This document shows positions 1 through 64,000 of a DNA stretch of 64,000 nt, piece after piece (the first letter of the stretch is position 1; each line of letters opens with the position of its first letter). Both the position numbers and the translations under genes were made by a program. Location: positions 1-64,000 of the forward strand of contig JAOAKA010000003.1 in the NCBI GenBank assembly GCA_026413885.1, in the 5' to 3' direction. The notes below the pieces were generated by a model. The model worked only from the letters and a program-made list of their open reading frames with translations, was not told the origin of the DNA and did no database searches. The DNA is from Sulfolobales archaeon (GTDB taxonomy: Archaea > Thermoproteota > Thermoprotei_A > Sulfolobales > NBVN01).

Positions 1-25
1 GTCTAAGGAGCTCCTCAAGTTTTTC

Positions 26-160
26 CTATAGTACTTCACCCGACCTCCAAACTATATCCCCTGTCTTCTCCCCTAAGACCTCGTTGACCGCTCTATATAT
101 GGAATATATAACTAGATCTAGAAACTCTTGACTAACCACTCCACACTTCTCGATAGACAT
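26..160 (-). pseudogene. Short unknown ORF (44 codons) that may continue past an in-frame TAG
   Basis: The minus strand opens with ATG (158-160) after a GGTG-like site in ctaggtgttaaat and encodes 44 residues rich in helix-forming and hydrophobic amino acids (FLDLVIYSIYRAV, then GEKTGDIVWRSGEVL). A TAG at 26-28 ends it. The same frame then stays open to the window edge with EKLEELLR-type coding, and one neighbouring frame is open as well. This could be a genuine small protein, or a longer gene interrupted by a stop or frameshift whose remainder lies to the left. I do not recognise the family. Confidence 0.3.
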
Positions 161-375
161 ATTTAACACCTAGACCCATGTTTTCGAGTTATTCAGCCAG
201 TAATTCTTCTAGTAACGCACCTATATACAGTGAGTAGTGTTAACATGTCTTCAGATACTTAAACTACGAAGTACTGCTGATCTACCTTGAATAGAGTGTT
301 TAAGGTCTGTAAGCCGTAGAGCAACAAGCTAGAGCTACAGCTTTGAGTGCTAGATGAACACAATCGTAACACTCA

Positions 376-388
376 AAGCTTTTAAGCT
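376..388 (+). promoter_or_regulatory. TATA-like box upstream of L38e
   Basis: The sequence agcttttaagctt lies about 50 bases before the L38e start. The same cttttaag/tttttaag core recurs ahead of other genes here (before CTP synthase near 37386 and before L37Ae near 22474), which suggests it is the genome's TATA element. Transcription would start near 405-410 and leave a short leader containing ctaggtgtaggc as ribosome-binding site. The stretch 161-375 before it contains nothing I can identify. Confidence 0.45.
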
Positions 389-432
389 TCTAGTTAAAAA
401 ATATTCGAAACAAAACCTCTAGGTGTAGGCAT

Positions 433-657
433 ATGCCTATCGAAATTAAGAATGCTGAAGAATTCATTAAGATATCTGAGAGAGCTATTGAGTGTAGAGT
501 AGTGAGAAAACCGAGAGAGAACATAGCTAAAGTTAAAGCTAGAACGAAGAGGTATCTATACACTATCAAAATCCCTCTAGACCAGCTCGAAGACTTCCTC
601 AAGAAACTCAAGTGTCAAAATATTAAGGAAATATCTAAAGAGAAAGGAGCGAGCTGA
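433..657 (+). CDS. rpl38e: Large ribosomal subunit protein eL38 (L38e)
   Basis: This is a small 74-residue ribosomal protein of the L38e family, which is shared by eukaryotes and a subset of archaea, mainly Thermoproteota. The start MPIEIKNAEEFI, the basic core and the RYLYTIKI strand followed by a short helix match the family in order and length (about 70 residues). Binding to 23S rRNA in the 50S subunit is known for the family and not visible here. It appears monocistronic: a TATA-like box sits 50 bases upstream, and the next gene has its own promoter-like sequence. Its presence is one of the better taxonomic markers in the window. Confidence 0.88.
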   Translation: MPIEIKNAEEFIKISERAIECRVVRKPRENIAKVKARTKRYLYTIKIPLDQLEDFLKKLKCQNIKEISKEKGAS

Positions 658-716
658 GGAAAGTCCGGTAAGCTATAGGTAGTTTTACTTAAGACTTCTG
701 AGAATTAGTTAGCTAT

Positions 717-1757
717 GTGAAGGAAGCTAGACTTTATGAAGTAGCTGGTGACGGTTTAGTTAAGTGCTTAACTTGTGAGAAAACCTGCTTAATTCTCCCA
801 GGGAGGAGGGGAAGCTGTGGTAACTACTACAATATCGATGGCAGATTAACACACCTGGGCTACGGTAAGCTTAGTGCTATTGAGAGTAGGCCGATAGAGA
901 TAAAGCCTCTCTTTCACTACTGGCCTAATAGTACAGCATTAACGTACTCAACGTGGGGCTGCAATTTCTACTGCCCGTGGTGTCAGAACTACCACTTAAG
1001 TTTCACACATCCTAGTGGTAGTGAATCTATTGTAGCACCTGAGAGACTAGTTGAGATAGCTATTCGAAGAGGTGATGAAGGACTATCCGCTAGTTTTAAC
1101 GAACCTACTGTAAATTTTGACTATGTAGTAGATGCTTCTGAGATAGCTAGAAAGCGCGGTCTATACTCTATGGTTGTAACCAACAACTACTTCACAGAAA
1201 GAGCACTGCGCCTACTAGTTGAGTCTGGTGTCGATGGTTTCTCTGCAGATATAAAGGGGTGTCCCTCTATGAAGAAAGCACTAGTTGGGGTAGACCACTT
1301 TAAGGTATTTCAAAACGCTAAACTAGCTCTAGACCTAGGCGCACACGTAGAGATGGTTTACTTGGTCGTAACTAATACTAACGACTTTGAGGAATGCTAC
1401 GAGTGGATAATAGACAACCACTTAAAGTACCTTGAGAGCTCAACACCTCTACATGTAAATAGATACTACCCAATACACAGGTGGCGCGAGCCACAAACAC
1501 CTCTCGAAGAACTGCTAAAGATTAGAGAAGAAGCAGTTAGAGCTGGAGTAGAATTTGTCTACATCGGAAATACGGACGTAGCAGAATTTGAGAGCACTAA
1601 GTGCCCTAGCTGCGGTAAGATGCTTATAGAGAGGTCTAGTTATAGAGTGACTTACTTCAATCTAGATAAAGCTGGTAATAAGTATAGATGCTCTAGATGC
1701 GGTAGAGAAATACCGCTGAGAGGTAGGTATATCTCAGAGAAGAGGTACTGGTGGTGA
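717..1757 (+). CDS. Radical SAM enzyme, AmmeMemoRadiSam / PflA-like family
   Basis: The 346-residue protein carries the radical-SAM cysteine motif CNFYCPWC (Cys82, 86, 89), which would hold a [4Fe-4S] cluster for S-adenosylmethionine cleavage. An N-terminal cysteine set (CLTCEKTC near residues 17-24, plus Cys34) and a C-terminal zinc-ribbon-like pair (CPSCG and CSRCG, after residue 295) flank the barrel. This matches the AmrS branch of proteins related to pyruvate-formate-lyase activating enzymes; the substrate is unknown. The Memo and AMMECR1 partners that often accompany it are not adjacent. The GTG start has no clear ribosome-binding site, but agttttacttaag lies about 26 bases upstream, so the mRNA is probably leaderless. 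Confidence 0.8.
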   Translation: MKEARLYEVAGDGLVKCLTCEKTCLILPGRRGSCGNYYNIDGRLTHLGYGKLSAIESRPIEIKPLFHYWPNSTALTYSTWGCNFYCPWCQNYHLSFTHPSGSESIVAPERLVEIAIRRGDEGLSASFNEPTVNFDYVVDASEIARKRGLYSMVVTNNYFTERALRLLVESGVDGFSADIKGCPSMKKALVGVDHFKVFQNAKLALDLGAHVEMVYLVVTNTNDFEECYEWIIDNHLKYLESSTPLHVNRYYPIHRWREPQTPLEELLKIREEAVRAGVEFVYIGNTDVAEFESTKCPSCGKMLIERSSYRVTYFNLDKAGNKYRCSRCGREIPLRGRYISEKRYWW

Positions 1758-1759
1758 CT

Positions 1760-2506
1760 CTAGGAGGTAGGTACTTTATCGCGCACTCCACAGGCGGGGC
1801 AGTCCGGTCTTTTAACTATTTTTATCTTACTAAACTCCATATTCTTTAGATCAACAACTAGGAGCTGCCCAGCTAGCGACGGCTTACCCCACACGAGTAG
1901 CTTAACTACTTCAGATGCTTCTATAGCCCCGAGTACTGCTGGAGTAAACCCTAGAACTGGAATGATTCCAGATGTTTCAGCTGCTCTAGGCATTAAGCAT
2001 CTAAGACATGGAGTCAGCCCTGGGATCACAGTAGTTACTTGACCGTAAAACTCCTGAACACCTGCGTGAACAAGTGGTTTAACGTACTTTACAGCTAGGT
2101 CGTTTACTGTAAATCTAGATGTCCAGTTATCTAAGCAGTCAACAACCACATCAGATATCTCTACGAGTGCCTCGAATTGAGAATCTGACGTACTAATAGC
2201 GTATCCCGATATCTCTATAGAGCTATTGAGCTTTCCAAGTCTCTCAGCTGCGGTGCGAGCTTTAGCTTTCCCTAGATCGCTCTCTAGGTAGAGCACTTGT
2301 CTGTTTAAATCTGGGAGGTCTACATAGCCTCTATCAACAATTAGCAGCCTTCCAATACCGGCCGCAGCTAGGTAGAGAAGAACGGAACTTCCAAGTCCTC
2401 CGGCTCCAACTACGAGAACAGTAGATTTCTGAAGTTTTTCCTGGCCCTCCTCACCGATGAGGGGGAGCTGCCTGGAGTATCTATCGGGAGTAAACTCTTT
2501 CACCAT
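1760..2506 (-). CDS. ThiF/MoeB/HesA-family E1-like adenylyltransferase
   Basis: This 248-residue protein has the E1 superfamily layout: DRYSRQLPLIG at the N-terminus, the nucleotide-binding loop GAGGLGSS (about 34-41), the NRQVLY arginine motif, and two zinc-binding pairs (CLRC near 168 and CPAC near 239). Such enzymes adenylate the C-terminal Gly-Gly of ubiquitin-like sulfur carriers (MoaD, ThiS, SAMP) for molybdopterin, thiamine or tRNA thiolation. No carrier gene is adjacent, so the pathway is open. It overlaps the end of the upstream amidohydrolase gene by 26 bases, indicating co-transcription. MoeB-like is the best guess; there is no rhodanese domain. Confidence 0.82.
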   Translation of the reverse strand: MVKEFTPDRYSRQLPLIGEEGQEKLQKSTVLVVGAGGLGSSVLLYLAAAGIGRLLIVDRGYVDLPDLNRQVLYLESDLGKAKARTAAERLGKLNSSIEISGYAISTSDSQFEALVEISDVVVDCLDNWTSRFTVNDLAVKYVKPLVHAGVQEFYGQVTTVIPGLTPCLRCLMPRAAETSGIIPVLGFTPAVLGAIEASEVVKLLVWGKPSLAGQLLVVDLKNMEFSKIKIVKRPDCPACGVRDKVPTS

Positions 2507-4034
2507 CTACGAAGACCTCTAGAACCCTCGTTTTTCTAAGTTCTTCTACATCTACTTCGAGAGGGTCTCGGTCTAATACAGCTAAGTCCGCACTATATCC
2601 AGGCTCCAGCTTTCCTAATTCATTCTCCAACTTAAGTGCGTATGCTGAGCCGTACGTATAGTAGTGGAGTGCTTCAGATACATCTAGCTTCTGACTCTCA
2701 GAGTACTTAGCTAATTCAACTCCCTCTGCTTCACCTCTCGTTACTGCTGCGTAGATGTTTTCCCAGGGGTCTATAGGCTCGACCGGACTGTCTGTAGATA
2801 GAGCTACCTGAATAAACTTACTGAGGTCTCTGAATCTATACACCCAGCTAGCTCTTCTTTCACCGACTCTCTTAATAACCCACCAATCCGTCATAATGAA
2901 GTGAGGCTGTACTACACCTACTACACCTAGTTCACCTAGTCTAGCTAGTTGGTCACTTCTGACTACCGATAGATGCTCAATTCTACTCCTCCCCCCTACC
3001 CCTCTAAGTCCCTCAATAACTTCATCTATCGCCGCATCCCCTATTGCGTGAACAGATACCTGATAGCCTAGTCTACGTGCTAGATGTGATATCTCAGCTA
3101 TCTCCTCCCTACTGAGAAGCTTAATACCTCTAGTATCGACCGCATCTTCATATGGTTCCGAGAGATATGCTGTTCTAGCTCCTAGAGACCCGTCGGCGAA
3201 TAGCTTAACGCCTACGATCTTCATTCTACCAAATGACGCCGGCGCTCTCAAACCTAGCTCCGCAGCAGTCTTAAACGCTTCGATAGTGAGGTACGCTGCG
3301 ACTTTAGCTGGTAGACGTCCCTCCGTAGAAAGCTTAGCTAGAGACCTCGTAACTCTAGCAGAAGAACCTGTGAGGCCGAGCGCAGTTATGCCGTAGCTGA
3401 TAGCGTGATTTACAGAGTCTAGGAGGTATTTCTCCAGTGTTTCATCATCTACACTACCCCAAAATCTCTTCATAGCTACTTCAACACCCTCCTCGACCAC
3501 GAGACCGTTAGGCACTCCAGACGAGTCTCTAACGACTCTACAGCTGGTTGACTCATCAATTGCTAGTTCCCTCATAGCTGCAGTATTTAGAAGAGCCATG
3601 TGTCCGCAAACTCTAACCAGTATTACCGGTCTATCGCCGGAGACAGAATCTATATCCCAGCGAGTAGGATATCTCTTCTCTCTGAACTTCTCCTGGTCCC
3701 AGCCGCGGCCGAAGACCCACCCCGGTTTTCCGGTTAGCTCGCTTCTTACTAATGTCTTGAGTTCCTCTATAGAGCTTACCTTCCTCAGGTCTAGAGAGTT
3801 TAAAGCGAGACCGAGAGACTCTAGGTGGACGTGTGCGTCTATTAACCCAGGAATAATTACTCTATCTGGGTATTCTACTACATTACCACCTAGTTCTACT
3901 GCTATCTTAACTGCTTTCTCCACAGTTCCAGCATATATAACTCTCCCACTATAGATAGTTAGAGCTTTAACTACTTTCAACGGTTTAAAGCTAGTGTAGA
4001 TCCTCTTAGCTACAATAGCTAGAACTCCACTCAT
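2481..4034 (-). CDS. YtcJ-like metal-dependent amidohydrolase
   Basis: The 517-residue protein belongs to the amidohydrolase TIM-barrel superfamily, YtcJ type. It shows the metal-binding DAHVHLE near residue 66, a Trp-rich FGRGWDQ segment, SVHAIGDAAIDE and RIEHLSVV histidines in mid-protein, the late STDSPVEP aspartate, and a C-terminal composite domain ending ADLAVLDRDPLEV. Substrates in this family (amide or imide bonds, enol ethers) cannot be read from sequence. It starts at ATG 4032-4034, 10 bases after the preceding gene on the same strand, and overlaps the E1-like gene downstream, so three minus-strand genes (5049 to 1760) probably form one transcript. Confidence 0.82.
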   Translation of the reverse strand: MSGVLAIVAKRIYTSFKPLKVVKALTIYSGRVIYAGTVEKAVKIAVELGGNVVEYPDRVIIPGLIDAHVHLESLGLALNSLDLRKVSSIEELKTLVRSELTGKPGWVFGRGWDQEKFREKRYPTRWDIDSVSGDRPVILVRVCGHMALLNTAAMRELAIDESTSCRVVRDSSGVPNGLVVEEGVEVAMKRFWGSVDDETLEKYLLDSVNHAISYGITALGLTGSSARVTRSLAKLSTEGRLPAKVAAYLTIEAFKTAAELGLRAPASFGRMKIVGVKLFADGSLGARTAYLSEPYEDAVDTRGIKLLSREEIAEISHLARRLGYQVSVHAIGDAAIDEVIEGLRGVGGRSRIEHLSVVRSDQLARLGELGVVGVVQPHFIMTDWWVIKRVGERRASWVYRFRDLSKFIQVALSTDSPVEPIDPWENIYAAVTRGEAEGVELAKYSESQKLDVSEALHYYTYGSAYALKLENELGKLEPGYSADLAVLDRDPLEVDVEELRKTRVLEVFVDGERVYSR

Positions 4035-4044
4035 AGTAAACAGC

Positions 4045-5049
4045 TCAGAGCTTCGGTAACCCAGATATTATCTGTGTAACTAGGTCTAGAGCGTTTTCGA
4101 AACTAGCATCAAGCGGGTTGTTGAACTCTATAGTTACTGAACTCGCTGTAGTCGAAATTTTCACTTTATCTAGAACTTCCTTAGGTATTGAATCAACTAC
4201 TTTAACTATACTTACGTTGAATCTAACACACGCTCTAATCTCGTGAACATTGGGACTCCCTTCGTAGATTAGAAATGCTGGACTGCTCTGGCGACATATA
4301 TGTGAGAGAATCTCAGATGCGAACGGCTTCAAATAGCTTAAGTTGTTGACTACGAACTCATCACTGTGTTTAGATGTAATGAGAGCTACCTTGTACGGAC
4401 CTATCGTAATAAATCTGTCTTCCTTAATTAGCTCGCTAACTAGTTTAACAGACCTATCGTATTCACCGTATAGAGCTAGAAGCTCCTCAGGAAGCTTCAG
4501 ATTCTTAGTTGCTATAGAGCTATAAGCATAGTTATATAGTGTGAGTCTGACATTTTTATCGTTTACTTTGAGTTTGTGGACTCCGTAGATAACTCTCCCA
4601 ATCTTACTAAGCTTGTTGATACCGCCATTATTCATAGCTACTATATCGTCAACTAACTGCTGAGGTATTTCTACAGCAGCACTAATTGTAGCTAGATATT
4701 CATTAACGACTTCAGTTGCTGATCTCACTGTGCTCAACTTCATTAAGATCTCGCTGCGTCCATTATCGTCGTACTTAAAAACGTAGCCGACCCCCCTACT
4801 CCTACTGTAGATCATTGCTACTGAGTTGAATATACTAACACCACTCTTCGGCTGTATCCCCACGGCGTAGGACTTCAAGATCTTTAAATTGTTGAATTCT
4901 TCTCTGATTGGTAGGTCTACATACACTCTATACCCCTTTCTACCAAGTCCTACAGCAAGTGCGGCAGCACCGACTATGTCGTCCCATGTAAGTCCTGCGT
5001 AAACTGTCGTCGTCGCTAGTTTAGGCTTTTCTTGTGGAATCTGCACCAA
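4045..5049 (-). CDS. Uncharacterised protein with a degenerate DHH-like N-terminus
   Basis: This 334-residue protein has an N-terminal segment reading GLTWDDIVGAAALAVGLGRK followed by YRVYVDLP. That resembles motif I of DHH-family phosphoesterases (RecJ, Cdc45), where a conserved aspartate pair precedes a helix. The downstream DHH and GG motifs expected of an active enzyme are not evident. Crenarchaeal replisomes contain inactive RecJ/Cdc45-like paralogues, and this could be one, but the call rests on a single motif plus fold-like spacing. It is probably the first gene of an operon running to position 1760; the start is a TTG. Confidence 0.45.
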   Translation of the reverse strand: MVQIPQEKPKLATTTVYAGLTWDDIVGAAALAVGLGRKGYRVYVDLPIREEFNNLKILKSYAVGIQPKSGVSIFNSVAMIYSRSRGVGYVFKYDDNGRSEILMKLSTVRSATEVVNEYLATISAAVEIPQQLVDDIVAMNNGGINKLSKIGRVIYGVHKLKVNDKNVRLTLYNYAYSSIATKNLKLPEELLALYGEYDRSVKLVSELIKEDRFITIGPYKVALITSKHSDEFVVNNLSYLKPFASEILSHICRQSSPAFLIYEGSPNVHEIRACVRFNVSIVKVVDSIPKEVLDKVKISTTASSVTIEFNNPLDASFENALDLVTQIISGLPKL

Positions 5050-5167
5050 GCTTTTACCACCTAATTGATGTACGCCAGTGCCTACTTTTCACTATAAATA
5101 TTTAAGCATTACCTCAAGGATTTTGAGCTATAGACAGAATATTAACGCAGTGAGCTTAACTGATTAG

Positions 5168-6172
5168 GTGATGTCTGTGAGTTTCAGATTGAGACTACCC
5201 TCTAGAGTGCGGTCTGGGGAGGTATTTGATGTAGTAATAATCGGTGGAGGTCCAGCAGGTCTATCGGCCGCACTATATGCTGCTAGATTCTCACTTAGAG
5301 CTCTACTAGTTACTGAATCTATAGGTGGAACACTAAATGATGCTGGAGTGGTAGATGACTACATAGGTATTCCCGATGTTTTCGGCTCAGACCTCGCTAA
5401 GAAATTTGAAGCTCACGTAGTAAAGTATAGAGTTCCAATAGTTATAGATAAAGTTAACAAAGTCGAGAATCTAGGTGAGTACTTCGAGGTACACCTCCAG
5501 AACTCCGGGTCCTTCAGAAGTAGGTCGGTCATAGTTGCTGTCGGCAGTGTCAGGAGAAAGCTGGGAGTCCCCGGTGAGGATAGACTTAGAGGTAGAGGTG
5601 TAACTTACTGTGCTCCATGTGACGCACCAATGTTTAAAGATAGAGATGTAGCTATTGTTGGAGGAGGCAACGCAGCACTTCAAGGAGCTCTACTGACTGC
5701 TTCATATGCTTCAAAGATCTATTTAATTCACAGGAGAGATAGCTTTAGAGCTTTCCCACAGTATGTCGACTTAGTGAGAAGCAATCCGAAGATCGAGCTA
5801 GTCCTAAACTCGGTAGTAGCGGAAATAGGTGGTGAGGAGAGAGTTGAGTGGGTTAGAGTTAGAAATGTAGTGAGTGGTGAGGAGAGAGTGTTAAAAGTAT
5901 CTGGTGTGATAGTCGAGATAGGTTCAGAACCACCTAAAGAATTTTTAAAGAGCATGGGGTTGAAACTAGATGAATACGGCTACGTTACTGTATACCCCGG
6001 TCAGAAGACAAATATTGAAGGAGTATTCGCTGCTGGAGACTGCACTGGTGGACCCTACAAGAAGAAGTTTGATCAGATAGTGACGGCTGCTGCGGAAGGA
6101 GCTATAGCTGCGTATTCAGCATACGAGTTCATAGTCAGTAAGCGTGGAGTTGAACACGAGCAGGTATGGTAG
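5168..6172 (+). CDS. trxB: Thioredoxin reductase (FAD/NAD(P)H pyridine disulfide oxidoreductase)
   Basis: The 334-residue flavoprotein has an FAD-binding GGGPAGLSAALYAAR (about 26-40), a redox-active CAPC pair (Cys148, Cys151), a second Rossmann motif GGGNAALQGA (about 165-174), and the C-terminal FAADCTGG-like segment (here FAAGDCTGG) followed by an EGAIAA helix. This is the full low-molecular-weight thioredoxin reductase layout. It would pass electrons from NAD(P)H to a thioredoxin or glutaredoxin-like protein in the cytoplasm. Three starts compete: GTG 5168, ATG 5171, and GTG 5177, the last being placed best relative to the aggtgat ribosome-binding site at 5166-5172. It is transcribed ahead of an acyl-CoA synthetase subunit. 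Confidence 0.88.
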   Translation: MMSVSFRLRLPSRVRSGEVFDVVIIGGGPAGLSAALYAARFSLRALLVTESIGGTLNDAGVVDDYIGIPDVFGSDLAKKFEAHVVKYRVPIVIDKVNKVENLGEYFEVHLQNSGSFRSRSVIVAVGSVRRKLGVPGEDRLRGRGVTYCAPCDAPMFKDRDVAIVGGGNAALQGALLTASYASKIYLIHRRDSFRAFPQYVDLVRSNPKIELVLNSVVAEIGGEERVEWVRVRNVVSGEERVLKVSGVIVEIGSEPPKEFLKSMGLKLDEYGYVTVYPGQKTNIEGVFAAGDCTGGPYKKKFDQIVTAAAEGAIAAYSAYEFIVSKRGVEHEQVW

Positions 6173-6233
6173 TCTTCCAAGTGGGTCCAGTAAAGTTATT
6201 AAGCATAGGTTTCAGTGCTATTCTGGTGATAAA

Positions 6234-6941
6234 TTGGTAGTAGCTAAGGAGGTCATATATAGAGCTCTAGGCGAAGGCAGAAACAAGCTACTAGAGCACG
6301 AAGCCTACGAGTTCCTAAAAGCATATGAACTACCAGTCCCCAAGTTCGGTCTAGCTACTACTAAGGATGAAGCAGCAGATATAGCTGAGAGAATAGGTTA
6401 CCCAGTCGTCTTAAAGATAGTGAGTCAAGACATAGTCCACAAATCCGATGTCGGTGGGGTTAAGGTAAACATATCTTCAGAGCAAGAAGTGCGTAAGTGG
6501 TTCGAGGTAATAATGGGAAACGTCAAGTCTAGAGTGCCGACAGCTAGAATCTCCGGAATACTTATTCAGGAGATGGTGCCTCAAGACATAGAGGTCATAG
6601 TTGGAGCTACTAGAGACGCTGTCTTCGGTCCTGTAGTGATGTTCGGCTTAGGCGGAATATTTGTAGAAGTGCTTAGAGACGTATCTCTCAGAATAACCCC
6701 GCTGACGGAGTATGATGCTGAAGAAATGCTCGAAGAAATTAAGGCTGCACGCATACTTCAAGGATATAGAGGAGCACCTCCGAGAGATAAGAAAGCACTC
6801 GTAGATATAATACTCAAAGTCGGCAAGCTGATGGAAGAAATACCAGAGGTAACTGATGTAGACTTAAACCCGATTATGGTGTTTCCCGAAGGTGCGGGAG
6901 CTAAAATAGCTGATGCGAGAATCTTGATTAAGAGAGTGTGA
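6234..6941 (+). CDS. acdB: ADP-forming acetate/acyl-CoA ligase, beta subunit (ATP-grasp)
   Basis: This protein has the ATP-grasp fold of the beta subunit of archaeal ADP-forming acyl-CoA synthetases, which make ATP from acyl-CoA at the end of peptide and sugar fermentation. Visible elements are YPVVLKIVSQDIVHKSDVGG, IQEMVPQDIEVIVGATRD, FGPVVMFGLGGIFVEV and the terminal DVDLNPIMV. I chose TTG 6234 because tggtgat sits directly before it, an aagttattaag TATA-like box lies 30-40 bases upstream, and the resulting 235 residues fit the family. An earlier in-frame start at 6144 would overlap trxB with sequence unlike the family. The alpha (CoA-binding) subunit is not in the window. Confidence 0.85.
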   Translation: MVVAKEVIYRALGEGRNKLLEHEAYEFLKAYELPVPKFGLATTKDEAADIAERIGYPVVLKIVSQDIVHKSDVGGVKVNISSEQEVRKWFEVIMGNVKSRVPTARISGILIQEMVPQDIEVIVGATRDAVFGPVVMFGLGGIFVEVLRDVSLRITPLTEYDAEEMLEEIKAARILQGYRGAPPRDKKALVDIILKVGKLMEEIPEVTDVDLNPIMVFPEGAGAKIADARILIKRV

Positions 6942-6945
6942 TTTT

Positions 6946-7866
6946 TTGTCTCAAGATCTCTCTGAAGAAGCCCTGCTCAAAAAGATAGAGGAAACTAGAA
7001 GTAGAGTAGTTGAGCTTAAATCAGAGAAAGATAGGTTAATTAGGAATATTAGAGACCTTAAGAGCAGTATAGCGTCAACTAAGAGTAGAATAAGAGACTT
7101 AGTGAGCGAGCGCAATGCCGTTAGAAATAGCTTAAAATCGGTAATTGAAGAACGCAGAAAACTTGTTGAAGAAAGAAGGAGTCTAGTTACTGAGCTTAGA
7201 AAAAAGAGAGAGAAACTCTACGACCTTCTCTCGAGAATCGAAGTAAGAGACAGAGATAAGCTGCGGTCTACTGTCGGTACTCTGAAGACTAGGATAGAGA
7301 AACTAGAGTGGAGAATCATTACGGAGTCTCTAAGTCTAGAGGAGGAGAATAGACTCGTAAGAGAGATCGCTAAACTTGAGACTGAGCTCGAAAAAATCTA
7401 TGAGAACATTAAGAAATCTAATGAGGTTAGTGAACTTAGAGCTGAAATAACGAGTATTAAGATAAACATAGGAGATCTAGGAAAGAAAATAGAGCAGTTA
7501 ACTCAAGAACTAACGAGTTTGAGCTCTAGAGAGCAGTCGATTAGGTCTGAAGTAGATAAGAATAGAAAAGCGCTCGAGCAGTTAGTAAATGAGTTGAGTT
7601 CATCTGTCAGTAGACTTCTCCAGGTGAAAGAAGAACTGCGAACACTAAGCGAAGTACTTAGAGGAAGTTACGAAGAATTAAGAAAACTGAGAGCCGGTAG
7701 ATCTAGACAGAGAGAGATTGAAGTATTCACTAGAAAGAAGAAGGAGGTGGAGGAGAAAGCTAGAAAGAGTGAGAGATTAAGCTTCTATGAAGCTCAAATA
7801 TTATATAGCTCATACGAAGATATAGTTGAAGAGGAAAATGAAAAAAGTACTGATTCTAGCAGTTGA
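6946..7866 (+). CDS. Archaeal coiled-coil protein, COG1340-like
   Basis: The 306-residue protein is almost entirely charged heptad coiled coil (Lys/Glu/Arg/Leu/Ser-rich from residue 5 to about 270) with no membrane segment and no ATPase motif. It resembles the uncharacterised archaeal coiled-coil family COG1340, whose cellular role is unknown. The TTG start follows the acdB stop by four bases. Its 3' end overlaps the DUF373 gene, so acdB, this gene and the DUF373 gene look like one transcript. Low-complexity coiled coils attract spurious matches, so the family assignment is weaker than the structural description. Confidence 0.65.
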   Translation: MSQDLSEEALLKKIEETRSRVVELKSEKDRLIRNIRDLKSSIASTKSRIRDLVSERNAVRNSLKSVIEERRKLVEERRSLVTELRKKREKLYDLLSRIEVRDRDKLRSTVGTLKTRIEKLEWRIITESLSLEEENRLVREIAKLETELEKIYENIKKSNEVSELRAEITSIKINIGDLGKKIEQLTQELTSLSSREQSIRSEVDKNRKALEQLVNELSSSVSRLLQVKEELRTLSEVLRGSYEELRKLRAGRSRQREIEVFTRKKKEVEEKARKSERLSFYEAQILYSSYEDIVEEENEKSTDSSS

Positions 7867-8917
7867 CTACGATGACGATATCTCTAAAGCAGGAGTTACT
7901 ACACCAGTAGTTGGCTACGCGAACCTAGTTGACGCAGCTCTAAAGTTTGGGACTGTTTTCCCAGATGACTCAGACCTCAACGTTCTCTTTCATGCTCTAC
8001 ACCTTCATAGAGAACTTAAGGATAGAGGTCATGAACCCGAAGTAGCTCTTATCTCAGGTAGTGATGAGAGCCACGTTGAAGCAGGTAGAAAACTCAGAGA
8101 GCAGCTCTCCTCTGTGATAAAGCAGGCAAGCATAAGTGATATAATACTCGTTCTAGATAGTGTTGAAGATGAGCTAGTTATTCCGATAGTTCAGAGTCAA
8201 GCTAACATAGTAGCTATCGAGAGAGTTGTAGTTGAGCAGCTTAGAGGTGTTGAAGAAACCTATGTTCTCATAGGGAAGTATTTGAGGAAAGCTATAGAAG
8301 ACCCGAAGTACTCAAAGGTCTTCTTCGGTCTTCCAGGCTTTCTCTTTTTAGTGTATGCGCTAATAAGTTCTTCACCATATGCTAGATATGCGTGGGAAAC
8401 TACTCTATTATTCCTCGGAATCTTCATGGTGTTGAAAGGATTCCACGTTCTTGAGTTTGTTTTGAGGAAGTGGTATTCCTCCTCTATCTACAGGATTACT
8501 ACTGTTTTATCAGTGGCATCTATATCTATTGGAGTATTCTTCCTCATTGGAGCTCTAATAGCTAGAAACTTCTCTAGTGACCTAAGGTCTCTCAGCATCT
8601 ACGTGAAAACATTTCTACCATTTCTGACACTCTCTCTAATAGTGCCTTATATCGGTAGATTAACGAGTAGATTACTTAGAAGAAGCTTGAGAGCTTGGCG
8701 TGATGTTATAGCAGTAATATTCATAGTAGTGGTATCTTTTTACGTAAACAACATAGTAGATATTACATCGAGTTATCCGGAGCTAGATATTTTAACAATA
8801 CTCTACGATCTAAGAGTATTTAACGTAGTCGCAGTAATCTCGCTGTCTCTAATAACTATCTACGCTATGTTGAGCTACGTTGAAAGGTATATACTCGGCT
8901 ACTCGAAGAAAACTTAA
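7838..8917 (+). CDS. DUF373 family integral membrane protein
   Basis: The N-terminal half (residues 1-150) is soluble and begins VLILAVDYDDDI, with ALISGSDESHVEAGRKLR further on; the C-terminal half holds about six hydrophobic spans. This soluble-plus-membrane layout and the acidic DYDDD opening are characteristic of archaeal DUF373, of unknown function. I prefer ATG 7838, preceded by gaagagg, over TTG 7826. The gene overlaps the coiled-coil gene upstream by 29 bases and meets the oppositely oriented regulator gene in a 53-base 3' overlap. An interaction with the coiled-coil protein is an inference from the overlap only. Confidence 0.75.
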   Translation: MKKVLILAVDYDDDISKAGVTTPVVGYANLVDAALKFGTVFPDDSDLNVLFHALHLHRELKDRGHEPEVALISGSDESHVEAGRKLREQLSSVIKQASISDIILVLDSVEDELVIPIVQSQANIVAIERVVVEQLRGVEETYVLIGKYLRKAIEDPKYSKVFFGLPGFLFLVYALISSSPYARYAWETTLLFLGIFMVLKGFHVLEFVLRKWYSSSIYRITTVLSVASISIGVFFLIGALIARNFSSDLRSLSIYVKTFLPFLTLSLIVPYIGRLTSRLLRRSLRAWRDVIAVIFIVVVSFYVNNIVDITSSYPELDILTILYDLRVFNVVAVISLSLITIYAMLSYVERYILGYSKKT

Positions 8918-9851
8918 TGTACTGACTTACTTCTCCCCCCACTTCATTTTCGATCTCTCTTCTCAGTAAATCTAGAGATGACTGATCTGAGATGACTACT
9001 TCTGTAAGAGCGCTAAACTCTCTCGCTAGACGTAGAGCATTCAGTATTTTAGCTTTAACATACTTTACGGACTGAGTCTTACTGAAGTCTACGTAAAATC
9101 TGAGGGAGCTCTCTCCCTCAGGAGCTACCTCCCTCATAACCACATCTACCGCAGTCTTATTTAAGCTGTAGACTAGAGCTCTAGTACTTACTTCTTTTAC
9201 TAAGCTCGAACGTGGTAAATTCTTTTTAACGAATATCTCTCTGAGATTGCCGTAGTTTATAGAGAGAATCATGTTGGAGCCGTACTCAGATACAAGTTTC
9301 TCTGCTTTATCGATACTCACTAATCCGAGACCCTTCAAGCAGTTTTCAACACTCTTCTTACTGAGTCCTAGGATATTTGAGATATCTGATATTCTTAGAC
9401 TACCCCGGTTAATCTCTCTCTCAATGAGTCCCACGTTTAGAGCTACGTAGAGTTCGTTGCGCCTATAGATAGTTATGAGTTCACGTTCTCTAATTACATT
9501 CTCCAGAGTTCTCTCATTACTTACGAAAATCTTTCCGTAATCGAAGACTATGTTATCGTAGACTTCGTCATCTATAACTATTGGAATACCGTCTAACGCA
9601 TCAGCAAACTTAGCTAGATCGTTTTCTACTTCACTATTAATACCAGAGCTCTTACTGGAGCTAATTCTAACGACTATACTTCCTTTATTACTAAGCTGCT
9701 GTGGTTTTCTGTCTTTAGAGTGCTCTCCAATAGTTGCTACGAAATCTATAGACCTCTCTCTATAGTTAATTGGATAGTCTAGCTCGACTACCTTATCAGC
9801 TACTCCTCTCAGTACGTCTCTTACCCTTCTAGAGACTGAACTTACGCTCAT
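8865..9851 (-). CDS. Putative HTH transcriptional regulator, COG1395-like
   Basis: The 328-residue protein contains a central helix-turn-helix candidate, ISDISNILGLSKKSVENCLK (around residues 156-175), between an N-terminal alpha/beta region and a C-terminal domain. The arrangement resembles the archaeal predicted regulators of COG1395. No effector-binding motif is obvious. It begins at ATG 9849-9851, with the rpiA gene divergent from it across a 90-base gap that must hold both promoters. Its last 53 bases lie inside the 3' end of the DUF373 gene on the other strand. Regulation of its neighbours is possible but not shown. Confidence 0.6.
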   Translation of the reverse strand: MSVSSVSRRVRDVLRGVADKVVELDYPINYRERSIDFVATIGEHSKDRKPQQLSNKGSIVVRISSSKSSGINSEVENDLAKFADALDGIPIVIDDEVYDNIVFDYGKIFVSNERTLENVIRERELITIYRRNELYVALNVGLIEREINRGSLRISDISNILGLSKKSVENCLKGLGLVSIDKAEKLVSEYGSNMILSINYGNLREIFVKKNLPRSSLVKEVSTRALVYSLNKTAVDVVMREVAPEGESSLRFYVDFSKTQSVKYVKAKILNALRLAREFSALTEVVISDQSSLDLLRREIENEVGGEVSQYIKFSSSSRVYTFQRSST

Positions 9852-9941
9852 CTAAGCTATATTTCTCTGGGGGAGTAATAAACATTAAACCTCTTCAACA
9901 CTCCATCTACGCAATTTATTCCTAGTAATAGATCCACAACA

Positions 9942-10643
9942 GTGGGAGAAAGATTGAGTGGAGAAATTGAAGTCGCCAGAAGGTCCGCAGCTATTAGAGT
10001 ATTAGAACACCTAGACACAGCTGAAGTAGTTGGATTAGGAACAGGCTCAACTATTGAGATATTTCTGAAAACTGCGTACGATAAACTAGCTAGGAAAACT
10101 CTGGTCACGTCATCAATAGATACAACTCTAGTAGCTAGATCTCTCGGCTTAAAGCTAGTGGAGCCGCTCGCTATTGATTACCTCGACCTCTACGTAGATT
10201 CAGCAGATGAAGTAGATCCTCTCGGGAGGATGGTCAAGGGGGGTGGGGGTGCTATGACTATGGAGAAGATACTTGCTTCCGCAGCAAATCTCAGAGTATT
10301 CGTAGTTGATGAACTAAAGGTAGTTCCGAAAATCCCCCACAGCAGTCCAGTGCCGATCGAAGTAGTTCCTCAAGCTATAAGCATAATTAAAAAGAAGATT
10401 GAGAGTGCTGGATTTGCGTGTCGTTTGAGAGTTCCCCATGGGAAGAGAGCTCCAGTAATTACAGACTTAGGTGGAGCTGTAATCGATACGATACCACCGA
10501 AAAACTGGGAACCAGAGGATATAGCGAGATTTTTAGAGAGTATACCTGGAGTAGTCGGGCACGGAATCTTCATAAACTACACAGATATCCTAGTTATCGG
10601 TAGACTTAGTGGTCAAGTAGAAGTTGTGTCCTACAGGAGGTAG
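9942..10643 (+). CDS. rpiA: Ribose-5-phosphate isomerase A
   Basis: The 233-residue enzyme interconverts ribose-5-phosphate and ribulose-5-phosphate, supplying nucleotide synthesis in an organism likely to use the ribulose-monophosphate route instead of an oxidative pentose pathway. It carries the phosphate-binding GLGTGST (about 32-38), the catalytic DSADEVD (about 84-90) and KGGGGAMTMEK (about 98-108), all typical of RpiA. Its length matches the family. The start is GTG at 9942, in caacagtGTG-like context without a strong ribosome-binding site. It stands alone on the plus strand between two minus-strand genes. Confidence 0.92.
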   Translation: MGERLSGEIEVARRSAAIRVLEHLDTAEVVGLGTGSTIEIFLKTAYDKLARKTLVTSSIDTTLVARSLGLKLVEPLAIDYLDLYVDSADEVDPLGRMVKGGGGAMTMEKILASAANLRVFVVDELKVVPKIPHSSPVPIEVVPQAISIIKKKIESAGFACRLRVPHGKRAPVITDLGGAVIDTIPPKNWEPEDIARFLESIPGVVGHGIFINYTDILVIGRLSGQVEVVSYRR

Positions 10644-10682
10644 TTGAAGTTATTTACGTAATTCACTATCAGGTAACTATTG

Positions 10683-11492
10683 CTACGGCATTAGACCTAC
10701 TTCGTAGGGACTGTAGTAGTACACTATCTCCCCATCTAGATAGTCTCTAATAATTTTCTTAGAAGCTTCAAACATATCTAGCTCTCCTCCTCTAACCCAC
10801 CCCCTCAATCTCGCGACTCCAGCTATGATCTCGTATGGATTATCTGATTCTATATTGTATGCCTCTAGAAACGCCTTCTTGTTGTATTTTAAGACCTTGA
10901 GCACTAAATCTACAGCCACTTTCTCCGGATTTTCGAGTTCGTCCACGGGTCTAGACCTTATGATAGACTCTACATCACCTCCCTCCGGGGGAACTATGCC
11001 CGGAGTGTCGATTAAGTAAATCCCTCCCCCGATGTTGAATAGTCTTGCTCTAAAGGTGTATCCAGGAGACCCTGGATAAGGTGATGTCGAAGCCGAATGT
11101 CTTCCTTTGAGGACATTTACGAGTGTAGACTTGCCTACCTTAGGTAGCCCAAATATAGATACTACAATTCTACCTTCTACAGTACGAGATTTCTGGGTAA
11201 TTCTCTTCAAGTTCCTTCTCAGAATATGTGTACCAAGTCTACTGCGAGCTGATATATAGACAGCTCTATATCTAAGTTTTTTCTCAAAGTATTCTTTCCA
11301 CTCTTCACATATATCTCTCGGAACTAAGTCTGCCTTATTGATGACCACTAGGAGCGGCTTACCGGAGTTAGTAACTATCTTCTCTAGCCTAGTGCTTCTA
11401 GTATTGAGAGGGTCTCGCGAGTCTGTGAGTTCTAGCACCACATGTGATAGCTCAACTAATTCTCTAACTAGTCTCCAGCTAGCGAACTTCAT
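10683..11492 (-). CDS. Circularly permuted GTPase (YlqF/RbgA/Nog2-like)
   Basis: The G motifs occur in permuted order: NKADLV (G4, about 51-56) precedes GLPKVGKST (G1, about 113-121), then DTPG (G3). This order defines the circularly permuted GTPases that assist large-subunit ribosome assembly (bacterial YlqF, eukaryotic Nog2/Lsg1). The 269-residue length and the N-terminal VVLELTDSRDPLNTRS signature fit. A C-terminal helical region follows. It probably works in the cytoplasm on 50S maturation, although an archaeal substrate has not been read from the sequence. It is followed on the same strand, across 33 bases, from the small ORF at 11526-11846, with which it may be co-transcribed. Confidence 0.85.
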   Translation of the reverse strand: MKFASWRLVRELVELSHVVLELTDSRDPLNTRSTRLEKIVTNSGKPLLVVINKADLVPRDICEEWKEYFEKKLRYRAVYISARSRLGTHILRRNLKRITQKSRTVEGRIVVSIFGLPKVGKSTLVNVLKGRHSASTSPYPGSPGYTFRARLFNIGGGIYLIDTPGIVPPEGGDVESIIRSRPVDELENPEKVAVDLVLKVLKYNKKAFLEAYNIESDNPYEIIAGVARLRGWVRGGELDMFEASKKIIRDYLDGEIVYYYSPYEVGLMP

Positions 11493-11525
11493 CTAAATTA
11501 ACCTAGAAAGACCTGGAAACACTGT

Positions 11526-11846
11526 CTATGCTTTACTCCTATGTCTCAATATAGTGTCTTCACTAATTATCCACACACTCCCAGGACTGCATCTAACACT
11601 AGCAAACTCCTTATTAAAGAGCTCGCGGTCTAACATACATGTAAGAAATCCGTGACCGGATTGATCTACTAGTTCTAGCTTAACTGATCTTTCAGCTTCT
11701 TGAACTACTATTTCTTTAGGAGCTCTCACTAGTCCAGATACGATCATGTAGAATCTCTTCTCTCCTAGGAGGATAGATAGAAGTGCGTCAAATCTATTAT
11801 CGTAAGTCTTAAATACACGTTGAATTTCGCTCATATCCACCCTCAC
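11526..11846 (-). CDS. Hypothetical small protein, 106 residues
   Basis: I do not recognise this protein. It is a compact mixed alpha/beta sequence with an N-terminal helix (MSEIQRVFKTYDNRFDALLS) and a central strand-rich part (RFYMIVSGLV, VKLELVDQSG), with no signal peptide or membrane span. It sits just upstream of the permuted GTPase gene on the same strand, and both may derive from one promoter in the 11850-11940 gap that also serves the divergent methyltransferase. Two nearby Met codons make the start uncertain (11846 or 11834). Confidence 0.55.
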   Translation of the reverse strand: MRVDMSEIQRVFKTYDNRFDALLSILLGEKRFYMIVSGLVRAPKEIVVQEAERSVKLELVDQSGHGFLTCMLDRELFNKEFASVRCSPGSVWIISEDTILRHRSKA

Positions 11847-11944
11847 CTACGTTCTTATACACACTAAAAAACCTTAGAAATATGTGAGGGTAAATACCCC
11901 CGGAAATACTCACTCCTCCACGCTAATTCACTTTAAGAGGTTGT

Positions 11945-13171
11945 GTGATTAGACTTAGAGTAATATTACTAGCTAGAACTCGTAGTGTAGAGACCGCAAT
12001 GAACTATCTCGACTACGATCTCCGACTGCTTGAGTCTCTGCGAAGAGTTTATGGAGAGAGCATTGAGTCGTTTCTAGAGAGTGTGAAGTCTCCTGGACGT
12101 AGGCTATACGTTAGAGTAAACACTATGAGGATAGACTCCGGTAGATTAGTTGATAGATTGAGGAGTAGAGGGATAGAGGTGTCTCGGGATGAAGAACTAG
12201 CTGAAGCCATCTACTTTAGAGTTGAAGGACCGTTCAACATATCGAGTAGAGATAAGGTAGTTGTAGCAGTAAAAGAAGCTGCTGAGTCAGTAGCACTTGG
12301 AGCTAATCTCTACGCACCAGGTGTCTTAAAGTGCTACCACAATGTCAGAAAAGGTGATGAAGTAACTGTAGTCACGAAAACTGGAATCCCCGTAGCTGAG
12401 GGAGTTGTCGTAAGAGAGTGTCACGAAGCTATCAGCAGCGGCCACGGCTTAGTAGTAGAGATATTCAAGCCTCTGTATAGAGCTGTGAGAGTTAGAGAAC
12501 TTCCAGAGTTTGATGAGGGCCTCATATACCCGCAGAGTCTCCCAGCTATGTACGTAGCTAGACAGCTAGGTCTAAAGTCTGGAGGAGTTGTAGTAGATCT
12601 CTGTGCGTCTCCCGGTGGGAAGACTGGACACGCAGTCGAGCTCTCCCGCGGAGGAGTATTGGTAGTAGCTTTCGATAGGTCTAAAAGTAAAGTAGATAGA
12701 ATGAGGAAAGAACTCTCGAGACTAGGGCACCTACCCTACGTACAGACTTGGGTGGCTGACTCTAGATATGTACACGTAGACTTCCCCTGGCTGAGAGCGG
12801 ATGAAGTAGTTGTAGACCCACCGTGCTCCACTCTAGGAGTGAGACCCAAGCTAGAAGATAGAAAGAAATACGAAGATATCCTAACACTTAAAAAATACCA
12901 GCTCCAGTTTCTGAAAGCAGCTTCGAAAATAGTTAAGCCGGGAGGAGCTATCGTCTACTCTACCTGCACAGTTACAGTAGAGGAAAACGAAGAAGTAGTT
13001 GAAGAGTTGTTGGAGGAAGAAAAGTGCCTGGATGTAGGTGAAGTCCACGTAGAGAGAGCTTCTAGAGGAATCTACGGGCAGTTTAAACAAGCCTACACAC
13101 GCTTCCACCCACACATACACGATCTTCCAGGATACTTCATAGCGAAGATCGTTAAGAAGAGTAGTTGTTGA
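11945..13171 (+). CDS. PUA-domain RNA cytosine-C5 methyltransferase (NSUN family)
   Basis: The protein combines an N-terminal region, a PUA RNA-binding domain (about residues 90-170, with KGDEVTVVTKTGIPVAEG) and a Rossmann methyltransferase domain with VVDLCASPGGKTGH for SAM binding, VVDPPCS with the release cysteine, and YSTCTVTVEENE with the catalytic cysteine. The arrangement resembles NSUN6-type enzymes, which methylate C5 of cytosines in tRNA; the target here is inferred. The GTG start at 11945 follows a ctttaag TATA-like element closely and suggests a leaderless mRNA, while ATG 11999 is an alternative nearer the usual family start. A second NSUN-type gene is at 43026. Confidence 0.87.
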   Translation: MIRLRVILLARTRSVETAMNYLDYDLRLLESLRRVYGESIESFLESVKSPGRRLYVRVNTMRIDSGRLVDRLRSRGIEVSRDEELAEAIYFRVEGPFNISSRDKVVVAVKEAAESVALGANLYAPGVLKCYHNVRKGDEVTVVTKTGIPVAEGVVVRECHEAISSGHGLVVEIFKPLYRAVRVRELPEFDEGLIYPQSLPAMYVARQLGLKSGGVVVDLCASPGGKTGHAVELSRGGVLVVAFDRSKSKVDRMRKELSRLGHLPYVQTWVADSRYVHVDFPWLRADEVVVDPPCSTLGVRPKLEDRKKYEDILTLKKYQLQFLKAASKIVKPGGAIVYSTCTVTVEENEEVVEELLEEEKCLDVGEVHVERASRGIYGQFKQAYTRFHPHIHDLPGYFIAKIVKKSSC

Positions 13172-13264
13172 GTGTCATATTCAGTTCTCCACCACAACTG
13201 ATGTGTAGGTAGGATTCTGTCTGTATAGAACAGACATCAGACATAGGTCAGAAACACGAGCCTA

Positions 13265-13376
13265 CATCAATACTCAGACGGCAGATTGTCTTCATCCCGC
13301 CGCAGCTCTTCTTTCCTATAGTTTTTCCACTACTTCAGATACCGGCAGATCCTGTCCACATCTCCATGCCATTTGA
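13265..13376 (-). pseudogene. vapB: Probable decayed VapB-type antitoxin fragment
   Basis: On the minus strand the frame ending at TAG 13316-13318 reads MAWRCGQDLPVSEVVEKL, stop, ERRAAAG, stop. The phrase LPVSEVVEKL followed by a basic tail is the signature of C-terminal helices in archaeal VapB-like antitoxins (consensus xPVSEVVxELLxxxxRR). The N-terminal half is missing and stops interrupt it. A toxin-like start follows immediately in another frame (MKTICRLSIDVGSCF, then stop). This suggests a dead VapBC pair in an otherwise unexplained gap. The match is short, so confidence is limited. Confidence 0.3.
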
Positions 13377-13402
13377 GTTTTTAAGTTTTAACGTGGATTA
13401 GC

Positions 13403-13422
13403 CGGCTTTAGAGCCGCTTTTT
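13403..13422 (+). terminator. Hairpin plus T-tract on the plus strand
   Basis: CGGCT (13403-13407), a TTAG loop and AGCCG (13412-13416) form a perfect five-base-pair stem, followed by a run of five T. This is an intrinsic-terminator-like structure for rightward transcription, placed just before the 3' end of the opposing UPF0282 gene. It may end transcripts of the methyltransferase gene, whose stop is 230 bases upstream. Confidence 0.35.
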
Positions 13423-13433
13423 AGCTGCTTCAA

Positions 13434-14246
13434 TTACTCTTCTCTAGAAATTCCATATAACTCACTTCTTCTAGCTTCAAGAAGATTTAATTCCACTCCT
13501 AGGAGTTCAGCTGCTGAGATAGGTTTTCTAGTTGAAGACCTGGAGACCTCTTTAAACAACTCAACGTAGTTTAAATCTCTCATTAGGTGGTGGTCTACGA
13601 CTAGAGTCTCAACGCAGTCAGATAGTTTAACCAGGTTTTCTCTAGCTATCTGAACCTCTCTCTGAGTGTAGGCTCTCCCAACTAGATATGTTGGGGGGCC
13701 GTCAACTATAGATACTGTAGAACCACACGCAAATCTAACTACGTAGTCTTCGAGAGGTCCCTCCACATCAGAAGAAAAGCTGAATACATCTCCACTATCT
13801 TCAATTCTAACCATAACTACGTATCCGAGTTTAACTGTGTTTCCGTGAGGCACCGGGTTTGAGAAAACTATCTTAGTGCTACCGAACTCGAATGCTTTAC
13901 CGTCTGCTATCTGAACTCTAGCTCCAGCATTCTTCACTATCTTCAGAAACTTTGAGGCTCTAATCTTCTGGGAGATGTTTATATTCTCCACGGGGTTTTT
14001 AATTAGTAGGAACTTTGAAGAATATCTATCAGTAGGAATTCTGTAGCCGGGGTCGTGGTGGTCGTAGTGGTAGTGTGTTACAATAACTACGTCTACATCT
14101 AGTAGCTCACTCGCTATTTTAGATATAGAATTCTCTAGCTGCCTCAGCTCTATCTCGTGAGGTGGGAAGCCGTATCTAACTGGAGCTAGAGCTGCTGAAG
14201 GGTCTATGAAGACTCTCACACTCTTGGTAGATACTACGGTAGCCAT
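13434..14246 (-). CDS. UPF0282 family metallo-beta-lactamase-fold hydrolase
   Basis: The protein carries the metallo-beta-lactamase metal motif THYHYDHHDPGY (about residues 57-68), a downstream VPHG histidine, FSSDVEGP and a late VDHH. This is the pattern of the archaeal UPF0282/COG2248 family. ATG 14244-14246 is the first canonical start, but the family's N-terminal block lies further upstream in the same frame: codons 14247-14291 encode IEVVPIAFDSLGVRS, and a stop precedes them at 14301-14303. The true start is therefore probably the ATC at 14289-14291, behind an atgtgag ribosome-binding site and correctly placed below a TATA-like cttaaaag. Function is unknown; RNA or phosphoester hydrolysis is typical of the fold. 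Confidence 0.85.
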   Translation of the reverse strand: MATVVSTKSVRVFIDPSAALAPVRYGFPPHEIELRQLENSISKIASELLDVDVVIVTHYHYDHHDPGYRIPTDRYSSKFLLIKNPVENINISQKIRASKFLKIVKNAGARVQIADGKAFEFGSTKIVFSNPVPHGNTVKLGYVVMVRIEDSGDVFSFSSDVEGPLEDYVVRFACGSTVSIVDGPPTYLVGRAYTQREVQIARENLVKLSDCVETLVVDHHLMRDLNYVELFKEVSRSSTRKPISAAELLGVELNLLEARRSELYGISREE

Positions 14247-14329
14247 AGACCTAACTCCAAGACTATCGAAAGCTATCGGAACTACCTCGATGTTCTCACA
14301 TCAATTACGCCGCACTTAGACTAATATCT

Positions 14330-14345
14330 CATCTTTTAAGCCCCA
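14330..14345. promoter_or_regulatory. Shared TATA-like element for divergent UPF0282 and M42 genes
   Basis: The single sequence tcttttaagcc reads cttttaag rightward and cttaaaag leftward, both matching the TATA core seen elsewhere here. Starts about 26 bases away fall near 14362 (rightward, 10 bases before ATG 14372) and near 14311 (leftward, about 20 bases before the ATC codon at 14291). No other TATA-like element is obvious in this intergenic space, so both genes probably use it. Confidence 0.4.
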
Positions 14346-14353
14346 AATTAAAT

Positions 14354-15481
14354 GTGCAGCGGGTCGAATCTATGTATGAAATAACTAGAGATAGAGCTTT
14401 TCAATTACTTAAAAAGCTATCTGAAGCTATAGGTCCTTCAGGATTTGAAGACTCGATACGTGAGATAGTTGTTGATGAATTGAGACCTTACGCTGACTCT
14501 ATGTGGGTTGATTCTCTAGGGAATGTGATAGCTGTAAAGAAGGGCTCTAGAGGTAGCGGTAGGTTGATGCTTGCTGGACACATGGATGAGATAGGTCTCA
14601 TAGTGAGTCACATCGATCAGAGAGGATTTCTGAGGTTCCAGCCTATAGGTGGGGTATCTGAGAGAGTTCTACTGGGACAGAGAGTTATCATCAAGACACG
14701 TGAAGGAAGAGTTGTAAGAGGTGTCATAGGAAGCAAACCTCCGCATATAATGAAGCCCGAGGAACTCAAACAAGTTCCCGAGATTAAAGATATGTATATA
14801 GATGTAGGTACTTCAAGTAGAGAAGAAGTAGAGAAGATAGGTATCTCCATTGGGTCTATAGCTGTATTTGAGAGAGACCTATCCTTCATTGGTTCATCAG
14901 ATATAGTCACCGGGAAAGCTCTAGACGATAGAGTAGGTCTTGCAGCTACAGTAGAGGCGTTTAAGGCTGTAGACGGTAATGAAGTCGATGTTTACGCTGT
15001 CGCCACTGTTCAGGAGGAAGTAGGTCTTAAGGGTGCTAGAGTAGCTGCTTACTCAATAACTCCTGACGTAGCTCTAGCTCTAGATGTCACTATTGCGAGT
15101 GATGTAGCTGGTGTTCCAGAGCAAGAGTGGATAACTCAGCTGGGGAGAGGACCAGCGATCAAGGTGGTTGACGGAAGAGCCGCCACAGGGCTAATAGCTC
15201 ACCCAACTGTTAGAGATAAACTCGTAGAAATCGCTAGACAATACAATATACCTCACCAAGTTGAAGTAGCTCCCGGTGGTACTACTGACGCATCAATTAT
15301 TGCGCTAAATAAGGAAGGTGTTCCAGCAGCAACTGTCTCTATACCATCTAGATACATACACTCACCAGTCGAAATCATACACTTAAGCGACTTAGTGAAC
15401 GCCGCTAAACTAACAGCACTCTTCTCCTCTAAGATATCCTCTGAGTGGGCTCTATCTATATCTAAGAGGGTCATTAAGTGA
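14354..15481 (+). CDS. M42-family metallo-aminopeptidase (TET-like)
   Basis: The 375-residue enzyme has the full M42 set of metal ligands and catalytic residues: GHMDEIG (near 75-81), KALDDRVG, VQEEVGLKG with the glutamate pair, LDVTIASD, and SRYIHSPVE near the C-terminus, plus an inserted PA-like domain. Archaeal relatives form dodecameric tetrahedra that trim peptides released by the proteasome in the cytoplasm. GTG 14354 gives six extra residues; ATG 14372 is better placed relative to the shared promoter at 14330-14345. The stop overlaps the next start as GTGA, so it is co-transcribed with the tRNA-binding OB protein. An endoglucanase label sometimes given to this family is unlikely. Confidence 0.88.
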   Translation: MQRVESMYEITRDRAFQLLKKLSEAIGPSGFEDSIREIVVDELRPYADSMWVDSLGNVIAVKKGSRGSGRLMLAGHMDEIGLIVSHIDQRGFLRFQPIGGVSERVLLGQRVIIKTREGRVVRGVIGSKPPHIMKPEELKQVPEIKDMYIDVGTSSREEVEKIGISIGSIAVFERDLSFIGSSDIVTGKALDDRVGLAATVEAFKAVDGNEVDVYAVATVQEEVGLKGARVAAYSITPDVALALDVTIASDVAGVPEQEWITQLGRGPAIKVVDGRAATGLIAHPTVRDKLVEIARQYNIPHQVEVAPGGTTDASIIALNKEGVPAATVSIPSRYIHSPVEIIHLSDLVNAAKLTALFSSKISSEWALSISKRVIK

Positions 15482-15816
15482 GTAAGAGCGGAGAAATAGA
15501 AATAGAGGAGTTTTCGAAAGTAGACCTTAGAGTTGGTGTCGTTAAGAAAGCTGAGAGAGTCCCCGGCTCTAAGAAACTGATGAAGCTAGTAGTGGACTTA
15601 GGGATTGAAGAACGACAGTTAGTAGCTGGGATAGCTGAGTGGTATAATCCTGAAGAATTAGTAGGTAAGCATGTTGTAGTAGTAGCCAATCTAAAGCCAA
15701 AGAGAATCATGGGCCATCTATCTCAAGGAATGGTGCTAGCAACCTGCGATGAGCACTCTAAACCAGTCTTAGTGACAGTCTCAGAACCTGTGAATCCTGG
15801 AGCAAAAATCTGCTGA
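15478..15816 (+). CDS. tRNA-binding OB-fold protein (MetRS beta-subunit / CsaA-like)
   Basis: The 112-residue protein is a stand-alone tRNA-binding domain: KVDLRVGVV at the start, VDLG and LVAGIAEWYNPEEL in the middle, then VVVVANLKPKRIMGHLSQGM, the classic EMAP-II/Arc1p/MetRS-C motif. In many archaea it acts as a detached C-terminal domain (beta subunit) of methionyl-tRNA synthetase; CsaA-like chaperone activity is the alternative. The GTG start overlaps the stop of the M42 gene by four bases. The methionyl synthetase catalytic gene is not in the window. Confidence 0.8.
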   Translation: MSKSGEIEIEEFSKVDLRVGVVKKAERVPGSKKLMKLVVDLGIEERQLVAGIAEWYNPEELVGKHVVVVANLKPKRIMGHLSQGMVLATCDEHSKPVLVTVSEPVNPGAKIC

Positions 15817-15837
15817 ATCCCGGGACTCCACTCTTTT

Positions 15838-16656
15838 TTGCCCTACTATTTAGTTCATAGGGTAGTTGAATTGGTTATTGCATACCAACACATAGCGCTC
15901 TTAGTGGCTCTTACAGTAGTAGCACAGAGTCTCAGTATGGGAGCTACCGCTATCTGCTATGTTCGAGGTTCTCTAGCTACAGTATCTGTGAGCTTCTATG
16001 TCGAGTCTGAGTATACTACTATACCGACTATCGGCAAAGTTCTAGCTATAGTGAATACATCTAGAAATACTTTCGTAGGCTATCAGAGCAACTATCTAGA
16101 AGTACTAAGTCTAGAGGTGCCGGCGAATGTTACTATTACGTATCTAACCGAGCTATTCGAATACCGAAGTGGTGAGTATTCTACTGAGTTCTACAATCCT
16201 TATAGAGTTCTCGCAATATATCTACCTCCTAATTCAATAGTTGCAGAGGTTTCTAACTTAACTCACTTTCGCAGAGCTGGAGAATACTACGAGCTACTTT
16301 TTTCAGAAGGCTATGTTAAACTAGTCTATCTCCTAGTAGAACCAAAAACCGGCGGCGTCTCTGGAGTCAGCTGGGTCTGGATAGCGGTTGGTAGTGGAGC
16401 TGCGGCTGGTACTCTAGCTTACTACATCATAGTTAGGCGGAGAAGGGGGGTGGAGGAGCTGGAGGCTTTAGACGAGAGAGATAGAGCGATAATTAACGCA
16501 TTAAAATCCGGCCCTATAACACCGCAGGAACTAATAGAACTCACAGATATGTCTAAAGCAACATTCTATAGGAGGATTAAGAGGCTTATCTCCATGGGAT
16601 ACATAGAACAAATAAAGAAGGAGGGTAAGGTATACTACAGACTGAAGAAGAGTTAG
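15838..16656 (+). CDS. Membrane-anchored protein with C-terminal winged helix
   Basis: A hydrophobic N-terminus (about residues 10-38, signal peptide or anchor) precedes an extracytoplasmic beta-rich domain with several N-x-S/T sites. A second transmembrane span (VSWVWIAVGSGAAAGTLAYY, about 180-200) is followed by RRRR and a winged-helix domain (ITPQELIELTDMSKATFYRR, about 225-245). The topology places the sensor outside and the DNA-binding domain in the cytoplasm, as in archaeal one-component membrane regulators. The outer ligand is unknown. The TTG start follows a TTTTTT run. Its 3' end overlaps the convergent M50 protease gene by four bases. Confidence 0.72.
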   Translation: MPYYLVHRVVELVIAYQHIALLVALTVVAQSLSMGATAICYVRGSLATVSVSFYVESEYTTIPTIGKVLAIVNTSRNTFVGYQSNYLEVLSLEVPANVTITYLTELFEYRSGEYSTEFYNPYRVLAIYLPPNSIVAEVSNLTHFRRAGEYYELLFSEGYVKLVYLLVEPKTGGVSGVSWVWIAVGSGAAAGTLAYYIIVRRRRGVEELEALDERDRAIINALKSGPITPQELIELTDMSKATFYRRIKRLISMGYIEQIKKEGKVYYRLKKS

Positions 16657-17867
16657 AGAGCCTGTATAAGCCCTATGGAGACAGTTATCACTGTCAATGC
16701 GATAGTAGCCCACTGAACTACTCTATCTAGCTTTTGAGCACCGAATATCTTTAGAACCTCCGATAGAAGTCTCCCACCATCAGTTATAATTAGAGGAGCT
16801 GAGTTAAAGATGGCTAGTGAGATATTAACTACGTAGAGAAGTTGGAGCTGGCAGTTAGCGTACAGTAGGTAGCTGGGGGTAGAACTCGAGAATACGTAGC
16901 TGTTTGGAGCAATTGTAATTCCAACTCTGTACCCATACTTCTCGACATCTTCAAGATACCTAGTAATTAAATACTCCTCACCTTGCTCTGAAGCTCTATA
17001 GTAGCCGCAGATACCTGTTTCAACTAGGGGTCTCACTCTAAATCTAAATATTGCTACATTATCTAAGCTCTTGTTTAAAATCTCTCTAAGCTCATCTAGA
17101 GACCTCACTAGACTTCCGTTAATTTCTTCAAGTACAGCTGGATATCTTAAACCAGTTCTACCCGCAGGCATTACCGGGTCTACACCCATTATCAATAGAT
17201 AGGGTCCATCTAGATATGGAACAAGAGGTTGAACTGTGAATCCGGTGAGAATTAGTGATAGTAGACCAACAGCTACATTAGCCATGATGCCGGCACACAT
17301 AATTGAAGCTTTAACGTCTAGTTTCGATTTAGAGAAGTTTTCCTCACTTACTCTCACGTAGGCCACCGGGAATATCAATGCGAGACCTACACCCCAGCTC
17401 TCCACCGGCACCCCGTTTACTAGAGCCACTACCATGTGAAATAGTTCGTGAACCGCCAGTCCTATACCTATTGAGACTAATAGCGGGATCAGAATGTTGA
17501 GACCTAATGTTATACCTGGAATTATGGGAACCATGGGAGATTGAGGCGCGGGACCCCCTCTTCCAATAGATGTAGCTAGATCTATAATGAAGCCGATAAC
17601 GATATTGTAGAAGAGATACGCTGAAGCAGCTAGACTAGTAACCGATAGAGCTAGAAGAGAGTATCTAACTACTCTACCGACTTTACGTGGTCTAACACTT
17701 CTGCCTATATCTACTAGGAGAGCACCTGGTTCTACGAATAACTTTAATCTAGCTAGTCTCTCTCTAAAACTCTGAGAACTTCTATAGCGGTAGTATAGGA
17801 GTAGCTCTACTGCGACTACAGCGGCGAGAGTCAGTAGGACTCCTTCTCTAGACACCGAGCTTCCCAC
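16653..17867 (-). CDS. M50 (site-2 protease-type) intramembrane metalloprotease
   Basis: The 404-residue membrane protein has the zinc-binding VHELFHM motif (near residue 141) inside a hydrophobic span, and a distal NSAPLIITDGG segment (near 355-365) that supplies the third ligand. A soluble PDZ-like region between them (about 230-330) contains RSLDELREIL. This is the layout of site-2 proteases that cut membrane-bound regulators. The facing gene encodes a membrane-anchored winged-helix protein, which is an attractive but unproven substrate, as the two genes converge. A HAD phosphatase gene and a PAC2 gene lie upstream on the same strand with gaps of four and nine bases. Confidence 0.85.
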   Translation of the reverse strand: MGSSVSREGVLLTLAAVVAVELLLYYRYRSSQSFRERLARLKLFVEPGALLVDIGRSVRPRKVGRVVRYSLLALSVTSLAASAYLFYNIVIGFIIDLATSIGRGGPAPQSPMVPIIPGITLGLNILIPLLVSIGIGLAVHELFHMVVALVNGVPVESWGVGLALIFPVAYVRVSEENFSKSKLDVKASIMCAGIMANVAVGLLSLILTGFTVQPLVPYLDGPYLLIMGVDPVMPAGRTGLRYPAVLEEINGSLVRSLDELREILNKSLDNVAIFRFRVRPLVETGICGYYRASEQGEEYLITRYLEDVEKYGYRVGITIAPNSYVFSSSTPSYLLYANCQLQLLYVVNISLAIFNSAPLIITDGGRLLSEVLKIFGAQKLDRVVQWATIALTVITVSIGLIQAL

Positions 17868-17871
17868 TAAC

Positions 17872-18513
17872 CTACAGAATTACAGTTAAATCCGCGAGAG
17901 TAGTTACAACTACATCGGCGTTGAGATTAGACACTCTCACAGTCCTACCTCTAGCAACGAGAACAGACTTCATTCCAGCACTTCTAGCTGGAGCAGTATC
18001 ATACTCTGTATCACCCACCACAATAGTTTCTCTGTTTTCAACACCGGCCTTTCTAGCTACCCTAATGAATATCTCTGGATCCGGCTTACCTCTCACAACC
18101 TCGTCTCCACTAACTATGTAGTTAAAATAGTCTAGAAGCTCCAACTGCTCTAGCAGAGGTAGTAACACACGGTTAGGAGATGATGAAGCTAACCCTAGAA
18201 CGTAGTTACGCTTCTTCAGGTGTTTCAAACAGGGCAGTGTGTCGGGAAATAAAGATACTCTACCACTAGCTAACTGATTGAGGAAGTGTCTATCTTTAAG
18301 CCGTCTAATTCTATCGTAGTATTTAAGTCCTTCTTCACCAACAGTAGCTCTAACAATCGAGTCTCCAGGTAGACCTATTAAGCTGATTAATCTACTCTTG
18401 TCTACACGAGCTACTCCGAGGTACTCTATTGCGAAAGACCAACCTTCAGCGTGAGTATCGACACTATCGACTAGAGTGCCGTCGAGATCGAAAACAACTA
18501 GCTTGAGAGTCAA
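17872..18513 (-). CDS. HAD-family hydrolase (phosphoglycolate phosphatase-like)
   Basis: The 213-residue enzyme has the four HAD motifs in order: DLDGTLVDS (about 9-17), the Ser of LASSSPNR (about 115), the lysine of GKPDPEIF (about 146), and VGDTEYDTAPARSAGM (about 167-182). The alpha-helical cap between motifs I and II marks subfamily IA, which hydrolyses small phosphomonoesters such as phosphoglycolate or sugar phosphates; the substrate is not determinable. It lies between the PAC2 gene (nine-base gap) and the M50 protease gene (four-base gap) and is probably co-transcribed with them. Confidence 0.85.
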   Translation of the reverse strand: MTLKLVVFDLDGTLVDSVDTHAEGWSFAIEYLGVARVDKSRLISLIGLPGDSIVRATVGEEGLKYYDRIRRLKDRHFLNQLASGRVSLFPDTLPCLKHLKKRNYVLGLASSSPNRVLLPLLEQLELLDYFNYIVSGDEVVRGKPDPEIFIRVARKAGVENRETIVVGDTEYDTAPARSAGMKSVLVARGRTVRVSNLNADVVVTTLADLTVIL

Positions 18514-18522
18514 TCCGTCTCC

Positions 18523-19281
18523 CTACATTATCTCGCGGTCTCTATATCCAGGTTTCCCAGGTTCTTCTCTCCGACTCAGAATCTTAGATAGTACTGCAGC
18601 CACTCTCTGCTCAACTTGTTCTGCGTACGTATCTAACTCATCCGCAGCGACTTCGAGACCTAGGTATCTAGCTAGTATTTCAATTACGTGTTTAGCCGCT
18701 CTGAAGTCGGCTTCATTTACTTCAACTAGTGGTGCCCATGTCTCCCCTAAGAGAACTGCTCCAGAGATTCCGTAGTACTTACTCCACCCTATTATGACGC
18801 CGTTCATTCCACTAATCGTGCCTCCCCTAAGTCTCAGAGCTCCAAAAGAAGTGAAGGTCTCCACAGTTTTCGCGTCGGTTCCAACTACATATACCTTTCT
18901 AACTACGTCTACACTAGGCACTACGTATGCAGCTGCAGCTACTACGTGCTTCACTCCTCTCTCAGATAGAGTCTCTATGACTTTCTTAGATATAGAGTTT
19001 TGACCTATAGAACTCTGAGGCTGTGTATCAGCTGTAAATACGAGTGCTCTCCCTGTATCGAATATCTTGCCGGTAAACAAGCTACCGAATCCACTCTCAT
19101 CGACTTCTAGCTGTGATGGGAAATGTACAGAATAAACTTCTCCGACTAGAGACCCACCTAACTTATTTACGAGATAGTTAGCAGTTATATATCCAACTCT
19201 ACCCATACCTGGGAGTCCTACAACCAGCACTTTGTTTTCAAAGCTGCTCTTCTTCAGCTTGACGTACACACTCATGCTCAA
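18523..19281 (-). CDS. PAC2-family protein (proteasome-assembly-chaperone-like)
   Basis: The 252-residue protein matches the archaeal PAC2 family, related to the PAC2 subunit of the eukaryotic proteasome assembly chaperone. It has VLVVGLPGMGRVGYITANYL near the N-terminus, HFPSQLEV, a VVAAAAYVVPS strand, and GGTISGMNGVIIGW mid-protein. The C-terminal region is helical. Archaeal members have been linked to proteasome assembly or to ATP-grasp relatives, but function remains mostly unproved. It is the first gene of a probable three-gene minus-strand transcript with the HAD phosphatase and M50 protease. Confidence 0.85.
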   Translation of the reverse strand: MSMSVYVKLKKSSFENKVLVVGLPGMGRVGYITANYLVNKLGGSLVGEVYSVHFPSQLEVDESGFGSLFTGKIFDTGRALVFTADTQPQSSIGQNSISKKVIETLSERGVKHVVAAAAYVVPSVDVVRKVYVVGTDAKTVETFTSFGALRLRGGTISGMNGVIIGWSKYYGISGAVLLGETWAPLVEVNEADFRAAKHVIEILARYLGLEVAADELDTYAEQVEQRVAAVLSKILSRREEPGKPGYRDREIM

Positions 19282-19337
19282 CCCACAACATAGGCTACCG
19301 CATTAATTTAAGTTGATTGGGAAAATACATGGTGGAA

Positions 19338-20165
19338 CTAGGAGTCCTTAAGATTTTGCTGACTTAGACTATCTGGGGACACCTTCTCGTGAGGCGGCAG
19401 TGGAATAGCTGCTACTAGTGAACCATCTACTCGTAGAGTCTCTACTCTAACTCCGTAAACTTCCTCGATAGAGCTAGATGAGAAAATCTCCTGAGGGTTC
19501 CCCAACGCAACGATCTTACCTTTGGAGAGCAGAATGACTTTATCACAGTATAGTGAAGCTAGGTAGAGGTCGTGCATAGCTACTACTGTAACTACACTGT
19601 ATTTCTCTGTGTACTTCTTGACGATGTCCATGATCTCAAATCGATAGCGTACGTCTAGAAACGCTGATGGTTCGTCTAGAAGGAGAATTCTCGGTTTTCT
19701 AGCTAGTGATGCAGCCAGCACTACTCTCTGAAGTTCACCACTACTCAGCTGCTCTAGCTTTCTATCGAGTAGGTGCTCTACGCCGAGCTCTCTAGCAACT
19801 GTCTCTATAACTTCAATATCTTCTCTACTCTCAAAGTACTGAAAAACTCTGTGGAATGGGTATCTAGAGGTGAGTATAAAGTCTATAACTCTCATAGGTA
19901 GAGTTTTAGGTAGATGGGGATCTGAGTAGGAAAATAACTTAGCTATCTCGCTAGCACTATAGGTTCTGAGGTCTTTTCCATCTATGTACACTACACCTTC
20001 AACCGGCTCAATGAGTGACGCTATAAGCTTTAGAGTAGTTGTCTTGCCGGACCCGTTTGGCCCTATAAGACAGGAGACTCTACCGCCTTCGAACTCCACT
20101 GATACGTTATCGAGAACTCTAACGGCGTCGTAGTTGAAGACTACTTTCTCTAGTCTCACCTTCAC
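19338..20165 (-). CDS. btuD: ABC importer ATPase, corrinoid/iron-chelate type (BtuD-like)
   Basis: The 275-residue ATPase has Walker A GPNGSGKTT (about 37-45), the signature LSSGELQRV (about 138-146), Walker B ILLLDEPSA (about 159-167) and the switch histidine in AMHDLY. Together with the adjoining permease and binding protein it forms a class II importer for cobalamin or ferric chelates. I favour corrinoid because a B12-dependent methylmalonyl-CoA mutase is encoded at 44-47 kb; haem or siderophore remains possible. The start overlaps the permease stop by four bases. It is the last gene of the operon 22379-19338. Confidence 0.83.
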   Translation of the reverse strand: MKVRLEKVVFNYDAVRVLDNVSVEFEGGRVSCLIGPNGSGKTTTLKLIASLIEPVEGVVYIDGKDLRTYSASEIAKLFSYSDPHLPKTLPMRVIDFILTSRYPFHRVFQYFESREDIEVIETVARELGVEHLLDRKLEQLSSGELQRVVLAASLARKPRILLLDEPSAFLDVRYRFEIMDIVKKYTEKYSVVTVVAMHDLYLASLYCDKVILLSKGKIVALGNPQEIFSSSSIEEVYGVRVETLRVDGSLVAAIPLPPHEKVSPDSLSQQNLKDS

Positions 20166-21196
20166 TTCTTACCACCTTTGATAACTAGGTAAGCAAGAAA
20201 TGGAGCACCGATAACACTAGTTACAACACCTAGTGGGATCTCACCTCTAGCGGAGGCTATGGAAACCAGTCTCGCAACTATGTCCGATAAAATAGCGAGT
20301 GAGGACCCGGTCAGTAGGGAGAGCACTATAGTAGCTCTATGGTCTGACGTCCTCAATATAATTCTGGTGATGTGTGGTGCGGCAAGCCCTATAAACCCCA
20401 CGATCCCGACTACAGCAACAGAAGACCCCGCTAGAAGACTAGCTACAAATGCTGAGACTGTAGCTACTATTCTAACTCTATATCCTAGTTGAGCTAGATA
20501 GGACTCTCCAAATAGGTAAGCATTTAGAGCTTTAGGAATATTGAAAGCAAACACTATAGCTACTGAGAGTACGAGTGAGATCGCTAGGTAGACTAGGTCC
20601 TGAGGTAGAACGCGGCTGGTTGAACCCATGAGGAGGAATACGTATGGATGTCTCAGCTTGTCCTGCACTAGAAAGAGGAGAACGTGGGAAACACCTGAGA
20701 AGAGTGCTGAAACAGCTATCCCAGAGAGTATGAGTGAGAAACCAGTTCCACCGGCTAGTAGACTAATAGATGTAGTTAGAAAGTAGCCTAGAAGAGCACC
20801 AGCAAAAGCGATTAAAATAGATAGCTGGCGGTAGGCTATTAGTGTAGGGTCTAGCAGTAAGAACGCTGAGAGGGCAGCTAAAGCTGTTGAGGAAACCCCC
20901 AGAATGAAGGGATCTGCCAGAGGATTTCGAGATATACCTTGAACTAAAACACCTGATACTGCCAGCATGCCGCCGGTGAGTAGAGCTGCTAATGTTCTCG
21001 CAACTCTTAACTCTACGATTAGCCTAGCCGATTCATCGCATTCAACCCTCAGTAAGCACAGAAAGACTTTGTCTATAGGTATCATTGACGCTCCAATGGA
21101 TACGGAGACTGCTATAAGTGTGAGAAGCATAAATGTGAGTAAGATAGATAGAGTAAAAAACCTGAGTCTAGTCGCTCTAGCTATCTGGTGAGCCAT
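20162..21196 (-). CDS. btuC: ABC importer permease, FecCD/BtuC family
   Basis: The 344-residue integral membrane protein has about ten hydrophobic spans and family motifs including RVARTLAALLTGGMLAVSG, GISRNPLADPFILGVSS, and VGIVGFIGLAAPHITR near the C-terminus, all typical of FecCD/BtuC permeases. It forms the homodimeric channel with the ATPase downstream and receives substrate from the binding protein upstream. The ATG is 13 bases after the binding-protein stop. Substrate specificity cannot be set from the permease. Confidence 0.87.
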   Translation of the reverse strand: MAHQIARATRLRFFTLSILLTFMLLTLIAVSVSIGASMIPIDKVFLCLLRVECDESARLIVELRVARTLAALLTGGMLAVSGVLVQGISRNPLADPFILGVSSTALAALSAFLLLDPTLIAYRQLSILIAFAGALLGYFLTTSISLLAGGTGFSLILSGIAVSALFSGVSHVLLFLVQDKLRHPYVFLLMGSTSRVLPQDLVYLAISLVLSVAIVFAFNIPKALNAYLFGESYLAQLGYRVRIVATVSAFVASLLAGSSVAVVGIVGFIGLAAPHITRIILRTSDHRATIVLSLLTGSSLAILSDIVARLVSIASARGEIPLGVVTSVIGAPFLAYLVIKGGKK

Positions 21197-21209
21197 AGCC
21201 GCAACCTTT

Positions 21210-22379
21210 CTAAGTAGAGTATGTGGCTTCGAGCCGCCGCACAGCCGTCTGCACGATACTCACAGATAGCTCGCTGCTAGACTTAATGACTGCCGGGATA
21301 TCGACTGCTCCGAAGATATCTGGGTATAAGATAGATGCCACAACTCTGACTGCCTGACTCAATCTAGGGCCGGGTCTCATAAGAATGTCGTTAGCTTCTT
21401 GATCTAGTAGATATATTTTACCGTTCTTAAACGCGTTAGTTGCTGCTAGAGGACTTTCTGCTATTTCTTTGAGCAAAGCCTTGTGGTCTATTCCGTGAGC
21501 ACTAACTATAATCACATCTGGGTTCTGCGAGATTATGAACTCGTAGTCTAGCTGAGGCCACCCAGAGAATTTACTGGCGATATTTACTCCACCAGCAGTT
21601 TTCAGAACCCACTCTATGAAGGTATTTCCTCCAGCACTATAGAGACCCCAGCTAGGTGGGCCTAGGAGAACTAACACCTTGGGTTTCCCAGTTTTCGGTA
21701 TTTGAGCTTCTACAGCACTTATCTCTCTCTCCACTCTAGCTATCAGTTCTTCCGCAGCTTTTTCGATCTGGAATATCTTAGCTACAGTTGTAATATCAGA
21801 GTATACTTCGTGTTTATCAATAGCACTACTCCCGCGTATGTAGAGAACATTTACACCAGCTTGCTCCAGCTGGTCCTTAAGTCTCAGATGTGGACCGGTG
21901 CCTGTTGATCCTATCACGAGATCCGGCTTAGCTGCTAGTATCTTTTCTAGGTCTGGATTCCAGAACCCCCCTATTACCGATATCTTTCCTTCGCTAACTA
22001 GCTTAGACACCTCTGGTGGGTAGTTGCAGAAACTAGTGACACCAATCACTCTATTGCTGAGTCCTAGAGCGAACAGTATCTCAGTTATCGACGGTGCTAG
22101 AGATATTACTCTACTCGGTGGTTTATCGAATGCGAGAGCCCTACCGAGTGAGTCTACAACCGAAATTCTCTCATGAATTACAGTAACAGGTGTGGCTGTA
22201 ACTCTAGTTACAACTTCAGTTACAGGTCTAGTTACAACTGCTGTTAACGTAATAGTTGTTGTCTCGCTTACGTAGACTGGAGCTACTAATCTACCTATAC
22301 CTACTCCAGCAGCTAGCACTATTAGTGCTAGCAGTACCATCGGTAGAGCACTTCTAGATATGTTTCCCTTATCCATCAC
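21210..22379 (-). CDS. btuF: Membrane-anchored corrinoid/iron-chelate-binding protein (BtuF-like)
   Basis: The protein starts with a hydrophobic anchor (about residues 14-34), then a Thr/Val-rich stalk, and then a periplasmic-binding domain with VISLAPSITEILFALGLSN, VIGVTSFCNYPPE and GGFWNPDLEKILAAKPDLVI, diagnostic of the BtuF/FepB clan. A GPPSWGLYSAGG loop and a TAGGVNIAS segment complete the second lobe. It would sit outside the cell membrane and hand ligand to the permease. The start is GTG 22379 or ATG 22376. It is the first gene of a tight three-gene operon. Ligand assignment to corrinoid is an inference from the B12-dependent mutase elsewhere in the window. Confidence 0.82.
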   Translation of the reverse strand: MMDKGNISRSALPMVLLALIVLAAGVGIGRLVAPVYVSETTTITLTAVVTRPVTEVVTRVTATPVTVIHERISVVDSLGRALAFDKPPSRVISLAPSITEILFALGLSNRVIGVTSFCNYPPEVSKLVSEGKISVIGGFWNPDLEKILAAKPDLVIGSTGTGPHLRLKDQLEQAGVNVLYIRGSSAIDKHEVYSDITTVAKIFQIEKAAEELIARVEREISAVEAQIPKTGKPKVLVLLGPPSWGLYSAGGNTFIEWVLKTAGGVNIASKFSGWPQLDYEFIISQNPDVIIVSAHGIDHKALLKEIAESPLAATNAFKNGKIYLLDQEANDILMRPGPRLSQAVRVVASILYPDIFGAVDIPAVIKSSSELSVSIVQTAVRRLEATYST

Positions 22380-22503
22380 CGTTTGGACACCCTATTCATA
22401 CGTGGATACACCCAATATAAGTCTTCAACCCCAGCTCGCCCTATGACTCAAGTCGTATTGTCTTTAACTCAAGCTTTTAAGTAACATCTCCTTAATTGTC
22501 GAG

Positions 22504-22800
22504 GTGTTGAGTGTGGGTAAAACTAGTGTGATCGGTGTAGCCGGCAGGTTTGGTGCTAGATACGGCTCCTCCCTAAGAAAGAAGTGGAAAGAAGTCGCAG
22601 AGCGCAGGTACTCAGAATATGTGTGCCCTCTCTGCGGTACGAAAACTATGTTTAAGAAGCTGTCTGTAGGCTTGTGGAAGTGCCCTAAGTGTGGTAGAGT
22701 ATTTGCTGGAGGTGCTTACCAACCCTATACTGAGGTAGGTAAAGTCATAGTCGTATCCGAGGTTAAGACCGCAGAGCCTCGGGGAAGGTCTAGTTCTTGA
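22504..22800 (+). CDS. rpl37ae: Large ribosomal subunit protein eL43 (L37Ae)
   Basis: This zinc-ribbon ribosomal protein (98 codons from the first GTG) has the family core GRFGARYGSSLRKKWKEV followed by the zinc pairs CPLC and CPKC (near residues 41-44 and 59-62) and FAGGAYQPYT. Zinc ribbons bind 23S rRNA. The start is unclear: GTG 22504, TTG 22507 or GTG 22513, the last being best spaced from the gaggtg site at 22501-22506. A cttttaag box near 22474 is the likely promoter. The stop overlaps the next start as TTGA, so it is co-transcribed with the Brix gene, a pairing common in archaea. Confidence 0.9.
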   Translation: MLSVGKTSVIGVAGRFGARYGSSLRKKWKEVAERRYSEYVCPLCGTKTMFKKLSVGLWKCPKCGRVFAGGAYQPYTEVGKVIVVSEVKTAEPRGRSSS

Positions 22801-23357
22801 AGAAGCTGTTGATAACGACATCTAGAGAGCCTTCGAGAAGAACGCGTAGTTTCGTTAAAGACCTAAGTCTAGCTGTACCACACTCACTTAAACTCAATAG
22901 AGGTAAGGCAACCTACGGCGAGCTAGCTGGTAGAGCGTCTTCACTCGGAGCCTACGGAGTTCTCTTGGTTCTTGAGAAGAAGGGGAATCCATCAGCACTA
23001 CTATTCGCGAAACAGGACGGCTTAGAGCTGAAGAAGGTGTTTCTACTTAGACTAGCTGGAGTTAGCTTACTCAGAGAAATTCTGGGTTCTCAGACACCGC
23101 TGGGACTCAGTGAGCTAGTCTTACACACGGAAATGATTCCCGGAGGAATTCCCGAACTCGCAGCTCCCTATTTAATAGAGTGTTTTAGACCGAGTATAGT
23201 AAAGAAAGCTGAGAAAAGATCTATCGAGCTTAAAGTACTTAGAGGTGAAGTAGGAGCTACAGTAGCTTTCTTCTGCACTGCGAGTAACCGTGAGTGTGGA
23301 CCTAGATTTGAAGTCGTGAAGATAGTTGACTACGTAAGACAACTGAAAATCCCTTAA
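22797..23357 (+). CDS. Brix-domain protein (archaeal Imp4-like ribosome biogenesis factor)
   Basis: The 186-residue protein is a single archaeal Brix domain: LLITTSREPSRRTRSFVKDL at the N-terminus, a central LLVLEKKGNPSALLF strand pair, and PRFEVVKIVDYVRQL near the C-terminus. Eukaryotic Brix proteins (Imp4, Rpf2, Ssf1) bind rRNA during subunit assembly. The archaeal protein is presumed to act likewise. The TTG start overlaps the L37Ae stop by four bases. Confidence 0.85.
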   Translation: MKKLLITTSREPSRRTRSFVKDLSLAVPHSLKLNRGKATYGELAGRASSLGAYGVLLVLEKKGNPSALLFAKQDGLELKKVFLLRLAGVSLLREILGSQTPLGLSELVLHTEMIPGGIPELAAPYLIECFRPSIVKKAEKRSIELKVLRGEVGATVAFFCTASNRECGPRFEVVKIVDYVRQLKIP

Positions 23358-23423
23358 AGCAACTCACTAGTGTATGATCTGCTGCTGAACTAGAGGTAGT
23401 GGTGTAACTAAGAAAAAAGCCAC

Positions 23424-25196
23424 TCAGGAAGCCTTGTAGTTTGGAATGGGTTTTGTCTTCCTAGTTATCGATAAATATAGCAGCAACAGTATGACGACTC
23501 CAAGCGGGAGAAGTATTAGTGGGTTGAGCACTCCGATCAAGATCAGTATGTAAAGGACAATGCTGACTACAGCAGCTATAGTACCGTAGGGTAGCTGTGT
23601 TTTTACGTGGTCTATATGGTCGCAGCTACTGAACATAGAAGACATGATGGTTGTATCACTTATCGGTGAAACATGGTCTCCGTAGATCCCCCCACCGAAG
23701 ACAGCACCAACTGACGCAGCTGCTAGAGCGAACGCAAGTCCTTGATCTCCGTATTGAATTATAGCTAGTTTCCATGCTAGTGGTACTGCTATAGGCATCA
23801 TGATTCCGAAAGTACCCCAGCTAGTCCCAGTCGTATAGGATACAAACATAGAGACCAGAAATATGATTAGTGGGGCTGCGTGCGCTGGAACACCTACTGC
23901 TACTGCGTTATTTATTACGTAGTCAGCTGTTCCTACTGTGTCTGTAGCTGTCTTAATGCTCCAGGCGTGTAGTAATATTGCGTTAGCGTACAGCATTGTG
24001 TACATACCTTTAACTGTGTACTCCATGGCCTTCGTAAAACTCAAGACCTTCAGCACGAGAACTCCAGCTAGAGCTACTATGTAGCCTGCGAAACTACCCC
24101 AGAATAGTGCTGTAGCTGCGTCTGAATCCATTAGAGCTTCAGAGAACGGTATAGTCCACCAAGGTGCTTCATATACTAATCCCTCCTCTGCGTAGGACTC
24201 TATAATTACTTGAGCACCTGTGTACCACATGCCTAGGAGGGTGATAGCTACTAGAGTTGCTATAGATGTTATGAATAATGCTGGAGGCGCTCTCTTCTCC
24301 CTTACTGGTTCTCCTAGAATTGTCTCAGTAGGCATTAGAGGAACAGCTCCGTCTCTGATAACCTTGCCTTCAGCTATAGACCTAGTTTCAGCAGCCAGCA
24401 TAGGGCCGAAGTGCTTTCTAGATATTATGACTAAGTAGACCATGAGTAGAGCTAAGATCGAGTAGAAGTGATATGGGAGAGCTGATAGCCACATAGCGTA
24501 TGGACCTACTTCCGGAGCTACTGCGAGTTTTCCAGCAGCTACTTCTTCCTGAAGTGTTTCGAGAGCAGCTCTTATCTGCCCGACTTCGTAACCTATCCAA
24601 GTAGATACTAAAGCTATACCTGCTACTGGAGCTGCTGTTGAATCTACTATATAGCTCAGTAATTCTCTACTAACTCTGAGTCTATCTGTGAGAGGCCTCA
24701 TAGTGTTTCCTACAATTATAGTGTTAGTGTAGTCGTCAAAGAACACTATAGTTCCTAGAGCAGTAGTTGCTAGACTAGCCCCGCGTGCAGTTCTAACTTT
24801 TTTCGCTAGAGATTCAGCGAGACTATGCAGAGAACCAGAGACGTAGAGTAGCCCAACCAGAGCACCTATAACAAAGTCAAAGAGGAGTATCGTAGCATTC
24901 CAGGAGTCTGTAGCGTTCTCAACTAACCAATTCAGAGTGAGTGTTGTTCCAGCTAGTGGGTTGTAGGCGGATACCATGAGCGCGCCGACCCAAACTCCTA
25001 GAAATAGTGATGGAAGTACTTGACCTGTGAGCATACATAGAGTAATTGCTAGAAGTGGTGGGAGTAGTGGAAACGTGTAGTATGGAAACCTCTTGTCTTC
25101 AGGCATGTATTCAGCATTAGGTGGAGCTACTAGAGCTAGAGCGATAATTAACACTAAAATCACTATCGCTATGTTTATCGAGAACTTCGCATTCAT
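23424..25196 (-). CDS. NhaC-family Na+/H+ antiporter or related transporter
   Basis: The 590-residue protein has at least 12 hydrophobic spans and conserved NhaC-superfamily features: an early LPSLFLGVWVGALM, the FFDDYTNTIIVGNTMRP motif (about 152-168), DSTAAPVAGIALVSTWIGYE, and FGGGIYGDHVSPISDTTIMSS near the C-terminus. The two acidic/asparagine-rich half-helices form the ion site in this group. Members exchange Na+ for H+ or carry carboxylates and amino acids with Na+, so the exact substrate is open. It is isolated: the nearest genes are convergent (Brix) and divergent (splicing endonuclease). Confidence 0.83.
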   Translation of the reverse strand: MNAKFSINIAIVILVLIIALALVAPPNAEYMPEDKRFPYYTFPLLPPLLAITLCMLTGQVLPSLFLGVWVGALMVSAYNPLAGTTLTLNWLVENATDSWNATILLFDFVIGALVGLLYVSGSLHSLAESLAKKVRTARGASLATTALGTIVFFDDYTNTIIVGNTMRPLTDRLRVSRELLSYIVDSTAAPVAGIALVSTWIGYEVGQIRAALETLQEEVAAGKLAVAPEVGPYAMWLSALPYHFYSILALLMVYLVIISRKHFGPMLAAETRSIAEGKVIRDGAVPLMPTETILGEPVREKRAPPALFITSIATLVAITLLGMWYTGAQVIIESYAEEGLVYEAPWWTIPFSEALMDSDAATALFWGSFAGYIVALAGVLVLKVLSFTKAMEYTVKGMYTMLYANAILLHAWSIKTATDTVGTADYVINNAVAVGVPAHAAPLIIFLVSMFVSYTTGTSWGTFGIMMPIAVPLAWKLAIIQYGDQGLAFALAAASVGAVFGGGIYGDHVSPISDTTIMSSMFSSCDHIDHVKTQLPYGTIAAVVSIVLYILILIGVLNPLILLPLGVVILLLLYLSITRKTKPIPNYKAS

Positions 25197-25354
25197 GGAC
25201 TACTACCCAGACTCAATCTTTATCTCAAGTAATAAAAATTTACTCTCCACACTTCGAGCTATACCGAGTGATATATAACGCTCGAACAGAAGTTAGAAAA
25301 TTCAGTTGTCTGCTAGATTAACTTATATTATAGTGCGGTGGAGAGAACTTAGAG

Positions 25355-25918
25355 GTGGTGCAGGTACGCACATCTATGGAGCCCTCAATTCAGGTGTTGA
25401 GAATTGAAGACTGGAGGTTCCTTGTTGAAGACGAGAACTGCATGTTGAATGATTTAAATCTCGGATGGCGTGTTGAGAGTAGTACATACTTTCTCGATAT
25501 GGCGGAGCTAACCTACCTCATCTATAAAGACCTCTGCAATGTGTATGCTGGAGGTAGAGTACTCGATCTAGCGTCTCTCTACTCTCTATATCCGCAGATG
25601 GATTATGCTTGGTCTAAGTTCACAGTACTGCTAGATCTGAGAGAGAGGGGGAGGAGAGCTAGGTCTGGACACTCTGTTAGAGAGCTGCTCTACACTAGAG
25701 GTAGTGAGAGAATCCTAGTTCTAGTTCTAGAGGAGAACATATTGATAGAAGCATCGAAAGTTATTGAGTGGGTTAAATCAGCGATAATGCGTGAGTATAC
25801 TCCAGTGATTGCTGTAGTTGATGCTCACGGAGATGTAACCTACTACTCAGCTAGTTTAGCTAGAGCTGAAGACTTAAGTAGGGTGTATCTAGGTGAAGAT
25901 CCCTCTAGAACCAGCTAG
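25355..25918 (+). CDS. tRNA-splicing endonuclease subunit, probably structural (beta)
   Basis: The 187-residue protein resembles the two-domain archaeal tRNA-splicing endonuclease fold. It has an N-terminal FLDMAELTYLIYKDL helix, YAWSKFTVLLDLRERGRRAR, corresponding to the fold's conserved Y-x-x-L-RxRG region, and a C-terminal RILVLVLEEN / EWVKSAIMREYTPVIAVVD region. The catalytic histidine of the active subunit (in VxHGxxFGxDF-type context) is replaced: SGHSVRELLY does not present the normal GxxFG pattern. I therefore favour the non-catalytic subunit of the crenarchaeal heterotetramer. Start options are GTG 25355 and ATG 25376. It overlaps hisS by 26 bases. Confidence 0.65.
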   Translation: MVQVRTSMEPSIQVLRIEDWRFLVEDENCMLNDLNLGWRVESSTYFLDMAELTYLIYKDLCNVYAGGRVLDLASLYSLYPQMDYAWSKFTVLLDLRERGRRARSGHSVRELLYTRGSERILVLVLEENILIEASKVIEWVKSAIMREYTPVIAVVDAHGDVTYYSASLARAEDLSRVYLGEDPSRTS

Positions 25919-27200
25919 AGGCACTAGGGACATACTCCCACCTCACTCAGAGTACTACCAGCAGGTAGTATCTAGGTTCTCAGAGATAGCTGAGCTGTAC
26001 GGCTATAGACTCGCGGTTATTCCGACGATAGAGCACTTCGAGATCTACGAAGCTAAGTCTGGACCTGGGATAAGTAGGAGTATGTATGTTTTTCAAGATA
26101 AAGCCGGTAGAACTATGTGTTTAAGACCTGAGTTTACAGCTAGCATCGTTAGAGCGTATTTAAAACACTTAATCGCTAGACCGAAGCCTGTTAAGCTCTA
26201 CTACTATGGACAGGTCTTTAGATATGACGAACCACAATTCGGTAGATACAGAGAGTTCTATCAAGTCGGTGTTGAATACATCGGTGAACCAAGGATTTAC
26301 GCAGACATCGAGTTATTTCAGCTAGTTAGAGACTTCTACAGGTCTATAGGTCTCTCAAACTATAGCTTCAGAGTGAACGATATCTCGATCATCAGGGGGT
26401 TGCTGAGTAAGTGGAAGCTATCTGAAGAAGCTCAGGACGAAGTCCTCCACTTAATAGACAAGGGGGAAATCGAGAAAGCACTTAACTCGGTGAGTAGCTA
26501 CGCCGGTTCTGAGAAGTACATATTGGAGGAACTACTTGAGACTAAGGCTCTAACTATAGAAGACCTAAGGCATGTACACCGGAAGCTAGGCTCTCTCACT
26601 GAGGTAGTTGCGTCGGGATTCAGTAGGCTTATAGAGCTTTTTGAGGCTCTCCTCAAACTAGGTTTCAGAGTCTACGTAGACTTCAGGTTAGTTAGAGGAC
26701 TAGCCTACTACACGGGAATTATTTTCGAGATCACTGTACCGGAGTTTAATCTAAGTATAGGTGGTGGAGGGAGATACGACACACTATCTCAACTACTTAG
26801 TGGAATTGAAACTCCAGCTACAGGCTTCTCTCTAGGTGTTGAGAGAACTGTACTGGCACTTGAAGCTGAGAAAGCCCTCGAAAACTTATCGAAACCTAGG
26901 CCGAGAGTTATGCTAGTATCTATAATACCGGATGTAGCATTCGTAGATAGAGTATCAACTAAAATGCGGGATAGTGGAGTTGTTGTAGATGTGAGATTTA
27001 CTTACAAGCAGAAGTTATCGGATTTATTGAGTCAGGCAGTTAGATTAGGCTATGATTTCATAGCTATTGTAGGTGAGTCAGAGCTAAAAGAGCAGAAAGT
27101 AGCTGTTAAGTACTTGAAGACTGGGACTCAAAAAACTGTTGATGTAGATGCTGTAGACCGACTGATTTTCGAGAGCTACGGTACCGCATCCAAGCAGTAG
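25893..27200 (+). CDS. hisS: Histidyl-tRNA synthetase
   Basis: This 435-residue class II synthetase charges tRNA-His. Motif 1 is ARGTRDILPPHSEYYQQV, motif 2 is YYYGQVFRYDEPQFGRYREF (about 108-127), the histidine-specific loop is LVRGLAYYTGIIFEI (about 267-281), and motif 3 is in TGFSLGVERTVLAL. A C-terminal anticodon-binding domain follows (about 340-435). The GTG start lies within the end of the splicing endonuclease gene, and the ribosome-binding site ctaggtg is inside that coding sequence. The deoxyhypusine synthase gene follows after 51 bases. Confidence 0.95.
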   Translation: MKIPLEPARGTRDILPPHSEYYQQVVSRFSEIAELYGYRLAVIPTIEHFEIYEAKSGPGISRSMYVFQDKAGRTMCLRPEFTASIVRAYLKHLIARPKPVKLYYYGQVFRYDEPQFGRYREFYQVGVEYIGEPRIYADIELFQLVRDFYRSIGLSNYSFRVNDISIIRGLLSKWKLSEEAQDEVLHLIDKGEIEKALNSVSSYAGSEKYILEELLETKALTIEDLRHVHRKLGSLTEVVASGFSRLIELFEALLKLGFRVYVDFRLVRGLAYYTGIIFEITVPEFNLSIGGGGRYDTLSQLLSGIETPATGFSLGVERTVLALEAEKALENLSKPRPRVMLVSIIPDVAFVDRVSTKMRDSGVVVDVRFTYKQKLSDLLSQAVRLGYDFIAIVGESELKEQKVAVKYLKTGTQKTVDVDAVDRLIFESYGTASKQ

Positions 27201-27251
27201 CGGTGAGTAGACTTCTTAGCTATCTACAGCTACTTCTAGGGGTAGTCAGCT

Positions 27252-28193
27252 ATGTCTAACGAGTATTCACTAGTGGAAGACGTGAAGATAAGAAAGGGGA
27301 TGAGTGTTAGAGAGCTAGTAGAGGCCTACAGGAGGATTCACGGATTTACAGCTGGGTCTCTTGCTAGAGCTGCTGAAATTCTTAGAGATGGACTTAGAGA
27401 TTCAGACACAAGGTTTCTCGCATTTACCGGTAACCTGGTGGCGTCAGGTCTGAGGGGGGTGCTGGCTCAACTCATAGACTTAGGGCTCTTCAATGTAGTC
27501 ATTACTACATGTGGAGCTGTAGACCACGATATTGCGAGAAGTCTGGGTGGTCGATACTATAAAGGTGACTTCGACTTAGATGACTTAAGACTTTCTGAGA
27601 GAGGAATGCATAGACTTGGAAACGTACTGATTCCTAGAGATAGCTATGGAGTGGCTATAGAGTCCTACGTTAGAGAGCTAGTTAAGAGATTAGTGAGAGA
27701 GAAGTCTGTGTGGGGTGTGAGAGAAATTCTATATGAAGTCGGTAGAGACGTCAGTAACGATGTAAACTCGGTTCTAGGGTCTGCGCATAAATCTAATGCG
27801 AGAGTTTACGTACCGGGTATTACTGATGGTGCCTTCGGAACAAGTCTATTTGTCTTCTCCCAGTTCGAGAGATTTCAGGTAGATATATTTAAAGACATGA
27901 AGGAGCTCTCCGACTTAGTTTTCTCCTCCAAGAAGAGTGCGGCTCTAGTTATTGGAGGTGGAATAAGTAAGCACCATACGATATGGTGGAATCAATTTAA
28001 AGGAGGGTTGGACTACGCAGTCTACATTACTACAGCAGTAGAGTGGGACGGCTCCCTAAGTGGTGCGAGAACCAGAGAGGCTATTTCGTGGGGAAAGATC
28101 AGTTCGAAGGGGAAACACGTAACTATATACGGTGATGCGACAATAATACTCCCGATAATAGCAGCCTACCTCATCGACCACATTGAACTCTAG
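27252..28193 (+). CDS. dys: Deoxyhypusine synthase
   Basis: The 313-residue enzyme transfers the aminobutyl group of spermidine to a lysine of aIF5A, the first step of hypusine formation. NAD-binding and active-site elements are visible: FTGNLVASGLRG, TTCGAVDHDIARSLGG, VPGITDGAFG, and GGGISKHHTIWWNQFKGG, which contains the catalytic lysine (near residue 239). DGSLSGAR near the C-terminus completes the family pattern. Length is normal. aIF5A itself is not in the window. ATG 27252 follows aggggtagtcagct with a weak ribosome-binding site. Confidence 0.93.
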   Translation: MSNEYSLVEDVKIRKGMSVRELVEAYRRIHGFTAGSLARAAEILRDGLRDSDTRFLAFTGNLVASGLRGVLAQLIDLGLFNVVITTCGAVDHDIARSLGGRYYKGDFDLDDLRLSERGMHRLGNVLIPRDSYGVAIESYVRELVKRLVREKSVWGVREILYEVGRDVSNDVNSVLGSAHKSNARVYVPGITDGAFGTSLFVFSQFERFQVDIFKDMKELSDLVFSSKKSAALVIGGGISKHHTIWWNQFKGGLDYAVYITTAVEWDGSLSGARTREAISWGKISSKGKHVTIYGDATIILPIIAAYLIDHIEL

Positions 28194-28291
28194 CTAGCTG
28201 TATGGTAAGCTATTCGAGTTGAAGCACTCCTAGCTTTTTAAATGACATTACTAGTAGTGTGATATGAAGAGGTAGAGTAGTTCAGAGAGGG

Positions 28292-31200
28292 GTGGTGATA
28301 GTTAGAGAGGAGTTGAATGAAGCATCACTAGCTGTCTATCTCAGGACGTGTCCTAATTGCGGAGGTCTTATTAGTGATAGAAGACTTCTATCGGGTCTAC
28401 CCTGCACTAAGTGTTTACCGAACGAACTAACTGAAGTTGTAGAGCGAGGCCGAATATTTGAAACAGTAAGGCGCGCCGGCACTATGAAGTACTATGAGGA
28501 ATTAGAGAAAATAAGAAGCACTTATAGCGAGCTAGCTGAGGTATTCACTAAGGCTCTGGGGAGTGAACCTTGGGGTATACAGAAGCTGTGGCTTATGCGT
28601 TTAAGTAAGAAGTCTTCTTTCGCGATGCTGGCGCCGACTGGTGTCGGTAAGACGACTGTAGGTCTTCTAGCAGCAGTCTACTTCACTATGAAGGGAGGTA
28701 AGAGCTACATCTTAGTGCCGACTACAGTATTAGTTAAGCAAGCTGAGAAAATCCTGGATAGATTCCTCAGTAAGATAGGTTTTACTGCTATAGTTGTTCC
28801 TATACACTCAAAACTCAGTAAGAGTGAGAAAGCTAGAAGAGAGGAAGTTGTTGAACGTGGAGATTTCGATATACTGATTACTACGTCGAGATACTTAATG
28901 AAGAACTTCGATAAACTCAAGAACCTCAGGTTTAGCTATGTATTCGTAGACGACGTCGACGCAGTTATGCGGGGTTCTAGAGCTATAGAGATGATTCTAA
29001 CTTTAATGGGGTTTTCAGATGAAGATATAGCTAAAGGCATTGAGCTCATTAAGCTGAGGAGAGAGATAGCGTATAGAGGCCTTAAGGAGGACCTTCTAGA
29101 GAAGCTGAGAAAGTTGGAGAAAGAACTAGAGGAGAAGTCGAAACACATAAACTCGATCCTAGTCGTTGCGTCAGCTACAGGAACTCCTAGAGGTATTAGG
29201 TCGAGATTATTTAGAGAACTTCTAGGTTTTGACGTAGGTGCTCGCCCAGAGTTGATAAGAAACGTTATTGATGCTTACGTAATTCCATCTAAAAAACTCG
29301 AGGAAGAAATTGTTGAACTCGTAGAGAAACTGGGTAGTGGGGGACTTATCTACATACCAGCAGATAAAGGCATAGAGTACGCTAACTACTTAGTGAGCTA
29401 TCTAAAGGATGTAGGAGTAAGAGCTGAAGCTCTACACAGTAAGAAGACTGGAGCTCTAGACCGATTCGCTACAGGTGATGAGATCGATGTCTTAGTTGGT
29501 GTAGCAACTTACTACGGAGTCTTAGTTAGAGGTATAGATATCCCGGAACGCATTAGGTATGCTATCTTCGTTGGAGTTCCCCGACATAAAGTTAAACTCG
29601 AAGTCGAGAAGCTAGATGTTAGAGATGTCTTAAGACTGCTTCCACTACTAGTTAGCTCAGTAAGGTCTGAAGACACTAGAGATAGACTCGAAATCTACCT
29701 CACTAAGTTAGTTAGAGCGGTAAGGAGGGCTGGTTCTCTAGTTATCGATAGATTTGGAGAGATTTTAAGAGGTGAGAGAGAACCTGAGACATATGTGGAG
29801 AAAGTATTTGTTGAAGCTCTCAACTTAGTTAGAGAACTTATGAGGGACCCCGAGATAGTGAATTCACTGAAGAGAAACCCTGAGGTGGCTGTTGTAGAAG
29901 AAGGAGAACTCTACGTGCTCATACCAGATTCTCCGACATACATACAGGCAAGTGGTAGAACGTCGAGACTCTACTTAGGAGGTGTGAGTAGAGGTATATC
30001 TATCGTTATCGTTGACGACTATAGACTCCTCAGAGGTCTCGAGAGAAGACTCTCATTCATTATAGACGACTTCAAGTTCTCTAACTACCGAGACATCTAT
30101 GAAAAACTTCCGGAGATACTGAGAGAAGTAGATGGAGATAGAGAGCTAATACGGATGATACGCGAAGGGTCTATACCAGTCGAAGAACTCTCGAAGCTGA
30201 AGAGACTCGAGTTTAAGACATCTCTATTAATTGTTGAATCCCCCAATAAAGCGAGAACCATAGCAAAGTTCTTCGGAAGACCTAGTGCTAAAGAATACGG
30301 GAGACTTCGAGTTTACGAAGTAAGCATAGGTAATCAGACTATACTCATAACGTCGTCGGGAGGCCACATCTACGAGCTCATTACTAATGTCGGAGACCTA
30401 GCTAGAAACATCGATAGGTGGATTGAACTACACGGAGTAATGATTAAAAACGGCAGATACCTACCTCTGTACTCTACGATCAAGAGGTGTCAGTCTTGCG
30501 GTAGGCAGTTTACGGACGAAGGCATTAATGTATGTCCGTTCTGTAGTTCTACGCGAGTTGTTGACTCTATAGACGTTATTTCAGCTATAAGAGATGTCGC
30601 GATGGAGGTTGATGAGATATTAGTCGGTACAGATCCCGATACGGAAGGTGAGAAAATAGCTTACGACTTAATCAGTGTTGTTACTCCCTTAAATAGTAAT
30701 GTTAGAAGGATAGAGTTTCATGAAGTTACTAGAAGAGCTCTGGTCAACTCTATAAGGAACCCTAGAGATGTCAATATAAACTTAGTTAAAGCTCAGCTGG
30801 TTAGGCGTATAGAAGATAGGTGGATAGGTTTCTCACTCTCTAAGTTACTTCAGGAGGATTTCTGGCCTGTGTTCTGCCGAGAGGTGGTTCCCCAGCTTCC
30901 GGATATATTTAGAAAGAAGACTGTGGAGAGAAAGACTGCTAGAGAGAGATATCAGGGACTATGTGATGAACACCCTAAAGCGTATAGAAATCTATCGGCA
31001 GGTAGAGTTCAGACACCAGTTTTAGGTTGGATAATCGAGAATAACAGAAAGTATAGAGAGACTAGGAAGAAGGCTTTAGCTATATCTATAGAGGAAGCTG
31101 GGATAGAATTCACTGTAGACCTACCGGAAGAGCTTAGAAAGATAAATGACGGTGATATCGAGTCCATTGATGTAGTTGTTGAAAATGTTGAAGAAGATGT

Positions 31201-32158
31201 AGTTACTCTAAAACCTGAACCACCGTTTACTACTGACTCTATACTCTCAGAACTTAGCTCTAGATACGGAATTCCTGTAGCTAAGTCTATGGATATACTC
31301 CAAGAACTTTTTGAATCTGGTTTCATCACATATCACCGAACTGATAGTACTAGAGTATCTGATGTAGGTATTAGAGTAGCTGAAGAATACTTAAAGCAGG
31401 TTGAGGGAGAGAAATACAGAGAGCTACTTAGACCTAGAACTTGGAGTGAAGGTGGTGCTCACGAAGCTATTCGCCCGACTAGACCGATAGACGCAGAAAC
31501 ACTGAGGAGATTGGTAGAAGAGGGAGTAATTGAACCAGTAATTAAGCTACAGAAGATACACTACATAGTCTACGACGCGATATTTAGAAGGTTTATAGCG
31601 TCTCAGCTATGTGAAGCTGAAATAGTAACTGCCGGAGTTAAGTATAGAATACTCTTAAAGCTTAAAGACGATCGTGTGGTGAATATTGGACCTAACTCAA
31701 TCAACATCTATACGTCTATAATTAGAGAAGGCTTCCTCAAGTACGACCGAAAGATCACAGTTAGAAAAACAGTTGCACCAGGTATTTATCGAGCGGTATA
31801 TAGGTTGTTCTATAGGAGTGATGTTTTACCTCACACAGAGTCTTCTCTAGTTAGAAAAATGAGAGAAACTGGTATAGGTAGACCTAGCACGTACTCAAAG
31901 ATTGTGGAAACCATCTTGAAGAGAGGGTACGCGACTAGAGCTGGAAAAACCGGCTTCATAGTCCCGAAGCGTCTTGGTGTAGAAGTGTTTAAATATCTTG
32001 TCAGTAGATTCGAAAATCTAGTTAGTGAAGAGAGAACTAGAGCTCTAGAGAAGAAGATGGATTTAGTTGAGCAGGGTCTAGATAACTACGAGAGAGTTAT
32101 ATCATTACTTTACAGTGATCTAGTAGATATGGGGTTAGTTAGGTTTGAACGTCAGTGA
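28292..32158 (+). CDS. rgy: Reverse gyrase
   Basis: The 1288-residue enzyme introduces positive supercoils into DNA and is the hallmark of hyperthermophiles. Order of parts: zinc finger (Cys20, 23, 38, 41), SF2 helicase-like domain with Walker A PTGVGKTT (about 115-122) and DDVD (about 219), latch region, then a topoisomerase IA domain beginning LLIVESPNKARTI (about 645), a second zinc finger CQSCG/CPFC (about 733-750), VGTDPDTEGEKIAYDL, and the active-site tyrosine in FITYHRTDSTR (about 1011-1021). It is a single chain without intein. The GTG start (28292 or 28295) follows agagagggg. It overlaps the nitrilase-like gene by 14 bases. Confidence 0.96.
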   Translation: MVIVREELNEASLAVYLRTCPNCGGLISDRRLLSGLPCTKCLPNELTEVVERGRIFETVRRAGTMKYYEELEKIRSTYSELAEVFTKALGSEPWGIQKLWLMRLSKKSSFAMLAPTGVGKTTVGLLAAVYFTMKGGKSYILVPTTVLVKQAEKILDRFLSKIGFTAIVVPIHSKLSKSEKARREEVVERGDFDILITTSRYLMKNFDKLKNLRFSYVFVDDVDAVMRGSRAIEMILTLMGFSDEDIAKGIELIKLRREIAYRGLKEDLLEKLRKLEKELEEKSKHINSILVVASATGTPRGIRSRLFRELLGFDVGARPELIRNVIDAYVIPSKKLEEEIVELVEKLGSGGLIYIPADKGIEYANYLVSYLKDVGVRAEALHSKKTGALDRFATGDEIDVLVGVATYYGVLVRGIDIPERIRYAIFVGVPRHKVKLEVEKLDVRDVLRLLPLLVSSVRSEDTRDRLEIYLTKLVRAVRRAGSLVIDRFGEILRGEREPETYVEKVFVEALNLVRELMRDPEIVNSLKRNPEVAVVEEGELYVLIPDSPTYIQASGRTSRLYLGGVSRGISIVIVDDYRLLRGLERRLSFIIDDFKFSNYRDIYEKLPEILREVDGDRELIRMIREGSIPVEELSKLKRLEFKTSLLIVESPNKARTIAKFFGRPSAKEYGRLRVYEVSIGNQTILITSSGGHIYELITNVGDLARNIDRWIELHGVMIKNGRYLPLYSTIKRCQSCGRQFTDEGINVCPFCSSTRVVDSIDVISAIRDVAMEVDEILVGTDPDTEGEKIAYDLISVVTPLNSNVRRIEFHEVTRRALVNSIRNPRDVNINLVKAQLVRRIEDRWIGFSLSKLLQEDFWPVFCREVVPQLPDIFRKKTVERKTARERYQGLCDEHPKAYRNLSAGRVQTPVLGWIIENNRKYRETRKKALAISIEEAGIEFTVDLPEELRKINDGDIESIDVVVENVEEDVVTLKPEPPFTTDSILSELSSRYGIPVAKSMDILQELFESGFITYHRTDSTRVSDVGIRVAEEYLKQVEGEKYRELLRPRTWSEGGAHEAIRPTRPIDAETLRRLVEEGVIEPVIKLQKIHYIVYDAIFRRFIASQLCEAEIVTAGVKYRILLKLKDDRVVNIGPNSINIYTSIIREGFLKYDRKITVRKTVAPGIYRAVYRLFYRSDVLPHTESSLVRKMRETGIGRPSTYSKIVETILKRGYATRAGKTGFIVPKRLGVEVFKYLVSRFENLVSEERTRALEKKMDLVEQGLDNYERVISLLYSDLVDMGLVRFERQ

Positions 32159-32924
32159 TTCGGTAGTAATAGCGGTCTACAGACTTAACCTTGGAGTTGG
32201 AACTAAGGAGTTCGTGAGAGAGGTCTATAAACTCGCTATCGAGTCTAGTCCGGCTAGTGCTTCAATACTGCCGCTACCTCTGAAGCCTCTGAGAGACTTC
32301 ACATCTGGTAGGAAAAACTACGGGTCATATAGGAGAGCGATTAAAACTCTTACTACAAAAGTCTCAGCAGTAGTTAACTCGGAGAGAGCGTATGTCGGTC
32401 CAGTGGCGATGCGTTACGGGGGAAACACCTTTCTCTCAGTAGTTGAAGTTATGTCGGGTGCGGAGATCTCGAGGAAGTTCATTAAGTACGGTGAGGGATT
32501 TAAAGGACACATACCGAGGCTACCGAACGTAATTGTCGGCGGCATCAGTATGTGCTTCCTTCTTCTCGACGACGTATTCTACCCGGAGGCAGCCAGATAT
32601 TGTGCTGAATCTGGTTCTACTCTTCTAGTCGGTATATTTCCTCCTATAGCTGACTTAGACTCAGAGCTAGCGGTAGCGGCTGCTCGCTTAAGAGCCTTTG
32701 AGAATAGGGTAAATGTCATATTACTGGGTGGATATGTTAAAGACCGCTCTACTCCTACAGTAATTGTAAAGAGAGATGGTTCTGTAGTAGATATAGCAGA
32801 TGATACTCGCTCAGAGGTGATAGAGATTCAATTAACTGGAGAGAGTGCTATTAGACCTCGTAGTGAATCTATGTACAAGCGATTTGCGAAAATGTTAAAA
32901 ATATTGAATAATCTTAATGTATGA
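32145..32924 (+). CDS. Nitrilase-superfamily-like protein, degenerate
   Basis: The 259-residue protein follows the carbon-nitrogen hydrolase fold in its second half: RKFIKYGEGFKGHIPRL resembles the YRKxHL lysine block, GGISMCFLLLDDVFYPEAAR resembles the catalytic-cysteine block, and RAFENRVNVILLGG matches the conserved helix-strand near the end. The catalytic glutamate of the N-terminal region is not clearly present, so activity is uncertain. The TTG start lies inside the reverse gyrase 3' end, giving translational coupling. A role connected to gyrase is not implied by anything beyond location. Confidence 0.55.
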   Translation: MNVSDSVVIAVYRLNLGVGTKEFVREVYKLAIESSPASASILPLPLKPLRDFTSGRKNYGSYRRAIKTLTTKVSAVVNSERAYVGPVAMRYGGNTFLSVVEVMSGAEISRKFIKYGEGFKGHIPRLPNVIVGGISMCFLLLDDVFYPEAARYCAESGSTLLVGIFPPIADLDSELAVAAARLRAFENRVNVILLGGYVKDRSTPTVIVKRDGSVVDIADDTRSEVIEIQLTGESAIRPRSESMYKRFAKMLKILNNLNV

Positions 32925-32932
32925 ATCCTCTA

Positions 32933-33877
32933 CTACTTTCTCTCGACAGGACCTATAACCACAGAACCAGCCAGCTTATTTATATAGTCTACGTCTTCAT
33001 CTACCATCTTCTGAATCATCTCTACTTCCTCTCCAGTTAAATGAGCAAATCTTCCCTGAGCCCTTAAGTATTCTTCGACTGGAAGACGCTTAGATACCGG
33101 TGTTGTAACTCTGAATGAGTCTCCGTCGATTTCATAGTTTACCCATATACCTGTCTGGACAGCTAGCTTAGCGATCTTGACCGTTAAGTGAGGTTCGTAC
33201 CTCCAGCCCGGAACACAGGGAGCGTAAGCATGTATGAAGGTCGGTCCATCGATTTCAGACGCCTTCTTTAGCTTAGTGTAGAAGTCGGAGATATACGCAA
33301 AATTGACTGTCGCTGTGTAAGGCACTCCGTGAGCCTTCACTATTCCGACAATATCCTTCTTTCTCCTCCACTCTCCTCTCCAAACCTTACCGGCTGGTGT
33401 GGTTGTTGTCCAAGCATAGAGTGGGGTGGCACCACTTCTCTGAATACCAGTATTCATGTAGGCTTCATTATCGTATAGTATGTATAGAATATTGTGGCCT
33501 CTCTCAAGCATTCCGGAGAGCGCCTGAAGACCGATATCTACAGTACCTCCGTCTCCACCTATAGCTACTACCTTAATCTTCTTCTCCGGGCTGATCTCCC
33601 CCTTCTTCTTTAGAGCTTTGACAGCAGCTTCAATACCAGACGCAACAGCAGCCGCATTTTCAAATGCTACGTGAATCCACGGAACTCTCCACGCTGTCTC
33701 AGGGTAGAGAGATGTTGTAACTTCAACACAGCCTGTTGCGTGAGCTATGATGACGTCTTTACCGAGAGCCTTAAGTAGGTGCCTCATAACGATTGCTGCG
33801 CCACATCCCTGACACATTCTGTGTCCGGGGGCTAGGAGTTCTTCTCTCGGTATAGAAGCAATTGTGAATCCACTCAT
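32933..33877 (-). CDS. porB: Pyruvate (2-oxoacid):ferredoxin oxidoreductase, beta subunit
   Basis: This subunit binds thiamine diphosphate and a [4Fe-4S] cluster. It has [13 protein letters not shown] near the N-terminus, [17 protein letters not shown], the ThDP motif [20 protein letters not shown] with DNEAYMNTG after it, and [14 protein letters not shown] with the fourth cluster cysteine. It decarboxylates pyruvate (or another 2-oxoacid) to acyl-CoA while reducing ferredoxin. Last of four minus-strand genes in the order gamma-delta-alpha-beta, with a four-base overlap to porA. The pyruvate specificity rests on overall similarity; 2-ketoisovalerate is the alternative. Confidence 0.92.
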
Positions 33878-35061
33878 TCTCTCACCCCAATAAAGCTGTA
33901 GTGTCTCTCTATATCTCTCATCTTCTTACCAACTAGGCTGTACGCATGTTTGACTATAGACTCTACGTAGCTCTTTAACACAGCTCTACCACCTAAGCCA
34001 GTTATATGGTTGATAACTGGAATATCTAGACCTCTCTTAAACATAGTTACAACTATATCGGAGTAGAGAGGTCCGACGAAGGAGGACCCCGCATTCATAG
34101 CTCTATCGAGAACAGCTACAACTTTAGCGTTCTCTAGGTGTTTAGCTATCTCTACCTCGGGGAATGGTCTAAACAATCTAACATTCAGTAACCCTACTTT
34201 CATACCTGCTCTTCTAGCTTCCTCGACAAATGCTAGAACAGTACCAGTAGCACTACCCATTGACACTAAGACTACATCTGCGTCATCTGTGTAGAAGCTG
34301 TCTATCTCTCTATACTCTCTTCCGAAGTAGTGCTTAAAATCAGTGAAAGCTTCAGATATAACCTCTCTAGAGCTCTCAATAGCGTTCTGCAGCTGGACTC
34401 TAAACTCAAAGTACCAATCTGGAGACGCTAGAGAACCCATAGTCATAGGTTTCTCTGGATTTAGTGTGTACCAAGTAACTCTCTTTGGAGCATACTTTAT
34501 TGCTTTCTCTCTCTCAACTACATCTACCGGTTCTACCGTGTGGGACACTATAAATCCATCGTATCCAACAGCTACTGGTATGTGTACTCTAGGGTCTTCA
34601 GCTATTCTATATGCGGCAATAATTAAGTCGTGAGCTTCTTGAGCGTTTAAAGCCATAAGCATAATCCACCCAGTGTCTGAAGCCGCCATGAAGTCGCTGT
34701 GGTCACACCATATGTTTATTGGGGCTGAAATAGCTCTGGTAGCTATACCCATAACTATCGGCAGTCTAGCAGTGGATGCTATATGCATTATCTCGTACAT
34801 CAGTAGGAGTCCCTGAGCGGATGTAGCGGTAAATACTCTAGCACCAGCAGCAGAAGCTCCGAGTACAGCTGAGAGAGCTGAGTGTTCGGACTCTACATGT
34901 AGAAACTCGGCATCTAGCTCTCCATTAGCAACGAATTCTGCGACTTTCTCTACTACAGCTGTTTGAGGTGTTATAGGGTAGGCAGCAACAACATCTACAT
35001 CCGCAGCTTTAACAGCGTAAGCAACTGCGTAATTTCCTGAGAGAGGTATTACTTTACTCAC
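33874..35061 (-). CDS. porA: Pyruvate:ferredoxin oxidoreductase, alpha subunit
   Basis: The 395-residue alpha subunit has [26 protein letters not shown] at its start (split here: [13 protein letters not shown] then YPITPQT), [32 protein letters not shown], and a C-terminal domain with [13 protein letters not shown] and [10 protein letters not shown]. These are the conserved contacts of the pyrimidine-binding and CoA-binding domains. It works in a four-subunit cytoplasmic complex. The gene follows porD by one base and overlaps porB by four bases. Confidence 0.92.
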
Positions 35062-35062
35062 A

Positions 35063-35380
35063 CTACCTCACCTCCTCCACCATAGATATTGCTCTAACCG
35101 GACATTCTTCAGCACATATACCACAGCCCTTACAGTAGTCGTAGTCAACGGTGTACGTAACTCTATAAACTCTACCGGATTTAGAAGTATACTGCTGGTC
35201 TAATTCCAGTATAGCCGGCTCCGGACAGTACGTCCAGCATATTCTACATCTAATACACTTATCCTGATCTATAATCGGCTTTAAAACTCTCCAGCTAGCG
35301 GTTTTATACCTAACTGAAGAGCCTGGCTCCAGTATGACTGCTCCTCGCGGTATTTTCCTCCAGCCCGGTAGTGTAGACAC
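35063..35380 (-). CDS. porD: Pyruvate:ferredoxin oxidoreductase, delta subunit (2x[4Fe-4S])
   Basis: The 105-residue ferredoxin-like subunit holds two [4Fe-4S] motifs, CIRCRICWTYCPEPA and CKGCGICAEECPVRA, which wire electrons from the ThDP site to external ferredoxin. The N-terminal LPGWRKIPRGAVI segment is typical of PorD. It lies between porC (no gap) and porA (one-base gap), so the four genes are translationally coupled. Confidence 0.93.
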   Translation of the reverse strand: MSTLPGWRKIPRGAVILEPGSSVRYKTASWRVLKPIIDQDKCIRCRICWTYCPEPAILELDQQYTSKSGRVYRVTYTVDYDYCKGCGICAEECPVRAISMVEEVR

Positions 35381-35929
35381 TTACTTCACCTCGGTTAATT
35401 CGAATGCTTTCCTTAATACTAGCTCGTTGAGTGATGCTAGTCTAGCGCTAAATCTAGATTTAACTGCTTCAACTAAGTGTTCGAGGTCGACGACTCTAGA
35501 AGCAGCTGCGAGAGCTGCTGTCATTGCTGTATTCACTATCGGTAGTCTGAAGACATCTAAGGCGATCTTAGTAGCATTGATAGTAGCGTATCTGTAGTCC
35601 TGACCTAGGAGATCAGATAGTTCACTCGGTTTTTTAGTTGTGTTAGCTACAACAAATCCCCCCTTCTTCAGTCCGTGAAGTACCTCGCGTCCAACCATGC
35701 TGGAGTCTAAGATAACTACAGCGTCTGGATTTAGAACCGGTGACCTATCGTATATGACTCTATCTGCTATTCTATTATACGCAGTTACTGGAGCACCTCT
35801 TCTCTCGGCTCCAAACTCTGGGAAGGCTAGCGCGTAGTAGCCTTTAATTATAGAGGCGTAAGCTACTAATTCGGCAGCTGTTACTGCTCCCTGCCCCCCT
35901 CTTCCATGCCATCTAACCTCTACTAACAT
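35381..35929 (-). CDS. porC: Pyruvate:ferredoxin oxidoreductase, gamma subunit
   Basis: The 182-residue gamma subunit has VRWHGRGGQGAVTAAELVA at its N-terminus, FPEFGAERRGAPVTAYNRI, and DAVVILDSSMV, the family pattern of 2-oxoacid oxidoreductase gamma chains. As first gene of the operon it begins at ATG 35927-35929. A TATA-like gtatttttag (35963-35972 on the plus coordinates) lies at the right distance for a short leader. A second TATA-like cttttaag is about 20 bases further upstream. Confidence 0.92.
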   Translation of the reverse strand: MLVEVRWHGRGGQGAVTAAELVAYASIIKGYYALAFPEFGAERRGAPVTAYNRIADRVIYDRSPVLNPDAVVILDSSMVGREVLHGLKKGGFVVANTTKKPSELSDLLGQDYRYATINATKIALDVFRLPIVNTAMTAALAAASRVVDLEHLVEAVKSRFSARLASLNELVLRKAFELTEVK

Positions 35930-36198
35930 ATCACAGTTCCCAAATATGTATGATGATAACTAAAAATACACTGAAATGACTTAAAAGTACTTAAGACTCT
36001 GTCAGATAACCCGCTGTCGGAGTAGTGCCTACCTAATCTAAGTACTCCAGTTATTCTATAGCTAGAGTGCTAAGGAAACAACGCCATCTCATACAGATTA
36101 CCAGAAGGTCTAGAAGTCCGTGGGAAATCTCGACTGTGGAGAGGTTTACGTGTCTCAGACAACTCCATTAAATAGCGAACACTATTGTGGATATATAG
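35930..36198. other. Intergenic stretch, 269 bases, por promoter plus unexplained sequence
   Basis: The part next to porC carries TATA-like sequences for the por operon (35960-35995). The rest, 36000-36198, lies downstream of the S7 gene and has no ORF longer than about 32 codons and no strong hairpin. An atgatga/ctga pairing at 35950-35975 recalls C/D-box RNA motifs but lacks a proper second pair. I see no convincing gene. Confidence 0.4.
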
Positions 36199-36786
36199 CT
36201 ATCTAGAGCTTAAAGCTATTCTCTCTATTTCCTCCCTCCTAGAGATTGCGTAGCTTCTAGAGTCACCGCTAGCTGCTAGAATTATTTCATCCGCAAGACA
36301 TTCAGCTATGTGCTTGGTTGACTTGAAGGAAGCTAGTCTAGCACCCTCCGTTATAAATCTTAGTGATAGATCTATCCTCCTCAGAGGAGATACATCTACA
36401 GCGACATGGTATATTATACCTCCATACATAATTCTCGTAGTCTCCTCTCTAGGTGCGCTATTCTCTATAGCTCTTACTAAGACCTGCAGCGGGTTTTGAC
36501 CGGTTTTTTCGTACACTATGTCGAAAGCTACTTTAACTATATTGTAGGCGAGATGCTTCTTTCCAGTATTTCTACCGGGCCGCATGAGCTTATCTATAAG
36601 TCTCTCCACTATCGGGATTTCTGATTTAGCGAATCTTCTGTGTTCATGTCTCCCACTGGTGTGTGGAAGATAGTAGGGCCTCAAGCATATATACTTCTTT
36701 AGACTCGGGTCTCTTGTCTGAATATTTATGTAGTCCCACTTACCGAACAGCTTTATCTCTACGGGTGTGATTGCTGTACCACTCAT
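36199..36786 (-). CDS. rps7: Small ribosomal subunit protein uS7
   Basis: The 195-residue protein is archaeal S7: [20 protein letters not shown] at the N-terminus, [56 protein letters not shown] and [15 protein letters not shown], all family landmarks. It nucleates folding of the 16S rRNA 3' major domain. In many archaea it lies in the str operon with S12 and EF-2; here it is isolated, next to an unrecognised 176-residue protein gene on the same strand. Confidence 0.95.
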
Positions 36787-36826
36787 ACAGACGCCTCAAT
36801 CTCTAACATCTTACAGCTTTTAAATC

Positions 36827-37357
36827 TCACAGTCTCACACCAATAGCTTTCGCGCAGAAAGAGATTGTTCGCGTGAGTTCATCCGGTAGAGACATAACTC
36901 TACTTAAAATAGAGCTGTAGACCGCTGCGTTATTTGCTATATCTGCTGGGTCTGTATAGTAGAGTGTTTGAGTGAGCTTCCCTAGGGATATGGTAATTGA
37001 GCCTCCAGCCACCTCTACGGAGGTGTTTTCGTAAGATATCCTAACAGTATTACTGCTTGCTGAATAAGAGACTACTCTAAGGGGTTTAAACTTAATGAAC
37101 ATAGAGCTGTCTTGAGTCTTAATGAAGATACTGTTTCCACACACCCTCCTATAGCCTAGCTCAAGACCTGTGGAAGCTTCAAGAGTAGATAGATTTTTCG
37201 CAACTACAGCAATCTTACTCAATAGCTCGTAGAGAGAATCAAATGCAGCTGCTCTAGATTTCGGAAGTCCTTTCATCGACCTACTTCTTAATTCATCAAA
37301 CTGCTTGATACGTCCGTCTAACACATCTAGAGCGCTCTTAAAGCTCGTACTTACCAC
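36827..37357 (-). CDS. Hypothetical protein, 176 residues
   Basis: I do not recognise this protein. It has an N-terminal helical third (residues 1-60, charged, possibly coiled coil), a beta-rich middle with alternating hydrophobic residues (FIKTQDSSMFIKFKPLRVV, then VRISYENTSVEV), and a helical end. No signal peptide, metal site or membrane segment is seen. The GTG start follows gaggtg. It precedes rps7 by 40 bases on the same strand and is divergent from CTP synthase, so it may share the rps7 transcript. Confidence 0.6.
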   Translation of the reverse strand: MVSTSFKSALDVLDGRIKQFDELRSRSMKGLPKSRAAAFDSLYELLSKIAVVAKNLSTLEASTGLELGYRRVCGNSIFIKTQDSSMFIKFKPLRVVSYSASSNTVRISYENTSVEVAGGSITISLGKLTQTLYYTDPADIANNAAVYSSILSRVMSLPDELTRTISFCAKAIGVRL

Positions 37358-37425
37358 CTCGACTACCGACCACCAATTACGGCGGTATTTTTAAGTGTGA
37401 ACACTGTAGATAGTAGTACGGGCTA

Positions 37426-39024
37426 ATGACTAAGTATGTATTTGTAACTGGAGGTGTTCTATCCGGTCTCGGAAAAGGAATTACTACAGCCTCTATAGGA
37501 CTCATACTGAAGAGTATGGGTTACTCAGTAACTGCTATCAAGATAGATCCCTACGTAAATGTAGATGCTGGAACTATGAATCCATACATGCACGGTGAAG
37601 TCTTCGTTACAGATGACGGAGGTGAGACAGACCTCGACATCGGCCACTACGAGAGATTCCTCGATACCAGTTTGAGTAAAGACCACAACATAACTACAGG
37701 TAAGATATACATGGAGGTGATAACTAAGGAGAGAAAAGGTGAATATCTAGGTCAGACCGTGCAGATAATTCCACACGTAACTGACGAGATCAAGCAGAAG
37801 ATAAGAGATGTAGCTAGAAAGACTTCAGCTGACATAGTTCTCGCAGAAATAGGGGGTACTGTTGGAGATATTGAGAGTCTTCCGTTTCTAGAAGCAATTA
37901 GACAGATGAGACTAGAAGAGGGACCTACTAACGCTATATTTGTTCACGTAGTCCTAGTGCCTAAGCTATCGACAACCAGTGAGTTTAAGACTAAACCAGC
38001 TCAGCACAGCTTTCAGGAACTAAGAAGAATAGGCATCCAGCCGGACGTAATTGTAGCTAGGTCGGAGAGCCCTATCACCCCAAGTGTCGTAGGGAAACTA
38101 GCTCTCTTCGGCAACGTTAGAGTAGATGAAGTTGTAAACAGCTACGATGTCGACCCAGTATATGATGTTCCTCGCATACTCATGGAACAGGGGCTAGGTA
38201 GGATTCTCGCACACAAGCTAGCTCTCGAGCATAGAACTCCAGATCTGGGCAAGTGGATCGAGTTTACAGAGAGATATAGAAATGCGTCTAAAGCTGTGAG
38301 TATCGCGATGGTCGGTAAGTATACAGCTCTCCGCGACAGCTATCTCTCCATAATTGAAGCATTAAAGCATGCCGGCACCCATCTAGGAGTTAAACCGAGG
38401 CTCGAATGGATAGAGTCTACAGATGTCGAGAGAGGCAAGATAGATGTGAGAGATGTTTTAGAGAATGTTGGTGGAGCAGTTGTACTCCCAGGCTTTGGGT
38501 CTAGAGGTGTTGAAGGCAAGATATCGGTAATTAAAGCGTTTAGAGAGAGCGGGAAACCGGTGTTAGGTATATGCTTCGGTCTCCAGCTCATGGTTGTTGA
38601 ATTCGCTAGAAACGTGCTCGGTCTCGAGAGAGCCAACACTACTGAAGTAGACCCTAACACACCGCACCCAGTAGTTGACTTGCTAGAAATACAGAGATTT
38701 ACAATAGTTAAAGGCGGGTCTATGAGGCTGGGAGCTCTCTTAATCAAGATATCTGAAGGAACACTAGCACATAGAATCTACCGAACCGACTTCATCTACG
38801 AACGCCACAGACACAGATACCACATCAACCCACAGTACTTAGATAGATTCGAGTCTTCAGGCTATATAGTTAGTGGTGTGAGCCCTGAGGGCTACCCAGA
38901 GATCATGGAGCTCACTAACCACAGATTCTACTTTGGAACTCAAGCACATCCAGAATTTAAGAGCAGACCCCTCCGCCCGTCACCAGTGTTCACTGAGTTT
39001 ATGAGGTCTCTACTTCATAGCTAG
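37426..39024 (+). CDS. pyrG: CTP synthase
   Basis: The 532-residue enzyme aminates UTP to CTP. The N-terminal synthase domain opens [20 protein letters not shown] and has [20 protein letters not shown]; the C-terminal glutamine amidotransferase domain has VLPGFGSRG, the nucleophile in GICFGLQLM (about residue 385) and the late HPEF histidine. Full length and without visible defect. A gtatttttaag TATA-like box at 37385-37395 lies about 35 bases before ATG 37426. The TatD-family gene follows 15 bases after the stop. Confidence 0.96.
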
Positions 39025-39039
39025 GGATTAGGTGTTTCC

Positions 39040-39888
39040 ATGATCGAGTGGTTTATTGATTCTCACGCACACGCATCACCACTAGGTCTCGGCTACGATG
39101 AAGTAGTTAGGAGATTTAAGCTAGGCGGCGGGAGATTCATAGTGCTTGTTCAGCTTACTCCAGGCGGCTACGGATTTGAAAATGATTTAGAGGGGGTTGT
39201 GAAGTCTCTCGAAGCCCATGTAGCTCTCTGCGATAAGGTTAAGAGAGAGCATGGTGGAGTACTCTGCTTTGGAGGTCTACACCCAGCAGTAGCTGATAGA
39301 CTTGCTAGAAGCACTAGATGTGTAGATAGTGTATACAGCGAGATAGAGAGGGGATACATGAAGAAGCTCGAGAACTTGATCTCTGAGGGACTTCTAGACG
39401 GTCTAGGGGAGTTCGGTAGACCTCACTATCCATCTCCACCAGAGTCTTGGGCTATTAACGAACTCCTCCTAGTTAGGAGTCTAGAGACAGCTAGAGACTT
39501 AGATGTCCCTGTACATATACATAGCGAGAATGCTGGACTTATAACTCTCAGGAGTTTGAAGCTCTTTGTAGATAAAGTAGGCATATCGCGTGAGAAAATC
39601 CTCGTGCATCACGTCCCACCGTCTCAGACATCTATTTACACTAGAGAGGGCTTCTACGTAAGCATAGTTGGTAAATTCGAGGTCGTTAAGACTATAGGTT
39701 CTGAGTGTTTGAATGTGGTGATAGAGAGTGACTACCTAGATGACCCGAGGAGACCTGGAGCTGTCGCATATCCGTGGGACCTTAAGCACGAAGTTCTTAG
39801 AGCTGTTGACGAAGGATTCATTACTGAGGAATGCGGTGAGAAGATACTCATGCTTAATCCGACAGCATTCTATAGAGTTCCCGGCTAG
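39040..39888 (+). CDS. TatD-family metal-dependent hydrolase
   Basis: The 282-residue TIM-barrel protein has DSHAHAS at the start (two metal-binding histidines), LGEFGRPHY with the bridging glutamate (about 126-134), VHIHSENAG, LVHHVPPS and the late IESDYLDDP aspartate. This is the TatD metal-site pattern. Family members are 3'-5' exonucleases or D-aminoacyl-tRNA-related hydrolases; the specific substrate is unknown. It probably shares the CTP synthase transcript (15-base gap). Confidence 0.8.
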   Translation: MIEWFIDSHAHASPLGLGYDEVVRRFKLGGGRFIVLVQLTPGGYGFENDLEGVVKSLEAHVALCDKVKREHGGVLCFGGLHPAVADRLARSTRCVDSVYSEIERGYMKKLENLISEGLLDGLGEFGRPHYPSPPESWAINELLLVRSLETARDLDVPVHIHSENAGLITLRSLKLFVDKVGISREKILVHHVPPSQTSIYTREGFYVSIVGKFEVVKTIGSECLNVVIESDYLDDPRRPGAVAYPWDLKHEVLRAVDEGFITEECGEKILMLNPTAFYRVPG

Positions 39889-39934
39889 TGCTTATATACT
39901 CATAGCTACCTCAGCTAGGGGATCAGAGATAGGA

Positions 39935-40138
39935 GTGACTCCCGAGAGAGCTCCAGCAGTAGTAGACTCGTGTCAACCTCCAATGTGTAGTAGCTGCGGC
40001 AGGATAGTTGAGCCCTACACTAGAGCTACCAGATTTAACTGCCCTAACTGCGGTAAAATCGCGATATGGCGCTGTGAGAAATGTAGAAAGCTGGCTCTAC
40101 ACTATAGATGTCCATCATGTGGATTTGAAGGACCCTAG
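39935..40138 (+). CDS. Small zinc-ribbon RNA-binding protein (COG2888/DUF1610-like)
   Basis: The 67-residue protein consists of two zinc-ribbon pairs in sequence: CSSCG with CPNCG, then CEKC with CPSCG. The pattern matches the archaeal Zn-ribbon family COG2888, predicted to bind RNA in translation. The next gene encodes aEF-1 beta, a neighbour conserved in many archaea. I chose GTG 39935 because gatagga precedes it and cttatatactc (39890-39900) provides a TATA-like box about 35 bases upstream. A longer in-frame reading would run back into the TatD gene and is not needed. Confidence 0.78.
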   Translation: MTPERAPAVVDSCQPPMCSSCGRIVEPYTRATRFNCPNCGKIAIWRCEKCRKLALHYRCPSCGFEGP

Positions 40139-40426
40139 GTGGTCGAAGTGGGAAGGGTTGTCGTAGCTATTAGAGTGAATCCTCAGAGCGACGAGGTAAA
40201 TCTAGAAGAGCTTACCGCCGAGATAAAGCAGTCTCTAGCACCTCAGTACGAGTTCTTGAAAGCCGAGAAGTTCTACATAGCCTTCGGACTCTACGGTCTG
40301 AGGGTCTACATAGCGATGCCTGAAGAATATGAAGGTGGGACATACGAACTAGAGAATACTCTGAGCAAGCTGAAAGGAGTTGCTTCAATAGATGTTGAAT
40401 ATGTTACTAGGATCTTCACAGAGTAG
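40139..40426 (+). CDS. ef1b: Elongation factor 1-beta (aEF-1B)
   Basis: The 95-residue protein is the archaeal nucleotide-exchange factor for EF-1 alpha. It matches the family in length and has GRVVVAIRVNPQSDEVNLEE at the start, the YIAFGLYGLRVYIAMPE core and a final VASIDVEYVTRI strand. Its GTG start directly follows the stop of the zinc-ribbon gene, so the two are translationally coupled. Confidence 0.9.
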   Translation: MVEVGRVVVAIRVNPQSDEVNLEELTAEIKQSLAPQYEFLKAEKFYIAFGLYGLRVYIAMPEEYEGGTYELENTLSKLKGVASIDVEYVTRIFTE

Positions 40427-40597
40427 TAGAAGTCTACTTGAACACACTGCTTCCGCGTTAGTCTAAGTTTAACACATACTTCCTTAGGTAGGTGAGTATA
40501 AACATAGCCTACTGTTCTATCCAGGTTTACATCACAGCTTAATTTAGTTTGGGAATAGTTGTTTATATGTTCTCGCCTAGTGAGTTAGGGAGGGACT

Positions 40598-43021
40598 ATG
40601 AGCAGGGTCGAGCTCATCAGATGGAAGCCTGAGGAGGAATTAAGGCTCTTAGAGCTTTGGGAGAGAGAGGGACTGTATAGAGAGGAGGTAGATCTTGCCT
40701 CTGAAGAGAATTATGTAGTTATAGACACTCCACCACCCTACCCCTCCGGACCGTGGGGAGTGGCGCAAGCTGCTCACTACGCTCAAATAGATATGGTTGC
40801 TAGAGCACTGAGACTCGCAGGCTACAAGGTTCTAGTGCCTTTCTACGCCGATAGAAACGGCTTGCCGGCGGAGGTAGCTGCTGAGAGAACTTACGGTGTA
40901 GTAGCTCATGAACTAGTTAAAACTACTGAAGGTAGAGAGAGATTTCTGAAGATGGTTTCAGATCTACTGGATAGGAATGAAGCAGCCTTAGTGTCGATAT
41001 GGAGGAGATTGGGCTGCTTATTTGACTACTGGCGAGATGGTACAGACTCTCCTAGATATAGAGCTATGACTCAAGCGACATTCATCGAGCTCTGGAAGCG
41101 GGGTCTGATATATAGAGACACTAAACCAGTGCAGTGGTGCCCTAGGTGTAGAACTTCTCTCGCAGAAGCAGAAATAGATTTCGTAGAAGAGAAGGGGGAG
41201 ATGTACTACGTAAAATTCGGTGTTTTTGAGACTGGTGAAAGTGTAGTTATAGCTACAACGAGACCGGAGCTTCTAGCTGCGTGTGGTGCTGTCATATATA
41301 ATCCGAAAGATAGTCGCTACACACACCTCGAAGGAAAGCACGCGGTAGTACCGATCTACGGACACTCAGTGCCTGTGATGCCTCACGAAATGGCTAAAGT
41401 AGAGTACGGCACGGGTTTAGCTATGATGTGTTCCTATGGAGATATTAGAGACCTAACATTCTTTAGAGAGACAGGCATCGAGCCCAGAGTGGTCATAGAG
41501 AAAGACGGCACCATGAATGCTCTCGCAGGACCTTTAGCAGGTCTGAAAGTAGCTGAAGCTAGGAGGAAGATAGTTGAAGCACTCGAGGAGAAGGGTCTGC
41601 TAGCTAAAAGAGAGGAGATCATCCACGAGATACCGGTCTGCTGGAGATGTAAGACACCGGTGGAGATAGTTCACGTAGAGGAGTTCTTTCTAAATCAGCT
41701 GAGCTTTAAAGATAGAGTGCTAGAAGTAGCTGACTTAATGAACTTCCACCCGGAGGAACATAAGGAGAGACTAATTCAGTGGGTTAAATCTCTGGCTATG
41801 GACTGGCCCATCTCGAGAACACGCTACTACGGAACTGAGGTTCCAATATGGACTTGCTCTAAGTGTGGCCATACAATACTGCCGGAGCCTGGAGCGTATG
41901 TAAGACCTTGGAAGGACCCGCCTCCGGTAGACAGATGTCCTAAGTGTAACGCATCTAGAGAACTTATAGTAGGTGAGAGTAGGGTATTCGATACGTGGTT
42001 TGATTCGTCTGCCTCAGTTCTCTACGTGACTAACTGGCTCAACAACTCTAAAGCAGCTGTTAAAGCTCTATCTAGAGCTTTAAGACCGCAGGGATACGAC
42101 ATAATTAGAACGTGGCTCTACTACACAACTCTCAGAGTTTGGATGCTTACCGATAGACCTCCGTTTAAGTGGGTTAGAATAACTGGGATGGGTTTAGACG
42201 AGAAAGGAAGAGCTATGCATAAGTCTCTGGGGAATGTGATATATCCGGAGCCGTTTATAGAGAGATACGGTGCTGACGCCTTTAGATTCTGGTCGGCTGT
42301 TGCGAGTAAATTGGGTAGTGACTACAGGTGGTCTGAAGCTACAGTTAAGTCCGGCCTCCTGTTCTCCACTAAGATAATGAATATAGCTAGATTTGTAACC
42401 TCCTTTGAAGAACAAACTCAGCAAGTAGACCTTAGACCTATAGATAGAGCTATGCTAGCATATGTAGCTAAAGTAGCTAGAGAAATCTTAGAGAGCTATC
42501 AAAAGCTAGATGTCTACGAACCAACACTCAAGCTGTATCACCTCATATGGGATGTCTTTGCTTCAAATTACGTAGAAATGGTGAAGCCTAGAGTCTACAG
42601 AAAGTTTGCCTATAGTGATAGCGAGGTTAGAGGAGCTATTTTCACTCTATACAGAGTTTTAAGGCTATCGCTCAAGCTACTGTCTCCCGTAATGCCGTTT
42701 ACTACTGATTACGTGTGGAGAGCGCTTGAAAATCGTTCGATAGCTAGAGAGAGAGTTGAGGAAAGAGAGCTTGATGAGTTTGGAGGTAGCGCCCAGCTTA
42801 TGGAGAGAGTAGTCGAGGTAAACTCCGCTATATGGAAGTGGAAGAAGGAGAGAGGTATGAGGTTAGGTGAGAAGATAGATGGGGTGCTCTACATCTCGGA
42901 GGAACTCAGAGATGTGTTGGAAGATATAAAGTACTTCCACAATATCAGAGATGTTGCTGTAGGTAAGCCTGAAAGCTGGGATTTCGATTTAGGTGGGGGC
43001 GTGTATTTAAAGCTAGGTTGA
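40598..43021 (+). CDS. valS: Valyl-tRNA synthetase, archaeal type, with altered HIGH motif
   Basis: The 807-residue class I synthetase has DTPPPYPSG (about 44-52), a CP1 editing domain with IATTRPELLAACGAVI and VEYGTGLAMMCSYGD, two zinc-type pairs (CPRC near 179, CWRC near 348), a third pair CSKC/CPKC (about 424-452), FDTWFDSSASVL, and the KMSKS-equivalent AMHKSLGN (about 537-544). The HIGH region reads PWGVAQAAHYAQ, so the first histidine of the usual xHIG is a glycine, while a histidine five positions on is kept. The anticodon-binding domain completes it. A preceding 170-base gap holds no other gene that I can see. The NSUN-type gene follows after four bases. Confidence 0.87.
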   Translation: MSRVELIRWKPEEELRLLELWEREGLYREEVDLASEENYVVIDTPPPYPSGPWGVAQAAHYAQIDMVARALRLAGYKVLVPFYADRNGLPAEVAAERTYGVVAHELVKTTEGRERFLKMVSDLLDRNEAALVSIWRRLGCLFDYWRDGTDSPRYRAMTQATFIELWKRGLIYRDTKPVQWCPRCRTSLAEAEIDFVEEKGEMYYVKFGVFETGESVVIATTRPELLAACGAVIYNPKDSRYTHLEGKHAVVPIYGHSVPVMPHEMAKVEYGTGLAMMCSYGDIRDLTFFRETGIEPRVVIEKDGTMNALAGPLAGLKVAEARRKIVEALEEKGLLAKREEIIHEIPVCWRCKTPVEIVHVEEFFLNQLSFKDRVLEVADLMNFHPEEHKERLIQWVKSLAMDWPISRTRYYGTEVPIWTCSKCGHTILPEPGAYVRPWKDPPPVDRCPKCNASRELIVGESRVFDTWFDSSASVLYVTNWLNNSKAAVKALSRALRPQGYDIIRTWLYYTTLRVWMLTDRPPFKWVRITGMGLDEKGRAMHKSLGNVIYPEPFIERYGADAFRFWSAVASKLGSDYRWSEATVKSGLLFSTKIMNIARFVTSFEEQTQQVDLRPIDRAMLAYVAKVAREILESYQKLDVYEPTLKLYHLIWDVFASNYVEMVKPRVYRKFAYSDSEVRGAIFTLYRVLRLSLKLLSPVMPFTTDYVWRALENRSIARERVEERELDEFGGSAQLMERVVEVNSAIWKWKKERGMRLGEKIDGVLYISEELRDVLEDIKYFHNIRDVAVGKPESWDFDLGGGVYLKLG

Positions 43022-43025
43022 GGAG

Positions 43026-44198
43026 TTGAAGAAGAGTTTCAGTAAAGTTGATTTTCTAGCTCAAGTTCTCTACGAGGTTATAGAGAGGAGAGTGTCTCTA
43101 GATGTAGCATTTAAGAGGGTGTGCAGGGGGAGGTGTGCGGGCTCTCTAGAAGAACGCGAGAAACTCTACTTAGAGTGTAGGAGATTTATCTCAGACTATA
43201 TAAAGCTTAGATGTATAGTGAAGAAGAAAAAGCCTAGCTATAGACACCTCTCGAGAGTGTGGCTGATAGGTGTAGATACTCGACTGAGTGAGCCACACTG
43301 CCGGCTGTCTGTGAGTAAGTGGTTATACGATAAAGTAGTTGGTCTACTAGGTGCTGACGAGACTGAAGCTCTCTTTGAGTCATTTGAAGATAGAGTCTGG
43401 TGGTTGAGGTTAAACTGGCTGAAAGCACCTGAGGAGAGAGTTCTTAGAGAACTGGAGACTGAGGGAATAGAGTTTGAAGTACACCCCGAGATTCCCTACA
43501 TGGTTAGAGTCTTCAAATCTCCGAAGCCTCTGAGACTCTTAAAAACTGTGAAGGAATTCAAAGCTATCCCTCAAGATCTAGCTTCTGCCTTATGTGTAGA
43601 GTTTATGGGTGTATGTCCCGGTGATGTCGTAGTAGATATGTGTGCGGCACCAGGGCTTAAGACCTCTTTAATAGCTATGCTTGAAGAAGATGTGAGGATA
43701 CTTGCTTTCGATATATCTAGAAAGAGAGCTGAGGTAATGAAGCACTTACTGAGAAAAATAGGTGTTCCAGAGCACCGTGTTCAGCTCGTAGCCGCTGATT
43801 CTAGGCGCATCAATCTAGCTAGTTCTGTAGATAAAGTTCTCTTAGACGCCCCCTGCAGCAACTCGGGATCTATAGATAAAGACCCCAGCATAAAGGCTAC
43901 TCTAACAGTTGGTAAAATCGAGTTCTATAGCAAACGCCAGCTAGAGCTCCTACTGAAGTCCGCAGAACTGTCTGAAGATATCGTCTACTCGACATGCTCT
44001 CTACTACCGGAGGAGGGAGAGGAAGTAGTAGCGAAAGCGATGAATATAGTTTCTCTGAAGCCAGTGATTCCACCGAGATTCAGAAGCTTTTGCCGACCGG
44101 GATACTCACCCTACGGTATCAGTAGTAGTGTGTGCAGACTCTTTCCACATATACACAACTCCGAAGGCTTCTTTATAGCGAGGTTTGAGGTGAAGTAG
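43026..44198 (+). CDS. NSUN/RsmB-type RNA cytosine-C5 methyltransferase
   Basis: The 390-residue enzyme has an N-terminal helical NusB-like region and a methyltransferase domain with VVDMCAAPGLKTSL for SAM binding, LLDAPCSNSG with the release cysteine, and YSTCSLLPEEGEEVV with the catalytic cysteine. The C-terminal FPHIHNSEGFFIARFE is the usual end. It lacks the PUA domain of the paralogue at 11945-13171. The target may be rRNA or tRNA. TTG 43026 is preceded by gaggag, overlapping the valS stop region. Confidence 0.85.
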   Translation: MKKSFSKVDFLAQVLYEVIERRVSLDVAFKRVCRGRCAGSLEEREKLYLECRRFISDYIKLRCIVKKKKPSYRHLSRVWLIGVDTRLSEPHCRLSVSKWLYDKVVGLLGADETEALFESFEDRVWWLRLNWLKAPEERVLRELETEGIEFEVHPEIPYMVRVFKSPKPLRLLKTVKEFKAIPQDLASALCVEFMGVCPGDVVVDMCAAPGLKTSLIAMLEEDVRILAFDISRKRAEVMKHLLRKIGVPEHRVQLVAADSRRINLASSVDKVLLDAPCSNSGSIDKDPSIKATLTVGKIEFYSKRQLELLLKSAELSEDIVYSTCSLLPEEGEEVVAKAMNIVSLKPVIPPRFRSFCRPGYSPYGISSSVCRLFPHIHNSEGFFIARFEVK

Positions 44199-44325
44199 CT
44201 AGTGAGCTAAGAAGTGTTCTTCTCGATAGAGATTCTGCGGTAAAACTCTCGACGCGGTATAATTCCCGTACTAGCTTCAGCGTTAAGGGATTTTATATCT
44301 GTGAGTAAAAGATCTTGGTGATAAA

Positions 44326-44736
44326 TTGAGTCAGGAGAGACTGGTTAGAAAGAAAGTACTGGTCGCTAAGCTTGGACTAGATGGACATGATAGAGGTGCT
44401 AAAGTTATAACAATGGCTCTCCGGGATGCCGGTTTTAGAGTAGTCTATCTAGGTGTTCATCAAGCCCCCGAGGATCTAGTGAGAACAGCTCTAGAAGAAG
44501 ATGTTGAAGTCATAGGTGTCTCAATTTTATCTGGAAGCCACGAAGAACTTGTCTCAGACCTCGTAAGGCTAGCTAGAGAGAAGGGAGTGGATGTCCCAAT
44601 AGTTGTTGGAGGTATTATACCCCCGGAGGACGTGCCGAAGCTGAAGGAGCTCGGTATTTACGAGGTTCTACCACCTGGAACTCCACTAGCTAAAGTAGTA
44701 GAGGTTTTTATGAAAGCTGTAGGTGAGAGAAAGTGA
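44326..44736 (+). CDS. mcmB: Methylmalonyl-CoA mutase, cobalamin-binding (small) subunit
   Basis: The 136-residue protein is the B12-binding domain as a separate chain. KLGLDGHDRGAKVI carries the DxHxxG motif whose histidine replaces the lower axial ligand of cobalamin; SILSGSH and VVGGIIPPEDVP complete the site. With the large subunit encoded two genes downstream it interconverts methylmalonyl-CoA and succinyl-CoA. The TTG start is preceded by ggtgat at the right distance, and a gattttatatct TATA-like box lies near 44290. It overlaps the epimerase gene by four bases. Confidence 0.93.
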   Translation: MSQERLVRKKVLVAKLGLDGHDRGAKVITMALRDAGFRVVYLGVHQAPEDLVRTALEEDVEVIGVSILSGSHEELVSDLVRLAREKGVDVPIVVGGIIPPEDVPKLKELGIYEVLPPGTPLAKVVEVFMKAVGERK

Positions 44737-45140
44737 AGATAGACCACATAGGGATAGCTGTTAGAAATCTAGATGAGGCTGTTAAGTTCTATAAAGAGGT
44801 CTTAGGGCTGGAGTTAGTGAAGATCGAGGAGGTACCTGAAGAAAGAGTTAGAGTAGCTATGTTTAGAGTTGGTGAGTCATATATCGAACTTCTACAGGGC
44901 ACAGACCCTGAGTCAGCTATTACTAAGTTTATCGAGAAGAGAGGGGAGGGCATACACCACATCTCTATTCACGTTGACGATGTAGATGCTAAGACCGAGG
45001 AATTAAAAGCTAAAGGAGTGGCTGTTATTTACGAGAAACCTAGAGAAGTAGCTCACGGTGAGAGAAAGATAAACTTTATACATCCCAAGAGCACCTTCGG
45101 AGTGCTACTAGAGATAATGACTAGAAGAGGTGGATATTGA
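44733..45140 (+). CDS. mce: Methylmalonyl-CoA epimerase
   Basis: The 135-residue VOC-fold enzyme converts (S)- to (R)-methylmalonyl-CoA. IDHIGIAVRNLDEAVKFYKE, then GEGIHHISIHVDDVDA and a closing GVLLEIM supply the two-fold metal ligands His, His and Glu. It lies between the two mutase subunit genes, with a four-base overlap upstream and stop and start fused as TGATG downstream, so the cluster is a single pathway operon. Confidence 0.93.
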   Translation: MKIDHIGIAVRNLDEAVKFYKEVLGLELVKIEEVPEERVRVAMFRVGESYIELLQGTDPESAITKFIEKRGEGIHHISIHVDDVDAKTEELKAKGVAVIYEKPREVAHGERKINFIHPKSTFGVLLEIMTRRGGY

Positions 45141-46813
45141 TGGACTCAGAGAAGCTAAAGCAGAAAATACTAGAGTGGGAGAGTGAGGTAGTTCTACCTC
45201 TAATTAAGAAAGTTCCTGAGAGAAAGAAGGTTTTCACCACTGAGGAAGGACTTGAAGTAAGGAGAGTTTACACACCTCTAGAACTAGAGAGGTGGGATTA
45301 CCTAGAGAAGCTGGGGCTACCGGGAGTATATCCTTACACTAGAGGAATCTACCCAACGATGTATAGAGGGAGGCCGTGGACCATTAGGCAGTACGCCGGC
45401 TACGGGTCTGCTGAAGACACTAACGAAAGATATAGATATCTACTGAGTATTGGTCAGACAGGTCTCAGTATAGCGTTTGACCTACCGACACAGCTCGGCT
45501 ACGACCCAGACCACCCGCTGGCCTGGTATGAAGTAGGTAAGGTAGGTGTATCTACTCCAGCAGTAACTGAGATGGATATAGTATTCAGAGACATACCTAT
45601 GGATAAGATCTCTACGTCTATGACAATCAACGCGACAGCTATTGAGACACTGGCTATGTATATTGCTGTAGCTGAGAGCAGAGGGGTTCCTAGAGCGGTT
45701 CTAGATGGAACTACTCAGAACGACATCTTGAAGGAGTACATCGCTAGAAACAACTACATCTACCCTCCGGAGCCCTCCATGAGGTACTCAGTCGACCTAA
45801 TACTCTACACAGCTAAGGAAATGCCTAAGTGGAACCCTATAAGCATCAGCGGGTACCACATGGAGGAAGCGGGCGCTACACCGGCTATGGAGATAGCCTT
45901 CACATTCGCCGACGCAGTTGAGTACATTAGGTGGGCGAAGGAGAGGGGTAGGGTCGATGTAGATGCTTTCGCTCCGAAGCTGACGTTCTTCTTCGCAGCG
46001 AGAACGAACCTCTTCGAGCAGGTCGCTAAGTTCAGAGCCGCTAGGAGGATGTGGGCTAGGATAATGAAGGAGTGGTTCGGAGCCAAGGACCCCAGGTCCA
46101 TGCTCCTCAGATTCCACACTCAGACAGCCGGCGTCACTCTAACGGCTCAGCAACCGATGGTGAACATCATAAGAACGACCCTCCAGGCACTGGCGGCTGT
46201 GCTGGGAGGTACTCAGTCACTCCACGTAAACTCCTACGACGAAGCGCTATCCCTACCCACGGAGGAGTCGGTCAAGCTATCCGTTAGGGTCCAGCAGGTA
46301 CTTCTCTACGAGTCCGGCGTGGTCGATACGATAGACCCCCTCGGGGGCTCCTACTACGTCGAGTGGCTGACAGACCAGATCGAGGAGAGGGCTTGGAAGC
46401 ACCTAGAGGAGATCGAGAAAATGGGCGGTATGCTGAGAGCCGTTAAGCTGGGGTACCCGCAGCGCGAGATAGCTAGAGCAGCTTACGAGTGGCAGCTCAA
46501 GGTCGAGAAGGGCGAGGTGCCGATAGTAGGTGTGAACATGTTCACAGAGCCCGAGATACCTAAGGTCAAGATCCTCAAGGTAGACCCGGTAGCTAGGGAG
46601 AGAGTTGTGAGTAGGTTGAGGAAGCTGAGGGAGGGTAGGGACAAGATCAAGGTTAGAGACGCTCTCGACGGAGTTAGGAGGGCCGCTGAGAGGGAGGAGG
46701 TCAACATGTTCACACCGATATACGAAGCCGTTAAGGTTGGTGCTACTATCGGCGAGATAAGTGGGGTTCTCAGAGATGTTTGGGGTGAGTGGAGAGCTCC
46801 GGAGGTCTTCTAA
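45140..46813 (+). CDS. mcmA: Methylmalonyl-CoA mutase, catalytic (large) subunit
   Basis: The protein is the TIM-barrel half of the mutase: YTRGIYPTMYRGRPWTIRQY, AGYGSAEDTNERY, SIAFDLPTQLGYD, the substrate-binding SISGYHMEEAGA and QTAGVTLTAQQP blocks, and GGSYYVEWLTD. I chose ATG 45140 over TTG 45137. Base composition changes within the gene: the first 700 bases are near 42% GC, while from about 45850 onward they reach 55-57%, with synonymous sites filled by G/C. No MeaB-type GTPase gene follows; instead the convergent DUF371 gene overlaps its 3' end by 44 bases. Confidence 0.94.
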   Translation: MDSEKLKQKILEWESEVVLPLIKKVPERKKVFTTEEGLEVRRVYTPLELERWDYLEKLGLPGVYPYTRGIYPTMYRGRPWTIRQYAGYGSAEDTNERYRYLLSIGQTGLSIAFDLPTQLGYDPDHPLAWYEVGKVGVSTPAVTEMDIVFRDIPMDKISTSMTINATAIETLAMYIAVAESRGVPRAVLDGTTQNDILKEYIARNNYIYPPEPSMRYSVDLILYTAKEMPKWNPISISGYHMEEAGATPAMEIAFTFADAVEYIRWAKERGRVDVDAFAPKLTFFFAARTNLFEQVAKFRAARRMWARIMKEWFGAKDPRSMLLRFHTQTAGVTLTAQQPMVNIIRTTLQALAAVLGGTQSLHVNSYDEALSLPTEESVKLSVRVQQVLLYESGVVDTIDPLGGSYYVEWLTDQIEERAWKHLEEIEKMGGMLRAVKLGYPQREIARAAYEWQLKVEKGEVPIVGVNMFTEPEIPKVKILKVDPVARERVVSRLRKLREGRDKIKVRDALDGVRRAAEREEVNMFTPIYEAVKVGATIGEISGVLRDVWGEWRAPEVF

Positions 46814-47276
46814 TAGCTACCAACACCAAGAAGCCTCTCTCACCGCGCCTGAGAGCTTCGACTAGAGACCTATCTAGGTCCCCGGCTGCCTTACTAGATC
46901 TAATCCCTATCGTTGAGTCGTCTACGTAGCTCGACCTCCTAATCACAATCCTCCTACTATCCCTGAAGGTGAGCCTGCCGGAGCCTTCGGCGTAGAGGTA
47001 GTCGTATAGTCCGCTAGCCGTAGCTACAACAACCACCAGGAGCCCGCCCCCTCTGAGAACTTCTTTAACGCACTGACTAATCTCTAGCGCACTCTTACTA
47101 CTCGCAACTCCAATAATGCAGTCACCTCTAGGCGTTAGGTAGCTGTCTTTAGTTACCTCAAGAGTAGACCTATGCAGTGCCCTAACGTTCTCGTGACCCG
47201 AGAAAACCACCACGTCGACACAGAAACCCAACCCACCAGCCACACCCTGAAAGTACGTAACCACACACCCAAGCAC
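46770..47276 (-). CDS. DUF371 family protein
   Basis: The 168-residue protein contains the DUF371 pattern: FSGHENVRALHRSTLEVTKD then LTPRGDCIIGV in the first half, and RRSSYVDDSTIGIRSSKAAG, DLDRSLVEAL in the second. The family is archaeal and of unknown function. It is encoded in the GC-rich segment. The GTG start at 47276 lies about 25 bases after a ggttttatt TATA-like box, which suggests a leaderless mRNA; the conserved domain begins some 25 residues later, so a downstream GTG is also possible. It overlaps mcmA tail-to-tail by 44 bases. Confidence 0.8.
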   Translation of the reverse strand: MLGCVVTYFQGVAGGLGFCVDVVVFSGHENVRALHRSTLEVTKDSYLTPRGDCIIGVASSKSALEISQCVKEVLRGGGLLVVVVATASGLYDYLYAEGSGRLTFRDSRRIVIRRSSYVDDSTIGIRSSKAAGDLDRSLVEALRRGERGFLVLVAIRRPPELSTHPKHL

Positions 47277-47419
47277 GGTAGTCCCCCATCAACAATAAAA
47301 CCACTCGGCGAGGCCCCAGCCCAGCCAGGCGGCTGGAGCCGCGAACCGCCTTAGAGTGCGCGGAGCGAACCACTCTTATAGGCGAGAACACCGCGCCCAC
47401 CGCAGAAGCTCCCGCATCT

Positions 47420-48225
47420 TACCCAGTTATCGTTTTGCTATAAAGATAGAACCCCTAACCACTGCGTGTCTTGGAAGAACTACTTGTTATGGTCCCGGAA
47501 TAAATAGTTGTAGCCTTACAGTTCTAGGAAGTTCTGTTGAGAGAACTTGTACTTATATTGCTAGACTGGAGTACAGAGGTTATTTAGTTGATGAAAAATC
47601 GTTAACCTTAAGATGGGTTCACACGAGAATTACTCTATCTGCTAGTAAAACGAATCCTGTTGTTGGAGAAAGCGTTACATTAACAGCTAGATGCGATGGA
47701 TGTTCAATTGGTTGTAGTGATCGTGGTGATGGCTATAGCATATGTTATGAACTTCAAATAAAGAATACAACTCATATAATAGCTTTTTCATCATCTCTAA
47801 CCACTTTATCGACATCTATTTCAAGAAATACACCTAGAACAGAGAGGTTTGTAGCACATCTAATCGAATATCTTACACCAACTGTCTGGCCAGGTCCACC
47901 AGAAACAAGACCTATACAAAATGAGAGAATAGTTTATGAAAGTAACCAAGTAGAAATTACATGGGGTACAACAACCCAACCTCCAGGACAAACTCCCTGT
48001 ACAAGAGATGAAGATTGTCTCGACTTCGCTAGAAGATATTGTGCACCATACTCGGCTATGTGTGAGAATAACATTTGTAAATGTCTTTACTCGTGCACTC
48101 GACATGAAGAATGTCTTCCCGGTTATTGTTGTCAGTATGTTGTAGATAGAAGTACGAGAGAGTGTAGATCTTTGGGCTATATATTACAACATAATCAAAG
48201 ACATTATCTTTGTGCTAATAGATAA
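47420..48225 (+). pseudogene. 5'-truncated secreted protein: Ig-like repeat plus Cys-rich C-terminus
   Basis: From about 47420 the frame encodes the end of one beta-sandwich domain (CYGPGINSCSLTVLGSS to LTLRW), then ITLSASKTNPVVGESVTLTA, typical of Ig-like domains, and a terminal Cys-rich module with about a dozen cysteines (CTRDEDC, CKCLYSC, GYCCQYV). Such domains occur in extracellular surface proteins, yet no signal peptide precedes them. In-frame codons back to ATG 47356 lie in the GC-rich flank and encode an unrelated Arg-rich peptide. The gene therefore looks truncated at the composition boundary. It ends two bases from the opposing surface-protein gene. Confidence 0.55.
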
Positions 48226-48227
48226 AA

Positions 48228-50519
48228 TTAATCTCTTTTTCCTATTCTGAATACTTCTATCGTTTGTACGTCTAGTCCCGGTATGTCTACTGCTATAGAT
48301 TTGAAGTTTGGTTCTACTGGGTTCTGTTTTCCGTATTCATAGTCTTTTAATATTCCATCTAGTGGTGATGTTATGGGTGAAATTCCGTTTCCAGGTAGAA
48401 TGTAGACTCTACCATACCTACCCTCTCTTAAGGGTTTTAATAAACTATCCGGTAATCCGAAGAAAGCACCATTCTTTCCGGTTGCATATCCTGCTGGAGC
48501 GTTTATATAGTGATCGTACTGAACTGCAGGATAGTATACAATTCCAAAAGCTTTGAAGGCTATCGGATAATAAATTAACCGAGTTTCTTTATCCCATCCA
48601 CCATACTCTATTCCATATCCATGTATGAACTTAATTAAATCCCAGTAACTATAATTCCTAGATAGATAACCTTCTATACCAGCATCGTAGTTTGCTAGTA
48701 AATACTTATCTGTTCTATAAAGAGGTATCGGCTCCGTTTTTTCTGCGGATCTAGGTATAATTATTGTTTTAAATTCTTCTGGACCTAAACCACCATACCA
48801 CTGTCTCATGGCTTCTCTTAGACCGTGATCTCCTCTATCTCCAATCCAGTCGTGATAAATATCTCTATATTCAGCAATCCAGGCCCTAGTATACGGCATG
48901 TAAGTACCGTTAGGATAACTCTTTAGCACTTCTTCGTATAGTTTTGGCATGTTTTGTATGAAGTACTTCATTCCTTCTATTCCCCAGTAGTAATCTGGTC
49001 CTACCTTGAATCCTGTTCTCCCGTATTCTAGGTTTCCTATGTACCAAGGTATGTGCCAGAATAGTCTTAAAGCAATTATTCTATCGTTCTCGTCGGCAAT
49101 CATCTCTCTCAATAAGCTCGAGTTGTACCAGGGGAAGACTGTTAGTCTTTGAGAAATGTTTCCTGCTTGAGGTGTCGAGGTGTAGAAGTAGTTCCAGTAG
49201 GGTATTATAACTTCTTTCCAAATGATTTCATCGTTTGGTTTATAATATTCTCTCATATCTCTTCTCCAAACATGTGCTAAACCTTCTAGAATATCTAAAG
49301 CGTTTTGTTGAACTTTCAAACTAAAACCTAGGTACATTTCTGGATGTTCTAAAACTTCTGGAGTTCTCTTAAGATGCTCAACAAGCATCCAAACATCTCT
49401 AGGAATATTCTTGTTTACTATGCATATAGGTGGTTGTTCTTTCATATCTATTATCGGAACTATTCTTATTGGCTTAAAGTAAACTACATCGTTATTTATC
49501 ATAGTAGCGTTACCAAACAACCAGAAAGCTTCCCGACTGTGTTTAGGTAGTCTTATATTTTCTATTCCTTCTCTTGTATAAACTCTAACCCCTCTATTAA
49601 CTGCTAGCGAATAGTTTCCTAAAGCGTTAATTAGGTCTCTGGAGATCTTCATGTTTTCATAGCTATCTTTCTCTAAGTTTAAGACCTTAACATAATCTCT
49701 GAGGCCAAATTCTTCTAGAAGCTTCGTAGTTAGACTTATTAAGTTGAACTTCTCGGGATACTCTTGAATGTCCTGACTTCTAATGAAGTTTTCATATATT
49801 TGAGTAAACGTATCTGGATTTTTCTCGAAGTACTTCAAGCTCTGAAGTAGAGATTGCCTATCTCTGTAGAAGAAGTAATCTACGTAGCCTCTGAAGTTAT
49901 TTAAGAAATTCCTAGCGGCAGTCTCGGAGACGTTGTTTGTTCTAGCGAAATTCAGAAACACTTCTTCAAAAGTAGGCGGTCTTGGAGTTGTTGTTGGCGT
50001 AGGAGATGGGGTAGGTGTTGGTGTCGTTCTAGGAGTAGGTGTAGGCGATGGAGTAAGAGTTGGTGTAGGGGTGGGTGTTGGAGTTGTAGGTGGGGTGGGG
50101 GTAGGTGTTGGTGTTGCTGTGTGTGCGGGGGTCGTTCTCGGAGTTGTTGCTGGGGGTGTGGTTGTTGCTGTAGCTGGCTCCGGGGTTGCTATGGTTATTG
50201 TAGTAGCTAGTGCCGGGGGTGCGGTTAGTGGCTGGGGGTACGTGATCCTGTACAGTGCTGTCGGTGTGCTGGGGGTTGCTGGTTGGGGGGGTGTTGAGCA
50301 CTGCGTACTCGCGGTTTCTTCGCTGGGGGGCTCGGTCTTGCTTTGCGGGCCGCTCCTTCCGGGGTTCGGGGCTAGGTAGCCGGCTAGTCCGCTACCCACC
50401 AGACCTCCGACTACTAGTAGAGCTACCAGTGCGGCGAGAACCCACCTAGAACCGGGCACTCGGGTCCCGCGCAGTATTTTGCGGAGCTTAATAAAAGCGC
50501 TTGAGTAGCTACTTATCAC
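48228..50519 (-). CDS. Large membrane-anchored surface protein with Thr/Pro linker
   Basis: The 763-residue protein has a positively charged N-terminus, one transmembrane span (WVLAALVALLVVGGLVGSGL, about 26-45), a Thr/Pro/Ala-rich linker (about 55-178) resembling glycosylated cell-surface stalks, and a 580-residue outer domain rich in aromatic residues with several N-x-S/T sites. I recognise no catalytic motif or family in the outer domain. Codons change along the gene: the anchor and linker are GC-rich, the outer domain strongly AT-rich (30% in a sample), so it may be a fusion of local and acquired parts. It is divergent from pcm. Confidence 0.7.
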   Translation of the reverse strand: MISSYSSAFIKLRKILRGTRVPGSRWVLAALVALLVVGGLVGSGLAGYLAPNPGRSGPQSKTEPPSEETASTQCSTPPQPATPSTPTALYRITYPQPLTAPPALATTITIATPEPATATTTPPATTPRTTPAHTATPTPTPTPPTTPTPTPTPTLTPSPTPTPRTTPTPTPSPTPTTTPRPPTFEEVFLNFARTNNVSETAARNFLNNFRGYVDYFFYRDRQSLLQSLKYFEKNPDTFTQIYENFIRSQDIQEYPEKFNLISLTTKLLEEFGLRDYVKVLNLEKDSYENMKISRDLINALGNYSLAVNRGVRVYTREGIENIRLPKHSREAFWLFGNATMINNDVVYFKPIRIVPIIDMKEQPPICIVNKNIPRDVWMLVEHLKRTPEVLEHPEMYLGFSLKVQQNALDILEGLAHVWRRDMREYYKPNDEIIWKEVIIPYWNYFYTSTPQAGNISQRLTVFPWYNSSLLREMIADENDRIIALRLFWHIPWYIGNLEYGRTGFKVGPDYYWGIEGMKYFIQNMPKLYEEVLKSYPNGTYMPYTRAWIAEYRDIYHDWIGDRGDHGLREAMRQWYGGLGPEEFKTIIIPRSAEKTEPIPLYRTDKYLLANYDAGIEGYLSRNYSYWDLIKFIHGYGIEYGGWDKETRLIYYPIAFKAFGIVYYPAVQYDHYINAPAGYATGKNGAFFGLPDSLLKPLREGRYGRVYILPGNGISPITSPLDGILKDYEYGKQNPVEPNFKSIAVDIPGLDVQTIEVFRIGKRD
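49975..50165 (-). repeat. Degenerate TP-dipeptide-coding repeat (surface-protein stalk)
   Basis: The plus strand shows runs of ggtgttggtgtaggcg-type six-base units, encoding TPTPTP on the minus strand for roughly 60 residues with interruptions by Ser, Arg and Leu. Such stalks are heavily O-glycosylated in archaeal surface proteins. The array may vary in length by slippage or recombination. Confidence 0.65.
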
Positions 50520-50537
50520 TTCAGCTACCTACTCGAT

Positions 50538-51224
50538 GTGGGTGGAAGGATTTTAGAGGAGGAGAGGAGGAGGGTCGTGGAGTCCTTGATTGCGGAGGGC
50601 TACCTACGCACCCAGGCCGTCGTAGACGCCATGCTCAGAGTGCCGAGGGAGGAGTTCGTGCTGCCTAAGTACAGGAGGTTTAGCTACTACGACACACCGC
50701 TACCGATAGGCTACGGGCAGACCATCAGCGCTCTACACATGGTCGCTATCATGACTGAGAAGCTGGAGGCCGGGCCCGGTCAGAGAGTTCTCGAAGTGGG
50801 GACGGGGAGCGGCTACCAGGCGGCGGTCCTAGCTGAGGTTGTTGGTTTGAGAGGGCATGTGTGGACTATAGAGAGAATTCCCCAGCTAGCTGAATACGCC
50901 CTCAATAACCTGAAGAAAACAAACTATGTAGACCGCGTAACAGTAGTTGTTGGTGACGGTAGTGAGGGGTTTCCACCAGCGCTACCATACGATAGGATAA
51001 TGGTTACGGCAGCAGCACCAGACATACCTAAACCACTAGTAGAGCAACTCAGAGATGGAGGTAGACTAGTGGTGCCTGTCGGCAGTAAGTGGATTCAGAC
51101 ACTTAAAATAGTAGTAAAAGAAGGTGGTAGAGTAAGAGTAGAGAGCAGTCTCTCCTGCGTCTTTGTTCCACTACTAGGAAAATACGGATTTAAAGAACTC
51201 AGTGTTGAAGACAGAGATACTTGA
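50538..51224 (+). CDS. pcm: Protein-L-isoaspartate O-methyltransferase
   Basis: The 228-residue enzyme repairs isoaspartyl residues formed in aged, heat-stressed proteins by methylating them with SAM. It has VPREEFVLPKYRRFSYYDTP, IGYGQTISALHMVAIMTEKL, the SAM loop VLEVGTGSGYQAAVLAEVVG (about 81-100), and DGSEGFPPALPYDRIMVTAA. Length is typical of archaeal PIMT. The first 300 bases are very GC-rich (70% in a sample) and the rest returns to local composition, so the gene carries the right edge of the mosaic. GTG 50538 is the start. Confidence 0.92.
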   Translation: MGGRILEEERRRVVESLIAEGYLRTQAVVDAMLRVPREEFVLPKYRRFSYYDTPLPIGYGQTISALHMVAIMTEKLEAGPGQRVLEVGTGSGYQAAVLAEVVGLRGHVWTIERIPQLAEYALNNLKKTNYVDRVTVVVGDGSEGFPPALPYDRIMVTAAAPDIPKPLVEQLRDGGRLVVPVGSKWIQTLKIVVKEGGRVRVESSLSCVFVPLLGKYGFKELSVEDRDT

Positions 51225-51311
51225 TGAGTCAGACATCTACTACTGATTTATTAAACTGAAATCTACAGTGCTAATACTGCTGGAATCTCTAAAATAGGTG
51301 TTTAAAGAATG

Positions 51312-51386
51312 CGGGCCCGCCGGGATTTGAACCCGGGACCTCCGGCTCCGAAGGCCGGCGCCCTATCCTAGCTAGGCTACGGGCCC
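51312..51386 (-). tRNA. trnR-UCG: tRNA-Arg (anticodon TCG)
   Basis: The minus strand folds as a complete tRNA: acceptor GGGCCCG pairs with CGGGCCC, a four-pair D arm, anticodon stem CCGGC/GCCGG enclosing loop CTTCGGA with anticodon TCG, and a T arm CCGGG-TTCAAAT-CCCGG. The discriminator is G and CCA is not encoded. There is no intron. The gene lies in the 360-base gap between pcm and the dihydropteroate-synthase-like gene; an A/T-rich taaaataaagg upstream (near 51412-51424) could be its promoter. The rest of the gap shows nothing else. Confidence 0.95.
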
Positions 51387-51584
51387 TGCACACTATTCCT
51401 TTAAATCCTTTATTTTAGTATACTACATTTCGTTCTTCAGTATCGCATTAAATATTGTATAGATATAGATATTGGAGAGTTATCGATGGGAATTATTTAT
51501 TACTCTACTTCTAAGCTGCCGGCTATATGTAGATCTCTCTAGTTTTTTGATTCTTAACTAACTCTAGCTGGTGTGGAGATGTAG

Positions 51585-53159
51585 ATGAAGAAGGTACTGT
51601 TAGTAACTACTCAGTCAGCTCAGAGTGTGGTATGGGAGATAGCTCAATCTCTTCGAAGAAACTATCAGATAGATATATATGTCTCTAGTGCTGTTGTTGC
51701 TCAATTTACTAGCTGTGACGAACTCGCTGTAGAGCTTCAAAAATACTTAAATAGATGTGATTACGATATTGTATTGATCCCTGGACTCGTTCGAGGTTCT
51801 ACTGAAGCTATAGAGAGAGCTATTGGATGCGAGGTTTATAAAGGTCCCAGATATGCGGGTGATATACCTCTAGCTCTAGACCTGATTGGAAAAGGGTTTA
51901 AGTTAAGTAAGGAGGTCCCAGCAGATATTCTTCATAAGGAATTCTTTTCTTCTCACTTACTATCTCGATACAGCTGGGAGGCTCTATCTAAGAAGCCTCA
52001 ATTTGAGTTGAGAGGCATTAAAGTATTTCTAGATCCACCACCTATGAAACTCCTACTCGAAGTTATGGCTTCAGACGTAGAGTTATTTAATGAAAAAGTT
52101 GCGAGAGCTGCAGAATCCGGCTTTAGTGGTGTTGTTATTGGATGTAGTAGTAGATGTAATTACACTGTGTTAGAGAAGTATGTAGATAGAGCTAGAGGAG
52201 TTGACGGAGTCCACATAGTTGGTGTGGATACCCCTAGGGTTTCAGATATACCTAGAGACCTACTGGAGAAAGTCGACATAGTTTTCAATGTAACTCACTT
52301 AGATATTGAGGGTATAGCTAGTGAATTAAGTCGCGATAAAGCTGTTGTCGTTATACCTTCAACTCTCGAGAGCACTGATAGAGCTATTCAAAGTATTGAA
52401 GCAGCAGTATCTGAGTTGAGAGAGGTGGGTTTAGAGAAGATTATCGTAGATCCTCTCATAAAACCCCCGGGCGCTGGATTAGCTGAATCAATTACAAGAT
52501 TTTACTACTCGAAGAAGTGTTTAAGCTACCCACACTTATTTAGTACAGCGAACATATACGAGCTAATAGACGCCGATAGCCACGGAGTAATAGCTCTACT
52601 CCTAGTTCTAGCCCTAGAACTTGGAGCATCACTAGTTCTAGCTACGGAGGAGAGCACTAAGTCTTTCGGAGCTATAGAGGAGCACTCAATAGCTAGATAC
52701 ATGGCTTACGTATCCTACTTCAAGAAGTCCCCACCTAAAGACGTACCTGAAGGAGTAGACCTGCTGGTCGTAAAGGGGAAGAAGCTGAAGAAACTCACAC
52801 CACCAGAGTTTAAAGGATGTGTGAGATACGTCGATTTAGTAGAACCTAGAGAAGATCCGAACTACTTCGTGAAGGTCTACGTAGACTACACTCAGAACGC
52901 CTTAGTGGTTGATGTTTTCAGTGCTAAAAGTGGGGAAATCCTAGAGAGATTCGTGGGGTCCCACCCTACTTCTCTAGCTCGAGCAGTTCTGAGAAAATAT
53001 GAGTTACTACCTGAACATAGCTCATACCTAGGATATGAGCTATGTAGAGCAGAGCTAGCTCTTAAGTTTAGGAAAGACTACGAGCAAGACCGCAGCGTAG
53101 TTACCCCACCGATAGATAGAATTAGAGAATATAGAGACTCTCTAACCTCTCTCCCGTAG
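51585..53159 (+). CDS. Dihydropteroate synthase-like protein (archaeal TIGR00284 type)
   Basis: The 524-residue protein starts KKVLLVTTQSAQSVVWEIAQ and contains a TIM-barrel region resembling dihydropteroate synthase, with GFSGVVIGCSSRCN, VFNVTHLD and KIIVDPLIKPPGAGLAESI, followed by a C-terminal domain (about residues 400-500). Archaeal proteins of this kind are annotated as dihydropteroate synthase-related and may act in pterin or methanopterin-like cofactor synthesis, but the activity has not been read from the sequence. ATG 51585 is preceded by tgtggagatgtag. Confidence 0.8.
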   Translation: MKKVLLVTTQSAQSVVWEIAQSLRRNYQIDIYVSSAVVAQFTSCDELAVELQKYLNRCDYDIVLIPGLVRGSTEAIERAIGCEVYKGPRYAGDIPLALDLIGKGFKLSKEVPADILHKEFFSSHLLSRYSWEALSKKPQFELRGIKVFLDPPPMKLLLEVMASDVELFNEKVARAAESGFSGVVIGCSSRCNYTVLEKYVDRARGVDGVHIVGVDTPRVSDIPRDLLEKVDIVFNVTHLDIEGIASELSRDKAVVVIPSTLESTDRAIQSIEAAVSELREVGLEKIIVDPLIKPPGAGLAESITRFYYSKKCLSYPHLFSTANIYELIDADSHGVIALLLVLALELGASLVLATEESTKSFGAIEEHSIARYMAYVSYFKKSPPKDVPEGVDLLVVKGKKLKKLTPPEFKGCVRYVDLVEPREDPNYFVKVYVDYTQNALVVDVFSAKSGEILERFVGSHPTSLARAVLRKYELLPEHSSYLGYELCRAELALKFRKDYEQDRSVVTPPIDRIREYRDSLTSLP

Positions 53160-53202
53160 AAAAGCTTAATAATTCTCGAGTCAGGGAACTACGGGATAGA
53201 GA

Positions 53203-53415
53203 GTGTCTATGAAAAGAAGAGAAGCAAGAGTAAAGAAGATCTCCGGTAAAAAGAATGTTAGAGGTAGAACCTACACCTACGAATACTACACACTCCCACT
53301 AAATCTCTACATACCTAAGTCTATGGTCGAGAAGTGGGGAGAAGAGTACATCATCGAGAGAGACGTAGAGAAAGGCACTATATTGATAAAGTCGAAGAAG
53401 TCGGAGTCCGGCTGA
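53203..53415 (+). CDS. Small basic protein, possibly AbrB-like
   Basis: The 70-residue protein is basic in its first 25 residues and then has YYTLPLNLYIPKSMVEKWG and EEYIIERDVEKGTILIKSK, a strand-helix-strand pattern reminiscent of swapped-hairpin AbrB/SpoVT DNA-binding domains, where IPK precedes a short helix. Whether it binds DNA is not shown. GTG 53203 or ATG 53209 may be the start; gagtg precedes. It lies four bases before the O6-alkylguanine transferase gene and is probably co-transcribed. Confidence 0.6.
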   Translation: MSMKRREARVKKISGKKNVRGRTYTYEYYTLPLNLYIPKSMVEKWGEEYIIERDVEKGTILIKSKKSESG

Positions 53416-53419
53416 GGTC

Positions 53420-53767
53420 TTGAAGACTATTACTAAAAGAGAAATATTGTTTATTTTACTTCAACTTATCCCTCTCGGAAAAGTTACAACCTACAACTCT
53501 CTAGCCAAGATTCTGAAGACTTCTCCGAGAGCTGTAGGGAGAATGCTTAAGCAAAATGAGCAGCCTATAGCTATACCATGCCACAGAGTCATAGAGAGCT
53601 CGAGATATTTAGGAGGGTATAGCGTGAACGGTAAGAATATGCGAGACTTCAAGCTGAAGCTTCTGAAGTTGGAGGAAGTTAGCTTCACTGGGTGTAGAGT
53701 TAGTTTAGACGGAATTGTTTTGCTAGATTCTATCTTAGCTGGTGCTTCTGAAAAGCGATCTAAGTAA
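53420..53767 (+). CDS. ogt: Minimal O6-alkylguanine-DNA alkyltransferase
   Basis: The 115-residue protein is the DNA-binding/active-site domain of MGMT on its own. LIPLGKVTTYNSLAKIL, RAVGRMLKQNE with the arginine finger, the nucleophile in IPCHRVI (about residue 54), and LGGYSVNG follow the family order. The usual N-terminal domain is absent, as in some archaeal single-domain enzymes. The cysteine is present, so alkyl transfer rather than an ATL-type non-enzymatic role is expected. TTG 53420 follows tgaggtc. Its 3' end overlaps the opposing operon by eight bases. Confidence 0.85.
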   Translation: MKTITKREILFILLQLIPLGKVTTYNSLAKILKTSPRAVGRMLKQNEQPIAIPCHRVIESSRYLGGYSVNGKNMRDFKLKLLKLEEVSFTGCRVSLDGIVLLDSILAGASEKRSK

Positions 53768-54608
53768 TGGGTTTAAGACTGTTCTTCAATACTTCAACTA
53801 CTTTATCAACAAATTCTTCAGGGCTGGATGTGGAAGAAAGAAAGCTTTCGAGATCCTTAAGTAAAGCACTGTCTACATTGAAGATTTTAGAAAATCTCTT
53901 AAGTGTTGATAACGCTATATCTTCTAAACTAGCTACTTCTTTTTCAGGTAATGATATGTTGAGAGATTTCATAGTTGAGTTTAAAACTAGTGCCAGAGCT
54001 AGATCGAGAAGAGACTCGGAGGAGGAACCTGGTAGAATTTTAGCTAGACTAAGCTTTGCGGATTCGTAGATTGAGACTGTAATGTTTTTTAAGCTAGCCA
54101 CTAGTCTTTTAGCGTCTCTCTGAGATATTAACTCAAGTAAGTAGTTCACCTCTCCTTCAACTACACCACCCCATAGTTCTCTACTCGATTTAACTATGCC
54201 GGCCAGCTCGTCCGATATCTCAGAGAGTTTTTTCCAGTTGGCGTAGCTGCCCTCATAGAGAGTTAGAACTAGTTTCACAAGAACGGCTGTAGCTCTGCTA
54301 AACGGTTTAAGCACCTTACCGGTGATGTCTAAGATAGCTGGGTCTGGTGCTATCGTTAATAGCACCAGTAGACTGGAGATAGTGTCTCTATCGTCCATAG
54401 TCTGAGGCTGTATTTCAATGACTTCCTCATTTTTTAATTCAACAATTAGCTTTCCAGAAACCTCGTCAAACGCTAGCTTCTTTATAGAGTCGACCTCTAT
54501 CTTGAAGTATCTCCAGCCCTTCGACGTAGTTATAGTTATATAACGTCTTTCTGTCTTTATTTCACAAATATACATAATTCTCTCGTCTTTACACAGCACT
54601 TTTCTCAC
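53760..54608 (-). CDS. Unrecognised protein with PH-like N-terminal domain
   Basis: The 282-residue protein begins with a beta-rich block of about 70 residues (YICEIKTERRYITITTSKG, YFKIEVDSIKKLAFDEVSG, LIVELKNEEVIEIQPQ) whose alternating strands resemble PH/GRAM folds. The remaining 200 residues are helical. There is no signal peptide or membrane span. It is the last gene of a minus-strand operon 57648-53760, overlapping the membrane-protein gene by 20 bases. PH-like domains often sit at membranes, which would fit the partner. Function unknown. Confidence 0.6.
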   Translation of the reverse strand: MRKVLCKDERIMYICEIKTERRYITITTSKGWRYFKIEVDSIKKLAFDEVSGKLIVELKNEEVIEIQPQTMDDRDTISSLLVLLTIAPDPAILDITGKVLKPFSRATAVLVKLVLTLYEGSYANWKKLSEISDELAGIVKSSRELWGGVVEGEVNYLLELISQRDAKRLVASLKNITVSIYESAKLSLAKILPGSSSESLLDLALALVLNSTMKSLNISLPEKEVASLEDIALSTLKRFSKIFNVDSALLKDLESFLSSTSSPEEFVDKVVEVLKNSLKPIT

Positions 54609-56664
54609 CTGAGCCGTAGACTAAAGTCCACAATGAGCGCATGTTGTTCTTGAGTGGGAATACTTCTTCAAACTTTAAACCCTGCTTTAATCCCTCTCTA
54701 ATATATTCTTCTATGAGGGAACTCATTTTTTCAAACATGTGAAGATACGCTGTGGTAGCGCCGACCGCAGAGAGGGGTCCTATAGTATCGAAAACCACCT
54801 TCAATATCAGGTCGAGGTCTCCCACTACATCAATTAGAGGAACATCGGGGTCTTCAAGTCTTGCTAGCGGCTCTCTCAGAGAACCTAGAGAGTTAGCGAT
54901 AGCTCTATCTACCTCCTCTATTCCGAGTCTCGTAGATGATGCTTTACTGACAGTGAATTTTATGTTGGGTAGAGTAGCCTTCTTTAAATCTACGATCCAG
55001 CTGAGTTTACTCAGCAGATCTGAATTAATTATTGAGCGCGCCTGCATGAAGTGGTCTTGGTAGATTCTGAAGAATTCGACTATGTAGGGATTTTTGACTT
55101 CATAGACCTCAGATAGTCTAGCTAGCTTGTTAGTCTCTACTGCTAGCTTCTCGAGTGTTCTGAGTACTCTATCTATTTGATTCTCCATCCCGGCGAGAAG
55201 AATTGTAGCAAGATTGAGGTGTGACCTAATCGCTCTAATCCCGATATCCGAGCATTTCTCGACATCTCTCAGTGTCGGTCTAAAGCCGAAGAGCTCGTAG
55301 TAAGCACTTGGAATAGTCACTAAGAGAGTTCTCTCCATTGCTCTACACTGCAGTCTAAGAAACTCCGAGATATTCGATATAGAGCTGTAGATCGTTTTCC
55401 ACTCTGCCGCAGTAGACCTCGAGATATCTACTTCATCAAATAGTGAAATGATGTGGGTTTTTGCGAGAGTTTCACTCAAGCTGAAAGACACTTTAACTAG
55501 ATCCCACAATTCTCTAGCTATAGACTCGAATTTCTGGTTAAGCTTGGAGTTAAGAGCACTTAGTTTTTCATATGTTTCAGCTATCTTTAGATAGCTAGGA
55601 ATAATCGAAGAGAGTACTCCAGCAGATTCTTGAATCACTGAGTTAGCGTTCTTAATCAGCTCTCTCAAGTCTTTTAATGACTCAAGTTCATCTTCTCTGA
55701 GGCGATTAGCTATTTCTTCAAGGTGGGCAATCTTATACCTCAAGACTTCAACAAGTTCTCTTAGGTCGAGAATGTAGCCGTATGCTTCTGATATAATTTC
55801 TTGGTAGCTCTTAATCAAACTCATAGCTGATACAAAAACTAGTGCTAGCGCGAAAGTCCACACGAGGCTGAAGGTCTCGACTTCAATGAATATAAACGTA
55901 GTTACTGAAACTATCGGGATAGCTACAGTAAGTCTCTTCAGAACCTCATGTAATGTGTTTCTTAGAGTCCCTCTCCTACCCAGTGGTGGAAGCACTCTAT
56001 AGATAAGTCTAGTAAATGCGAATCCTAGCATGTACGCTGTTAGAGCTACTACATACCAAGTGAATACTTCATAGCCTAATGTCTCCCTACTCATCCTCAG
56101 AAACTCCGTGGGTACGGCCTTCAGCTCACTTAACTCAACTACTGAGAATTGACCTACATATGTTGTTAGCACTAGAAGAATAGAATATGTAGCTACAGAT
56201 ATAACAGCAGTTATACCGGAAGACAGAGTTGAGAGACCAGCAAATAGTGAGAAAGAGGCAGCTATAGATCGAGCCCACGTTACAGATAACATATAGACAA
56301 TTAAATGATAGCATACAACTATAGCATCACCTAGCTCTCTTAGCTTAGTTATTGAGAGGTATAGTGGAATTAAGAATACGAGAATGAGTGAGAATAGAGC
56401 GACCTCTGCATAGGGTAGAATGTATCTTACATCTCCTAATGCGTAAGTCATGTAGAGATATATAACCGCAAAAATAATTGAGAAAGCCGGTATAAGTCCC
56501 GGATATCTATGCCCGAATACTGCGGTAAGTACGGTAAGTATTACTAAAGCTATTTGAAGCTCGAAGTATATCTCTGGATATATCATGAGAGCTATAACTC
56601 CCACAATGATAGTAAAAACAGCCACTGCTACCAGTCTTCTAAGCAGCTGCTCTCGTGTTAGCAT
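54589..56664 (-). CDS. Unrecognised nine-helix membrane protein with long coiled-coil tail
   Basis: The 691-residue protein has about nine hydrophobic spans in its first 285 residues and then a roughly 400-residue soluble tail that is mostly helical with heptad character (for example IAHLEEIANRLREDELESLK and YLKIAETYEKLSALNSKLN). No HAMP, kinase, receptor methylation or ATPase motif is visible. The layout recalls membrane-anchored cytoskeletal or scaffold proteins, but I cannot assign a family. It follows the 326-residue protein gene by three bases and overlaps the PH-like gene, so the three are a unit. Confidence 0.65.
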   Translation of the reverse strand: MLTREQLLRRLVAVAVFTIIVGVIALMIYPEIYFELQIALVILTVLTAVFGHRYPGLIPAFSIIFAVIYLYMTYALGDVRYILPYAEVALFSLILVFLIPLYLSITKLRELGDAIVVCYHLIVYMLSVTWARSIAASFSLFAGLSTLSSGITAVISVATYSILLVLTTYVGQFSVVELSELKAVPTEFLRMSRETLGYEVFTWYVVALTAYMLGFAFTRLIYRVLPPLGRRGTLRNTLHEVLKRLTVAIPIVSVTTFIFIEVETFSLVWTFALALVFVSAMSLIKSYQEIISEAYGYILDLRELVEVLRYKIAHLEEIANRLREDELESLKDLRELIKNANSVIQESAGVLSSIIPSYLKIAETYEKLSALNSKLNQKFESIARELWDLVKVSFSLSETLAKTHIISLFDEVDISRSTAAEWKTIYSSISNISEFLRLQCRAMERTLLVTIPSAYYELFGFRPTLRDVEKCSDIGIRAIRSHLNLATILLAGMENQIDRVLRTLEKLAVETNKLARLSEVYEVKNPYIVEFFRIYQDHFMQARSIINSDLLSKLSWIVDLKKATLPNIKFTVSKASSTRLGIEEVDRAIANSLGSLREPLARLEDPDVPLIDVVGDLDLILKVVFDTIGPLSAVGATTAYLHMFEKMSSLIEEYIREGLKQGLKFEEVFPLKNNMRSLWTLVYGSGEKSAV

Positions 56665-56667
56665 CTG

Positions 56668-57648
56668 TCACACCTTGATCAAGTTTAGATACTTTAAATT
56701 TGTTAATACTTCAACAGCTTCACTGAGGGAGGCTGATTTTGCTATAAGGTCTACCCCCTCAGTAATGATGTCTCGTAAGCTAAACTCTACTAAAGCCTTA
56801 ACATCGAGTGTGTCACTATTTGTATGGCTTATTCTTACTCTATCTACATCTTTCTCTATCTTCAAGATTTCCTCACTTAAACCACTCGGCACAGTTATGC
56901 TACCTAGAGCGAAGTTTCCTGTGAGTAGCTTTACACGTCCGGTGAATATGAAAAACACTAGACTGAAAGCATGAATTAAGTCTCGGAACATTGATAGTGG
57001 TTCAAGTCTAAAGCAGAGAGGCACGTAAGTCCCTACGAGAGGTCTTTCGTGGAGTTCAGCTATCAATTCAGCTATACACTTCTTTACATAGTCGACTACC
57101 TCCATTTTGAGTGAGCTTCTCATTACTCTCTCAAACGAGATCGGGAGAATAGTGTACCTCCCATGAGGAATTAAATCACTAACTAAAAAAGCTAAATTCA
57201 CCTTGTCGGAGTCATCTAGAGCTATGTAATCAAAGTCTAAGAGTAGAAGGATGTGTGACTCTATTTTCTGGTTTCTCATAGACCTCAGTACTTCACGTGC
57301 TACTAGTAGGGATTCATCTCGAGTGTTAGTGACGATACTTACGAAAGACGTCGTCTTCGGGCTCATATAGAAGGTAAGCATTTCTGCTAGTGCTTCATAC
57401 TCTGAGATTTCGGATCGAGAGATCTGTGATATCTGTTTTCTCTGTTCTAACGGTCTACATCTGACAGACATTAAATTACCAGAGGTTTTAGATTCACCCT
57501 CAGGATCGAGTGTGAAGACTGTCGGATATAGATCGAGAGCTTCAGGGAATATCTGAAGATACTTTTTATGCACTACGAATATCTTCTCCTGACTCGCTAA
57601 GCTAACCCTGCTGAGCAGATCTAGAATAAAGCTCAGTGCCTTACTCAT
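56668..57648 (-). CDS. Unrecognised soluble alpha/beta protein, first gene of operon
   Basis: The 326-residue protein alternates strands and helices (SFVSIVTNTRDESLLVAREV, SHILLLLDFDYIALDD, YTILPISFERVM), suggesting a Rossmann-like or tubulin-like core, but the glycine-rich nucleotide loop of FtsZ (GGGTGS) and the P-loop are both absent. The segment FRDLIHAFSLVFFIFTG is strongly hydrophobic and could contact the membrane. ATG 57646-57648 follows gggaggggg, a strong ribosome-binding site. It opens the three-gene unit. The preceding gap 57649-57835 contains a TATA-like ctttatttaat and no gene. Confidence 0.6.
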   Translation of the reverse strand: MSKALSFILDLLSRVSLASQEKIFVVHKKYLQIFPEALDLYPTVFTLDPEGESKTSGNLMSVRCRPLEQRKQISQISRSEISEYEALAEMLTFYMSPKTTSFVSIVTNTRDESLLVAREVLRSMRNQKIESHILLLLDFDYIALDDSDKVNLAFLVSDLIPHGRYTILPISFERVMRSSLKMEVVDYVKKCIAELIAELHERPLVGTYVPLCFRLEPLSMFRDLIHAFSLVFFIFTGRVKLLTGNFALGSITVPSGLSEEILKIEKDVDRVRISHTNSDTLDVKALVEFSLRDIITEGVDLIAKSASLSEAVEVLTNLKYLNLIKV

Positions 57649-57835
57649 AATCCCCCTCCCAGATTTTAAAGTATCAGATTAAATAAAGTTGTTGATTGCT
57701 TTACCTGATATCTTCGCTGTGTAGCTTAAAGTAAACTTCCTCTTGAATACGAATTTCTGTGTTTCCAGCTAGATCTCTAGTATGTTGCTAAAGATCTAGT
57801 TAGAGAAGTAGAGATCTTCAATTTGTGCTAGCACG

Positions 57836-58198
57836 CTATGTATAGAGCTTTCTCTGAGTGTATTTTATTAAGCAGAGATCGTTTGGGCTTCTACTGACTT
57901 GAGTTCTCCACTGCTGCATCCACATGTAGGTAGGTGGATGTGTATGCACTACTGTAGCCGGCTGCACGATCTTGTGTAGAGATAGGTGGGTAGTTACCGC
58001 TGCTACAGCTGCTGCTACCAAGCTACTGTCAGCTGTTATTGGTTTAGATGCTTCCCCAACCTCAGGTTTTGAGGTGGGCGCTGCCGGATGTGTTGGTGGA
58101 AGAGTAGGTTCTTTTCTTGCTGATGGACGTGTGAAGACCCTAACTAGAGCTGTAATTAGAGCTAGTATTATGAATGCCAGAAGATAGGCATACATCAC
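57836..58198 (-). CDS. Small single-span membrane protein with Pro-rich tail
   Basis: The 120-residue ORF has one N-terminal transmembrane span (YLLAFIILALITALVRVF, about 5-22), a basic turn, a Pro/Thr-rich linker (about 30-55) and an Ala/Val/His-rich end with HTHPPTYMWMQQW. The composition suggests a real anchored protein, but the last 30 residues look less convincing and could be beyond the real end of an original gene. The start is GTG 58198 or ATG 58195. Coding sequence at 57917-57940 forms a perfect seven-base-pair hairpin. I do not recognise it. Confidence 0.5.
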   Translation of the reverse strand: MMYAYLLAFIILALITALVRVFTRPSARKEPTLPPTHPAAPTSKPEVGEASKPITADSSLVAAAVAAVTTHLSLHKIVQPATVVHTHPPTYMWMQQWRTQVSRSPNDLCLIKYTQRKLYT

Positions 58199-58327
58199 CG
58201 CTAGGATATCTATATTACTCAGCTTAAACCCTAGAGAACAAGAGCTGTGCTCTTAAAAATGTTTCACTTATGTATTCTACGTAGTCTCGGCCGAACAGGA
58301 TTGAAGTCTCTCCATCTAGGCTTAATA

Positions 58328-59851
58328 TTATATAGCTAGAGCTATTCCCTCACTTCTAGGATCTGATGCCACCTGTACAACGAGCTTAGACCTATCTACC
58401 ACTGCGGCATGGACCAAGCCTGTGGAGCCGTAGGTTTCCGCTTGTTCAACTACTAGTTTCTCCGTCTGAGAAACTCTCAGTCTAGATTCAACAACGACTC
58501 TCCTTCCAGCAGGGTCTGTAAAGATAAATCTAGGTGCATCTAGAGCTTGAGGCAGGCTCATTCTGTATATGAATATGTTCTCATATATTCTCGCGTGGAT
58601 CTGGGGTCTCCAGTCACCACCAGCGCATCCTACCATGTATCTACGACTTCCATCTTCTATTCCGAGAATTGATAGAGTATGTAGAGGTCTCTTCTTAGGT
58701 GCTGGACTATTAGGTAAGCCGGCCTTCTTAGCGAAGCCGTACCCCCTATTCTGTATGGGGAAACCTAGAGCCACTAGTCCAGACCCGAACGGGTGGAAGA
58801 GACTCTGTATGAATCCTACAACAACTTCACCATCTGAGACAGTGAAGAATGTTGTATCACTACCTCCGTAGCTAGCGCTCTCAGTCTGCTTACTCAGTAA
58901 GAGCTGCTGTGTCTTTCCGTACTCTAGGTGTGAAGATATATCTATCTCCATGTAGTCTGGGTCACCAACGAAGGTGTCGCGGAAGCTGTATGCTACTCTA
59001 ACTACCTCAGCCCACTTCTCAATTCTACCCGGGTCGTCGAAAGCCGCTCTATCGAGACCTAGTTCGTAGATCGCTGATATCATGTGAAGTGTTGTAGCTC
59101 CCTGAGTGTTTGGAGGTAGCTCATATATTACTCTATCATCTACACCTAGCTTTAGAGGCTTTACCTCATAACCCTCGTGCTCCATTAAGTCTTCTAATCC
59201 TATATCGACTCCCTGAGCTTGTAGTTCCTCTACAAACTTCTCGGCTAGCTTACCGTAGTAGAATTCATCCCACCCTCGTGTAGCTATAGCTCTGAGGGTT
59301 CTCGCCATCTCCTTATTCGATAGCAGAGTACCTGGTTCAACACCTCTATAGTACTTCGACCACTTAAATCTCTCGAGCTCACTTTCAGCTAGTTTTGAAG
59401 CTCTAGCTAAGTAGTAGCTTGCGTAGAAACCACTGTAAGCAAGTGATATTGCTGGACGCAGTAGTCTCTCTAGAGGCAGCCTACAGAATTCCTCGCTGAT
59501 GAATCCCCACAGATAGCTTAAGCCCGGCACAGTTACTGTGAGAGGGCCTCTCTTAGGCATCTGCTTCAAGTATTCCTCAGAGCTGAAACCAGAGGGAGAC
59601 CTGCCGCTAGACATGAAAGCAGTGACATCGTTATCTATAAACGACAACATAAATCCATCCCCACCGAGACCGCCTGTATGGGGGAGCACTACAGATAGAA
59701 CAGCACTAGCAGCTATAGCAGCGTCAAATGCGTTACCTCCATCCTGTAACACCTCGATAGCGGCCTTAGTTGCTAGTGGAGAATCTGTGGAAACTCCTTT
59801 CACACCAAATAGAGACTTTACGACCACTACTGCTACACCGAGTAAATACAT
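58328..59851 (-). CDS. ggt: Gamma-glutamyltranspeptidase-family hydrolase
   Basis: The 507-residue protein follows the GGT Ntn-hydrolase fold: STDSPLATKAAIEVLQDGGN, AFDAAIAASAVLSVVLPHTG, GGLGGDGFML, ELPPNTQGATTLHM, and the autocatalytic threonine region GGSDTTFFTV (about 325-334), which would become the nucleophile after self-cleavage. Members cleave gamma-glutamyl or related amide bonds. The N-terminus is short and hydrophobic (YLLGVAVVVV) without a proper signal peptide, and a downstream GTG may be the actual start, giving a cytoplasmic enzyme. It is transcribed ahead of the small membrane protein gene. Confidence 0.85.
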   Translation of the reverse strand: MYLLGVAVVVVKSLFGVKGVSTDSPLATKAAIEVLQDGGNAFDAAIAASAVLSVVLPHTGGLGGDGFMLSFIDNDVTAFMSSGRSPSGFSSEEYLKQMPKRGPLTVTVPGLSYLWGFISEEFCRLPLERLLRPAISLAYSGFYASYYLARASKLAESELERFKWSKYYRGVEPGTLLSNKEMARTLRAIATRGWDEFYYGKLAEKFVEELQAQGVDIGLEDLMEHEGYEVKPLKLGVDDRVIYELPPNTQGATTLHMISAIYELGLDRAAFDDPGRIEKWAEVVRVAYSFRDTFVGDPDYMEIDISSHLEYGKTQQLLLSKQTESASYGGSDTTFFTVSDGEVVVGFIQSLFHPFGSGLVALGFPIQNRGYGFAKKAGLPNSPAPKKRPLHTLSILGIEDGSRRYMVGCAGGDWRPQIHARIYENIFIYRMSLPQALDAPRFIFTDPAGRRVVVESRLRVSQTEKLVVEQAETYGSTGLVHAAVVDRSKLVVQVASDPRSEGIALAI

Positions 59852-59938
59852 CTCTCAAACATTTAACTTCAGAACTTGAACTCGAGCACATACCTATGAA
59901 ATGGATTTCAGCGTTAAATGAGAAAACATGAGTAGATT

Positions 59939-61015
59939 TTGGTAAACAAGATGGGTAGAGTGTGGATTGATGTACTAACGTCTAAGCAAGGAGTTCTCTT
60001 CGGAACTCTTGCTAGAGAACTCGAGCACATAGGTTTCGAGGTTCTAGTAACTTGTCGTGACTACGAATATACATGTAGAGCTCTAGAAGCTCTAGATATT
60101 CACTACGCATCCGTCGGTAGGTACTCGGAGGGCGGACCCTACTCTAAAGTCTATGAAGACGGACTCAGAGTCTCAGCTCTCGCAGAAATAGTTCAGAGTT
60201 TCCAACCCGACTATCTCGTAGCGTATCCTAATCCTTCAGCTGCTAGAGTGGCTTACGGTGTAGGTATTAAATACATAGCTCTCACCGACTCACCACACTC
60301 AGTTATTCCCAGCAGGCTCTCACTACCTCTAGCAAACTTCGTAGTTTTCTCAGAGTGTATACCGGTTAATGAAGTAGGAGTTTACGTAAGCGAGAGGTTC
60401 ACTAAGTTACTCACTTACAGAGGTATAGACGAGGTCGGGTGGGTAAAGAGACTGAAGCCGAGAGAGGAAGACGTCAGGGTGCTCGGACTCAAGCCTTGGA
60501 GCTACATAGTCTTTAGACCAGCTGAGGAGTTAGCTACATACTACAGGGGTTTAAATCTCCTGCAGACTGGTGAAGTTTTAAACGTGCTGCTCGAGTTAGG
60601 ATACGACATCGTTTTACTACCTCGCTACTCTAGACATAGAGAGTTTAGAGGGGAGAGAGTCGTCGTCCCCGAAAGAGGCTTTGTAGGTCCCTCACTAACC
60701 CACTACGCGAAACTAGTTGTTACAGGTGGTGCGTCAATAGCTAGAGAAGCAGCTCTACTCGGAACTCCATCAATAACGTATACACCACTAGAGCTGCGAG
60801 TAAATTCTTGTGTAGAGAGTTGGGGATTCCCACTCAAAAAAGCTAGTTCTCTTCGTGAACTGGAAGAACTCTCTATCCAGTTTCTGGAGAGTCCGTCCGG
60901 CCTCAAGAAGCTCTACATAGATAAAGCTATGTCTCTCGAAGACCCACTTACACTCATTAAGAGTATACTCACAGGTGACTTTACAGATGATTTTAAGGGT
61001 GGGAGAACTATTTAG
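59939..61015 (+). CDS. DUF354 family, glycosyltransferase-like protein
   Basis: The protein matches archaeal DUF354: VWIDVLTSKQGVLFGTLARE at the start, AYPNPSAARVAYGVGIKYIA, ALTDSPHSVIPS, and in the C-terminal half TGGASIAREAALLGTPSITY, which is the GT-B-type donor-site pattern. It may transfer or process a sugar nucleotide; acceptor unknown. ATG 59951 is a better start than TTG 59939. It is followed by a TIM-barrel gene after 19 bases and by rnhB, probably in one transcript. Confidence 0.8.
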   Translation: MVNKMGRVWIDVLTSKQGVLFGTLARELEHIGFEVLVTCRDYEYTCRALEALDIHYASVGRYSEGGPYSKVYEDGLRVSALAEIVQSFQPDYLVAYPNPSAARVAYGVGIKYIALTDSPHSVIPSRLSLPLANFVVFSECIPVNEVGVYVSERFTKLLTYRGIDEVGWVKRLKPREEDVRVLGLKPWSYIVFRPAEELATYYRGLNLLQTGEVLNVLLELGYDIVLLPRYSRHREFRGERVVVPERGFVGPSLTHYAKLVVTGGASIAREAALLGTPSITYTPLELRVNSCVESWGFPLKKASSLRELEELSIQFLESPSGLKKLYIDKAMSLEDPLTLIKSILTGDFTDDFKGGRTI

Positions 61016-61034
61016 AACTCGAAGGACTGAGTAA

Positions 61035-61877
61035 ATGAAGATCTACTTAACACTGTGGTATAAAGACTTCAGGAAAAGAGATCTCGTAGAAGAAGTAGTC
61101 AGCGGGGGCTTCAACGGATTCGAGTTGAGTTTAGACTACCCACTCTGTGGCTATATGAAGATAGAACAGCTTTCACTGATTAAGGACCTCCTGAAATCGG
61201 GGCTTGAGGTGAGTGTCCACCTCCCCTGGCGGGAAATCTACCTTGCTTCACCTATCGAAGAAATCAGAAAGTCATCTCTAGAGTATGTGGCTAGGTGCTT
61301 CACAGAAGCACTCCCACTGAATCCTACGTACGCCGTTCTACACTTAACTGCAGATCAAGCTGTTTGCTCAGACAATGAGGACCTCTGCATATCGTCTGCG
61401 ATAAGTTCACTAGAGGTGCTAGTAGAAGTAGCTGAGAAGTACGGTATACCTTTATATGTTGAAACAACTCGAAACTACTGCTGCGGAGGTTTAGAACACT
61501 CAGTTAAATATCTAGAGCGAGGTGTTAAACTCTGTTTAGATATTCCACATGCTATTGAGAGATATAGTAGACTACTAAAAAAGCCTGCGGGTCTTAGTGA
61601 AGTTGTGATGGATGCTCCACCAGCAGCTCTTGAGGCTGTTGAATGCGTTCACTTCCACGGATACTCTATGAGTAGCTACTACGTCTTGGAGTCACATATC
61701 GAGCCGACTAGAGAGTTGCTCGGTGAGTATATCGAGATTTTGAAGAGCGGTATGTTGAAGCCTAAGTATACCGTACTAGAGTCTTTCTTTTCTTCAGCTA
61801 CCAGGAGGCAGATAAGATTTAGTGATCTAAGGTGGTGTGTAGATGAACTCAAGAAGAATTACAGTAGGAGTAGATGA
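61035..61877 (+). CDS. TIM-barrel protein, xylose-isomerase/AP-endonuclease-2-like
   Basis: The 280-residue protein shows the AP_endonuc_2/sugar-phosphate-isomerase barrel: GFNGFELSLDYP, VSVHLPWREIY, YAVLHLTADQ, IPLYVETTRNY, VKLCLDIPHA, VECVHFHGYS and YTVLESFF at the expected strand ends. The metal ligands (Glu, Asp, His, Glu) look mostly preserved. Substrate is unknown: sugar isomerisation or endonuclease IV-like activity would each be typical. The 3' end overlaps rnhB by 35 bases. Confidence 0.75.
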   Translation: MKIYLTLWYKDFRKRDLVEEVVSGGFNGFELSLDYPLCGYMKIEQLSLIKDLLKSGLEVSVHLPWREIYLASPIEEIRKSSLEYVARCFTEALPLNPTYAVLHLTADQAVCSDNEDLCISSAISSLEVLVEVAEKYGIPLYVETTRNYCCGGLEHSVKYLERGVKLCLDIPHAIERYSRLLKKPAGLSEVVMDAPPAALEAVECVHFHGYSMSSYYVLESHIEPTRELLGEYIEILKSGMLKPKYTVLESFFSSATRRQIRFSDLRWCVDELKKNYSRSR

Positions 61878-62502
61878 AGCGGGTAGAGGTTCTCTAGTAG
61901 GAGATATGTTCGTAGTAGGTATTGGAGTTGTAGACGAGTATAGCAGACTGCTAGTAGAATCTGGGGTGAGAGACAGTAAGACTCTCAGTAAGTCGAGGAG
62001 ACGGAGACTTCTTCTAGATATACTGGCTTACTCAGATATTATAGTAGTATGTCGAGTGAAACCAGAGGAAATAGATAGAGAAAACATAAACAATCTAGAA
62101 GTTGAAGCACTCAAGAAGATCTTAAAGCACATTAAATTTAGAGGTAGGCAGCCATCTAAAATCCTGGTTGACGAGATAGCTGGACGGAAGAAGGCTATTG
62201 AGAGTGTGGTCGAGAACTTGTTTCCCGGTGTAGAGGTTTTAATGAAGCCGAATGCCGATAGAGACTTCGTGCAGGTGTCAGCAGCTTCCATAGTAGCTAA
62301 GTGTCTTAGAGATGAATTAATCGGGATCCTCAGTTCTACCTACGGAGATATTGGGAGCGGCTATCCCTCAGATCCACGAACTATAGATTGGCTGAAGTCT
62401 ATTGAGGAGAGAGGCTCTATACCTAACTGTGTTAGAAAGTCTTGGAAGACTCTGCGGAGAGTGTGTGCTAAGACTTTAGATGCCTACATCGAGAAGAAAT
62501 AG
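61843..62502 (+). CDS. rnhB: Ribonuclease HII
   Basis: The 219-residue enzyme removes ribonucleotides and RNA primers from DNA. VGVDEAGRGSLVGDMFV (about 8-24) supplies the first acidic pair, VRDSKTLSKSRR the substrate-binding block, and KILVDEIAG and ASIVAKCLRDE the remaining ligands (Asp, Asp). GSGYPSDPRTIDWL is the C-terminal landmark. Length is normal. ATG 61843 lies inside the preceding TIM-barrel gene. Confidence 0.93.
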   Translation: MNSRRITVGVDEAGRGSLVGDMFVVGIGVVDEYSRLLVESGVRDSKTLSKSRRRRLLLDILAYSDIIVVCRVKPEEIDRENINNLEVEALKKILKHIKFRGRQPSKILVDEIAGRKKAIESVVENLFPGVEVLMKPNADRDFVQVSAASIVAKCLRDELIGILSSTYGDIGSGYPSDPRTIDWLKSIEERGSIPNCVRKSWKTLRRVCAKTLDAYIEKK

Positions 62503-62581
62503 GTTTGATTCTCATACTGAAGTCAAAATATAAATTAACCCTCTTATATAGATTAGTGAAAAACTATATTGGTAACTTGAG

Positions 62582-63445
62582 TTGATCTCAGCAAAACATG
62601 CTAGAAAGATGTGTCAGTCTGAATATGTAGCTAACAGAGTATACCTCTATGTCAGCAGGCACCTAGTTGGAGGAGCTCTTCGAGAAGCTCTACTTAAAGC
62701 ATCTACAGACGAGTTAAAACACTACAACTTCTGGAAGAAGCTCGGTGGTGAGTGCCGCAATATATCGACTTTACTGAAGATCTTCTCTCTCACCTTATTC
62801 TCCGTACTCTTCGGTGTTACCGCCCTAGTTAAACTCTTAGAGCGAGTTGAGGGAGATACCAGTAGAATCTACGAAGAACTCGCTAGAAGTAGTCCGGAGC
62901 TATCCGAAGAACTCCTAGCTATGTCTAGAGACGAGAGCGAGCATGAGTTGAAATTTGCTGATAGTATAGATGAAACTAGAGTTAAGTACTTAAGCTCTAT
63001 AACTCTCGGTGTAGCTGATGCTATAATCGAGCTTACAGGTATCTACGCTGGAGCTATAGGTATACTCGAGTCAGCTAGAACCGTGGGTGTAGTTGGTTTA
63101 ATAGCCGGTATATCGGCATCTGTATCTATGGCTGTAGCATCTTACGCACAAGCAAAACACGAGCTGAGAAAGAAGCCGTATTTAGCAGCGGCTTATACCG
63201 GTATATCCTACCTGCTTGTAGTATCTGTATTAGCGGCTCCCTACTTCATAGTAGAGGCAGTGCTTTCAGCATTCATCTTTATGGTCTTTAACGCAGTCTT
63301 AGTAATTGCGTATATTTCAGTATATGGGTGGGTTATACTCGGTAGAAGCTATCTTAGGGAGTTTCTATCTAATGTAGCTCTCCTACTGGGTGTTTCAGCC
63401 ACTCTATACACTATAGGCAGAGTTGTAGGTATACTCACACACTAG
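62582..63445 (+). CDS. Ferritin-like/VIT1-family membrane protein
   Basis: The 287-residue protein pairs an N-terminal four-helix region (about 1-140, with STDELKHYNFWKKL and SRDESEHELKFADS supplying E-x-x-H iron ligands) with a membrane domain of about five spans (about 140-285) beginning ITLGVADAIIELTGIYAGAI, the VIT1/CCC1 signature. Fused proteins of this kind carry iron or manganese across membranes after handling it in the rubrerythrin-like part. The TTG start follows ggtaacttgag. It faces the partial symporter gene across 88 bases. Confidence 0.82.
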   Translation: MISAKHARKMCQSEYVANRVYLYVSRHLVGGALREALLKASTDELKHYNFWKKLGGECRNISTLLKIFSLTLFSVLFGVTALVKLLERVEGDTSRIYEELARSSPELSEELLAMSRDESEHELKFADSIDETRVKYLSSITLGVADAIIELTGIYAGAIGILESARTVGVVGLIAGISASVSMAVASYAQAKHELRKKPYLAAAYTGISYLLVVSVLAAPYFIVEAVLSAFIFMVFNAVLVIAYISVYGWVILGRSYLREFLSNVALLLGVSATLYTIGRVVGILTH

Positions 63446-63515
63446 GGCTATACCAGTGCTGACCACAGGATAGAAGAATCGAGCTAGTTAAGGAAAAACT
63501 ATTTCGAGTTACCGC

Positions 63516-63545
63516 GCTCTATATTAGTGTGCTCTATATTAGTGT
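63516..63545. repeat. 15-bp perfect tandem duplication across a stop codon
   Basis: Two adjacent copies of gctctatattagtgt (63516-63530 and 63531-63545) span the end of the symporter gene. Because 15 is a multiple of three, the stop TAG (63534-63536, minus strand) is followed in frame by a second TAG. It looks like a recent slippage or duplication. Confidence 0.8.
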
Positions 63546-64000
63546 CGCTAGTAGGCCCGCGATGAAGCTTATTAAAGGTGCTCCTAGGCTAGCTATCCAC
63601 CACTCAACTATAACTCCAGCTGTGAGAGCCCACTCTAGCACTACTCTCGATATAACACCTAAAACTATTGAAGCAGCCGCTCCCCGCCAGTTGAATCTAC
63701 TCCAGAAGAGCCCCAGCGTGAGAGGTACGAAGAGACTTGCGAATAGCAAGTCGAATGCTAGAGTAAGCCAGTAGAGGACATCAGCTCTAGCTAGACCAGC
63801 AGCTATAGCTAATACCCCTAGAGCCGCTATAGCGTACCTACTCACTTTCAATAGCTCTACCTCACTCATATCCTTCTTGACTAAGTCTCTAACTATGTTT
63901 TTCGCTAAAACAATAGAGGGTGCTAGAAGCATGCTGTCAGCATTACTCATTATAGCTGCCATTAAACCTGAGAGAACGAGTCCCGATACACCTACAGGTA
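63534..64000 (-). CDS. Sodium:solute symporter (SSS family), C-terminal part
   Basis: The frame is open to the right edge of the window: codons upstream of Met 63962 encode PVGVSGLVLSGL, joining MAAIMSNADSMLLAPS. GLVLSGLMAAIMSNADSM is the SSS-family hallmark around transmembrane helix 8, and about four more spans follow (for example ALGVLAIAAGLARADVLYWL). It uses the sodium gradient to import a solute such as proline or a carboxylate; specificity is not readable. The gene starts beyond the window. Confidence 0.8.
   Translation of the reverse strand, partial: PVGVSGLVLSGLMAAIMSNADSMLLAPSIVLAKNIVRDLVKKDMSEVELLKVSRYAIAALGVLAIAAGLARADVLYWLTLAFDLLFASLFVPLTLGLFWSRFNWRGAAASIVLGVISRVVLEWALTAGVIVEWWIASLGAPLISFIAGLLATLI

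Follow-up and report, generated by a model that had tools for sequence, protein, structure and literature searches.

Three closely spaced genes in a 64,000-nucleotide stretch of DNA from a Sulfolobales archaeon (the window, which is part of a 1.32 Mb draft genome) raise the question of what kind of membrane-associated unit they encode, and whether it has counterparts elsewhere. The genes are designated A, B and C here (Table 1). Sulfolobales are known for ESCRT-III-like division and had been regarded as almost free of tubulins. The window set is best read as a variant, without the GTPase, of a tubulin-based membrane system about which little is known, and the evidence for this reading and its competitors is set out below.

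Organization and conservation of the triplet

As the initial annotation stated, A, B and C are coupled ORFs on the minus strand with a gap of 3 bases between A and B, which is borne out by the coordinates and by synteny in five genomes. The 20-base overlap that it reported for B and C holds for the nominal ORFs, but C is more likely to start at GTG 54599, because a GGTGAG sequence precedes this codon and the most divergent C ortholog begins there, and the overlap would then be 11 bases. At its other end, C overlaps by 8 bases with a convergent alkyltransferase-like ORF (53420-53767). No Rfam family was found near the locus, and a sigma-70 promoter scan is not meaningful for archaea.

Table 1. 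Features of the A-B-C locus in the window.
Feature	Position	Strand	Description	Basis
Gene A	57648-56668	minus	326 aa, soluble alpha/beta, predicted tubulin fold	ORF, orthologs, AlphaFold, Foldseek
Gene B	56664-54589	minus	691 aa, membrane protein; 9 hydrophobic segments (6+3), then ~400 all-helical residues	ORF, orthologs, AlphaFold, hydropathy
Gene C	54608-53760	minus	282 aa (279 with GTG 54599 start); N-terminus beta-rich, remainder helical	ORF, orthologs
Shine-Dalgarno-like GGGAGGGGG	57652..57660	minus	precedes gene A	sequence
TTTAAAAT stretch	57663-57670	minus	directly upstream of GGGAGGGGG; putative promoter role	sequence
Shine-Dalgarno-like GGTGAG	54604..54609	minus	for probable C start 54599	sequence
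Neighbor X, OadG-like	57836..58198	minus	one N-terminal membrane helix	Pfam PF04277 E 2.5e-4, below cut-off; synteny

The A-B-C order is kept in five of the seven genomes of the genus (drafts, 79-97% complete), in which the proteins share 27-61% identity, and codon position 3 is the most variable position in all three genes when the orthologs are compared. Because of this synteny and this pattern of change, the three ORFs are real, conserved genes. They diverge faster than the genes that flank them. No triplet is present beside the gamma-glutamyltranspeptidase gene in G005 and G002, both of which are drafts and the latter of which is fragmented there, and the genera examined elsewhere in the family have different genes beside the alkyltransferase gene, with no triplet seen. 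The OadG-like neighbor X accompanies the triplet in all five genomes, lying in G003 on the other side of the gamma-glutamyltranspeptidase gene, and it was not seen beside that gene in G005; whether X is a member of the unit is uncertain.

The three genes do co-occur in other genomes, and none matches the profile of a characterized complex. A survey across Thermoproteota, which had been proposed as a check on the triplet, detected no close homologs outside the genus. Profile searches yielded no convincing relatives of B outside the genus among 214 genomes of the order, no convincing relatives of A and B in a sample of the phylum (398 genomes), and no relatives of A and B in viral contigs. The matches obtained outside the genus in the order and the phylum were near threshold, short and mutually inconsistent, and were dismissed.

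Two other regions of the window may be recorded here. A DUF4346/pterin-binding-like gene, a gene for a 70-aa protein of no recognized family and the alkyltransferase-like gene (51585-53767) form a block that stays together in the majority of the genera surveyed in the family, and a 763-aa protein without a Pfam match at E 0.01 is encoded on the minus strand at 48228-50519.

Predicted structures of the three proteins

Searches of A, B and C against Pfam, NCBIfam, PADLOC, PHROGs and PDB sequences gave nothing convincing. The earlier view that none of the three belongs to a known family therefore stands as far as profile libraries and PDB sequences are concerned, but not at the level of the predicted structure of A, nor with regard to probable counterparts in other Sulfolobales, which are described in the next section.

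The AlphaFold model of A (pLDDT 72, pTM 0.74, with much of the core at 85-95 and residues 213-284 poorly predicted) agrees with the annotation of A as a soluble alpha/beta protein and adds a predicted tubulin fold that had been missed. In a Foldseek search of the PDB with this model, all 50 matches listed belong to the tubulin superfamily, and they include tubulin (3.5e-5, the best E-value), CetZ (6.3e-5), TubZ, Odinarchaeal tubulin and phage PhuZ. A phage tubulin-like protein likewise heads the matches in a viral library (E 3.1e-6), in which seven entries score below 0.001: three named as tubulin or cell-division proteins, one uncharacterized and three without a name. The TM-scores between A and tubulins reach about 0.5 at most, and the identity to CetZ, TubZ, PhuZ and tubulin in the structural alignments is 5-13%. 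Judged from the model, A very probably has a tubulin fold.

The GGGTG[ST]G loop is absent from all five A orthologs by motif test, and the orthologs do not match the Pfam tubulin profiles (PF00091, PF13809). In its place, the orthologs have a conserved arginine-aspartate in the loop that follows strand 4, which reads NTRDES in window A (about residues 109-113). Because the predicted structure is of the tubulin type and the GGGTG[ST]G loop is missing, A is best called a pseudo-tubulin, that is, a predicted tubulin fold without the nucleotide loop. A therefore resembles CetZ, TubZ, PhuZ and tubulin in its predicted fold, but differs from them in the loop and in the lack of a Pfam tubulin match.

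B was initially annotated as a protein of nine spans followed by a 400-residue coiled coil. Hydropathy upholds nine hydrophobic segments, arranged in a 6+3 pattern at the N-terminus, where the AlphaFold model places ten helices across the hydrophobic region; the tail of about 400 residues is all-helical, but is composed in the model of many separate helices, so that the description as a single uninterrupted coiled coil is inaccurate. A fold search with B gave no usable match and no transporter fold (best E 0.49), and profile searches gave no match to transporter families.

The PH/GRAM-like N-terminus that had been assigned to C finds no profile support, since neither window C nor its orthologs match a PH or GRAM profile; a weak bPH_3 match (E 0.062) occurs in the C protein of cluster L198, a probable homolog of window C. 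SopA_C matched just one of the five C orthologs (E 1.6e-4) and was for that reason judged a chance match. No Cdv-type family match was found in A, B or C. The triplet shares with CdvABC/ESCRT-III of crenarchaea the archaeal order and the idea of a three-gene, membrane-related cytoskeletal unit, but it differs from that system in this absence and in the membrane-integral B, for which there is no Cdv counterpart.

FtsZl1 clusters in other Sulfolobales

FtsZl1 (FtsZ-like 1, Pfam Tubulin_2) is a single long chain consisting of a tubulin-like domain, a coiled coil and a helical C-terminus, and includes the crenarchaeal protein SSO1376 in Sulfolobus (Makarova and Koonin, 2010; PMC2875224). FtsZl1 systems have membrane-protein neighbors, with vWA, GTPase or OmpA genes nearby, and a role in membrane remodeling has been proposed (PMC2875224). 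In the literature found, just two cases of FtsZl1 are noted in Sulfolobales (PMC2875224, PMC9723716), and a published description of the A-B-C partner set was not found. PF00091 matched proteins in 20 of 211 genomes of the order, some of them weakly, and nothing in the seven draft genomes of the genus, in which a tubulin-family GTPase was thus not detected.

In other Sulfolobales families, FtsZl1 lies in D-FtsZl1-A-B-C clusters. The L195 cluster is encoded on one strand and comprises D, FtsZl1 (875 aa), A (325 aa), B (808 aa) and C (283 aa), and its D protein has a signal peptide, an outer domain and a C-terminal membrane helix. L198 and L200 contain the same gene set with A on the opposite strand; A is also on the opposite strand in L199, where the stretch ends inside B. 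In L202 and L203, D and FtsZl1 are followed by B, a zinc-ribbon homolog of cluster A and a small protein assigned as C by position only. The D proteins that were compared are homologous, and the FtsZl1 proteins that were checked retain an intact GGGTGSG loop. Cluster A fits a degenerate tubulin paralog, as suggested by its full-length alignment with the tubulin domain of FtsZl1 (16.1; 1/120 shuffles), which was obtained with the pooled alignments described below.

Probable relationship between the window triplet and the FtsZl1 clusters

The A, B and C proteins of the window and of the clusters are alike in size and architecture. Their order is the same in L195 and differs elsewhere: A lies on the opposite strand in L198-L200 and after B in L202 and L203. 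The 6+3 hydrophobic pattern of B is found in both sets, being less clear in L203. Early, simple profile comparisons between window and cluster proteins were weak, and hmmsearch of all neighborhood ORFs with the window profiles did not single out the counterparts. With pooled alignments of five to six sequences each and a global mode, both of which were adopted after these first weak comparisons, so that the scores should be read accordingly, window C aligned end to end with cluster C at a global score of 18.3, which was reached by none of 120 block shuffles and compares with 9.5 for the best other family. Cluster B ranked first when window B was compared with control families (local 44.1, global 15.2), but the reversed control scored 46.2 locally, and because this exceeds 44.1, the B signal may reflect helical composition. 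No sequence signal was detected between window A and cluster A in profile comparisons with the pooled alignments.

Taken as a whole, the window triplet is probably homologous to the FtsZl1 clusters. It has in common with FtsZl1 systems a predicted tubulin-like fold adjoining membrane proteins, a proposed part in membrane remodeling and, with the Sulfolobales clusters, probable A-B-C partners. It differs from them in lacking the GTP loop, the fused coiled-coil tail and FtsZl1 itself: FtsZl1 and D are absent at the window locus (D was sought in the window and in the genus stretches fetched), and none of the scanned neighbors is a vWA, GTPase or OmpA gene. The site of the triplet is also unlike the sites of the FtsZl1 clusters.

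This difference in site, the lack of any link by sequence from window A to cluster A and the reversed control that equals the B signal would all be expected if A were a tubulin-like protein that had been separately recruited into a membrane unit unrelated to FtsZl1, with order, sizes and topology being convergent. Such convergence is rather unlikely, because window C aligns with cluster C from end to end, with a score that no shuffle and no other family reaches, and because gene order, protein sizes and the topology of B are the same. We regard as improbable the alternative that A is a generic Rossmann-like alpha/beta protein and that B-A-C forms a transporter or sensor together with its soluble regulators: it would account for the lack of a tubulin profile match and of the signature loop in A, for the nine spans of B, a number found in many transporters, and for the adjoining OadG-like gene, but Foldseek ranks tubulins above many other Rossmann-like proteins in two libraries and B matches no transporter fold or family. 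That the triplet is a lineage-specific defense or mobile-element cargo unit is highly improbable, for although it occurs in part of one genus only, at a site empty of it in other genera of the family, and evolves faster than its neighbors, there is no PADLOC or PHROG match, no relative of A or B in viral contigs and no recognized mobile gene beside it, and its synteny is stable at one locus.

A proposed model for the FtsZl1 membrane module and its putative reduced form

We lean toward reading the triplet as a scaffold complex bound to the membrane and as a reduced, GTPase-less derivative of the Sulfolobales FtsZl1 membrane module, which accords with the resemblance to a membrane scaffold, and with the three-gene membrane unit, put forward in the initial annotation. 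In the full system, FtsZl1 would act as a GTP-driven filament former that polymerizes with B and C as its platform. B, a polytopic protein bearing a large helical domain, would be the membrane anchor, and C would be a small adaptor. Cluster A, as a degenerate FtsZl1 paralog, could be a non-hydrolyzing tubulin-like adaptor or cap, and D might provide a connection across the membrane to the cell exterior. In the genus of the window, FtsZl1 and D would have been lost and A-B-C retained. Because FtsZl1 is undetected in the genus while A-B-C remain, the window proteins may form a static, nucleotide-independent scaffold that shapes or organizes the membrane. The chances seem about even that A, B and C together constitute an undescribed, tubulin-derived but nucleotide-free complex that has outlived FtsZl1 in the genus, the same A-B-C set serving FtsZl1 as an equally undescribed membrane platform in other Sulfolobales. 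Complex formation, polymerization, a membrane function and the history of FtsZl1 loss are all points that we infer.

A conserved partner set, together with a lineage that has the partners and no detectable GTPase, offers a direct way to ask what role FtsZl1 plays. The same lineage offers a way to ask whether a tubulin fold can act as a static membrane scaffold.

Other FtsZl1 and possible tubulin-like loci

A second arrangement of FtsZl1 is present in L194, L196 and L197, in which the next gene encodes a protein of 695-829 aa that has membrane helices close to the C-terminus, followed in L196 and L197 by a protein of about 262 aa; the FtsZl1 proteins of L194 and L197 have N-terminal membrane helices. 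The neighbors of the Sulfolobus-type FtsZl1 (L196, L197 and L207) were considered as homologs of B and C and rejected, as no relation was detectable. Within the order, PF00091 matches best (E 1e-13) to a 422-aa ORF in L193 (4676-5944; G120:C33), which contains no GGGTG-type motif in a simple scan and is possibly a further tubulin-like protein. In L203, the FtsZl1 gene is split between two ORFs (7514-10170). In L207 (7616-15694), the FtsZl1 frame is broken into fragments that have two near-identical copies of a 319-aa ORF around them, suggestive of an insertion element; a transposon has been reported in the literature for SSO1376.
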